Shown here: positions 1-34,393 of the stretch, piece after piece
Layout of the letters: the number at the start of each line of letters is the position of its first letter
How positions within the stretch are numbered: position 1 is the stretch's first letter
From: Halalkalirubrum salinum
GTDB lineage: Archaea; Halobacteriota; Halobacteria; Halobacteriales; Haloferacaceae
Assembly: GCF_005543295.1 (NCBI RefSeq)
Contig: NZ_SRSG01000021.1
Coordinates: forward strand, 1-34,393
Length of the DNA stretch: 34,393 bases
Direction: 5' to 3'
The notes under the pieces: generated by a model
Told to the model about the DNA's origin: nothing
Databases searched by the model: none
What the model saw: the letters and a program-made list of their open reading frames with translations, nothing else
Program-made: the position numbers and the translations under genes

Positions 1-1
1 C

Positions 2-71
2 CCACGGGTCAGGTGTTGAGCAAATCAAAGATTTGCGAAAGCCGAAAACGGACGTTTTCGGAAACCCGTGG
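2..71. repeat. Three-way-junction inverted repeat
   Basis: An outer 8-bp stem (CCACGGGT at 2-9, ACCCGTGG at 64-71) encloses two perfect inner hairpins. The first is GCAAATC-AAA-GATTTGC (20-36). The second is CCGAAAACG-GA-CGTTTTCGG (42-61). All three stems are perfect. No gene covers the stretch, and nothing recognisable lies between it and the first coding region at 225 apart from a TATA-like tttaag near 195-200. It could be the end of a mobile element, a folded 3' end of an upstream transcript, or a dispersed palindromic repeat. Confidence 0.6.
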
Positions 72-224
72 TACTCTGCCTCGAAACCGTATAGATAGAG
101 ATTATGAGATGGGACAAAACGATCGCACCGTCCGGGGTGCTCGGGGAAATTGATCGTCGGCTGGAGATATCAGCTTCGACAACCGGCCCGAGTCATTTAA
201 GTCACTACTGCGAAATGCACATCC

Positions 225-2273
225 ATGAGCCAGGGGTCAGATACCGAAGAGTCACTGACAGTCTCGAACGACGGTGTCACCGTTGAAAAAACGGTAACCG
301 CAACAGAATTTCCGGTCCCGGCGGTCGTGTTTACCCTCCAGTCGAACGCGTCGACGAGCGTTCACGTTCGACTGACGGATCGGATCCCAGAATCCTTCCC
401 GATGGAGCGGGTTGGGTTCCACCCGGAGTTCGAAAGCGATCGCTGGACCGCGTACAAAGATCACCGTGTCGAGTTCGAACGAGACCTCGATCCCGGCGAA
501 TCTGTCAAAACAGTGTATGGCATCCGGGCAGACGACGGCGATGATCTGACGACGTTCTTGACTGAACCCGAAATCAAAGAGGTCGCCGCTCGCGAAACAC
601 AGGAAGCCGCAGACATCGAAGGCGTGCTCGGACCGGATAACAGCCAATTGATCCGCGATGTCTTGTCGGGAGAACGGTCCTCACTCCCCGGTATCGATGA
701 AGATGTGGATGACCCCATTGTGGGTTCTGAAGCTGACGATCCACTTTCTACGACAGAGGATCCACTCTCGGAGGATGAAGACTCATACGCAGAGGAAGCG
801 CTCGAAGGCGACCAGGAAGAGGAACCTGAACAGCGTGTAGATCCCACCGGCGATGACGAATCTGATCTGGGGGAGGTAGATGGGCTGTTAGATGATGATG
901 GCGAGGAACCGTTGAACGCACACCATGGCGAGAGCGATCCGTTAGCCGAACACGGAGAGGTTGACGCAATCGCTGGTGAATCCGACACAACACCAGACGG
1001 TGATGAACCCGACGCAGTGTCAGGAGATGGTGCACCTGGCGAGCCAGTAGAGCAGGAGGACGAAATTACCGAGACCACCGCTGACGAACTTGATGGTGAG
1101 GCGACAGCCGTCAGTACTGCTGGATCAGCTGGGGAGATGGCTGAAACTGATGAGGATACGGCTGAAACTGATGAGGATACGGCTGAATCTGATGAGGAGT
1201 CAGATGACATTCCGATACAACCCGCCGCCGACGTGAAAACAGAAAATACACACACACCCGAGGACGGTTCGTCGCTAGTCGCTGTGCAGGGCGGTATCGC
1301 CGCAGTACTCGCCGCAGAGATCAGAAACGACAATGTCTCCGAGGAGGACATGGCGCTGCTTAAAAAAGAACTCGGAACTGACGTCCCCCGAAGCGTCGAG
1401 GTTCGTCTCAGCCGGCTCCAATCACAGGTCGAGACGTTTGCAGCCTACAGCGAGGCACTCGAGTCATTCATCGACGAAAATGGGACTGCCGACGAGTTAT
1501 TGGCTCAGGTCGACAACGGTCTCGATGCGCTCGAAGAGACAGTCGACGATCTTACGATCGACGTTTCCGATGCCGCAGACGAACGCGAGGCACTGTCAGG
1601 GGACATTAGATCGGTGAAAACGACTGCCGAGTCGACGGCCGATCGGGTCGACACTCTCGAAGCCGATCTCACCGACACAACAGCGCAAATCAACGGTGTT
1701 GACGACGACCTTGGATCGCTGATCGAAGACGTCGACACGCTTGATTCGTCGGTCAAGACGCTGGGCGATGATCTCGAGGACGCCTTCGACGAAATCGGCA
1801 CCGTGGCAGAGGACGTCGAGACCGTCGAATCCACGATCGACGCGACAGCTGAGGCGATCGACGACGTTGAGACCGAATTGACCGAGACAGCAACGACTGC
1901 TGGCGAAGCCGCAGCTACCGCCGATCGAGTCGAACGTGCCGTTGGCGAAGTCGAATCGACCGTCGAATCGATCGAAGCAGATGTTGGCGGGCTCCACGAG
2001 GCAGTCAACAGTGTCGAATCAGATGTTACCGCGCTGGAGGAGGAGCTTTCAGCAGTTGCCGAGTCGCTCCGATCGGAGCTCTCGGATGCGACAGCGGCGC
2101 TCGAACAGATCGACGAGAAAGCAGATCACTCGACGGTTCGCTCGTTGCAGCGACGGATCGACGACCTCGAAGACGACGTCGAGACCGTCGAAGAATTCCG
2201 TGAGCGGCTCAGCGGCGTATTCATGGGTAACGGACCATCAATGGACGACACCGCTGAGGACACAGAACAGTAG
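225..2273 (+). CDS. Acidic coiled-coil protein, function unknown
   Basis: A 682-aa protein I do not recognise by function. Residues 1-130 look like a compact beta-rich domain (short hydrophobic strands around VFTLQS and HVRLTDR). Residues 150-330 are an extremely acidic linker rich in Asp, Glu, Ser and Thr, with a sevenfold-residue tandem repeat near 305-326. Residues 350-390 are a short hydrophobic-helical stretch. Residues 390-660 form a long coiled coil with regular V/L-D-x-L-E heptads, resembling SMC-type or tethering coiled coils. There is no signal peptide and no ATPase motif. The ATG at 225 lies about 27 bases after a TATA-like tttaag, which fits a leaderless mRNA. A structural or chromosome-associated role is conceivable but is inference only. 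Confidence 0.85.
   Translation: MSQGSDTEESLTVSNDGVTVEKTVTATEFPVPAVVFTLQSNASTSVHVRLTDRIPESFPMERVGFHPEFESDRWTAYKDHRVEFERDLDPGESVKTVYGIRADDGDDLTTFLTEPEIKEVAARETQEAADIEGVLGPDNSQLIRDVLSGERSSLPGIDEDVDDPIVGSEADDPLSTTEDPLSEDEDSYAEEALEGDQEEEPEQRVDPTGDDESDLGEVDGLLDDDGEEPLNAHHGESDPLAEHGEVDAIAGESDTTPDGDEPDAVSGDGAPGEPVEQEDEITETTADELDGEATAVSTAGSAGEMAETDEDTAETDEDTAESDEESDDIPIQPAADVKTENTHTPEDGSSLVAVQGGIAAVLAAEIRNDNVSEEDMALLKKELGTDVPRSVEVRLSRLQSQVETFAAYSEALESFIDENGTADELLAQVDNGLDALEETVDDLTIDVSDAADEREALSGDIRSVKTTAESTADRVDTLEADLTDTTAQINGVDDDLGSLIEDVDTLDSSVKTLGDDLEDAFDEIGTVAEDVETVESTIDATAEAIDDVETELTETATTAGEAAATADRVERAVGEVESTVESIEADVGGLHEAVNSVESDVTALEEELSAVAESLRSELSDATAALEQIDEKADHSTVRSLQRRIDDLEDDVETVEEFRERLSGVFMGNGPSMDDTAEDTEQ
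1140..1202 (+). repeat. In-frame 21-base tandem repeat, three units
   Basis: Two identical 21-base units (1140-1160 and 1161-1181) are followed by a diverged third (1182-1202). They encode A-E-T-D-E-D-T-type heptads in the acidic linker of the coiled-coil protein. The near identity at DNA level suggests recent slippage expansion. Confidence 0.9.
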
Positions 2274-2321
2274 CGACACGAAACGGAATCGGTTTACTCG
2301 TGTGGGCAGTCATTCGAGCTA

Positions 2322-3227
2322 ATGAGTCGAACGGTTGCGATCGCGGTGCCCAGAAAGGGCCGACCTCTCGAGGCTGTGCTCGAACGGATCGCGATCGTCA
2401 CAGGCCACGAGTCACTTGCGGACGAGATTATTTCGACGCTACAGTACGAGAAGGCGCTGACGAAAGGTCACCAATCCACCAATCGTGGGCCATATGATCG
2501 GCTCACAGCCTACAGCGATCCCACAGAGCCAAGCGCCCCAGAGTATACGTTGTTGCGCGACGACCGAGACGGGTATCCCCGACGGATCGTCTTCGACAGC
2601 GTGACCCTCACAGTCAAAGGGATCGACGTTCGACTGGTCGGTCGAGAAGAACCGTTCCGCGCGCTCAGAACCCACGAGTTTGCACTCGGATTCGACAGCG
2701 CAGACCTCGTGTTAGAAGAGGTCGTGACGCTTCGTGAGGAAGGAGTTGCAACGCTCGCAGACGTCAATGCGCGTATCAACCCGCGCGACACCGATGTCCG
2801 GGTCGTCGCAGGCCTCGGCGATACGGTGTATCACGCATTGATGGCGAGACCAGAACTACTGGGCCCTGGTGAGACGCTCGATCGATCGTTCGTCGCCGAC
2901 TACGAAGGGCCGCTTTGTATCTCGCCGCGGTACGAACGGCTCGTCTCAGCGATCCTCGGAACTCGTGCAACTGACGGGACATCATTCGTCTACCCCACTG
3001 ATGAGGCCGAAGAGGAGCGCGCAATCGCCGAAACCGGGCTCGGGGTGTATCTGACGATGACGGGAGCAACTGCCCGTGAATACGGACTTATTCTCGGAGA
3101 AACGCTGTTTCCCAGTGAAACCGTGCTGATGGAAAACGCGGCTGAGACAGACGCGAGCACCGAAACAGTTCGGCAGGCACTCATCGAACCGCCGCTGGAC
3201 ACAGAGCTACGCATCGAGCACGTGTAG
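2322..3227 (+). CDS. HisG-like protein (ATP phosphoribosyltransferase fold), probably not HisG
   Basis: A 301-aa protein that begins with VAIAVPRKGRPLE, closely resembling the IAVPNKGRL start of short-form ATP phosphoribosyltransferase (HisG). Around residues 85-140 it carries the pattern GIDVRLVGREEPFRAL followed by GFDSADLVLEEVV. This matches the HisG layout in which a strand and arginine-rich turn precede the 'aDlGi-g-D' segment. The C-terminal third does not look like the HisG phosphate loop, so a substrate-binding or diverged paralogue is more likely than the histidine enzyme. The start lies 48 bases after the coiled-coil gene, which suggests co-transcription. Family assignment is by eye and moderate. 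Confidence 0.6.
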   Translation: MSRTVAIAVPRKGRPLEAVLERIAIVTGHESLADEIISTLQYEKALTKGHQSTNRGPYDRLTAYSDPTEPSAPEYTLLRDDRDGYPRRIVFDSVTLTVKGIDVRLVGREEPFRALRTHEFALGFDSADLVLEEVVTLREEGVATLADVNARINPRDTDVRVVAGLGDTVYHALMARPELLGPGETLDRSFVADYEGPLCISPRYERLVSAILGTRATDGTSFVYPTDEAEEERAIAETGLGVYLTMTGATAREYGLILGETLFPSETVLMENAAETDASTETVRQALIEPPLDTELRIEHV

Positions 3228-3230
3228 ATA

Positions 3231-3248
3231 TTTTTGGCACGCCTAAAA
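3231..3248. promoter_or_regulatory. Operator-like palindrome, TTTTTGG-N4-CCTAAAA
   Basis: An 18-base imperfect palindrome with one mismatched pair, between the HisG-like gene and the gene at 3287. It shares arms and a 4-base spacer with the sites at 3269-3282 and 4113-4126. TTAGG/CCTAA arms resemble DtxR-family (SirR/Idr-type) metalloregulator half-sites. That attribution is inference. Confidence 0.5.
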
Positions 3249-3268
3249 TTCGAAACACCTTTGTAGAA

Positions 3269-3282
3269 TTAGGCTAGCCGAA
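3269..3282. promoter_or_regulatory. Operator-like palindrome TTAGG-CTAG-CCGAA
   Basis: A 14-base palindrome with one mismatched pair that ends four bases before the ATG at 3287. In a leaderless gene this is on top of the expected transcription start, where a repressor would block initiation. It has the same architecture as the sites at 3231-3248 and 4113-4126. Confidence 0.55.
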
Positions 3283-3286
3283 ATAT

Positions 3287-4096
3287 ATGGAACACCCGCT
3301 GGTCGCGATCGAGCAGCCTATTCAGCGAGCGAGAGAGCGGGCCGAACGTGAGCAGACAGCAGTGAACGCGAAGGCCAAAGCGATCGGCCAGTTTCGATCT
3401 CGCGTCGAGGCGATCACTCCGACATCGTCGTCCGCAGGGACCGCCCAGGCAATGGCAGGGGCTACCTCGCTGCACACGAGCGCATCTCACGGCAATCACT
3501 CCAGGGGATGCACGGCAGTTCGGGAAGCGTTTGCCGAAACGGTGGCTCCACAGAGTACCGCGGACATCGACAAGTCTGAGCCACTGATCCTCACGATCCG
3601 CGAAGAGCTCGGTGAAGCGGTGGCGTTGGCGCTGTCAGAGCGGACAGACACCCAATTTACGCCACCAATAAAACGAGCCGTGCTGACGGAAACACAGGGG
3701 CTTCGTACCGAGACGCGGGTACTACAACGCGCGATCGAAACTGAGCGCGAGTCGCTCGATCACGCGCAGACCGAAGTAGCGCTGATACTGTCACAGATCG
3801 CTGAGGCGAACAATCGATCGCTGCTGGGGTGTACATTTTCTGAGCTTAGATCGCTCCACGAGGAACTTTCCGAACTTGAGGATCAGTGTGAAGCGATCGC
3901 AGCCAACAGACAGTCGACGATACAGACGACAACGAGCCACAACGCCGCCGCAGGGCTGACACATCAAGCGGTACTTGGATACCTATATGGCAGTTCCGAC
4001 ACCCAGTACCCCGTGTTGACAACAGTATGCCGAGTAGTGTCGATCTGCAGGGAGTCCAAACGAGCCGTCAGGGATCACCTCTGTCGACGGATCTGA
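3287..4096 (+). CDS. DUF7260-like haloarchaeal protein
   Basis: A 269-aa soluble, helix-rich protein. The N-terminal 30 residues are a charged helix (ARERAEREQ), followed by a Ser/Thr/Ala/Gly-rich linker (45-80). Residues 90-125 hold a short segment (TIREELGEAVALALSE), and residues 130-215 form a coiled coil with Glu/Gln/Leu heptads ending near LHEELSELEDQCEAIA. The C-terminus contains several cysteines (near 244, 250 and 265). The N-terminal helix, linker and coiled-coil plan recalls the haloarchaeal DUF7260 proteins, whose function is unknown. Two operator-like palindromes precede it, so metal-responsive control with its neighbours is plausible. Confidence 0.75.
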   Translation: MEHPLVAIEQPIQRARERAEREQTAVNAKAKAIGQFRSRVEAITPTSSSAGTAQAMAGATSLHTSASHGNHSRGCTAVREAFAETVAPQSTADIDKSEPLILTIREELGEAVALALSERTDTQFTPPIKRAVLTETQGLRTETRVLQRAIETERESLDHAQTEVALILSQIAEANNRSLLGCTFSELRSLHEELSELEDQCEAIAANRQSTIQTTTSHNAAAGLTHQAVLGYLYGSSDTQYPVLTTVCRVVSICRESKRAVRDHLCRRI

Positions 4097-4103
4097 ACCG
4101 CGG

Positions 4104-4126
4104 TATTTATTTTTAGGGCCGCCTAA
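4104..4126 (+). promoter_or_regulatory. TATA box with overlapping TTAGG-GCCG-CCTAA operator
   Basis: A tatttat TATA element (4104-4110) lies 26-32 bases before the ATG at 4136. The palindrome TTAGG-N4-CCTAA (4113-4126) follows at once, between TATA and start. It is the best copy of the motif also seen at 3231 and 3269, and the arms are perfect. Confidence 0.6.
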
Positions 4127-4135
4127 GTCAAGGGT

Positions 4136-4450
4136 ATGGAGGACGCACCATCCACAGAGCCCGAGACGACAGACGAAAAGACAGATCGAGCAGTTATCCG
4201 AGCAGGTCGGGATTTCGAGACAGAGTACCGTCTCAGCGCTGAAGCGGTCGGGGAGTTCCTGATCAAGCTTGGAACACAGCTCAAAGACGACTCAGAGCTG
4301 ACGATCGTCGACGAAGGGTGGGAGCTGCCGTTCGCCTTCGGCGAACCGATCGAGGTCGAGATCGACTACGAAGGTGTCGGCGAAGAAGAACTAGAAATTG
4401 AGATCGAAGTTCCGGGAGCCACTGACGAGCGCGCGCCCGACGTCGTCTAA
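4136..4450 (+). CDS. Amphi-Trp domain protein
   Basis: A 104-aa, highly acidic protein. After a disordered acidic N-terminus (1-25) comes the amphi-Trp layout. An amphipathic helix (LSAEAVGEFLIKLGTQLKD, about 35-53) is followed by alternating hydrophobic/charged strands (ELTIVDEGWELPF, IEVEIDY, ELEIEIEVPG). Amphi-Trp domains are small haloarchaeal and bacterial domains of unknown biochemical role. A second family member is encoded at 19527-19811. The promoter has a clear TATA box and an operator-like palindrome. The convergent neighbour is dpsA, which starts 563 bases away on the other strand. Confidence 0.8.
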   Translation: MEDAPSTEPETTDEKTDRAVIRAGRDFETEYRLSAEAVGEFLIKLGTQLKDDSELTIVDEGWELPFAFGEPIEVEIDYEGVGEEELEIEIEVPGATDERAPDVV

Positions 4451-4467
4451 CGGTTTATTCGCGGAGT

Positions 4468-5013
4468 TCAGTTCATCGCCGACTCGGTGACGAGCGTGTC
4501 GTCTTCGAGGTAGTGTGCGATGTGGTGGGCGTGTTCTTCGATCGTTTCGATCTGTTCTCGGAGTATCTGACCAGTCGCGTAGTCACCGAGATTCTCGGCG
4601 AGTTCGATGTGCTGGCGGTAGCTCTCGATGATGTCACCCATCATCTCAACGTCGTTTGCGAGCGACGTTCGGATGTCGTAGACATCTTCATCCTCGGCTT
4701 CGACAGTCGCGGCCTCTGAGAGTGCGTCCATGCTCGCGTGCGGAATGCCGCCCAGCGCCTGGGCCCGCTCAGCGAGTTCGTCTGCAGCCGCTTCGACGTC
4801 CTCGTAGACCTCTTGAAGGAACACGTGAATATCGTGGAACTCAGCACCCTCGACGTTCCAGTGGTGCTTGTGAAGCTGATGATACAGGACGTACGCGTCA
4901 GCGAGGTCGGCGTTTAGTGCGTCGATAATCTGCTCTGCCTTGTCGGTCTCGAGTCGGAGAGCATTCTCTTCGACTGAACCTTTCGCGCGACGTGCGGACT
5001 TTTGAGTACTCAT
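4468..5013 (-). CDS. dpsA: DpsA, DNA-protecting iron-storage ferritin
   Basis: A 181-aa Dps-family ferritin, the usual size for haloarchaeal DpsA. It forms a dodecameric shell that oxidises Fe(II), stores iron and limits Fenton damage. The inter-subunit ferroxidase residues are visible: His51 in HKHHWNVEG, and Asp78 and Glu82 in the following helix (VEAAADELAE). The four-helix pattern continues through SLANDVEMMGDIIESYRQHI and the His-rich C-terminus EEHAHHIAHYLEDD. On the minus strand a TATA-like actataag lies about 27 bases before the ATG, so the message is probably leaderless. CCTAA half-sites occur upstream (near 5018 and 5084), but a full copy of the nearby operator palindrome is not seen. 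Confidence 0.97.
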   Translation of the reverse strand: MSTQKSARRAKGSVEENALRLETDKAEQIIDALNADLADAYVLYHQLHKHHWNVEGAEFHDIHVFLQEVYEDVEAAADELAERAQALGGIPHASMDALSEAATVEAEDEDVYDIRTSLANDVEMMGDIIESYRQHIELAENLGDYATGQILREQIETIEEHAHHIAHYLEDDTLVTESAMN

Positions 5014-5145
5014 TGCATCCTAACATACGCACTCGACTAACTTATAGTTTCCACTCGAAAAACAATTTTTCACATAACCTAAAACAGACGTGGTGAGTCC
5101 GCTACCGGTGGATGCAGTGACTACCGCGTCAAACGGTGCGCACAG

Positions 5146-6423
5146 CTACCACGCATCGAGCGCATGCCGACCGTGATAGCGAACGAGAATCGCGAGGAAA
5201 GCGATCGCTCCGGTGATCGCGAACGCACCACCAACATAAAACACGGATCCCATACTCACCTCGACCATGAGCCAGCCGCCAAGCAACGGCCCGAGGACGC
5301 TACCGGGGCGCCAGACCAGTTCCCGAATACCGAACGAGGACGCGACGCCGCCCTCCTCAGTTCCCTCATCCGCGAACAGCGCCATACTCGCGGGTTCGCG
5401 GAACGAGTCGACAATCCCTAACAGCGCCGAAAACCCCACGAGCGGGAGGAACGCTGGCGGAAACGCACCGAGCAGCGGAAACGTGGTGGGCGCGCCTATA
5501 GCAGCCCCAATCGCGGGAGAGAACGGGATGAGTACAGCCACAAGTCCGTACGCGCCGCCGCCGGCGAAGACGAAGCGCGATCGGCCATACGTATCCGACA
5601 GTCGACCGGTGAATAACTGGCCGAGCATATTGGTGAACTTCTCAGCTGTAACTGTTACCGCAACCGCGAGAGAGGCGACGCCGAGTCCGCCTGCGGCGGC
5701 GGTTGTTCCGGCGTAAATCGGCACCCACGTCCGGACCATGGTAACTGACAATGCATACTGTGCGCGGAAACTGGTGATCGTCAGAATCTTTCGATTCACT
5801 GCAAGATCGGAGAACGGAAAGCCTCGCACCCGGGTTTTGTCCGCGGGAAGAAACGCACCGAGACCGATCGTCGCCACGAGTGTGACAAGTACGATGAGCA
5901 TAAAGATTGGCTCGAAGCCGAATCGATCGTACAGAAACCCCGCCGAAAGACTACCGACGATCGACGCGGCGAAGCTCGCGGCATTCGCCCGGCCGATGTG
6001 TTTTGCCCGCGATCGGTAGTCAGCGAGTTGTCCGACGAGCGACAGTGACATCAGCCCCGCACCAGTGACCGCAATGCCCTGGAGCGCTCGGGCAGCAATA
6101 AACGTCCCACTGGAGTTGACGAGCGGAAATACAAGGTATGCCACGACGGCCAACAGTAAGCTTCCGACGAGGACGGTCCGTTTGTCGAAACGATCGCCAA
6201 CCCACGCGATCGGGATCACTGCAGCAGTCTGTGCAAGCGTAAACCCAGTCGTGTACATCCCGATGATGAAGCCCGCGCTGATCGTAATTCCGAAAATCGT
6301 CGTCGCAGCGGGATCGAGGACGTTGATGTAGGTCGGCAACAGCGTGATCAGCGTGATGAACCCAAAGCCCTCGGCGAACCGAGTGAGATAGAGCGTCAAG
6401 AACTGTCGCCGATCGTCGTTCAC
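5146..6423 (-). CDS. MFS transporter
   Basis: A 425-aa membrane protein with about 12 hydrophobic helices, the usual size for the major facilitator superfamily. The loop between helices 2 and 3 carries the MFS signature as GDRFDKRTV (about residues 75-84), and a related GRLSDTYGRSRF occurs between helices 8 and 9, as expected for the internal repeat. The substrate cannot be told; drug or metabolite export is common for this group. The start is GTG at 6423, preceded about 25 bases upstream by a weak T-rich element. It is separated by 79 bases from the ABC permease gene upstream on the same strand, so it probably has its own promoter. Confidence 0.93.
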   Translation of the reverse strand: MNDDRRQFLTLYLTRFAEGFGFITLITLLPTYINVLDPAATTIFGITISAGFIIGMYTTGFTLAQTAAVIPIAWVGDRFDKRTVLVGSLLLAVVAYLVFPLVNSSGTFIAARALQGIAVTGAGLMSLSLVGQLADYRSRAKHIGRANAASFAASIVGSLSAGFLYDRFGFEPIFMLIVLVTLVATIGLGAFLPADKTRVRGFPFSDLAVNRKILTITSFRAQYALSVTMVRTWVPIYAGTTAAAGGLGVASLAVAVTVTAEKFTNMLGQLFTGRLSDTYGRSRFVFAGGGAYGLVAVLIPFSPAIGAAIGAPTTFPLLGAFPPAFLPLVGFSALLGIVDSFREPASMALFADEGTEEGGVASSFGIRELVWRPGSVLGPLLGGWLMVEVSMGSVFYVGGAFAITGAIAFLAILVRYHGRHALDAW

Positions 6424-6502
6424 ACCGGATCTCTGCGAAACGGTTCAAAAGGAGTTTCGATTCGTATGCCGCACAGATCAGTGCAGCAGCGTGCAGAGTG
6501 CT

Positions 6503-7342
6503 TCAGAGATCCGAACGAGAGAACGCAGTATAGCCGATCGCGAGCGGGATACAGAGCCACGCAAACAGAATGACGATGCCAACCGCGGGGTCGGCGTAGA
6601 ACGCGTCGACACCGCTGCCCGGAATCGGCTGTCCAGTCCCGCGGGCAACATCTGGAAGCAACGCTGTGAGTCCGCTCACGTACGCGTCACTCGGAGAGAG
6701 CTGTCCCAAAAGCGGATACCAATCCGGCTGACTCGTTGGAATCGAAAAGCCCGAAACGACAAATAACACCACGAACGGAACGACGTCCCAGAGGAACTCA
6801 AATAGCAGGAAGAATCCGATCGAGAGCGCCGCCGCTCGGGTCGTCGACCCCGTCAGCGCCGAGAGACCGACGATGATGCTGACATACGCAAGCGCAAACA
6901 CGAATGTCCACAGGAGAAAGACGATCGCCGGCTGCACGCTTCCGCGGCCAATCATGAGGATGCCCATCGCGAGCCCAATCCCAAGCCCAATGCTCAACGG
7001 GAGTGCCAACACCCCGGTCCGGCCGATAACCTTGCCCAACAGGACGTCCGATCGCGAGTGTGGTAGCGAGAGCAACAGCTTCATACTGCCAAGCTCAGCT
7101 TCGCCAGCGATCGACCGATAACAGAGCACGAGAGCCGTCACGGAAACAAAGGTCCCAACGATGCCGGCTAAAAAGAACACGAGGCCGCCGATCGTTCCCT
7201 CGCCCCCAGCCAGCAGTGGGACCTCAGCGTACGCGTAGGTGAGGCCGATCGCAAGAAGAATAAAAAATCCCGACAACGCCCAGATTGTTCGTGACTGGAC
7301 CGCGTCGTCGAAGTCTTTTCGAGCGACCGCTGCCCAACTCAT
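6503..7342 (-). CDS. ABC-2 type transporter permease
   Basis: A 279-aa integral membrane protein with about six hydrophobic segments, starting with the MSWAAVARKDFDDAVQSRTIWAL amphipathic entry helix typical of NosY/ABC-2 permeases. The segment LGSMKLLLSLPHSRSDVLLGK (about 80-100) is the characteristic cytosolic coupling region. It overlaps the ATPase gene by 4 bases (ATGA at 7339-7342), so the two are translated together as an export complex. The transported molecule is unknown; this subfamily includes copper/nitrous-oxide-reductase accessory and drug or lipid exporters. Confidence 0.92.
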   Translation of the reverse strand: MSWAAVARKDFDDAVQSRTIWALSGFFILLAIGLTYAYAEVPLLAGGEGTIGGLVFFLAGIVGTFVSVTALVLCYRSIAGEAELGSMKLLLSLPHSRSDVLLGKVIGRTGVLALPLSIGLGIGLAMGILMIGRGSVQPAIVFLLWTFVFALAYVSIIVGLSALTGSTTRAAALSIGFFLLFEFLWDVVPFVVLFVVSGFSIPTSQPDWYPLLGQLSPSDAYVSGLTALLPDVARGTGQPIPGSGVDAFYADPAVGIVILFAWLCIPLAIGYTAFSRSDL

Positions 7343-8295
7343 TCGGCCACCTCCGAGGCCGCAATATGGGCCTCTGGCTGGGAGGCCGCTTCCCCGTCGC
7401 CGGTGAACGCCGCAAACAACTCCTCGAGTGAGGACTCTTCGGTAGTGAAATCGACAATCGAGTACCCTGCCTCGTCAATCGCGCGAATTGCGTCGACCTT
7501 TGCCTCGCGCGTGACTGCAATCGAGACGACAGCCCCGTCACGGACGACAGAGGAAACGCCTGAGACCGCTCGGGCGGCATCGATCGCGCCGTCATCAGGT
7601 GATGCGAGCGTAACCTCCAACCGAGAGTCCGTTTTAAGTGCAGTTCTGAGCCCTCCGATCGTATTGACGGCGACAACCTGTCCATCGTTGAGGATTCCGA
7701 CACGATCGCAGACCGACTCGACCTGTTCGAGGATATGGCTCGAAAAGAAGATCGTCGCGCCGCGATCGGCCTCTTCGCGGATGATGTCACGCATTTCACG
7801 CGCGCCGTTTGGATCCAGCCCGGTCGAGGGTTCATCGAGAATGAGCAGTTCGGGCGCACCTGCCAGCGCCATCGCGAGCACGAGTCGCTGGGTCATCCCT
7901 TTCGAGTAATCGCCGGCGCGTCTGTCAGCGGCATCGGCAATGCCAACGCGTTCAAGAAGGTCAATCGGCCGTTCGTTACCATTCTTTGAGTTGACCGCGA
8001 ACGCAACGTGTTGCCGTCCCGTGAGGCGATCGTAGACGTGATAGCCGTCGGGCAAGACGCCAGTCTTCGATCGGACCGCAACGCTCTCGGCTTGTGCATC
8101 GTGACCGAGTACTGTCGCCGAACCGGTCGTCGGGCGAACGAAATCCAAGAGGATATCGATCGTTGTCGATTTTCCGGCCCCATTCGGCCCTAAAAAGCCG
8201 AATATCTCGCCGGACTCGACCGTGAGATCGACGTCCTGGAGGGCGGTGACCGATCCGAAGCGCTTCGTGACGCCGTCCAACTGTATGGCGGCCAT
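7339..8295 (-). CDS. ABC transporter ATP-binding protein
   Basis: A 318-aa ATPase. Walker A is GPNGAGKST (36-44), the signature is YSKGMTQ (130-136), Walker B is LILDEP (151-156), and the switch His lies in SSHILEQVE. The C-terminal 90 residues form the extra ferredoxin-like domain common in ABC-2 exporters. The start is the ATG at 8295: homology begins at MAAIQLDGVTKRFG, and a tttttata element lies about 25 bases upstream. A longer in-frame extension to 8424 runs through tRNA-like sequence and is rejected. It pairs with the permease through a 4-base overlap. Confidence 0.95.
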   Translation of the reverse strand: MAAIQLDGVTKRFGSVTALQDVDLTVESGEIFGFLGPNGAGKSTTIDILLDFVRPTTGSATVLGHDAQAESVAVRSKTGVLPDGYHVYDRLTGRQHVAFAVNSKNGNERPIDLLERVGIADAADRRAGDYSKGMTQRLVLAMALAGAPELLILDEPSTGLDPNGAREMRDIIREEADRGATIFFSSHILEQVESVCDRVGILNDGQVVAVNTIGGLRTALKTDSRLEVTLASPDDGAIDAARAVSGVSSVVRDGAVVSIAVTREAKVDAIRAIDEAGYSIVDFTTEESSLEELFAAFTGDGEAASQPEAHIAASEVAE

Positions 8296-8354
8296 AGAAG
8301 GAATCGAAGCGGCACTGTATAAAAAGCCACGACACGAGTTACACTCGTTTCGGG

Positions 8355-8379
8355 AGCGGGCTGGGCGCGATTTGAACAC
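8355..8379 (-). repeat. Displaced 25-base copy of the tRNA-Lys 3' end (att-like scar)
   Basis: The 25 bases at 8355-8379 are identical to 8467-8491, which is the T-loop, 3' acceptor strand and two following bases of the tRNA-Lys gene, in the same orientation. The copies are 112 bases apart, with the extra one beyond the tRNA 3' end. This is the layout left by integrases that use tRNA 3' ends as attachment sites. No integrase remains between them. Confidence 0.8.
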
Positions 8380-8428
8380 TCGATCGCTCCACTCGCTCTC
8401 GATCGTTTCGCTCGCTGCGTTCAAATCG
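8368..8428. repeat. Inverted repeat of the tRNA T-loop sequence
   Basis: CGATTTGAAC (8368-8377) and its exact reverse complement GTTCAAATCG (8419-8428) flank a 41-base spacer. The left arm lies inside the tRNA-like repeat, so the T-loop sequence occurs three times within about 125 bases, once inverted. It could fold as a transcript-end hairpin or be a remnant of a more complex insertion. Confidence 0.65.
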
Positions 8429-8468
8429 GTAGCCGTTTGACTCCTCGCGTAAGTGTTCGGAGCAAAAG

Positions 8469-8542
8469 CGGGCTGGGCGCGATTTGAACACGCGACCGAC
8501 GGATTAAGAGTCCGTCGCTCTCCCTGACTGAGCTACCAGCCC
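8469..8542 (-). tRNA. tRNA-Lys (anticodon CTT)
   Basis: A 74-nt tRNA without intron. The acceptor stem GGGCTGG pairs perfectly with CCAGCCC. The D arm is GCTCAGTCAGGGAGAGC. The anticodon stem ACGGA/TCCGT holds loop CTCTTAA, giving anticodon CTT (Lys, codon AAG). The T arm is GCGTG-TTCAAAT-CGCGC, and G is the discriminator base. CCA is not encoded. A TATA-like cttttattc lies about 25 bases upstream on the minus strand, and a short T-run follows the 3' end. Confidence 0.96.
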
Positions 8543-8650
8543 TTACTCACCGCTACACGGGAGGGAATAAAAGGCGTTTCCTTCTCGATCGTCCAAGGAG
8601 GTCACCAAAACGAACGTGGTTAAGTGTCGCGGGATCACAGTGTGAGACGA

Positions 8651-10108
8651 ATGAGTGCTGGGGCAACTGGATCGTCGCAATCATCGTACGCCATTCTCGG
8701 CTGTGGGAGCGTCGGCCACGCAGTCGCAGAGGAACTCTCCTCAAGTGGCAACGATGTGTTGATCCTCGACAAAGATGAAAGCCGGGTAGAGGCGCTTCGA
8801 GATCAAGATCTCGACGCCCGCGTGCAAGATATCACCGACCCAGATGTGTATACGGTGATCGAAGATCGCGACATCGTATTGATCCTCGCTTCCAGTGTCG
8901 AGGCGAACAAAGCGGCCGTGTCGGCAATTCGCGAGCGCGGCGGTGATCAGTATATTGTCGTCCGTGCTTCCGACCCGGTCAGTGAAGACGAACTCAGAAA
9001 CCTCGGCGCAGACGTCGTCATCAATCCTTCGACAGTCATCTCCGAATCCGCGCTGCGCAGCCTCGAATCCGGCGAGCGCCAGTATAAAGCCAGACAGCTC
9101 GCAGACATCCTCGAAACAGCCGACGGGAAAATGGCAGTGTTGACTCACGACAGTCCCGATCCAGACTCTATCGCCAGCGCAACCGCCCTCCAGGCGATCG
9201 CAGCAACGTTCGATGTCGAATCAGATATCGTCTACGAGGGTGATATTGGCCATCAAGAAAATAGGGCATTCGTCAACCTCCTCGGGATCGAGTTGCACTC
9301 ACGGGCAGAGGCGGGTGACCTCTCGTCGTATGACGTCGTCGCGCTCGTTGATAATATGAACACCGGTGAGATCGACGACGATATCCCGATCGACATTTTT
9401 ATCGATCACGTCGAACCAGAAACCTCGATCGAGGCCACGTTTATCGACATCCGCACCAATGTCTCCTCGACCTCGACAATTCTAACAAAGTACCTCCAAG
9501 AATTTGATCTCAGCCCTGAAGAAGCCGTCGCAACCGCACTCTTGTACGGAATTCGGGCTGAGACGTTGGATTTCAAGCGGGATACGACACCAGCGGACCT
9601 GACCGCCGCAGCGTACCTCCACCCATTTGCGAACCACGATACACTAGAACAAGTCGAATCGCCGTCGATGTCGCCCGAAACGCTTGATGTGCTCGCCGAG
9701 GCGATCCAAAACCGGAAAGTCCAGGGGAGCCACCTGTTTTCGACGGCGGGTTTTATCAGAAACCGTGAAGCCCTGAACCAAGCAGCCCAACACCTGCTCA
9801 ATCTTGAGGGAATTACGACGTCCGCAGTGTTTGGAATTGCTGACGACACAATTTACGTCGCGGCGCGATCGAAGGACATCCGCATCAACATTGGCAACGT
9901 GCTCGAGGATGCATTCGATGGCATTGGCGAAGCGGCCGGCCACTCGACGCAGGGTAGTGTCGAAATTCCGCTTGGGATCTTCACGGGTATCGAAACGAGC
10001 GAAGACAACCGGGATACACTGCTTTCGCTCACCGAAGAGGCGGTTAGACGAAAGCTCTTCGTGGCGATGGGTGCCGATGGATCGACGGAGTCGACAAACG
10101 GCTCTTGA
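8651..10108 (+). CDS. TrkA-N / DHH-DHHA1 phosphoesterase fusion
   Basis: A 485-aa fusion. Residues 10-135 form a Rossmann TrkA-N (RCK) domain with GCGSVG (17-22) and acidic D40 ending the second strand, so NAD(H) or a nucleotide probably binds there. Residues 155-485 form a DHH/DHHA1 phosphoesterase: HDSPDPDS (166-173, motif I), D234 in ALVDN, and motif III reading IDHV (D252-H253-V254) instead of DHH. A glycine-rich AAGHSTQG motif lies in DHHA1. Relatives hydrolyse cyclic di-AMP, oligonucleotides or pAp. The RCK domain suggests a link with c-di-AMP and potassium or osmotic control, but this is inference. The ATG at 8651 is chosen over GTG 8624 because a ttaag TATA-like element sits at 8619-8623, about 28 bases upstream. 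Confidence 0.9.
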   Translation: MSAGATGSSQSSYAILGCGSVGHAVAEELSSSGNDVLILDKDESRVEALRDQDLDARVQDITDPDVYTVIEDRDIVLILASSVEANKAAVSAIRERGGDQYIVVRASDPVSEDELRNLGADVVINPSTVISESALRSLESGERQYKARQLADILETADGKMAVLTHDSPDPDSIASATALQAIAATFDVESDIVYEGDIGHQENRAFVNLLGIELHSRAEAGDLSSYDVVALVDNMNTGEIDDDIPIDIFIDHVEPETSIEATFIDIRTNVSSTSTILTKYLQEFDLSPEEAVATALLYGIRAETLDFKRDTTPADLTAAAYLHPFANHDTLEQVESPSMSPETLDVLAEAIQNRKVQGSHLFSTAGFIRNREALNQAAQHLLNLEGITTSAVFGIADDTIYVAARSKDIRINIGNVLEDAFDGIGEAAGHSTQGSVEIPLGIFTGIETSEDNRDTLLSLTEEAVRRKLFVAMGADGSTESTNGS

Positions 10109-10121
10109 CGGTACGACCTGC

Positions 10122-10412
10122 TCAGGCGACGACTTCTTCGGTCTCGTCAGGCTCTTTCAATCGTTCGATAATATCGTTAACGAGGACCACGTCTCCGACT
10201 GCCCGGACCCATCGGTACGGGAGGATAACACCGTTTTCGGGTTGGACTGTGCCTGCGAAAAGTTCACTGTTTAGTTCTCCGAGCGCGAGGCCAGTGACTG
10301 ACTGTTGATCAAGATTCAATCGGACGTCCTCAATTTCACCGACGAATACCCCATTGTTTGAGTACACTTCACGGCCGACCAGCGCCGTAATCTCGTCCAC
10401 AGATTCACTCAT
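10122..10412 (-). CDS. PRC-barrel domain protein
   Basis: A 96-aa single-domain PRC-barrel protein. The pattern is ALVGREVYSNNGVFVGEIEDVRLNLD followed by GLALGEL and the ILPYRWVRAVGDVVLV strand, as in PRC-barrel proteins next to RimM and photosynthetic reaction centre H. Haloarchaeal stand-alone members are thought to bind RNA or protein partners; the role is not established. Convergent with the DHH gene, 13 bases away. The ATG at 10412 fits a TATA-like ttatta about 25 bases upstream; an alternative ATG at 10418 adds two residues. Confidence 0.9.
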   Translation of the reverse strand: MSESVDEITALVGREVYSNNGVFVGEIEDVRLNLDQQSVTGLALGELNSELFAGTVQPENGVILPYRWVRAVGDVVLVNDIIERLKEPDETEEVVA

Positions 10413-10625
10413 ACACATGTGGTCGAAGCGTTAGCTAATAAGGGTTCGTGGTCAGATGACGGACGTCAGACGAAAGCGACAGGTTGCGATCACGATCGTC
10501 GATATCGCCGAGATAGATGTCTGGCGGCACGACAGTTGACAAACGTATCCCGGTAGAAGTACTGACATTCTCACGTCTGAAGAGCGACCAGGAGAATTTA
10601 TGTACGACCTGTCCAACAGGGAGCT

Positions 10626-13600
10626 ATGTCATCACCGAGCATCCCGGCGGACACGGATCCGTCGGACGGTGACGGATCGTACAACTACGTGAGCGAGCAG
10701 GTCGATCGCCCGGACCTCGTGGCTGCGCTCGAAGCGCGCGTCGACGGCGACGTTCGCTTCGACAGCTACAGTAAACAGCTGTACGCGACAGACGCCTCGG
10801 CGTACGAGGCGACCCCGATCGGCGTCGTCATGCCCAAGTCGACCGCCGACGTCTCGAACGTTGTCGCCTACTGCGCTGAACGAGAGATCCCAGTATTGCC
10901 GCGCGGCGGCGGAACGAGTCTCGCGGGGCAGACCGTCAGCGAGGCTGTCGTACTCGATTTTACCCGCTATATGGATTCCGTCGTCGACATCGATCCCGAC
11001 AGCGCGACCGCAACCGCCGAGGCCGGGACTCGACTCGGCGAGCTCAACGCCGAACTCGGTCCCCACGGGCTGAAGTTCGCTCCTGATCCCGCGTGGGGCG
11101 ACAGAAGTGCCATCGGTGGGGCAATAGGGAACAACTCTACCGGCGCGCACTCACTAAAATACGGCAAGACCGACTACTACGTCGAGTCCGTCGAAGCAGT
11201 CCTGGCTGACGGGACGGTCACCGAGTTCGGCGAGACCGATATCGAAACGATCCGCGAAGCGGCCGATCCCGACGCCGATTCGCTGTTGCCGCGGATCTAC
11301 GCCGCGGTGGTGTCGGTCGTCGACGACCACGCCGAGGAGATACGCGATCGATACCCCGATCTCAAACGGAACGTCTCGGGATACAACTTCGACATGCTAC
11401 TCGACGAACTCGAAGGGAAAAAACGACTTCCGGACAACTCCGGGATCGACCCCGACAGCCAACCAGGGACCGTTAACCTCGCGCGATTGCTCGCCGGCAG
11501 CGAGGGAACGCTCGCGATCGTCACCGAGGCAACGGTCTCGTTGGAGCCGGTTCCGGAGACAACCGCTGTCGCACTCTTGACGTATCCAGACATCATCGAC
11601 GCGCTCTCTGACGTCGCGCCGATCCTCGAACACGACCCCGCGGCTGTTGAGGTGATGGACGACGTACTGTTGGGACTTGCAGCCGACACAGCGGAGTTCG
11701 AAGACGTTGTGTCGCTTCTGCCCGAAAATACCGATTCGGTGTTGCTCGTTGAGTTCTACGCCGACGATGCAGAGCACGGCAGACAGCAGGTCGCAGATCT
11801 GTTGGCCGATCGGGTGCCGTCGGTCGATCCAGCCGGAACTCCTGGCGAGCGGGCCGCCGAGCGAACCGACGACGCGATCGTCGCGATCGACGCGATGGAG
11901 GCCTACGACGAGGAGACGAAAGCGAAGTTCTGGAAGATGCGAAAGTCCGGGCTCCCAATTCTTCTATCACGGACGAGCGACGAGAAACATATTGCCTACA
12001 TCGAAGACACGGCGATTCCCGCGGAGAATCTCCCGGCGTACGTCTCGGAGTTCCAAGACGTGTTGGATGGCCACGATACATTTGCGAGCTACTACGCCCA
12101 CGCGGGGCCGGGCGTGTTACACATCCGTCCGCTTGTGAACACGAAGACAGCCGAGGGGGTCGAAACGTTCGAGTCGATCGCCGACGCGGTGACAGACCTC
12201 GTCGTCAAGTACGGCGGATCCGTTTCGGGCGAACACGGCGACGGCCGCGCGCGAACCCAGTGGAACCGCAAGCTCTACGGCGACGAGCTCTGGGAAGCGT
12301 TTCGTGAGTTCAAACGCGCGTACGATCCCGACTGGATTCTCAACCCGGGGAACGTCTGCGGCGACCACGAGATGGCCGAAAATCTCCGGTTCGATCCAGA
12401 CTACGAGTTCGACACGGGCTTCGACACCGCACTCAACTGGGAGAACGAAAACGCCTACCAGGGAATGGCCGAGCTGTGTCACGGCTGCGGCGGATGTCGA
12501 GGCGATCAGGACACCGTCGGCGGGGTAATGTGTCCGACCTACCGGGCGAGCCACGAGGAGATCCAATCAACTCGCGGGCGCGCGAACATGCTCCGACAGG
12601 CGATGAGCGGCGAACTCCCCGAAGAAGAGCTACTGTCTGAGGAGTTCAAATCGGAGGTGCTCGATCTCTGTGTGAGCTGTAAGGGCTGTATGAAAGACTG
12701 CCCGAGCGGCGTCGACATGGCGAAGCTGAAAGCGGAGGTAACCCACGCCCACCACGAAGAACACGGATCGTCGCTCCGTGATAAGTTGTTCGCGAATTTT
12801 GACACGCTAGCAGGGCTCGGGAGCACGTTTGCGCCGATCGCCAACGCCGCCCCAAAGCTGCCCGGCTCGCGGGCGATCATCGAAAAGACGGTTGGTATCG
12901 CGGCAGACCGCACGCTGCCGGAGTTCCACCGGAAAACATTCATCGACTGGTTCGACGCGCGCGGCGGCGCGGCGATCGATCGCGAGGATGCCCGCCGCAG
13001 TGTGGTCCTGTTCCCCGATACGTATACGAACTACAACCGACCGGTGGCAGGCAAGGCAGCGGTGCGGGTGCTCGAAGCAGCCGACGTGCACGTACGGCTG
13101 CCCAACGAACGAATCACCGATTCGGGTCGCCCCCCATACTCGAAGGGCTTCATCGATATCGCAAAAGAAACCGCCCGTCGGAACGTCGACATTCTCGCAC
13201 CACTCGTTGAGGATGGCTACGATATCGTCGTCAACGAGCCCTCAGATGCGGTCATGTTTCAGTCAGATTATCTCGATCTCCTCTCTGGTGCCGACGTCAC
13301 GGCACTGGCGGCGAACAGCTACGGCGTGTTGGAGTATGTTGACGCCTTCCGACTCGACGAGCACATTAGCTTTGACGCCTCGGCAGCCGATCGATCCCTC
13401 ACCTACCACGGCCACTGCCACCAGAAGTCGACAAAGAAGGATCACCACGCCGTCGGTGTGCTCAGACGGGCGGGCTACGCGGTCGATCCCCTCGATTCGA
13501 CCTGTTGTGGCATGGCTGGCTCGTTCGGCTACGAGGCCGAACACCGCGAGATGAGCCGCGCGATCGGATCAATCCTGTACGATCAGGTTGATGCGAGTGA

Positions 13601-13718
13601 AGGCGATGAGGTCGTTGCTCCCGGTGCATCGTGTCGAACCCAACTCGTCGACAAGCCGGGCGCGACCGAAAAGCCAGCCCATCCGATCGAGCGGGTTGCC
13701 GACGCGGTCAGTCGGTGA
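10626..13718 (+). CDS. FAD-linked oxidase / Fe-S fusion, D-lactate (2-hydroxyacid) dehydrogenase type
   Basis: A 1030-aa fusion of GlcD-like and GlpC-like halves. Residues 55-260 form the FAD_binding_4 domain (VLPRGGGTSLAGQTV), and 270-590 the FAD-oxidase C domain, ending with GEHGDGRART and the C-terminal LNPGNV. Two Cys clusters follow: CHGCGGC near 618 and CVSCKGCMKDCP near 682, each suited to a 4Fe-4S centre. The C-terminal part holds CCG-type motifs (HGHCHQK near 929, STCCGMAG near 960). Such proteins oxidise D-lactate or related 2-hydroxyacids and pass electrons to the membrane quinone pool. Substrate is inferred; glycolate is an alternative. The TATA-like aattta lies about 28 bases before the ATG, and the gene stands alone. 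Confidence 0.93.
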   Translation: MSSPSIPADTDPSDGDGSYNYVSEQVDRPDLVAALEARVDGDVRFDSYSKQLYATDASAYEATPIGVVMPKSTADVSNVVAYCAEREIPVLPRGGGTSLAGQTVSEAVVLDFTRYMDSVVDIDPDSATATAEAGTRLGELNAELGPHGLKFAPDPAWGDRSAIGGAIGNNSTGAHSLKYGKTDYYVESVEAVLADGTVTEFGETDIETIREAADPDADSLLPRIYAAVVSVVDDHAEEIRDRYPDLKRNVSGYNFDMLLDELEGKKRLPDNSGIDPDSQPGTVNLARLLAGSEGTLAIVTEATVSLEPVPETTAVALLTYPDIIDALSDVAPILEHDPAAVEVMDDVLLGLAADTAEFEDVVSLLPENTDSVLLVEFYADDAEHGRQQVADLLADRVPSVDPAGTPGERAAERTDDAIVAIDAMEAYDEETKAKFWKMRKSGLPILLSRTSDEKHIAYIEDTAIPAENLPAYVSEFQDVLDGHDTFASYYAHAGPGVLHIRPLVNTKTAEGVETFESIADAVTDLVVKYGGSVSGEHGDGRARTQWNRKLYGDELWEAFREFKRAYDPDWILNPGNVCGDHEMAENLRFDPDYEFDTGFDTALNWENENAYQGMAELCHGCGGCRGDQDTVGGVMCPTYRASHEEIQSTRGRANMLRQAMSGELPEEELLSEEFKSEVLDLCVSCKGCMKDCPSGVDMAKLKAEVTHAHHEEHGSSLRDKLFANFDTLAGLGSTFAPIANAAPKLPGSRAIIEKTVGIAADRTLPEFHRKTFIDWFDARGGAAIDREDARRSVVLFPDTYTNYNRPVAGKAAVRVLEAADVHVRLPNERITDSGRPPYSKGFIDIAKETARRNVDILAPLVEDGYDIVVNEPSDAVMFQSDYLDLLSGADVTALAANSYGVLEYVDAFRLDEHISFDASAADRSLTYHGHCHQKSTKKDHHAVGVLRRAGYAVDPLDSTCCGMAGSFGYEAEHREMSRAIGSILYDQVDASEGDEVVAPGASCRTQLVDKPGATEKPAHPIERVADAVSR

Positions 13719-13844
13719 GGTCTACACACCGGCCGAATCCGATCGACGGAACGCAGACCGTGAGCATATGAGTGACAATCGAATAACAGGTGGATTCAAG
13801 AGGGTGGCCTGTAATTATATATTTGCCGGGGTGCCTCTGACATA

Positions 13845-13981
13845 CCGGCATTTAGGTCGTTTGGACTACCTAAGCGGCCGCCTCGACGGTTCTGCCCGGA
13901 CCGTCGATCGCTGGGTGACTTTGCCCGGGTCACCCGGCTACGCGCCCGGTCGGCTACACAGTGGCCCTCCGGGTGTTTTCT
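13845..13981 (+). ncRNA. Candidate structured RNA: hairpin array with repeated loops
   Basis: The 342-base gap between the dehydrogenase and malQ contains no convincing gene. It does hold a very strong TATA element (aattatatattt, about 13813-13824), followed by four consecutive stem-loops. Stem 1 is TTAGGT/ACCTAA (13852-13873). Stem 2 is CGACGGT/ACCGTCG (13884-13906) with loop TCTGCCCGG. Stem 3 is GGGTGAC/GTCACCC (13913-13935) with loop TTTGCCCGG. Stem 4 is CCCGG/CCGGG (13945-13973), followed by gtgttttct, a possible terminator. Loops 2 and 3 differ by one base although the stems differ. The ends are approximate. It does not match tRNA, SRP or RNase P RNA by eye. Confidence 0.5.
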
Positions 13982-14060
13982 ACTCTCCCGAGCGATCGCG
14001 CCCGTGGATGTGTGTCGTTCGATCGGAAGGTTTGACAATACTGCGCCACGTGGGGCCTGT

Positions 14061-15545
14061 ATGGCATTCACTCGATCGAGCGGTATATTTTTGCACGTAG
14101 CCTCATTGCCGAGCGAGCACGGTATCGGCGATCTCGGTGCAGGCGCACGGTCGTTCGTCGACTTTCTGGCGTTAGCCGACCAAACCTACTGGCAGTTCTG
14201 CCCGCTCGGACCTACGGATCCAGGGTTAGGAAACTCCCCGTACCAGTCGTATTCCGCGTTCGCGGGCAACCCGCTTTTCATCGATCTCCACGACCTCGTC
14301 GAGCGAGGATGGCTCGAGAACGACGAACTCGGATCTCCGGAGTTCGATCCCCATAGCGTTGACTACGATGCCGTAGAAGCCTACAAAGAGCCACTGCTCG
14401 CCAGCGCAGTATCACGGTTCGACGAGGCGGCTAGCGAGGACGAACTGAACGCAATCGATGCGTTCGTCGAGGAGAACCAGTGGGTCGACGAGTACGCGAC
14501 GTACATGGTACTCAAATCGCGCTTCGACAGCCAACCCTGGCCCGAGTGGCCCGAGGAATATCGACTCCGCTTCCAGGGGGCAATGGAGGACGCACGCGAG
14601 GAACTCGCCGCGGAGCGCCGCTATCACATCGTGACACAGTACTGGTTTGACCGTCAGTGGGCGGCGCTTCGCGAGTACGCGGCCGATCGCGGGATCGAGT
14701 TCGTCGGAGACGTCCCGATTTACGTCGGCCTCGACAGTGTGGATGTGTGGGCGAATCCAGCGGCATTCCAACTCGACGAAAACAACCAACCGACCGCTGT
14801 GGCCGGTGTGCCGCCGAATCCCGGCGACGACGGCCAGCGATGGGGAAATCCGTTGTACGACTGGGATCGGCTGGCAGAATCGGAGTACGGTTGGTGGCTC
14901 GATCGCATCCGGCGGCTGTTCGACCTCGTCGACGTTACCCGTCTGGACCACTTCCAGGGTTTTCACGAGTATTGGGCGATTCCAGCAGCGTCGGACAACG
15001 CCGGCGACGGCGAGTGGCGCGATGGCCCCGGCGCAGCCTTCTTCGAGACGGTTGCAGACGAACTCGGTCGCGTGCCGTTTATTGCCGAAGATCTCGGCTT
15101 CCCCGACGAAGAACTGTTCGCGCTGATGGATCAGTTCGATCTGCCCGGAATGCGCGTTCCGTTGTACGCCGATTGGTGTCAACAGGGGTCCATGCACCAG
15201 CCGATCGAATACCCCGAGAACGTCGTCGCTTACACCTCGACACACGACACGAACACCGTCGTCGGCTACTATGAGACGCTCGGGGCCAGACAGCGAGAGT
15301 GTCTGCACTACAATCTTGGCACGGGGGGGAACGATATCGCGTGGTCGATGATCGACGCGGTATGGGACTCTGCGGCCGTGATCGCGATCACACCGATGTG
15401 GGACCTGCTCGGCTTGGGCTCGGAGGCACGGTACAACACGCCTGGAAGCCTCGAGGGCAATTGGAAATGGCGCTGTACCGAGGAAGGCTTCGATCGAGCG
15501 ATCGCCGACCGACTCGCCGAACTCACGCGACGACGCAGTCGCTGA
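14061..15545 (+). CDS. malQ: 4-alpha-glucanotransferase (GH77)
   Basis: A 494-aa MalQ/amylomaltase that transfers alpha-1,4-glucan segments in glycogen and maltodextrin metabolism in the cytosol. It starts with the family hallmark SSGIFLHVASLPSEHGIGDLG. Catalytic residues are visible: nucleophile Asp296 in VTRLDHFQGF, acid/base Glu343 in FIAEDLG, and Asp396 in TSTHDTNTV. NSPYQSYSAFAGNP (58-71) is also diagnostic. The ATG at 14061 is chosen because homology begins there and a ttgacaata element lies about 25 bases upstream; an in-frame extension to 14004 is not supported. The final codons are part of a 40-base tandem duplication. Confidence 0.96.
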   Translation: MAFTRSSGIFLHVASLPSEHGIGDLGAGARSFVDFLALADQTYWQFCPLGPTDPGLGNSPYQSYSAFAGNPLFIDLHDLVERGWLENDELGSPEFDPHSVDYDAVEAYKEPLLASAVSRFDEAASEDELNAIDAFVEENQWVDEYATYMVLKSRFDSQPWPEWPEEYRLRFQGAMEDAREELAAERRYHIVTQYWFDRQWAALREYAADRGIEFVGDVPIYVGLDSVDVWANPAAFQLDENNQPTAVAGVPPNPGDDGQRWGNPLYDWDRLAESEYGWWLDRIRRLFDLVDVTRLDHFQGFHEYWAIPAASDNAGDGEWRDGPGAAFFETVADELGRVPFIAEDLGFPDEELFALMDQFDLPGMRVPLYADWCQQGSMHQPIEYPENVVAYTSTHDTNTVVGYYETLGARQRECLHYNLGTGGNDIAWSMIDAVWDSAAVIAITPMWDLLGLGSEARYNTPGSLEGNWKWRCTEEGFDRAIADRLAELTRRRSR

Positions 15546-15618
15546 GTGGCCATCAAACAGCTAATCCGCACAGAGCGATCGCTGAGTGGCCATCGACCAC
15601 CTGATCAGCACTGCGCGA
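15539..15618 (+). repeat. 40-base imperfect tandem duplication at the malQ 3' end
   Basis: The 40 bases at 15539-15578, which include the malQ stop codon, are repeated at 15579-15618. The first 16 bases (TCGCTGAGTGGCCATC) are identical and the rest is partly matched (for example CAGAGCGA against CTGCGCGA). The duplication fills most of the gap before the next promoter. Confidence 0.75.
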
Positions 15619-15671
15619 TCGACGAGTGCCGACACGCGAACACCAATAATCCTGGCCGCTATTGGGACCGT

Positions 15672-16940
15672 ATGGACGCGCTCTCTTCACTACAGGCGGA
15701 CCACGATCGACTCAAAACCGACATCGAGACCACCGCGTCGTTCGGCGCGATCGAAGCAGAATCGGGTCGCGGCCGAACCGTCCTCGCGGGGACACCGGCG
15801 AATAAATCGGCCCGCGACTATTTTGTCTCGCGGCTCGACGACGCCGGCCTCGACGTCACGATCGATGCGATCGGCAACATCACTGGACGGTGGTGTCCCG
15901 ACTCCACAGATCCGGACGCCGACCCGATCGCGGCGGGGAGCCATTTGGATTCGGTACCCGAGGGCGGGATCTTCGACGGCCCGCTCGGTGTCTACGCAGC
16001 GCTTGAGGCGGTGCGAACGCTACAGGACGCAGAGATTGAGCCAGCCCGTCCGATCGATGTGGTCTCGTTCACCGAAGAAGAAGGCCAACGCTTCAGCGAC
16101 GGGTTGCTCGGTTCGTCTGTTGCCGTGGGCGATCGCTCCGTCGAGGGGGCACTGGCGCTGACCGACCACGAAGGGACGACCCTCCGAGAGGCGTTGACAG
16201 AAATTGGTTACGACGGGACAGGGCTCATTGACCCAGCGGGGTGGGATGGGTGGTTCGAACTTCACGTTGAACAGGATACCGTGCTCGAAACGGCCGACGT
16301 ACCAGTTGGCGTTGTGACGACGATTACCGGAATCGCTCACTGTCACGTGTCGATCGCTGGTGAGGCGAACCACGCCGGCGCGACGCCGATGGGCGATCGA
16401 ACCGACGCACTTGCAGCGGCCGCTGAAGTGGTGTTGGCCGTCGAGTCCGCAGCGAACCAACTCGTCGCCGACGAAAGCGAATCCGCAGTTGGCACAGTCG
16501 GATCGTTGTCTGTGTCGCCGAATGCGACGAACGTTGTCCCCGGGGAAGTCTCACTTGGCGTCGACATCCGCGACGTGCGGTACGCGTCAATAGAGTCGTT
16601 GGTCGAGACGACGAAGGAAACGCTGGATCAAATCGAGCGCGAACGCGGCGTCGAAACAGCGATCGAACGTCCGTTTGACCTCCAGCCGCGGCCGATGAGC
16701 GATCGCCTCCGGACCTTCGCCCACGATGCCGCGGAGGCACTGGAGATTGGTGCGATCGACCTCCATTCTGGGGCGGCCCACGACACGATGTACATTGCAG
16801 ACGTGACCGACGCAGCGTTGTTGTTTGCGCCGTCGCGAGACGGCATCTCACACAATCCCCGTGAATACACCGACTGGGCGGACTGTACGGCCGCGGCGAG
16901 TGTACTCGCAGGGGCGATCGGGCGGGCCGCAACCGAGTGA
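15672..16940 (+). CDS. M20-family Zn-dependent hydrolase (N-carbamoyl-L-amino-acid hydrolase / allantoate amidohydrolase type)
   Basis: A 422-aa two-metal amidohydrolase. Metal ligands and catalytic residues are His91 in GSHLDSV, Asp102 in GIFDGPLG, the FTEEEGQRF motif (133-141), His198 in FELHVEQ and a C-terminal His in SGAAHDTMYIA. The dimerisation domain starts near HAGATPMGDR. Relatives remove the carbamoyl group from N-carbamoyl amino acids or degrade ureides; the exact substrate is not set by sequence. The ATG at 15672 fits the start of homology and a caataat element about 25 bases upstream. Frames extending upstream enter the malQ-derived repeat and are rejected. Confidence 0.92.
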   Translation: MDALSSLQADHDRLKTDIETTASFGAIEAESGRGRTVLAGTPANKSARDYFVSRLDDAGLDVTIDAIGNITGRWCPDSTDPDADPIAAGSHLDSVPEGGIFDGPLGVYAALEAVRTLQDAEIEPARPIDVVSFTEEEGQRFSDGLLGSSVAVGDRSVEGALALTDHEGTTLREALTEIGYDGTGLIDPAGWDGWFELHVEQDTVLETADVPVGVVTTITGIAHCHVSIAGEANHAGATPMGDRTDALAAAAEVVLAVESAANQLVADESESAVGTVGSLSVSPNATNVVPGEVSLGVDIRDVRYASIESLVETTKETLDQIERERGVETAIERPFDLQPRPMSDRLRTFAHDAAEALEIGAIDLHSGAAHDTMYIADVTDAALLFAPSRDGISHNPREYTDWADCTAAASVLAGAIGRAATE

Positions 16941-17005
16941 GCCGATACAGGCCCTCAACACCGATTTCGAAAGCCGAATACGTCAAGAACACTTGAAACC
17001 AAACG

Positions 17006-17920
17006 ATGGAATGCGGGGAGATCCTGATCGACGAGCTGGCTGGCGACTTTGATCTGCAGTCAACGGTCGAAAGTGGTCAGAGCTACCTCTGGGATCGCCC
17101 AGATGGCCAGATGTACACCGAATCTGACGTCCATGGTGGGACCGCGTGGTACGAGACAGTCGTTTCGCCAATTCACGGCGTCACCGAGGAGCCAGCCGTC
17201 GTTCGCGTCCGCCAACACCACGATCGACTCGAGTGGGAGTCGACGACAGACGCGGTTTCGATACTCACCCATATTCTCCGGTTAGACGACGATCTGGACG
17301 CGATCGAGAGGGCGGTTCCGGCTGATCCGATGATCACGCGCGCGTTCGATCGGTACCCCGGCATGCGGCTCGTCCGCGATCCCGCGTTCCCAAGTCTGAT
17401 TTCGTTCATTTGCTCGGCGCAAATGCGCGTATCGCGAATCCACGGCATGCAGCGATCGCTCAGAGAGACGTACGGAATGGCCGTCGAAATGGACGGACAG
17501 ACGTATTACGCCTACCCGACGCCCGAGTCGATCGCCGCCAGAACTGAGGCCGAACTACGCGGCCTCAGCCTTGGCTATCGAGCTCCGTACATCCAACGAA
17601 CTGCCGAGATGGTCGCCGGAGGGGAGGCCGATCCGCGGGACGCCGCGTCGCTCCCCTACGAGGATGCTCGCGAGTACCTCACGCAGTTCGTCGGGGTCGG
17701 CGAGAAGGTCGCCGACTGCGTGTTGTTGTTCTCGCTTGGGTTTACCGAACCGGTTCCGCTCGATACGTGGATCCAGACGGCGATCGCCGACTACTATCCT
17801 GACTGTGCGTGTGGTAGCTACGCAGAAACCTCGAGATCGATTCGCGATCGCTTCGGCGGCAAATACGCCGGCTACGTACAGACGTACGTGTTCCACCACC
17901 TTCGCAACGGCGGGGAGTGA
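17006..17920 (+). CDS. ogg: OGG1-like 8-oxoguanine DNA glycosylase / AP lyase
   Basis: A 304-aa HhH-GPD DNA glycosylase of the eukaryote-like OGG1 group. The N-terminal beta domain carries VESGQSYLW (21-29), equivalent to the substrate-pocket LxxGQxFRW. The helix-hairpin-helix reads FVGVGEKVADCVLLFSLG, giving catalytic Lys234, followed by Asp253 in PVPLDTW. It excises 8-oxoguanine and cleaves the abasic site. A mutY gene also lies in this window (22222), so two parts of the 'GO' repair system are encoded about 5 kb apart. The start at 17006 fits the N-terminal homology; the upstream promoter is weak. Confidence 0.93.
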   Translation: MECGEILIDELAGDFDLQSTVESGQSYLWDRPDGQMYTESDVHGGTAWYETVVSPIHGVTEEPAVVRVRQHHDRLEWESTTDAVSILTHILRLDDDLDAIERAVPADPMITRAFDRYPGMRLVRDPAFPSLISFICSAQMRVSRIHGMQRSLRETYGMAVEMDGQTYYAYPTPESIAARTEAELRGLSLGYRAPYIQRTAEMVAGGEADPRDAASLPYEDAREYLTQFVGVGEKVADCVLLFSLGFTEPVPLDTWIQTAIADYYPDCACGSYAETSRSIRDRFGGKYAGYVQTYVFHHLRNGGE

Positions 17921-18010
17921 CTGGCTCCAAGGCAGCCACACATATGAGGTTCGTTAGTTGAGCCGAACGGGAGAAGTTTCATACCAGTTGGTGTGATATC
18001 TATAAGCACA

Positions 18011-18439
18011 ATGGACTGCCGAGTCGTCGTAGAAGCAGCCGTGCCGGTGTACGACGTGGAGACCACGGACGAGGCCGTCCGCATCGCAATTTCGAAGACC
18101 GGCGAAATGCTCAACCCAGATTTGAACTACGTTGAAATAACCATGGGCTCACGAACGACCCCCGGCGGCGAGGAGCTCCCGCCGGCGTTCATCGCCGCGG
18201 ACGAGGCACTCGTTGCGTTGGAACTCGAGATGACGGTGTTCAATGTCGAGCGCGATGAGCACGCTTTACGGATCGCCCGAAAAGAGATCGGCCAGCGACT
18301 GCACAATATTCCGCTGAAGGTATTATTGGTCGAAGAAATCCCGGATGACAAAGACGACAACGCTGACGAGCAATCTGATGAGGCATCCGAACCAGCGGAT
18401 GACGATATGCTCCCAGATGTCGACGATATGATTGAGTGA
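18011..18439 (+). CDS. DUF555 (UPF0212) paralogue lacking the zinc knuckle
   Basis: A 142-aa protein of the archaeal DUF555 family, function unknown. The core matches the second copy in this window (28808-29173): VVEAAVPVYDVETTDEAVRIAISKTG, AFIAADEALVALELEMTVFN and DEHALRIARKEIGQRL. Where that copy has GCPACGEPF, this one has only GSRTTPGGEEL, so the CPxC knuckle is gone. A 35-residue acidic tail (DKDDNADEQSDEASEPADDD) is added instead. The start is the ATG at 18011, where homology begins. A MITE-like element begins one base after the stop codon. Confidence 0.9.
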   Translation: MDCRVVVEAAVPVYDVETTDEAVRIAISKTGEMLNPDLNYVEITMGSRTTPGGEELPPAFIAADEALVALELEMTVFNVERDEHALRIARKEIGQRLHNIPLKVLLVEEIPDDKDDNADEQSDEASEPADDDMLPDVDDMIE

Positions 18440-18440
18440 G

Positions 18441-18553
18441 CTATAGTAGCGTTTGCAATGATGTTCTCACTTCGATTTAAGAACCGCTGATTCACTCTCT
18501 CTTAGACTTCTTTTCGAGGTGCTTGGTGCAAAGAGTTGCAAACGTTACTATAG
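18441..18553. mobile_element. MITE-like 113-base element
   Basis: Terminal inverted repeats of 18 bases, CTATAGTAGCGTTTGCAA (18441-18458) and TTGCAAACGTTACTATAG (18536-18553), match at 17 of 18 positions. The 77-base interior has no ORF. CTATAG is itself palindromic, so the outer six bases could instead be a target-site duplication, leaving a 101-base element at 18447-18547. The parent insertion sequence is not identified. Together with 18554-18670, in which I see nothing, it fills the gap between two genes. Confidence 0.75.
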
Positions 18554-18670
18554 TCGAACGGCTACTTCCTGAGCAGACCACACAGACCACACACCAGCGC
18601 GTTTTACAACCCGACGCATGCTAGCGCTATCGCTCGAGAATACGTGGCACTTGGGGATGTCGTAGAAATT

Positions 18671-18910
18671 TTAGTCCGCAGTCGGGGCAACGGGTTCGGC
18701 TTCGGAGTATGCCTCCTCCATTGATCCGGTAATTCCTTCTGCGAGTTTAAACACGGCAGCTTTGTGGTCTGTTTTCGATTTGTGGATCGATGTCGGCTTT
18801 ACTCCCATTGTCTCGTATGCGGTCAGGTCGAATTCGCCTTCCCACGCTTCGCACTGGTTTCGTACTTCCGAAAGAAGACCGTGCAGGTGAATGAGCTCCT
18901 GTTTTTTCAT
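18671..18910 (-). CDS. UPF0058 family protein
   Basis: A 79-aa protein matching the archaeal UPF0058 pattern from the first residue: MKKQELIHLHGLLSEVRNQC, then YETMGVKPTSIHKSKTDHKAAVFKLAEGI. Function is unknown. It is small, mixed alpha/beta and probably cytosolic. A TATA-like actataac lies about 27 bases before the ATG on the minus strand. It stands alone between the MITE-like element and a stretch (18911-19186) that holds only the TnpB-type end described separately. Confidence 0.9.
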   Translation of the reverse strand: MKKQELIHLHGLLSEVRNQCEAWEGEFDLTAYETMGVKPTSIHKSKTDHKAAVFKLAEGITGSMEEAYSEAEPVAPTAD

Positions 18911-19097
18911 AGGCGAACAAGAGTAACGTCTGGAGGGTTATAGTATTATCCTGAGATGAGTTAGCATACGGCGACCAATAGAGGCAGTGAAACGGCCGAA
19001 TATGGCAGATTTCGCCACGAGATTCCGAACGGTTGATCATGAGTGTTAGGTTGGTCCTTCACGGATCGCAAACTTCTGTCGGAGTTTACAGGGGCTT

Positions 19098-19136
19098 GAA
19101 GAGAAAGCCTACGACTTCAGTCGTGGGAGTAGTCAC
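19098..19136 (+). mobile_element. Solitary IS200/IS605-type (TnpB) right-end remnant
   Basis: The stretch contains gagaaagcctacgacttc followed by agtcgtgggagtagtcac. This is the conserved right end found after tnpB genes in many haloarchaeal IS605/IS1341 elements, including the CTACGACTtcAGTCGTGGG hairpin. In intact elements this region encodes the 3' part of the guide RNA (omega RNA). No tnpB coding sequence or left end is visible nearby, so it is a decayed or solitary end. Confidence 0.6.
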
Positions 19137-19186
19137 CATCCCAACGCTGTCCGAGCACATATCGGCCTCGAATACGAATAGCGAAT

Positions 19187-19333
19187 ATGCGAGACGAATC
19201 CGAAATTCGAGCGCAATACGAGTTCCTCGCCGAAGAGTTAGCAGACGAAGAGATGAGCCACGAAGGCGTCAAAGCGATGTTTACCCACTACAAGCGTGCC
19301 CTTGGATGGGTGCTCGAAGAGGAACACATGTGA
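19187..19333 (+). CDS. 48-aa acidic small protein
   Basis: A 48-codon ORF, ATG to TGA: starts MRDESEIRAQYEFLAEELAD and ends GVKAMFTHYKRALGWVLEEEH-M. It is acidic, predicted wholly helical and has haloarchaeal codon use, unlike its AT-richer flanks. I have the impression that similar short proteins (SHEGVKAMFTHYKRALGWVL-like) occur in other haloarchaea, but cannot verify it. It lies 50 bases after the TnpB-type end and 95 bases before the candidate small RNA. Function unknown. Confidence 0.6.
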   Translation: MRDESEIRAQYEFLAEELADEEMSHEGVKAMFTHYKRALGWVLEEEHM

Positions 19334-19427
19334 GTACAGACAAGTGTAGTTACTGTATCGGTGACAATTTGACTGTGCAGTTCGTAAAACCCGTTACGTT
19401 TAATACAATTGCTCAGATATGACCAAT

Positions 19428-19520
19428 TGACGCTTCGATCTGGAGGGCCGAAGCGTCAGCGGGGACCAATTCAGGGCGGCAAGCATCCACGCGAGTTTCG
19501 CGTGGCTTGCTTTCCTTTTC
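19428..19520 (+). ncRNA. Candidate two-hairpin small RNA
   Basis: A clear TATA element (gtttaatac, 19398-19406) is followed about 26 bases later by a perfect hairpin TGACGCTTCG/CGAAGCGTCA (19428-19458). A second long hairpin follows: GCAAG-CCACGCGA, loop GTT, TCGCGTGG-CTTGC (19479-19510, with a 3-base bulge). The sequence then runs tttccttttc, which looks like an archaeal T-rich terminator. An 8-base direct repeat gaccaatt flanks hairpin 1 (19421-19428 and 19464-19471). No ORF fits. As a terminator for the convergent gene at 19527 it would be on the wrong side of its T-run. Confidence 0.5.
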
Positions 19521-19526
19521 AAGTAC

Positions 19527-19811
19527 CTATTCGATAGAGAGCGATCCACCGCGTGTCGGTTCACCGTCTCCATTTTCGTCCCATTCGAGTTCAAACTCAA
19601 CAGAGAGTTCCGCGCCCGACGAGCCAGTTTCACGCTCGGCTTTAACCTCGAACGTGGGTCGTGCAGGGATCTCGAGCGTGACGTCTTCGTTGCCTGCGCT
19701 AAGTGTAATCGGCTCGCCGGAGTCGAGCTTGTCGGCGACCGTTCGAAGATAGGCAGCGATCGTCTCACGATCTTCGTCAGATTCAGTGACAAACAGGGTT
19801 TCTTCAGGCAT
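19527..19811 (-). CDS. Amphi-Trp domain protein (second copy)
   Basis: A 94-aa protein with the full amphi-Trp layout. An amphipathic helix (DEDRETIAAYLRTVADKLDSG) is followed by strands ITLSAGNEDVTLEIPARPTFEVKAER and ELSVEFELEWDENGD, the latter carrying the conserved ELEW. It differs from the copy at 4136 in having the classical W-containing strand and no long acidic N-terminus. Function of the domain is unknown. The gene is flanked by the small-RNA candidate on its 3' side and an AT-rich gap (19812-20038) before the PadR gene, with which it is divergent. Confidence 0.87.
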   Translation of the reverse strand: MPEETLFVTESDEDRETIAAYLRTVADKLDSGEPITLSAGNEDVTLEIPARPTFEVKAERETGSSGAELSVEFELEWDENGDGEPTRGGSLSIE

Positions 19812-20038
19812 GTCTTAGCGTACGAGTGGCGTCAACATAATAATAGCGACTACTGAATAGCTGTCGACACACCTGAGAATCATGTTGATAATCAATTCAG
19901 CTTTTAGTACTTTCCAGTATTGATACATTAACTTCTGAAACCGATCGAAATCATCACCCACAGACGGTCTGTCGTGACATATAGTTGGTTCGATATACTT
20001 AATAATATGCGGATCTAACGAATAAGCGGATATTACCG

Positions 20039-20326
20039 ATGCACGACTTGACAGGGTTTCAGCGGGATCTCTTGTACGTGATTGCTGGGCTTGAGGAACC
20101 GCACGGACTAGCGATCAAAGAAGAGCTTGAAGAGTATTACGAAAAAGAGATTCACCACGGGCGACTGTATCCAAACCTCGATACCCTCGTAAACAAAGGG
20201 TTAGTCGAGAAGGGAGAACAAGACCGGCGGACGAATAAGTATATTATGACGCGGCGCGGTCGCCGAGAAATTGAGGCACGCACAGAGTGGGAAGCACAAT
20301 ATATCGACGCGCTGATCGCAGAGTAG
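20039..20326 (+). CDS. PadR-family HTH transcriptional regulator
   Basis: A 95-aa winged-helix protein of the PadR group. It starts LTGFQRDLLYVIAGLEEPHGLAIKEELEEYY, then HHGRLYPNLDTLVNKGLVEKGEQDRRTNKYIMTRRGRREIE, which matches the PadR recognition helix and wing. It lacks the C-terminal coiled-coil domain, as do many haloarchaeal members. The upstream region (19980-20038) is AT-rich, with two copies of gcggat around possible TATA elements, which could be autoregulatory. Its target is unknown; the aminotransferase gene 88 bases downstream on the same strand has its own TATA-like sequence. Confidence 0.92.
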   Translation: MHDLTGFQRDLLYVIAGLEEPHGLAIKEELEEYYEKEIHHGRLYPNLDTLVNKGLVEKGEQDRRTNKYIMTRRGRREIEARTEWEAQYIDALIAE

Positions 20327-20414
20327 CTGTCGATCGACACACCCGGTCACGCAATATTTGTTCAAGGCGTAAGCAGATATAACAATTTATCACGCCTGCG
20401 GCTGTAGCGGAGAC

Positions 20415-21758
20415 ATGAACCGAGAGACGGCGGAGCCATCAGTCCGATCGATACCGGGCGAAAAGGCATCGAAATGGGTCGAAAGCCACGGATCGGTCGC
20501 CGCGCCGAGTACGTACGTCTACGAGTTTGTCTGGGATCTCTCTGGCGACGCGGAAGGGCCGTTTTGTACCGACATCGACGGGAACGTGCTCTTAGATTTC
20601 ACGAGCCACGTCGCTGCTGCGCCGCTGGGCTACAATAACCCAAAGATCATGGATCGCCTCAGGGAATTCGATCTGGTTGATCCACTAAAAATTGCTGGGC
20701 AGGACTTCTACGTATCGAGTGGTCAGCCGCCCGAAGACAACCCGCTCCCGGGACCAACCGCGCTCATGCAGCGACTCGTCGATATCACCGACGCATATGA
20801 CATGGACACAGTGTTTCTGTCGAACTCCGGCGCGGAGGCTGTTGAGAACGCGATCAAGATCGCCTACGATGAAAGCGGCGGCGCGAAGTACGCACTCACG
20901 TTCGAGGGTGCGTTTCATGGACGAACCCTCGGCGCACTGTCGTTGAACCGATCGAAGGAAGTCTATCGCCGACGATTCCCGGAGATTCCATCCGTTCAGG
21001 ACGTTCCCTTCTGTGAGGACCGAAACTGTAGCGCCGAAACGTGTTCGTGTGGCTTTTTTGCTGGCGGGGAGTCGAGGCTCCGTCGAAAACTTGATCCAGA
21101 GCGCGGGTACATCAATCCCGAGGAGGTCGCCTACATCATTATGGAGCCGATACAGGGCGAAGGCGGCTACCGGTTCCCAAGTGAGACCTTCATGAGCGAG
21201 ATCGCCGCGCTCGTTGATGAACACGACATCACGCTGATCGCTGACGAGATTCAGTCGGGGCTGGGTCGGACCGGAAAGATGTGGGGTGCAGACCACTACC
21301 CGATTGAGCCGGATGTGATCACGTCTGCAAAGGCGCTGCGCGTCGGCGCGACAATCTCACGATCGGACGTATTCCCAGAAGAGCGAAGCCGGCTGTCTTC
21401 GACGTGGGGTGCCGGCGACATCATCGCCTCACTGCAGGGCGCATTGACGATCGACGCGATAGAGGAGCACGACCTGCTGTCAAACGCGGTCGATCGCGGG
21501 CGGCAGTTCCGCGAGCACTTCGAAGACGCTGCTCCACCGGGCGTGACCGACGTCCGCGGGAAGGGGTTGATGCTCGCCGTAGAGTTTGACTCGAAAGAAC
21601 GCCGCGACACCGTGCAAAAGGCAGCCTTACAACGCGGACTGCTGGTTTTGTCCTGTGGACACAACGTGATCAGAGTGTTACCGCCCCTCGACGTGACCGC
21701 GCGTGAGATCAACCTCGGCGCGCAGTTGCTTCTCGCGGCGATCGATGATGCCGTGTGA
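20415..21758 (+). CDS. PLP-dependent class III aminotransferase, lysine-6-aminotransferase-like
   Basis: A 447-aa fold-type I aminotransferase. PLP residues are visible: SNSGAEAVENAIK (136-148), FHGRTLGALS (168-177), Asp277 in LIADEIQSGLGRTG, and Lys306 in VITSAKALRVG. The sequence ALRVGATISRSD followed by RLSSTWGAGD is closer to L-lysine 6-aminotransferases than to acetylornithine or GABA enzymes, which have KxxGGGxPxGA. Residues 200-212 carry an unusual Cys cluster (CEDRNCSAETCSC), possibly metal-binding. The probable reaction is transfer of a terminal amino group to 2-oxoglutarate; the substrate is inferred. A TATA-like gatataac precedes the ATG by about 30 bases. Confidence 0.9.
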   Translation: MNRETAEPSVRSIPGEKASKWVESHGSVAAPSTYVYEFVWDLSGDAEGPFCTDIDGNVLLDFTSHVAAAPLGYNNPKIMDRLREFDLVDPLKIAGQDFYVSSGQPPEDNPLPGPTALMQRLVDITDAYDMDTVFLSNSGAEAVENAIKIAYDESGGAKYALTFEGAFHGRTLGALSLNRSKEVYRRRFPEIPSVQDVPFCEDRNCSAETCSCGFFAGGESRLRRKLDPERGYINPEEVAYIIMEPIQGEGGYRFPSETFMSEIAALVDEHDITLIADEIQSGLGRTGKMWGADHYPIEPDVITSAKALRVGATISRSDVFPEERSRLSSTWGAGDIIASLQGALTIDAIEEHDLLSNAVDRGRQFREHFEDAAPPGVTDVRGKGLMLAVEFDSKERRDTVQKAALQRGLLVLSCGHNVIRVLPPLDVTAREINLGAQLLLAAIDDAV

Positions 21759-21811
21759 GTGAGCGCGATCACAGTAAGTGACAGATCTCGACCGATCGCT
21801 GTCGAGAGGGC

Positions 21812-22135
21812 TCACATCCGGTATCGATTGTTTTCGTCGAGCGAGGGAAGATTCGATCCGCCGGTCATCTCCTCGTAGGTCATTCCTGCGAGATATTCGT
21901 CGTAAGTTACGTCGTAGGTCGTTCGGAGGTGAAAGTCGAGATCGGCCGTGTCGACCGACAGTCGGAAGAGCTGGTGAATCGCCCGCGCGACGATATCGTC
22001 GGGCCCCTCGTGGTCGAACACTGCCTGAAGCATCGCGAGTTCCGTCTTTGTCTCCCGATCGAGGTCAACGCTCAGTTCATCGTCGAGCGCTGAGTATGCG
22101 TCCTGTACATCGTCGTTGAGTTCGTCCAATCCCAT
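21812..22135 (-). CDS. Conserved small acidic protein, unknown function
   Basis: A 107-aa acidic, mostly helical protein that I do not recognise. It starts MGLDELNDDVQDAYSALDDE, has an amphipathic central helix (ETKTELAMLQAVFDHEG) and the segment DDIVARAIHQLFRLSVDT, and ends with a Tyr-rich stretch (TYDVTYDEYLAGMTYEEM). There are no cysteines and no membrane segment. It is divergent from mutY, with 86 bases between the two starts, so they may share a control region. Codon use and acidity are like the neighbouring genes, which supports a real gene. Confidence 0.75.
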   Translation of the reverse strand: MGLDELNDDVQDAYSALDDELSVDLDRETKTELAMLQAVFDHEGPDDIVARAIHQLFRLSVDTADLDFHLRTTYDVTYDEYLAGMTYEEMTGGSNLPSLDENNRYRM

Positions 22136-22221
22136 AGCTGGGGATACGCGCCGGGACGCAAACGGCTTGTGGAACGAGACTGATCAGCACGCCTAAACCG
22201 ACCGAGCCGGTACCGCTCTTA

Positions 22222-23142
22222 ATGGCAGACGAGTCGGAGCAGTCGCCCCTCCCGTCAGATCAGTCGGCCGTACAACGAGCGCTGATCAAGTGGTACGAAG
22301 CCGATCATCGTGAATATCCGTGGCGTGAGACCGACGACCCATATGCAATCCTCGTCTCAGAGGTGATGAGCCAACAAACCCAGCTCGATCGCGTCGTCTC
22401 CGCCTGGAAAGACTTTCTGGATGAGTGGCCGACCATCGAGGCGCTTGCGGCGGCCGATCGATCGGCGGTCGTCGCCTTCTGGAGCGATCACAGCCTCGGG
22501 TACAACAATCGCGCAAAGTACCTGCATGAGGCTGCCCAACAAGTACTCGAGGAGTTCGACGGCGAGTTTCCGCGATCGCCCGAGGAGCTACAATCGCTGA
22601 TGGGCGTCGGACCGTACACTGCTAACGCAGTGGCATCCTTCGCGTTCAACAACGGCAACGCGGTCGTCGACACGAACGTAAAGCGGGTGTTGTACCGCGC
22701 GTTCGGTGTCGAGGACTCGGACGCAGCGTTTGAACAGGCCGCAGCAGACCTGATGCCCACAGGCAAGTCGCGCGTATGGAACAATGCGATCATGGAGCTC
22801 GGCGGTGTCGCCTGTGGGAAGACGCCGCGATGTGACGAGGCAGGCTGTCCGTGGCGCGAGTGGTGTCACGCCTACCAGACCGGCGATTTCACCGCACCCG
22901 ACGTCCCCACACAGCCGAGCTTCGAAGGGAGCCGTCGACAGTTCCGCGGCCGTGTGGTTCGGCTGCTCGGTGAACACGACACAATGGAGTTAGATACGCT
23001 TGGACATCGGATTCGTGTTGACTACACTCCCGACGGTGAACACGGCAGAGAGTGGCTTCGAGGGATTCTCTCGGATCTTGTGGATGACGGCCTTGTGCAA
23101 ATCGAAGAACAGGGCGATCGAACGATCGCTCGGCTCCGGTAG
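22222..23142 (+). CDS. mutY: A/G-specific adenine DNA glycosylase MutY
   Basis: A 306-aa HhH-GPD glycosylase that removes adenine paired with 8-oxoguanine. Catalytic Glu47 lies in SEVMSQQTQ, the helix-hairpin-helix is LMGVGPYTANAVASFAF (126-142), and Asp150 is in VVDTNVKR. A 4Fe-4S cluster is indicated by C198, C204, C209 and C215; the spacing (C-x5-C-x4-C-x5-C) differs from the classical C-x6-C-x2-C-x5-C. A C-terminal winged-helix-like part replaces the bacterial NUDIX-like domain. It complements the OGG1-like enzyme at 17006. A gcctaaa half-site lies at 22191-22197, but no full palindrome. Confidence 0.95.
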   Translation: MADESEQSPLPSDQSAVQRALIKWYEADHREYPWRETDDPYAILVSEVMSQQTQLDRVVSAWKDFLDEWPTIEALAAADRSAVVAFWSDHSLGYNNRAKYLHEAAQQVLEEFDGEFPRSPEELQSLMGVGPYTANAVASFAFNNGNAVVDTNVKRVLYRAFGVEDSDAAFEQAAADLMPTGKSRVWNNAIMELGGVACGKTPRCDEAGCPWREWCHAYQTGDFTAPDVPTQPSFEGSRRQFRGRVVRLLGEHDTMELDTLGHRIRVDYTPDGEHGREWLRGILSDLVDDGLVQIEEQGDRTIARLR

Positions 23143-23235
23143 GCCAGTTCAACCGTGGTGGAGACGTCGATTAGTTGTTACCACCGTCGCGCGAAGAGTT
23201 AAGTCGGCTGCGACCAAACCGTGTCATGAGATATC

Positions 23236-23724
23236 ATGCCACTATACGATCGGATTCTGGTCCCGACGGACGGATCCGACGAAGGGCGGCGGGCAGTCGA
23301 GCACGCCATAGATCTGGCCGTCGTCCACAAGGCGACGCTGCACACCGTGTACGTCGTCAACACCGCGAGATACGCGGGCTTGCCGATGGAGTCATCCTGG
23401 GAGGGCGTTGACGAATTACTCCGATCGGACGCCGAGAGCGCCGTCGACTCGGTCCGAGAGCTCGCAGCTGACGCCGGGCTCGACGTCGAATCAGCGATCG
23501 TCGACGGTGCCCCGAGCAAGCAAATCGTCACGTACGCAGAAGAAGCTAATTGTGACCTGATCGTTATGGGGACACACGGCCGCGGTGGGATCGACAGACT
23601 GCTTTTGGGTAGTGTGACGGAAAAAGTCGTCCGAAGCGCAAACGTGCCCGTCTTGACTGTTCGTGTCGATGGCAACGGCGCTGCCGCGGTGCCAAGCGCG
23701 ACCGGCGAGGTCCAGTCGGATTGA
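23236..23724 (+). CDS. Universal stress protein (UspA family)
   Basis: A 162-aa UspA-fold protein. It begins YDRILVPTDGSDEGRRAVEHA (4-24), the canonical first strand and acidic loop. The ATP-binding motif G-x2-G-x9-G-S/T reads GTHGRGGIDRLLLGSVTEKV (about 112-131), so nucleotide binding is likely. Haloarchaea carry many such genes, commonly linked to stress or dormancy; the specific role is unknown. The gene lies 93 bases after mutY on the same strand and is convergent with birA (48 bases). Confidence 0.95.
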   Translation: MPLYDRILVPTDGSDEGRRAVEHAIDLAVVHKATLHTVYVVNTARYAGLPMESSWEGVDELLRSDAESAVDSVRELAADAGLDVESAIVDGAPSKQIVTYAEEANCDLIVMGTHGRGGIDRLLLGSVTEKVVRSANVPVLTVRVDGNGAAAVPSATGEVQSD

Positions 23725-23772
23725 GCCGAGGCTATCGAGACCAACAAGTGAAAACGGCAGGCGTCCCAAGAG

Positions 23773-24744
23773 TCACAGGCTATCGTTGTGCCGATCGTTC
23801 GGCCGGAGGTGTTCACAGTCGCCCGCGTGGACGGTCTCGATGCCCTCACCAGTATCAATCTGTAATGCCCCGGGCATGACGATGTCTTCGGCGATTCCAG
23901 TGATAGTGTCGGTGTGGGTCTCGACGCGGACAGGCATGCCGAGCGTGACCGATCGATCGCGCCACGCGTCCAACACTGAGTCGAGAGTAGTAATCTGTTG
24001 ATCAAACGCCGCAAGCATCGCCCGAACAGTCTCACCCCGATCGACCGGTCCGTCGATCTCCGACCGAATACTCGTCGCGTTGTCGGGAAGCTCAGCCGCG
24101 TCTATGTCGGCGTTCAGTCCAATCCCAACGACAAGCCAGGAGATGCGATCGGCCTCACCTTCCATTTCTGTGAGGATGCCACAGAGCTTTCGGCCGCCGT
24201 AGCCTGCGTCGGGATTCTCGGGAACGATCACGTCGTTTGGCCATTTGATTGCGGCGTCAACGCCGAGTGAGCGTGCGACGTCGACGGTCGCCACTGCGGC
24301 CGCGAGGGTAAACAGCGGCGCGTGTGCCGGGGGACGATCGGGCCGCAAGAGGATCGACAGCGAGACCGCGCCGTCAGGCGACTGCCAGGGTCGATCGAGT
24401 CGGCCCCGACTGTTAGTCTGTCGACCGGCAACCACGGCGATGTTCTCGGCCCCTTCCGCGGCGAGTTCGCGAGCGCGTTGGTTCGTACTGGAGAGTTCGT
24501 CGTAATAGCGCACCTGGTACGGCGCGGTACGGCCGTATTCGATCGCCGCTGTGGAGCCGTATTCTGGGGTGTCGGTCACGACGTACCCATCGGCCGTGCT
24601 GTCGATCGAAAATCCCTGCTGGCGGAGCGCTTCGACGTGTTTCCAGACCGCAGCGCGCGAAATATCGGCCGCGGCTGCGAGATCAGGACCCGATGCGGGA
24701 CCGGCTTCGAGCGCCCGGAGGATCGATCGGCGCGTCCGGTTCAT
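23773..24744 (-). CDS. birA: BirA, biotin-protein ligase with HTH domain
   Basis: A 323-aa bifunctional BirA. Residues 1-60 are a winged helix (SRAAVWKHVEALRQQGFSI) and 65-260 the biotinyl ligase domain. The biotin/ATP loop reads SRGRLDRPWQSPDG (112-125), a variant of the usual GRGRxGRxW. IKWPNDV and KLCGILTE follow, then an SH3-like C-terminal domain. It activates biotin to biotinyl-AMP and attaches it to carboxylases; the HTH suggests autoregulated biotin genes. The ATG at 24744 is set by the start of the HTH and a TATA-like ggtattt about 28 bases upstream. The longer open frame to 25380 runs antisense through cofD and is not coding. Confidence 0.95.
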   Translation of the reverse strand: MNRTRRSILRALEAGPASGPDLAAAADISRAAVWKHVEALRQQGFSIDSTADGYVVTDTPEYGSTAAIEYGRTAPYQVRYYDELSSTNQRARELAAEGAENIAVVAGRQTNSRGRLDRPWQSPDGAVSLSILLRPDRPPAHAPLFTLAAAVATVDVARSLGVDAAIKWPNDVIVPENPDAGYGGRKLCGILTEMEGEADRISWLVVGIGLNADIDAAELPDNATSIRSEIDGPVDRGETVRAMLAAFDQQITTLDSVLDAWRDRSVTLGMPVRVETHTDTITGIAEDIVMPGALQIDTGEGIETVHAGDCEHLRPNDRHNDSL

Positions 24745-24865
24745 ACCGGGTCTCTGAGGGCCGGAGACAAATACCGTGGGGTCTCGGCTGGATGCAACCG
24801 TAAACCTCGGAAGTACGGGCAGCTGCGAAGGTAGGATACAAATCCAGGGGCCACAAAAGGCAGCT

Positions 24866-25864
24866 ATGGTTACGTTTCTCGCTGGCGGGACGGGCACCCC
24901 AAAGCTCCTGTCGGGTGCGGAGTCCGTCTTTGAGCCGGCGGAGATCACGGTTGTCGCTAACACCGGCGATGACATCGAACTCGGTGGACTCCTTGTCTGT
25001 CCGGACATCGACACGGTGCTGTTCGATCGCGGCGGCGTATTGGATCGCGACACATGGTGGGGAATCGACGGAGATACCCACGAAACGAACGAAGAGCTGT
25101 TCGCAATTGCCGAGGCGGCGGGGCTCGCTGGCGGGCCGCGATATCTCGACGCAGCCGCACAGACCGCGGGTCGCGACCTCGCCCGATGGCGACGCTTTTC
25201 GGGGATCGCGGAGTTCATGACGATCGGCGACCGCGATCGAGCGGTCCACATCACACGAACCAGCCTCCTCGATGAGGGCCACACCCTCTCCGAGACAACC
25301 CGGACCTTAGCGGACGCGTTCGGGCTGACGATCGATCTCGTGCCGATGAGCGACGATCCAGTTGCGACGATGATCCACACGCCAGACGGCGTGATCCACT
25401 TTCAGGAGTACTGGGTTGCAAACCGGGCTGAACCGGAAGTCCTCGATGTCACGTACAAAGGTGCTGATGACGCAGCGATGACACAGTCAGTGCGCGATGC
25501 GCTCGCAGATCCGGTGGTGATCGGCCCCTCGAACCCAGTGACGAGTATCGGCCCGATGCTCGCAATCCCTGGCATGCAGGCGGCGCTCGAATCGACGCCG
25601 GTGGTTGTTGTTTCACCGTTTGTCGAAGAGGAAGTATTCTCAGGGCCGGCCGCGGAGCTACTGGCCGGAATCGGCGCAGAGCCCTCAACGGCCGGCGTCG
25701 CCGACCAGTATCCATTCGCGGACGCGTTTGTACTCGATCGTGAGGACCGAACGACGCTTGATCGACCAATCGTGCGAACTGATACGCAGATTGAAACCGA
25801 CGCCGACAGCGAGCGGGTCGCGACGGCTGTCGAGACGGCACTCACAGAGGTCCACACCCAATGA
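24866..25864 (+). CDS. cofD: 2-phospho-L-lactate transferase CofD (coenzyme F420 biosynthesis)
   Basis: A 332-aa CofD. It transfers the phospholactyl (or related) group to the deazaflavin Fo, forming F420-0 or its precursor. Diagnostic motifs are [12 protein letters not shown] (4-15), [23 protein letters not shown] (29-51, the Fo/phosphate loop) and [11 protein letters not shown] in the C-terminal half. The ATG at 24866 is where homology begins; an in-frame upstream extension to 24776 is unsupported. It is the first of four genes, each overlapping the next by ATGA, so it probably heads an operon. Divergent from birA. Confidence 0.95.
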
Positions 25865-26628
25865 CCGACCGCAACTTCGGAGCCTCGTTTGCTCCCCGGC
25901 TCGCTGCGGCGAGTCTCAGCGGTGAGTCCGACGCGGCATGGGCCCAATCACTCGCGGATCATGTCGGGTGTGCGTTTATTGGCGGCGTGTCGATCGACGA
26001 GCGAACGCAGGCGGCATCTGCGGCACTTGTCGATCGCGATCGCAACGAATTCCTCACCGAGCGTCCGATCAAATTCATCGACGACCAACTCAGGTCGCTC
26101 TCAGAGACAGAGACGGCGATCGGGGTGAACGTCCGAACGACGCGGGTCGATCGACTGCGCGAGGCCGCAGCTGTCTGTCGATCCCACGGTGCGATCCTTG
26201 AGGTGAACGCGCACTGTCGACAGCCGGAATTGACCGCGATCGGCTGCGGCGAGTCACTGCTTGCAGACACCGATCGCCTCGAGCGATACGTCGCTGCGGC
26301 CGCAGAGATTGGCGCAACTGTTGGGGTGAAAGCCCGTGCGGAGGTTTCGGGAGTCGATCTCGGGGACGTCGCAGCGGCAGTCGAATCGGCCGGTGGGTCG
26401 ATCCTCCACGTCGATGCGATGGATTCACCCGAACCGATCGCCACGGTGGCCAACAAATCCGAGCTGTTCGTGATTGCGAACAACGGCGTTCGCGATCGCG
26501 AGACTGCCTACGAGTACCTCCGGCTCGGAGCGGATGCAGTCAGCGTTGGGCGGCCAACCCGCCAGCCGGAACGACTCGATTCGATCCGGACAGCGGTCGA
26601 CGCATGGTTCGCGGAGGTGACCGCATGA
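25861..26628 (+). CDS. Dus-like TIM-barrel protein (methanogenesis marker 9 / archaeal tRNA-dihydrouridine-synthase-like)
   Basis: A 255-aa flavoprotein-like barrel. The segment [13 protein letters not shown] (111-123) places Cys119 where Dus enzymes hold their catalytic Cys (normally NCGCP). GVKARAEV and the C-terminal [28 protein letters not shown] form the FMN phosphate-binding end. The NAHCRQPE form is that of the Dus-like 'marker 9' proteins of methanogens rather than classical tRNA Dus. Its substrate is not established. It overlaps cofD by 4 bases and the CitG-like gene by 4 bases, arguing for a coenzyme rather than a tRNA role, though this is inference. Confidence 0.8.
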
Positions 26629-27503
26629 GCGCCGGCGAGACGTTGGACCGGGATCGATCGCCAGCCGAGAACGCCCAGTTGGCGCTGTTGCTTGAGGTGG
26701 CCGGGACGCCAAAACCAGGCAACGTCGATCGCCACCGCGATCTCGAATCCCTGCGGTTCGAGCACTTCCTCGCGGGAGCGATCGGCTCGGGAGCTGGCCT
26801 CAGGACCGCCCAGCAGGGAGCGTCCGTGGGCGACGCGTTTGAGACGGCAGTCGCCGGAATGAGCAATCAACGCGGTGGGAACACCCAGTTCGGCTGTTTG
26901 TTGCTGCTTGTGCCGCTCGTCGCGACGGCCGCAAGCGGGGCGCTCACGCCAACGCGAGCGAGAGATACCGTGGAATCGACGACCGTCGAAGACGCGGTCG
27001 CGTTCTACCGGAGCTTCGAACGCGTCGATGTCGCTGTTCGCGATCCACCGGCAGACGTCGATGCTCTCGATGTGCGACGCGGTGGCGCAGCCGCCGAGGC
27101 GATACGTGATCGCGAAATGACACTGTACGACATTATGATACTCAGCGCGGAGCCGACAACGAACCGTCCGGCCGACGGAAACGCCCGCGAGTGGACGACG
27201 GGGTTCGAACGATCGTTCCGTGCGGCCGATGAACTGCTCTCGGACGAGGGGCCGGTTGGCGATCGGATTGCACGGACGTTCCTTCGGCTCTTGGCAGAGG
27301 AGCCGGATACGCTGGTCGCAACAAATCACGGGACAGAGACAGCGAGAGACGTCTGCGATCGGGCGGCGGCGATCGGTCTGGATCTCGACGCTGCAGCGCA
27401 ACTCGCGGAGACGTTTGTCGACGGGGGAATTAACCCGGGGACGACAGCGGACCTTACGGCTGCGGCGGCGTTCATCGCACTGGAACGGGGGCTAACAGTA
27501 TGA
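26625..27503 (+). CDS. Triphosphoribosyl-dephospho-CoA synthase (CitG/MdcB) family protein
   Basis: A 292-aa helical protein of the CitG family. The family motif TPKPGNVDRHRD (28-39) and NQRGGNTQFGCLLLLVPL (81-98) are clear. CitG itself joins dephospho-CoA and ATP to make the citrate-lyase prosthetic group, but no citrate or malonate lyase genes are present here. Archaeal and methylotroph CitG-like proteins lie near C1-cofactor genes, and a phosphoribosyl- or ribosyl-transfer step in a cofactor is the better guess. The start is the ATG at 26625 overlapping the previous stop (ATGA). The alternative upstream ATG at 26604 would give a longer overlap. Confidence 0.85.
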   Translation: MSAGETLDRDRSPAENAQLALLLEVAGTPKPGNVDRHRDLESLRFEHFLAGAIGSGAGLRTAQQGASVGDAFETAVAGMSNQRGGNTQFGCLLLLVPLVATAASGALTPTRARDTVESTTVEDAVAFYRSFERVDVAVRDPPADVDALDVRRGGAAAEAIRDREMTLYDIMILSAEPTTNRPADGNAREWTTGFERSFRAADELLSDEGPVGDRIARTFLRLLAEEPDTLVATNHGTETARDVCDRAAAIGLDLDAAAQLAETFVDGGINPGTTADLTAAAAFIALERGLTV

Positions 27504-28129
27504 CCGCAGAGGATCCAGCGGGGATGCATCTCAAGGGCTGGCCGGTCGCGCTCCGCGGCGTCACAGAGTCGATCGTCGCGACGCTCGGCCCGAACGAGTT
27601 GTGGAACATGGCTGCACTGGGACTGCATGCCCCCGAATCGCGCGAGGATCCCGTTACTGCGACCACCTGGGGCAACACACGGACGAAGCGAAACTTCGAG
27701 CGGCGCGGTGGTGGGGTGGTACAGTTCACCGCCGATCCACGAGCGTTCGTCGACGCTGCAGCGACGATCCGCGAAGAACCAGAATCGGTTCTGCCAAGCG
27801 CAGCCGCAAGCGTCGAGGTCACCGCCGCAGCAATCGACCAGGGAGTCGATGGCGGGACCGAGTGGACGACGTGGACGATTGAACCAATCGAAGAGACCGC
27901 AACCGTCTACGAGCGGGTCGTCCCCACCATCAACCGTGGGTTTGGGGCCGTGATCGACGCAACGGTCGCCGCCTCGCGGCTCGACGTCGACGCCTTCGAG
28001 ACCGAGGCGCTCCTCGATCGGCTTCGATACTTCGAGACCACAGTCGAGAAATGCGGCGGCCCTGCCGAACGAGCAGCCTTCGAGCGGCTCAGCGAGGTGT
28101 CTGAGTGGCGATCGCATCCCGAGGAGTAA
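27500..28129 (+). CDS. DUF447 family protein (FMN-binding split-barrel-like)
   Basis: A 209-aa protein of the DUF447 family. It starts after a short lead with WPVALRGVTESIVATLGPNELWNMAALGLHA, the conserved N-terminal split-barrel strands, and has TWGNTRTKRNFERRGGGVVQF as the central motif. The C-terminal helical part holds VVPTINRGFGAVIDATVAASRLDV. The fold is that of flavin-reductase-like proteins, so flavin or F420 binding is possible. DUF447 genes also accompany tetrahydromethanopterin and C1 genes in methanogens and methylotrophs. It is the last of the four ATGA-linked genes and ends 33 bases from the convergent regulator. Confidence 0.87.
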   Translation: MTAEDPAGMHLKGWPVALRGVTESIVATLGPNELWNMAALGLHAPESREDPVTATTWGNTRTKRNFERRGGGVVQFTADPRAFVDAAATIREEPESVLPSAAASVEVTAAAIDQGVDGGTEWTTWTIEPIEETATVYERVVPTINRGFGAVIDATVAASRLDVDAFETEALLDRLRYFETTVEKCGGPAERAAFERLSEVSEWRSHPEE

Positions 28130-28162
28130 CGGTCCGGTGGTCCGTCTCGGGTGAGAACCCAC

Positions 28163-28702
28163 CTACGACAGCTGTGCGGCCAGGTCTGCCTCGGTGATGA
28201 TGCCGATCGTCTCACCGCCAGATGTGACCATGATCGCCTTGTAGTGGTCGAGTAAGTTCCGAACCTCATCGACAGTGGCGTCGCGAGCGACCGTCGGGAA
28301 CGACTCGCTCATTACCTCGCTGACTGGCAGTTCGCTGACGTCGTCGCCCGCATGGATCACGTCGCTTTGGCTGATCGAGCCGACCGGAATGCCGTTTTGT
28401 AACACTGGCAGCTGTGAGTACGCCTCTCGTTCCATCCGATCGACCGCCTCTCGGACGGAGTCGTCGGGTGCGACCGCGATTACCGTCTCATTCATCAGAT
28501 CCGCAGCCCGGACAACGTCGCCTTCGGCCTCGTCTAACGCGTTGACAATTCGCCGGAGAGTCGACAGCCGTGGGTCGACGTCACCGCCCTCGATTCGCGC
28601 GATGAGCGGCTGGGAAACGCCCGCTGCCTCCGCAAGCGAGCTCTGGGTGAGTCCGAGCGCATTCCGACGCTCGCGGAGATCCTGTGGTGTCGGCAGTTCC
28701 AT
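28163..28702 (-). CDS. HTH (XRE) transcriptional regulator with paired CBS domains
   Basis: A 179-aa regulator. Residues 4-60 form an XRE-type helix-turn-helix (LTQSSLAEAAGVSQPLIARIEGG). Residues 65-120 and 125-178 are two CBS domains (MNETVIAVAPDDSVREAVDRM and VMSESFPTVARDATVDEVRNLLDHY), forming a Bateman module that usually senses adenosyl nucleotides. This architecture is common in archaea. The ATG at 28702 is set by the HTH start and a TATA-like catataac about 25 bases upstream. It is convergent with the cofD operon. Its targets are not evident. Confidence 0.95.
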   Translation of the reverse strand: MELPTPQDLRERRNALGLTQSSLAEAAGVSQPLIARIEGGDVDPRLSTLRRIVNALDEAEGDVVRAADLMNETVIAVAPDDSVREAVDRMEREAYSQLPVLQNGIPVGSISQSDVIHAGDDVSELPVSEVMSESFPTVARDATVDEVRNLLDHYKAIMVTSGGETIGIITEADLAAQLS

Positions 28703-28766
28703 ACCCGTGTGATTACTTCGGGTTATATGAAAACGTTTCGTCGTCGGATACACTCGGTAGGGAGTC

Positions 28767-28827
28767 GTCTTTAAACTTAGGCGGAGTCGTCAGGATTGTC
28801 TTTAAACTTAGGCGGAGTCGTCAGGAT
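28767..28827. repeat. 31-base tandem duplication of a gene 3' end
   Basis: The 30 bases at 28767-28796 recur exactly at 28798-28827 with a period of 31. The second copy spans the stop codon and last codons (D-D-S-A) of the DUF555 gene, so the first copy is a second, untranslated version of the same 3' end. A further partial GGAGTCGTC lies at 28761-28769. Confidence 0.9.
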
Positions 28828-29173
28828 CGGCTTCGGTTTCGATGACTTCGATGACAGAAAGCGGCACGTCACGCAGCGCACCGCCGACCTCGCTTTTGGC
28901 GATCCGTGAGGCGTGTTCTTCCCCGTCGGCGTTGAAAATCTCGATCTCAAGAAGTAGTCCGACAAGCGCGGTGTTCGCAGCGATATACGCCGAATCAAAT
29001 GGCTCGCCACAGGCCGGACAGCCCGTCGCACCGACCTCAACTTCGACGTACTCTTTGTCCTGTTGGTTCAGTCGCTTGCCAGCCTCGCTCACCGCGACGC
29101 CGATCGCATCGTCAATATCCTCTACGTCTCGGACCAACCATGCCGCTTCCATCGCGACGAGGTAATTGCTCAT
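28808..29173 (-). CDS. DUF555 (UPF0212) protein with CPxC zinc knuckle
   Basis: A 121-aa DUF555 family protein, function unknown. It starts SNYLVAMEAAWLVRDVEDIDDAI, carries GCPACGEPFDSAYIAANTALVGLLLEIEIFN (probable metal site at the two cysteines of CPAC) and ends with an acidic tail. The ATG at 29173 is where homology begins; the long upstream extension is unsupported. It is paralogous to the protein at 18011-18439, which has lost the knuckle. The gap to 29512 (339 bases) contains no gene that I can support, only the palindrome at 29331-29351. Confidence 0.93.
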   Translation of the reverse strand: MSNYLVAMEAAWLVRDVEDIDDAIGVAVSEAGKRLNQQDKEYVEVEVGATGCPACGEPFDSAYIAANTALVGLLLEIEIFNADGEEHASRIAKSEVGGALRDVPLSVIEVIETEADPDDSA

Positions 29174-29330
29174 ACGTGATCCACGCGTCACAGCACCTCG
29201 TTTCTTGTGGTTCACAGTGCCGAAGCGACACGACACCGTGTCACACGCCAAAGGAGCGACCAAATTAGTCTGCAGCACTCCACAGACCGGAGCCACCGGC
29301 GATATCATCTCGGCGTACGACAGGTGAGAG

Positions 29331-29351
29331 ATTCTCATAACGTATGAGAAT
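29331..29351. promoter_or_regulatory. 21-base perfect palindrome (possible operator)
   Basis: ATTCTCATA-ACG-TATGAGAAT: 9-base perfect arms around a 3-base centre, in the 339-base gap between DUF555 and the small membrane protein. It is AT-rich and has no T-run, so it looks like a protein-binding site rather than a terminator. It lies 158 bases before the DUF555 start and 162 bases before the start at 29513, so the target gene is unclear. Confidence 0.5.
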
Positions 29352-29512
29352 TCAGTGGGTCGATGATCCGATCGATTCGGGAGTATCACCGATCTTCACA
29401 ACCGAATTTGTGTTTCGAACAACTCCAATAGAATCGCCAGACAGCAGCCTGATCTGTCGGTCGGCCGTTCCACTAAGTATTTATACATGGACGGCTGGAG
29501 GACAGGTATCGA

Positions 29513-29686
29513 ATGATCGAATCGGCCACCCGGCTCACGCTGTTCACGCTGTACCAACTGACCGTCGCGCTCGGGATCGTGATGCTCCCGATCGCGGTCC
29601 TCGCGCGCAGGGTTGGCGTTACCCTGCCTGTCAGACGAGCGATCGACGCGACCGAACGAGCCTACGAGCAGAAGACAAAAAACTAA
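29513..29686 (+). CDS. 57-aa single-pass membrane protein
   Basis: A 57-codon ORF: MIESATRLTLFTLYQLTVAL, then a hydrophobic stretch (GIVMLPIAVLA, helix about 8-30), and a basic/acidic tail containing VGVTLPVRRAIDATERAYEQ. A classical TATA element (tatttatac, 29478-29486) lies about 27 bases before the ATG, which supports it as an expressed leaderless gene. One membrane helix with a charged C-terminal tail is predicted. It precedes the proteasome beta gene by 109 bases on the same strand. Function unknown. Confidence 0.72.
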   Translation: MIESATRLTLFTLYQLTVALGIVMLPIAVLARRVGVTLPVRRAIDATERAYEQKTKN

Positions 29687-29795
29687 TCCTGCCAGCCGTT
29701 GGTTTGCTGCACCTGCCTGCTGAGCGACAGCGCCGGTATCGGGGTTCTTTCCCTGAAAGGTTGCATTTATCAGCGACGGAGCGTAAGTAGACACA

Positions 29796-30521
29796 ATGCG
29801 AACTCCAAACAGCGGTTTCTCCGAGGGATCAGGCCAGTTTGATAGCGATGTCTCGCGTGTCTTCGGCCCCGAACTCGGTGAATTCCCACAGAACGGGGCA
29901 AAAAGCGCCGAGGACGACGAAACGCTGAAGACGGGGACAACGACTGTCGGAATCAAGGCTGAAGACGGCGTCGTGCTCGCGACAGACATGCGCGCAAGCA
30001 TGGGATACATGGTGTCGAGCAAGGACGTCCAGAAGGTCGAAGAGATTCACCCGACTGGCGCGCTCACGATCGCCGGGTCGGTCTCGGCGGCCCAGAACCT
30101 GATTAGTTCGCTGAAAGCGGAGGTCCGATTGTACGAGGCCCGCCGCGGCGAGCACATGAGCATGAAAGCCCTTTCGACGCTCACCGGCAACTTCCTCCGA
30201 TCGGGAGCGTTCTTCATCGTCAGCCCAATTCTCGGCGGTGTCGACGACGAGGGGCCGCACATCTACAGCCTCGATCCGCTCGGTGGGACGACAGAAGAGG
30301 AATACACTGTCTCGGGATCTGGCAGCCAGTACGCTCTTGGCCTGCTCGAACAGGAGTACGAGGAGGACATCAGCGTTGAAGACGCAAAGACCGCGGCAGC
30401 CAGAGCGGTCAAATCTGCCGTCGAGCGCGACCTAGCCTCCGGTAACGGCATCAACATCGCGGTCGTGACCGACGAGGGTGTCGACATCACCCGCTACAAA
30501 GACTTCGACGACGTACTGTAG
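29796..30521 (+). CDS. psmB: Proteasome beta subunit PsmB
   Basis: A 241-aa precursor of the 20S proteasome beta subunit. A 47-residue propeptide ends at KTG, so autocleavage exposes Thr48 of TTTVGIKAEDGVVLATD, the catalytic nucleophile; mature Asp17 and Lys33 equivalents lie in ATDMRASMGYMVSSK. GSGSQYALGLLE and the C-terminal VDITRYKDFDDVL are typical. The catalytic beta ring degrades unfolded proteins delivered by PAN-type ATPases; no alpha subunit or PAN gene is in the window. A TATA-like catttatc lies about 28 bases before the ATG. It is convergent with the GCS2-like gene (50-base gap). Confidence 0.97.
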   Translation: MRTPNSGFSEGSGQFDSDVSRVFGPELGEFPQNGAKSAEDDETLKTGTTTVGIKAEDGVVLATDMRASMGYMVSSKDVQKVEEIHPTGALTIAGSVSAAQNLISSLKAEVRLYEARRGEHMSMKALSTLTGNFLRSGAFFIVSPILGGVDDEGPHIYSLDPLGGTTEEEYTVSGSGSQYALGLLEQEYEEDISVEDAKTAAARAVKSAVERDLASGNGINIAVVTDEGVDITRYKDFDDVL

Positions 30522-30571
30522 GCCGACTCTCTGAGCGGTTCGTCGCGCAGTAAGCGCTTGTTTTCGCGTGT

Positions 30572-32122
30572 TCACGCCGGGGGGCGTGTCCAGTCTGCGA
30601 AGGACCCGTCGAGTAGCGTCTCCTGTTGTTCGTTGACGTAGCGGCGCTGCATCGTTTCAATCGCCTCACCCAACGACTGTCCCGCGTCCAGTTCAGCAGC
30701 GACGATCGATCGCTTCCACGAGGCAGGCGTCTCCCGGTTTGTGACCCGCCAGCGAAGTGGCTCGAGATACCGGCCCGCTTCGGACTCCGAGAGTCCGACA
30801 GCGGTGAGCCCGGCCTCAGCGTAGTCGAGTAACTCCGAAAAGACCACGTCGGGATCGCTCGTTTCTGTCCCCTCGGTAGTGATGATTCGTTGGCCGCTAT
30901 CGAAGCCGTCCTCGGCGGCTGCACGGAAATTCTGGCGTGCATCCTCCCACGGGAGGGTACAAAGCGGATGGTCGTGTCGCGTTAGTCCCTCCATTAGCCC
31001 GGCAAACGCTGCCTGGAGAGCGATCGAATCCCGAACCGTTGGCTGGGCGGCAAGCGGGCGGAACTCAATGCGGGCATTCGCCGACGATCGCGTCGCACCG
31101 TCGAACACCGGGCGAACCCATCGCCAGTAGGTTCCGTGTTTGCGACGCAGCGTTGCGAACGAGTCGTCGAAGCGCTCTCCGCGATCGACCGGCATCGGTA
31201 CCATCGTCTCATCGTCGACTACCCGGTGGACGGCGTCTTCGATCGAGTCGAGATCTCTGGGGAATCGAACCTTGTCCGAGTCTGTTGCACTGTTGAGGAC
31301 GGATTCGAAGATGGTAATTCGATTCTCGTGGTGTGCCATCGAAAGGATTTCTTTTGGGGGTGCGTCGTCGTAGAGATCAGCGGGGAAAAACGGCGAGTTC
31401 ACACCGAGTGCGAGGAGCGGACCGGCGATCCGCACCGCATAGTTGAAACATCGCGGGAGGTCTTCTGCCTGTTGCACTTGGTAGTGTGGCTGGATCGAGG
31501 TGATGAGCGATTCGGGCATCACAGTATCGGCCTCGATCGAGACGTGTGGCACGTCGATCCGAAACAGTTCGGTCGCGGCCTCGCTGTTTGCCATCGCGTG
31601 ATAGCGGACGGCGTCTGTCATGTTGGTGGCGATCCGAATGCCGTCGTGTTCGATACTGTCCGTGAGGTAGCTGCGGGCGGTTTCGCCGGCCGGGGGGACG
31701 GTCCACAACCCGTCACTGACGAGTCGCATCCCCTCGGGAGTTGTACAGTCTAAAGCCGCCTGCAGACGACCGCGAACCTCTGATTCTTGTGCGCGAAGTC
31801 CATGTTCGTTGAATGGCTGCGGGCTGGTGGTCATTTCGGCGTTGTGGAGCCCGAGTTCTTTTTCGAATCCAATAAGTTCGAGCAATCGACGAGGAACCCG
31901 ACACAGCGAATACGCCTCGTCACCGCCTCCGTTTCGCCAGCGTCCCTCTGAGACAGCGTAGAACTCGTATTCGAGGCCGATGATCGACTGGTGGTTGTCG
32001 AACGTTCCGTCCCGAAGCTCTTCGATGACGGCATCGCCATCAGCTTCGGCGGCCGTACGAAACGCGTCCAGATCGATCGCCAGCACGTCCTGGACGGCGT
32101 CGGCCAACTCGAAGGTAGTCAT
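30572..32122 (-). CDS. GCS2-superfamily carboxylate-amine ligase-like protein
   Basis: A 516-aa protein with the layout of the glutamate-cysteine ligase 2 superfamily. GLEYEFYAV (49-57) matches the first Mg-binding 'GxExEF' strand. LHNAEMTTSPQPF (92-104), HVSIEADTVMPESLITSIQPHYQV and LGVNSPFFPADLYDD follow in the expected order, and ARIEFRPLAAQPTVRDSIAL resembles the terminal 'ExRxxDxxPT' segment. It is larger than haloarchaeal gamma-glutamylcysteine ligase GshA, so it may act on another amino acid or amine. The ATG at 32122 is set by a gaagtatc TATA-like element about 25 bases upstream; longer frames run antisense through the divergent gene. Confidence 0.8.
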   Translation of the reverse strand: MTTFELADAVQDVLAIDLDAFRTAAEADGDAVIEELRDGTFDNHQSIIGLEYEFYAVSEGRWRNGGGDEAYSLCRVPRRLLELIGFEKELGLHNAEMTTSPQPFNEHGLRAQESEVRGRLQAALDCTTPEGMRLVSDGLWTVPPAGETARSYLTDSIEHDGIRIATNMTDAVRYHAMANSEAATELFRIDVPHVSIEADTVMPESLITSIQPHYQVQQAEDLPRCFNYAVRIAGPLLALGVNSPFFPADLYDDAPPKEILSMAHHENRITIFESVLNSATDSDKVRFPRDLDSIEDAVHRVVDDETMVPMPVDRGERFDDSFATLRRKHGTYWRWVRPVFDGATRSSANARIEFRPLAAQPTVRDSIALQAAFAGLMEGLTRHDHPLCTLPWEDARQNFRAAAEDGFDSGQRIITTEGTETSDPDVVFSELLDYAEAGLTAVGLSESEAGRYLEPLRWRVTNRETPASWKRSIVAAELDAGQSLGEAIETMQRRYVNEQQETLLDGSFADWTRPPA

Positions 32123-32250
32123 GCATATTCGATTGAGGTTCTGATACTTCAACATTGGCGGCCGAGGACAGCTGTGAGTACCAACCACACGAGACACGCC
32201 AGAGAGACCACCAGCACAACACACTTTCCCTTCGGCCGCCTCTGACAGGC

Positions 32251-33066
32251 ATGGAACGCTCCCGAACGGACGCGACAGCCGCGGGGTTGCTTTCGGCGAT
32301 CGCCGACCGCGGCTGGACGCTCGAAGACGGACCGCGACGGGGTCCTGCTGCGATCGGTCGGCCACCAACGGGCGGATCGACGGCCGTCTCAGAGGAGCGA
32401 TCGACACTCACGACTGGACCGGTCGCAATCGAGCCGGTCGCACCAGCCGACGCTGACCCGACGACGATTATCTCACGGGTCGTTCATGCGGATCGACACG
32501 ACCGAAATATCCTGTTTCTGACAGGCTCAGATGAGGTTGCCGAGCAGATCGAGGCCATTGTTAGCGATCCACCGTTGGTTCGTTCGTCTCGATCGGGACT
32601 GCGAACCTTCTACGCCGGTCCAGATCGGATCCCGATCGAGGCAGGCGGCTACGCACTGGTGAAATCTCCACAGGAATCACTTCGATGGCGCGAGACGCGA
32701 ACCCCTGCCGGTCCGGTGGCTGGCGATCCAACGGGTACACGGGGACCACGAGTTGTCATAGAGATTGACGACACAGTTCGCGCCGTGGTGGCAGACGCAA
32801 ACGCACTTGCGAGCCCACCGCCGGAGGCGTTTCCGTATCGCTACCAGCGAGATCCGGACACCAAGCGGTTCTACGTCTTTTCGACCCGGGACGGACCGAC
32901 GGGACCGATCGAGGATTATCCGGGTGTGAAGGCGATCCGCGCGGGTGGATACACCCCGGTTCCGATGCCGATCGTCCCCGAGCACCTCTTCGAAGGAGAG
33001 ACGCCAGCGATCGGCATCTACTCGATCGAGCGCGATCGGATCACTATCGCTGAGCCCCGGACGTAA
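32251..33066 (+). CDS. Conserved haloarchaeal protein, unknown function
   Basis: A 271-aa acidic soluble protein I do not recognise. Residues 1-25 form a helix (SRTDATAAGLLSAIADRGW), followed by a Gly/Pro/Thr-rich stretch. A possible Rossmann-like unit (NILFLTGSDEVAEQIEAIVSDPPLV, about 90-115) is next, then a beta-rich centre and a C-terminal half with aromatic-rich PYRYQRDPDTKRFYVFSTRDG and GVKAIRAGGYTPVPMPIVPEHLF. There is no membrane segment or Cys motif. It is divergent from the GCS2-like gene with 128 bases between starts. The ATG at 32251 is preferred over an upstream frame that would overlap the divergent promoter. Confidence 0.8.
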   Translation: MERSRTDATAAGLLSAIADRGWTLEDGPRRGPAAIGRPPTGGSTAVSEERSTLTTGPVAIEPVAPADADPTTIISRVVHADRHDRNILFLTGSDEVAEQIEAIVSDPPLVRSSRSGLRTFYAGPDRIPIEAGGYALVKSPQESLRWRETRTPAGPVAGDPTGTRGPRVVIEIDDTVRAVVADANALASPPPEAFPYRYQRDPDTKRFYVFSTRDGPTGPIEDYPGVKAIRAGGYTPVPMPIVPEHLFEGETPAIGIYSIERDRITIAEPRT

Positions 33067-33119
33067 TAATAGCAACGTTCTTCCGAAGTCTCAACACCAC
33101 GCGAGTCGATCGACCAGAT

Positions 33120-33845
33120 ATGACCGTTCGATACGGCCCGCTTTCGATCGAGTGGCTCGGCTACGCAACTGCCCGAATCGAGACCGAAGATGGCACCGTC
33201 GTCTACACCGATCCCGGCCGCTATGGCGTGCTCGACGGGCAGTATCCGAAAGACGCAGATCTCGTCGTCGTCACACATAACCACCACTACGACAGCGACG
33301 CGATCGGACAGGTCGCCGACTCGGACGCCACGATCGTGGTCTACGAGGGGGTCGACGCTGCTGAGATCGATCGCGACGTCACGCCAGTTTCGGAGCTCCC
33401 GTTCGACGTGATTCGTGTGACCGACGACGATCACGTCGCAGTCGAGACGGCCGTAGAGACGATCGACGTCTGGTCAGTGCCGGCGTACAACGAACCTGAC
33501 GGCCCCTGTGCGGACGCCGACGGAACCGTCGTTCACCCCAAAGGACTCGGCTGCGGCTACTTGATCGCTGTCGGCGGCGAGCGCGTCTTCTGGCCCGGCG
33601 ACTCGGATGCCCTCGACGGATTTGCAGAGCTTGACGTGTCAGTCTTTCTTGCGAACATCGGCGGAACGGTTGTTTCAGATGCTGAAGCCAGCGCGGATCT
33701 TGCCGATCGGATGCGGCCCGAACTGGTCGTGCCAATCCACTACAACACCCTCGAGATGCTCGAGGCCGACAGCAAGGCATTCGCGGCTGATGTCGCCTCG
33801 CGATCGATCGCGGTTGCACTTGATGAACGCGGCGTCGATCGGTGA
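33120..33845 (+). CDS. Metallo-beta-lactamase-fold hydrolase (UlaG-like)
   Basis: A 241-aa MBL-fold protein. It starts IEWLGYATARIETEDGTVVYTDPG, the UlaG/YtkL-type first strands. The metal motif reads THNHHYDSDAIG (52-63) instead of the usual HxHxDH, so the second His after the Asp is replaced. Further ligands are probable in FWPGDSD (the Asp) and VPIHYNTLEM (the His). Relatives hydrolyse lactones or phosphodiesters; the substrate here is unknown. It starts 54 bases after the gene at 32251 on the same strand and may be co-transcribed with it. Confidence 0.9.
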   Translation: MTVRYGPLSIEWLGYATARIETEDGTVVYTDPGRYGVLDGQYPKDADLVVVTHNHHYDSDAIGQVADSDATIVVYEGVDAAEIDRDVTPVSELPFDVIRVTDDDHVAVETAVETIDVWSVPAYNEPDGPCADADGTVVHPKGLGCGYLIAVGGERVFWPGDSDALDGFAELDVSVFLANIGGTVVSDAEASADLADRMRPELVVPIHYNTLEMLEADSKAFAADVASRSIAVALDERGVDR

Positions 33846-33887
33846 ACAACTGGACGCAGTAAGATATGCCGTCCCGTATCGGCGATC

Positions 33888-34022
33888 GTGAAGACACACG
33901 ATTGGGAGACGCCCGGTGTCGTCCTGATCACTGGAGCGAGTTCTGGGATCGGCGCCGCAGCGGCTCGTCGGTTTGCAGACTCCGGGCGGAACGTAGTGCT
34001 TGCCGCACATAATGAAAAGCGG
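33888..34022 (+). pseudogene. Truncated short-chain dehydrogenase/reductase (SDR), N-terminus only
   Basis: The frame starting GTG at 33888 encodes a clear SDR N-terminus: VVLITGASSGIGAAAARRFA, then DSGRNVVLAAH, the glycine-rich NAD(P)-binding loop and second strand. Homology stops after about 44 residues. The frame then runs on into an unrelated small membrane protein, and the catalytic Tyr-x3-Lys is absent. The remaining roughly 200 residues are missing, so this is a broken gene. Insertion or deletion associated with the mobile element at the right edge is a possible cause. Confidence 0.8.
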
Positions 34023-34055
34023 CGTGGTTATGCGTGTCGAACCCAAATTTTCCGC

Positions 34056-34217
34056 GTGAACTGGACTGCAGTGCTGCACGGGACCGCGACGGTGGTCGCG
34101 GGAGTCGGAGTGTTCGCTTTCGAACAACCGGTCACGATCGGACTGCTTGTCGTTGCAGCCGTACTGTTCGTCGGCGGTATCGTAGTGGCTCGCCGAGACG
34201 ACAAAACGGGGGAGTAA
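34056..34217 (+). CDS. 53-aa two-helix membrane protein
   Basis: The frame of the SDR remnant continues into two strong hydrophobic helices (residues about 5-22 and 27-45 counted from GTG 34056), ending in RRDDKTGE. Counted from that GTG, the protein is a compact helical hairpin of the kind common in haloarchaea. A TATA-like ttatgcg lies about 27 bases upstream. A 9-codon ATG frame (34030-34059) overlaps the GTG by four bases. Read from 33888 instead, it would be a 109-aa chimera. Function unknown. Confidence 0.6.
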   Translation: MNWTAVLHGTATVVAGVGVFAFEQPVTIGLLVVAAVLFVGGIVVARRDDKTGE

Positions 34218-34344
34218 AGCGTCCGTATCAACCGTCCGCGTTCGGTTCGTGTACCGCAGCGATAGAGAGCTACAGGTTCGGTCCCGCGGTTCCCAAAATC
34301 AGTCGATCACATCGGATTAGAGGAAGTGTCTGCTTGGACGTAGT

Positions 34345-34393
34345 GTGAAACCAAACCAAGCAGACAATCAGATCGAAGAAGAGCATCTCCTTA
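34345..34393 (+). mobile_element. Start of probable ISH3-family transposase, cut by window edge
   Basis: The last 49 bases are open from GTG 34345 and read M-K-P-N-Q-A-D-N-Q-I-E-E-E-H-L-L. This resembles the start of ISH3-family transposases as I recall it (T-K-Q-A-D-x-E-I-H-E-D-Q-L-L). An 11-base perfect inverted repeat, TGTCTGCTTGG (34327-34337) and CCAAGCAGACA (34356-34366), spans the start and may belong to the element end. The exact left boundary cannot be placed. Between 34218 and 34326 I see no gene. Confidence 0.5.

Follow-up and report, generated by a model that had tools for sequence, protein, structure and literature searches.

The window analysed here, a stretch of 34,393 nucleotides from contig NZ_SRSG01000021.1 of the haloarchaeon Halalkalirubrum salinum, raises the question of what is encoded by a dense series of hairpins upstream of a 4-alpha-glucanotransferase gene. 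The original prediction had described a strong TATA box followed by four stem-loops that fit no known RNA family. The absence of a known family was borne out: Rfam 15 gave no match up to E = 5 in positions 13700–14060, and no such family was found in the searchable open literature. It is well supported, from the comparison of related loci, that the hairpins belong to a member of an unnamed small-RNA family of Halobacteria with its own promoter, a fixed start, and a shared structure. The predicted gene is located on the plus strand at 13825–13980 and is about 155 nt long, with both ends placed according to the family alignment, the fold, and the relatives. A tRNA gene on the minus strand (8469–8542) is the only Rfam match in the whole window.

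Hairpins, start, and end of the predicted RNA

The fold energy of positions 13813–13990 calculated with RNAfold is −89.3 kcal/mol, compared with −63.1 ± 4.5 kcal/mol for 200 dinucleotide shuffles (z = −5.8), none of which matched the native value. The fold includes strong consecutive hairpins on the plus strand, as had been predicted, but their number is five instead of four; the first one had been missed. Hairpin 1 (13825–13849) consists of a GCCGG/CCGGC stem around GGTGCCTCTGACATA. It is recognized in the alignments and is matched at 13824–13850, with 39.2 bits, by R1, a covariance model restricted to the 5′ hairpin. No other part of the family is as well conserved, and the first 18 nt of this hairpin are near-invariant across the class. 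Hairpin 2 (13855–13879), supported by the fold and by relatives, has a 10-bp stem and the loop ACTAC. It lacks the loop motif described below. In Halohasta, Halonotius, and Natronocalculus, the hairpin at this position has a TGCCCGG loop; hairpin 2 of the window has kept a long stem and lost the motif.

Hairpins 3 (13883–13907; TCGACGGTTC-TGCCC-GGACCGTCGA) and 4 (13910–13938; GCTGGGTGACTT-TGCCC-GGGTCACCCGGC) are supported by the fold and by compensatory pairs. They share an identical TGCCCGG loop core (13893–13899 and 13922–13928, respectively) on unrelated stems of 8–12 bp, in agreement with the predicted pair of central stem-loops with different stems and near-identical loops. They are also the best (E = 1.1 × 10−4) and the second-best (E = 1.2 × 10−3) matches in the genome to R2, a model of the loop hairpin. 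A third copy of GCCCGG (13944–13949) had been counted in the prediction, but it belongs to one arm of hairpin 5, relatives do not conserve it, and it probably arose by chance. Hairpin 5 (13942–13976) is a two-part terminal stem with a GGCTAC...GTGGCC core, seen in the fold, and 7 of its 15 pairs are changed on both sides among relatives. It is probably a terminator hairpin. The TTTT run that follows (13976–13979) has a T run at the matching place in the relatives of alignment A3, a U-rich end is frequent among aligned members, and the RNA probably ends within this run. The GGCUAC...GUGGCC core is kept across the group of alignment A3, which exceeds the needs of a plain terminator.

The upstream region was compared among 76 nonredundant elements. 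Conservation sets in abruptly at G(+1), the first G of GCCGGGGTGCCTCTGACA. The sequence logo of the region before it includes TGA at −34 to −32, a TATA box at −29 to −25, a weak TA at −11/−10, and a pyrimidine at −1; a TATA-like promoter about 27 nt upstream of the start is common to the aligned members. In the window, the promoter element GTGGATTCAAGA (13790–13801), with the TATA-like core TTCAAG at 13796–13801 (−29 to −24), aligns with GGTGANNTAWAAG of the 76 relatives. The upstream pattern and the onset of conservation fit an archaeal promoter from which transcription would start at the first G of GCCGGGG, position 13825 in the window. The TATA box of the original prediction has to be given up: TTATATAT (13815–13822) lies at −10 to −3 of this start, too close for a promoter and away from the family position at −29 to −25, and it reads TCTATACATC in the sister genome, so it is not conserved. 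Most of the 76 elements were retrieved through an exact or near-exact match to the 18-mer, and therefore its invariance is partly a selection effect, while the model search revealed few genuine deviations from it.

Distribution of the family and its genomic neighbourhood

In the family to which the window belongs, a blast-type search yielded one relative with 91% identity, which lies in the sister genome, along with numerous short matches; of the significant ones, most cover the same 26–30 nt at the 5′ end. These loci are built alike: GCCGGGGTGCCTCTGACA comes first, followed by a short linker, CCGGC, and hairpins with Y-TGCCCGG-R loops. The exact pattern was found in 71 of 391 members of the class. 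Named genomes contributed 61 stretches, including those from Haloferax, Halobellus, Halogeometricum, Haloplanus, Halohasta, Haloquadratum, Natrialba, Natronorubrum, Halostella, and Halorarius. Viral contigs, phages, and plasmids gave no hit to the exact pattern. An exact 18-mer does occur twice in non-haloarchaeal bacteria, with neither the promoter nor the hairpin beside it, and both occurrences are therefore put down to chance.

A covariance search in related genomes had been proposed along with the prediction; run with R1, it showed 87 of the 391 Halobacteria genomes, from 28 of 86 genera, to carry the RNA. R1 was built from sequences of equal length; the MAFFT alignment is unreliable in the variable linker of hairpin 1. 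A TATA-like promoter and a UGCCCG-loop hairpin, neither of which is part of R1, are also present where the 5′ end of the match is altered (GCCGGAGTGCC, or a G missing). The copy number is mostly one per genome, with one to three copies in Haloferax genomes. Most sampled genera are negative, including every sampled member of the largest genus in the family of the window.

Several loci depart from the common layout. Extra divergent copies in Haloferax (L068–L074, L078, and L083) are located in other genomic contexts; the linker of hairpin 1 is longer in them, and their loops read AUGCCCG (CCGAGATGCCCGCTCGG). In five loci of genus g17 (L075, L076, L080, L081, and L118, the last from Haloplanus), the CCGGC arm is lost and the 18-nt 5′ sequence is intact, so the 5′ sequence itself seems important beyond hairpin 1. 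In L171 from Natrialbaceae, the promoter and the 5′ sequence are intact and the UGCCCG loop is lost from the downstream hairpin.

Upstream of the RNA, a divergent regulator gene with the domains HVO_A0261_N and FilR1_middle is present in 33 loci of the named set, from Haloferacaceae and Natrialbaceae, and its start is usually about 145 nt away. No ortholog of the regulator was found in the genome of the window or in the sister genome (best match about 30% identity), and both genomes keep the RNA; thus, the RNA does not depend on the divergent regulator. The gap between the two genes often contains an AT-rich inverted repeat, which is missing in the window. In loci L108–L168, this repeat (TATATAAATAACCG...ATTTATATA) is conserved at about −97 to −68 of the RNA start. 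It is possibly an operator or a back-to-back promoter of the divergent regulator.

Downstream, malQ (4-alpha-glucanotransferase, 14061–15545) is found in the window, in the sister genome, and in the group of Halohasta, Halonotius, and Natronocalculus. Other genera have a convergent DUF123 gene, genes of an ADP-forming acyl-CoA ligase region, a thioredoxin-reductase-like gene, or others at this place. Because the downstream gene and its strand vary by genus, and are often convergent, the RNA is likely to act in trans.

An invariant loop on changing stems

The original prediction had proposed conserved loops on non-conserved stems and had named homologous stems without compensatory changes as the contrary outcome. 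Nine relatives share the layout of this RNA, and among them both sides have changed in 22 of the 52 base pairs, compared with 11.5 in shuffles; none of 500 shuffles reached 22. Standard pairs occupy 93.8% of the pair cells in these relatives and only 20–42% after the columns are slid by one to three positions. The covariation of the loop hairpins is 0.939, against 0.280 when shuffled. The compensatory changes are thus far above the controls, and with the recurrence of the loop on unrelated stems in many genera they strongly support this part of the prediction.

The placement of the motif in hairpins was examined in 86 nonredundant relatives. Downstream of the 5′ hairpin, 68 of 107 TGCCCG sites lie in stems of at least 8 bp, compared with 5 of the 560 found elsewhere in these loci. 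Without selection for the motif, the loop of the first hairpin contains GCCC in 59 of 82 cases, and 67 of the 86 elements include a GCCC-loop hairpin with at least 7 bp. The number of Y-UGCCCGG-R loop hairpins ranges from one to three per RNA, and about half of the elements have a single one. A set of 51 loop hairpins combines an unchanging UGCCCG with variation on both sides of all seven stem pairs; this set was preselected for TGCCCG and for at least six of seven pairs, and therefore only the variety of the stems is informative there. In the genome of the window, the two copies in this RNA are the only R2 matches above chance, and no other locus carries the same loop hairpin beyond chance. 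The weak R2 matches inspected in relatives resemble coding sequence.

The compensatory changes point to an RNA and against a feature at the DNA level, such as a protein-binding site. The coding alternative is a short frame from GTG at 13831, the only start codon that the members share; the frame is open in the window and begins with VPLT in nearly all members. This candidate was rejected, since the loop motif occurs in all three phases (28, 18, and 33), the stops vary, and the wobble positions are as invariant as the rest; a coding or DNA-level feature can hardly be credited. A 5′ leader or attenuator of malQ, suggested by the position of that gene in the window, the sister genome, and the Halohasta, Halonotius, and Natronocalculus group, is highly improbable: the T run and the terminator-like hairpin precede malQ, and other or convergent genes follow the RNA in most genera. 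With no fixed co-directional downstream gene across genera, mRNA leaders and riboswitches in general were rejected as well.

Possible partners of the RNA

The invariant loop, the drifting stem, the presence of one to three copies, the own promoter, and the absence of a fixed neighbour suggest a trans-acting partner that recognizes the loop. The original prediction of repeated binding sites for a protein or a target RNA is sound as a tentative reading. Its proposed pairing with CCGGGCA near start codons is unsupported. An antisense RNA would use the UGCCCGG loops as exposed seeds for CCGGGCA in several mRNAs. A short, GC-rich, invariant word in a loop would suit such seeds, as would the conservation of the core and the geometry while the stems drift. 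C-rich seed loops are known from some Gram-positive small RNAs, such as the Rsa group, and the invariant C-rich word in the hairpin loops here resembles them, but here the complementary word is not enriched at translation starts. In 400-kb samples from two RNA-carrying genomes and one RNA-free genome, with heuristic gene calls, the start regions contain 0 (G006), 3 (G045), and 1 (RNA-free G118) copies of CCGGGCA, not beyond permuted 7-mers. The mRNA of the divergent regulator has no consistent CCGGGCA site, and sites near-complementary to the 5′ 15-mer show no excess over the control in seven genomes. Many haloarchaeal mRNAs are leaderless (PMC4983044). The antisense function is considered unlikely.

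A structural or housekeeping RNA in a ribonucleoprotein would instead have the invariant 5′ hairpin as its core and the loop hairpins as accessory protein sites, in a stable complex and not a sponge. The mostly single copy per genome, the near-invariant 18-nt 5′ end across families, and the retention of the RNA in the genus of the window despite the loss of the divergent regulator are in its favour. The limited distribution, with 28 of 86 sampled genera positive and every sampled member of the largest genus of the family negative, argues against it, and the complementarity of the RNA to rRNA does not exceed that of shuffles; this role appears distinctly unlikely. C/D and H/ACA guide RNAs were rejected with the same rRNA result and no Rfam snoRNA match.

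A protein partner is favoured for two reasons: no pairing targets emerged, and the core of hairpin 1 resembles the loop motif (GGUGCCUCUGAC versus YUUGCCCGGAC). It is quite possible, if short of probable, that the gene, present in single copy, encodes a trans-acting non-coding RNA (about 155 nt) and that an RNA-binding protein is bound, and probably sequestered, by its loops. Each UGCCCGG loop would be a docking site for one such protein, and the similar UGCC..GAC core of hairpin 1 may be a further docking site for it. The stem would merely hold the loop open, hence the drift of its sequence. The RNA would sequester or scaffold the protein according to its own amount, as CsrB and RsmZ do with CsrA and RsmA in bacteria, and with such a dose-dependent effect, the number of sites would be free to change between genera. 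Repeated sites would most simply serve sequestration, as they do in these systems. About half of the elements have a single loop hairpin, a poor basis for a titrating sponge, and a few members, such as L171, are without the loop motif; single-site members could serve as a scaffold instead. The invariance of the 18-nt 5′ sequence exceeds what a loop-binding protein alone would need.

The RNA shares with CsrB/CsrC and RsmX/Y/Z the repeated stem-loops, the short identical loop on unrelated stems, the species-dependent number of sites, and the lack of a tie to a downstream gene. It differs in the loop, which is GGA in those RNAs and UGCCCGG here, with overlap to GGA only in the form YUUGCCCGGA, and in having one to three sites and a near-invariant 5′ hairpin instead of many sites; the CsrB-type Rfam models gave no match here. 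According to a paper on H. volcanii, a single archaeal organism is known to have CsrA, and H. volcanii itself lacks it (PMC6104027). A class-wide archaeal counterpart of Csr, in which the RNA titrates an undiscovered haloarchaeal protein for UGCC-type loops and the divergent FilR1/HVO_A0261-type regulator controls its expression in many genera, would go further and is somewhat doubtful.

In size (about 100–200 nt), own promoter, and TATA box near −27, the RNA is similar to known haloarchaeal intergenic small RNAs, namely sRNA63, sRNA132, s194, s479, hts10, and H225.2R of H. volcanii, and those of H. mediterranei and of halite communities (itsRNAs). Most of these RNAs are reported from one species or genus only (PMC3956466, PMC6104027). 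Conservation is described for hts10 and H225.2R (PMC3956466) and for a 209-nt itsRNA of Halobellus limi (PMC7002113). These three, compared by description, might be members of the family. In the open literature, supplements aside, no RNA of such sequence or design was found by sequence words and topic. The haloarchaeal family is new relative to Rfam and the searchable open literature.

To our knowledge, archaea have hardly any known global regulators that bind RNA in the manner of CsrA. Most haloarchaeal small RNAs have been described as specific to one species. A small RNA gene whose near-invariant 5′ end recurs in at least 28 genera of several families, together with identical loops in modular form, is an unusual exception. 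The RNA offers a bait for its proposed partner protein, and its single-copy gene could be deleted in cultivable species.
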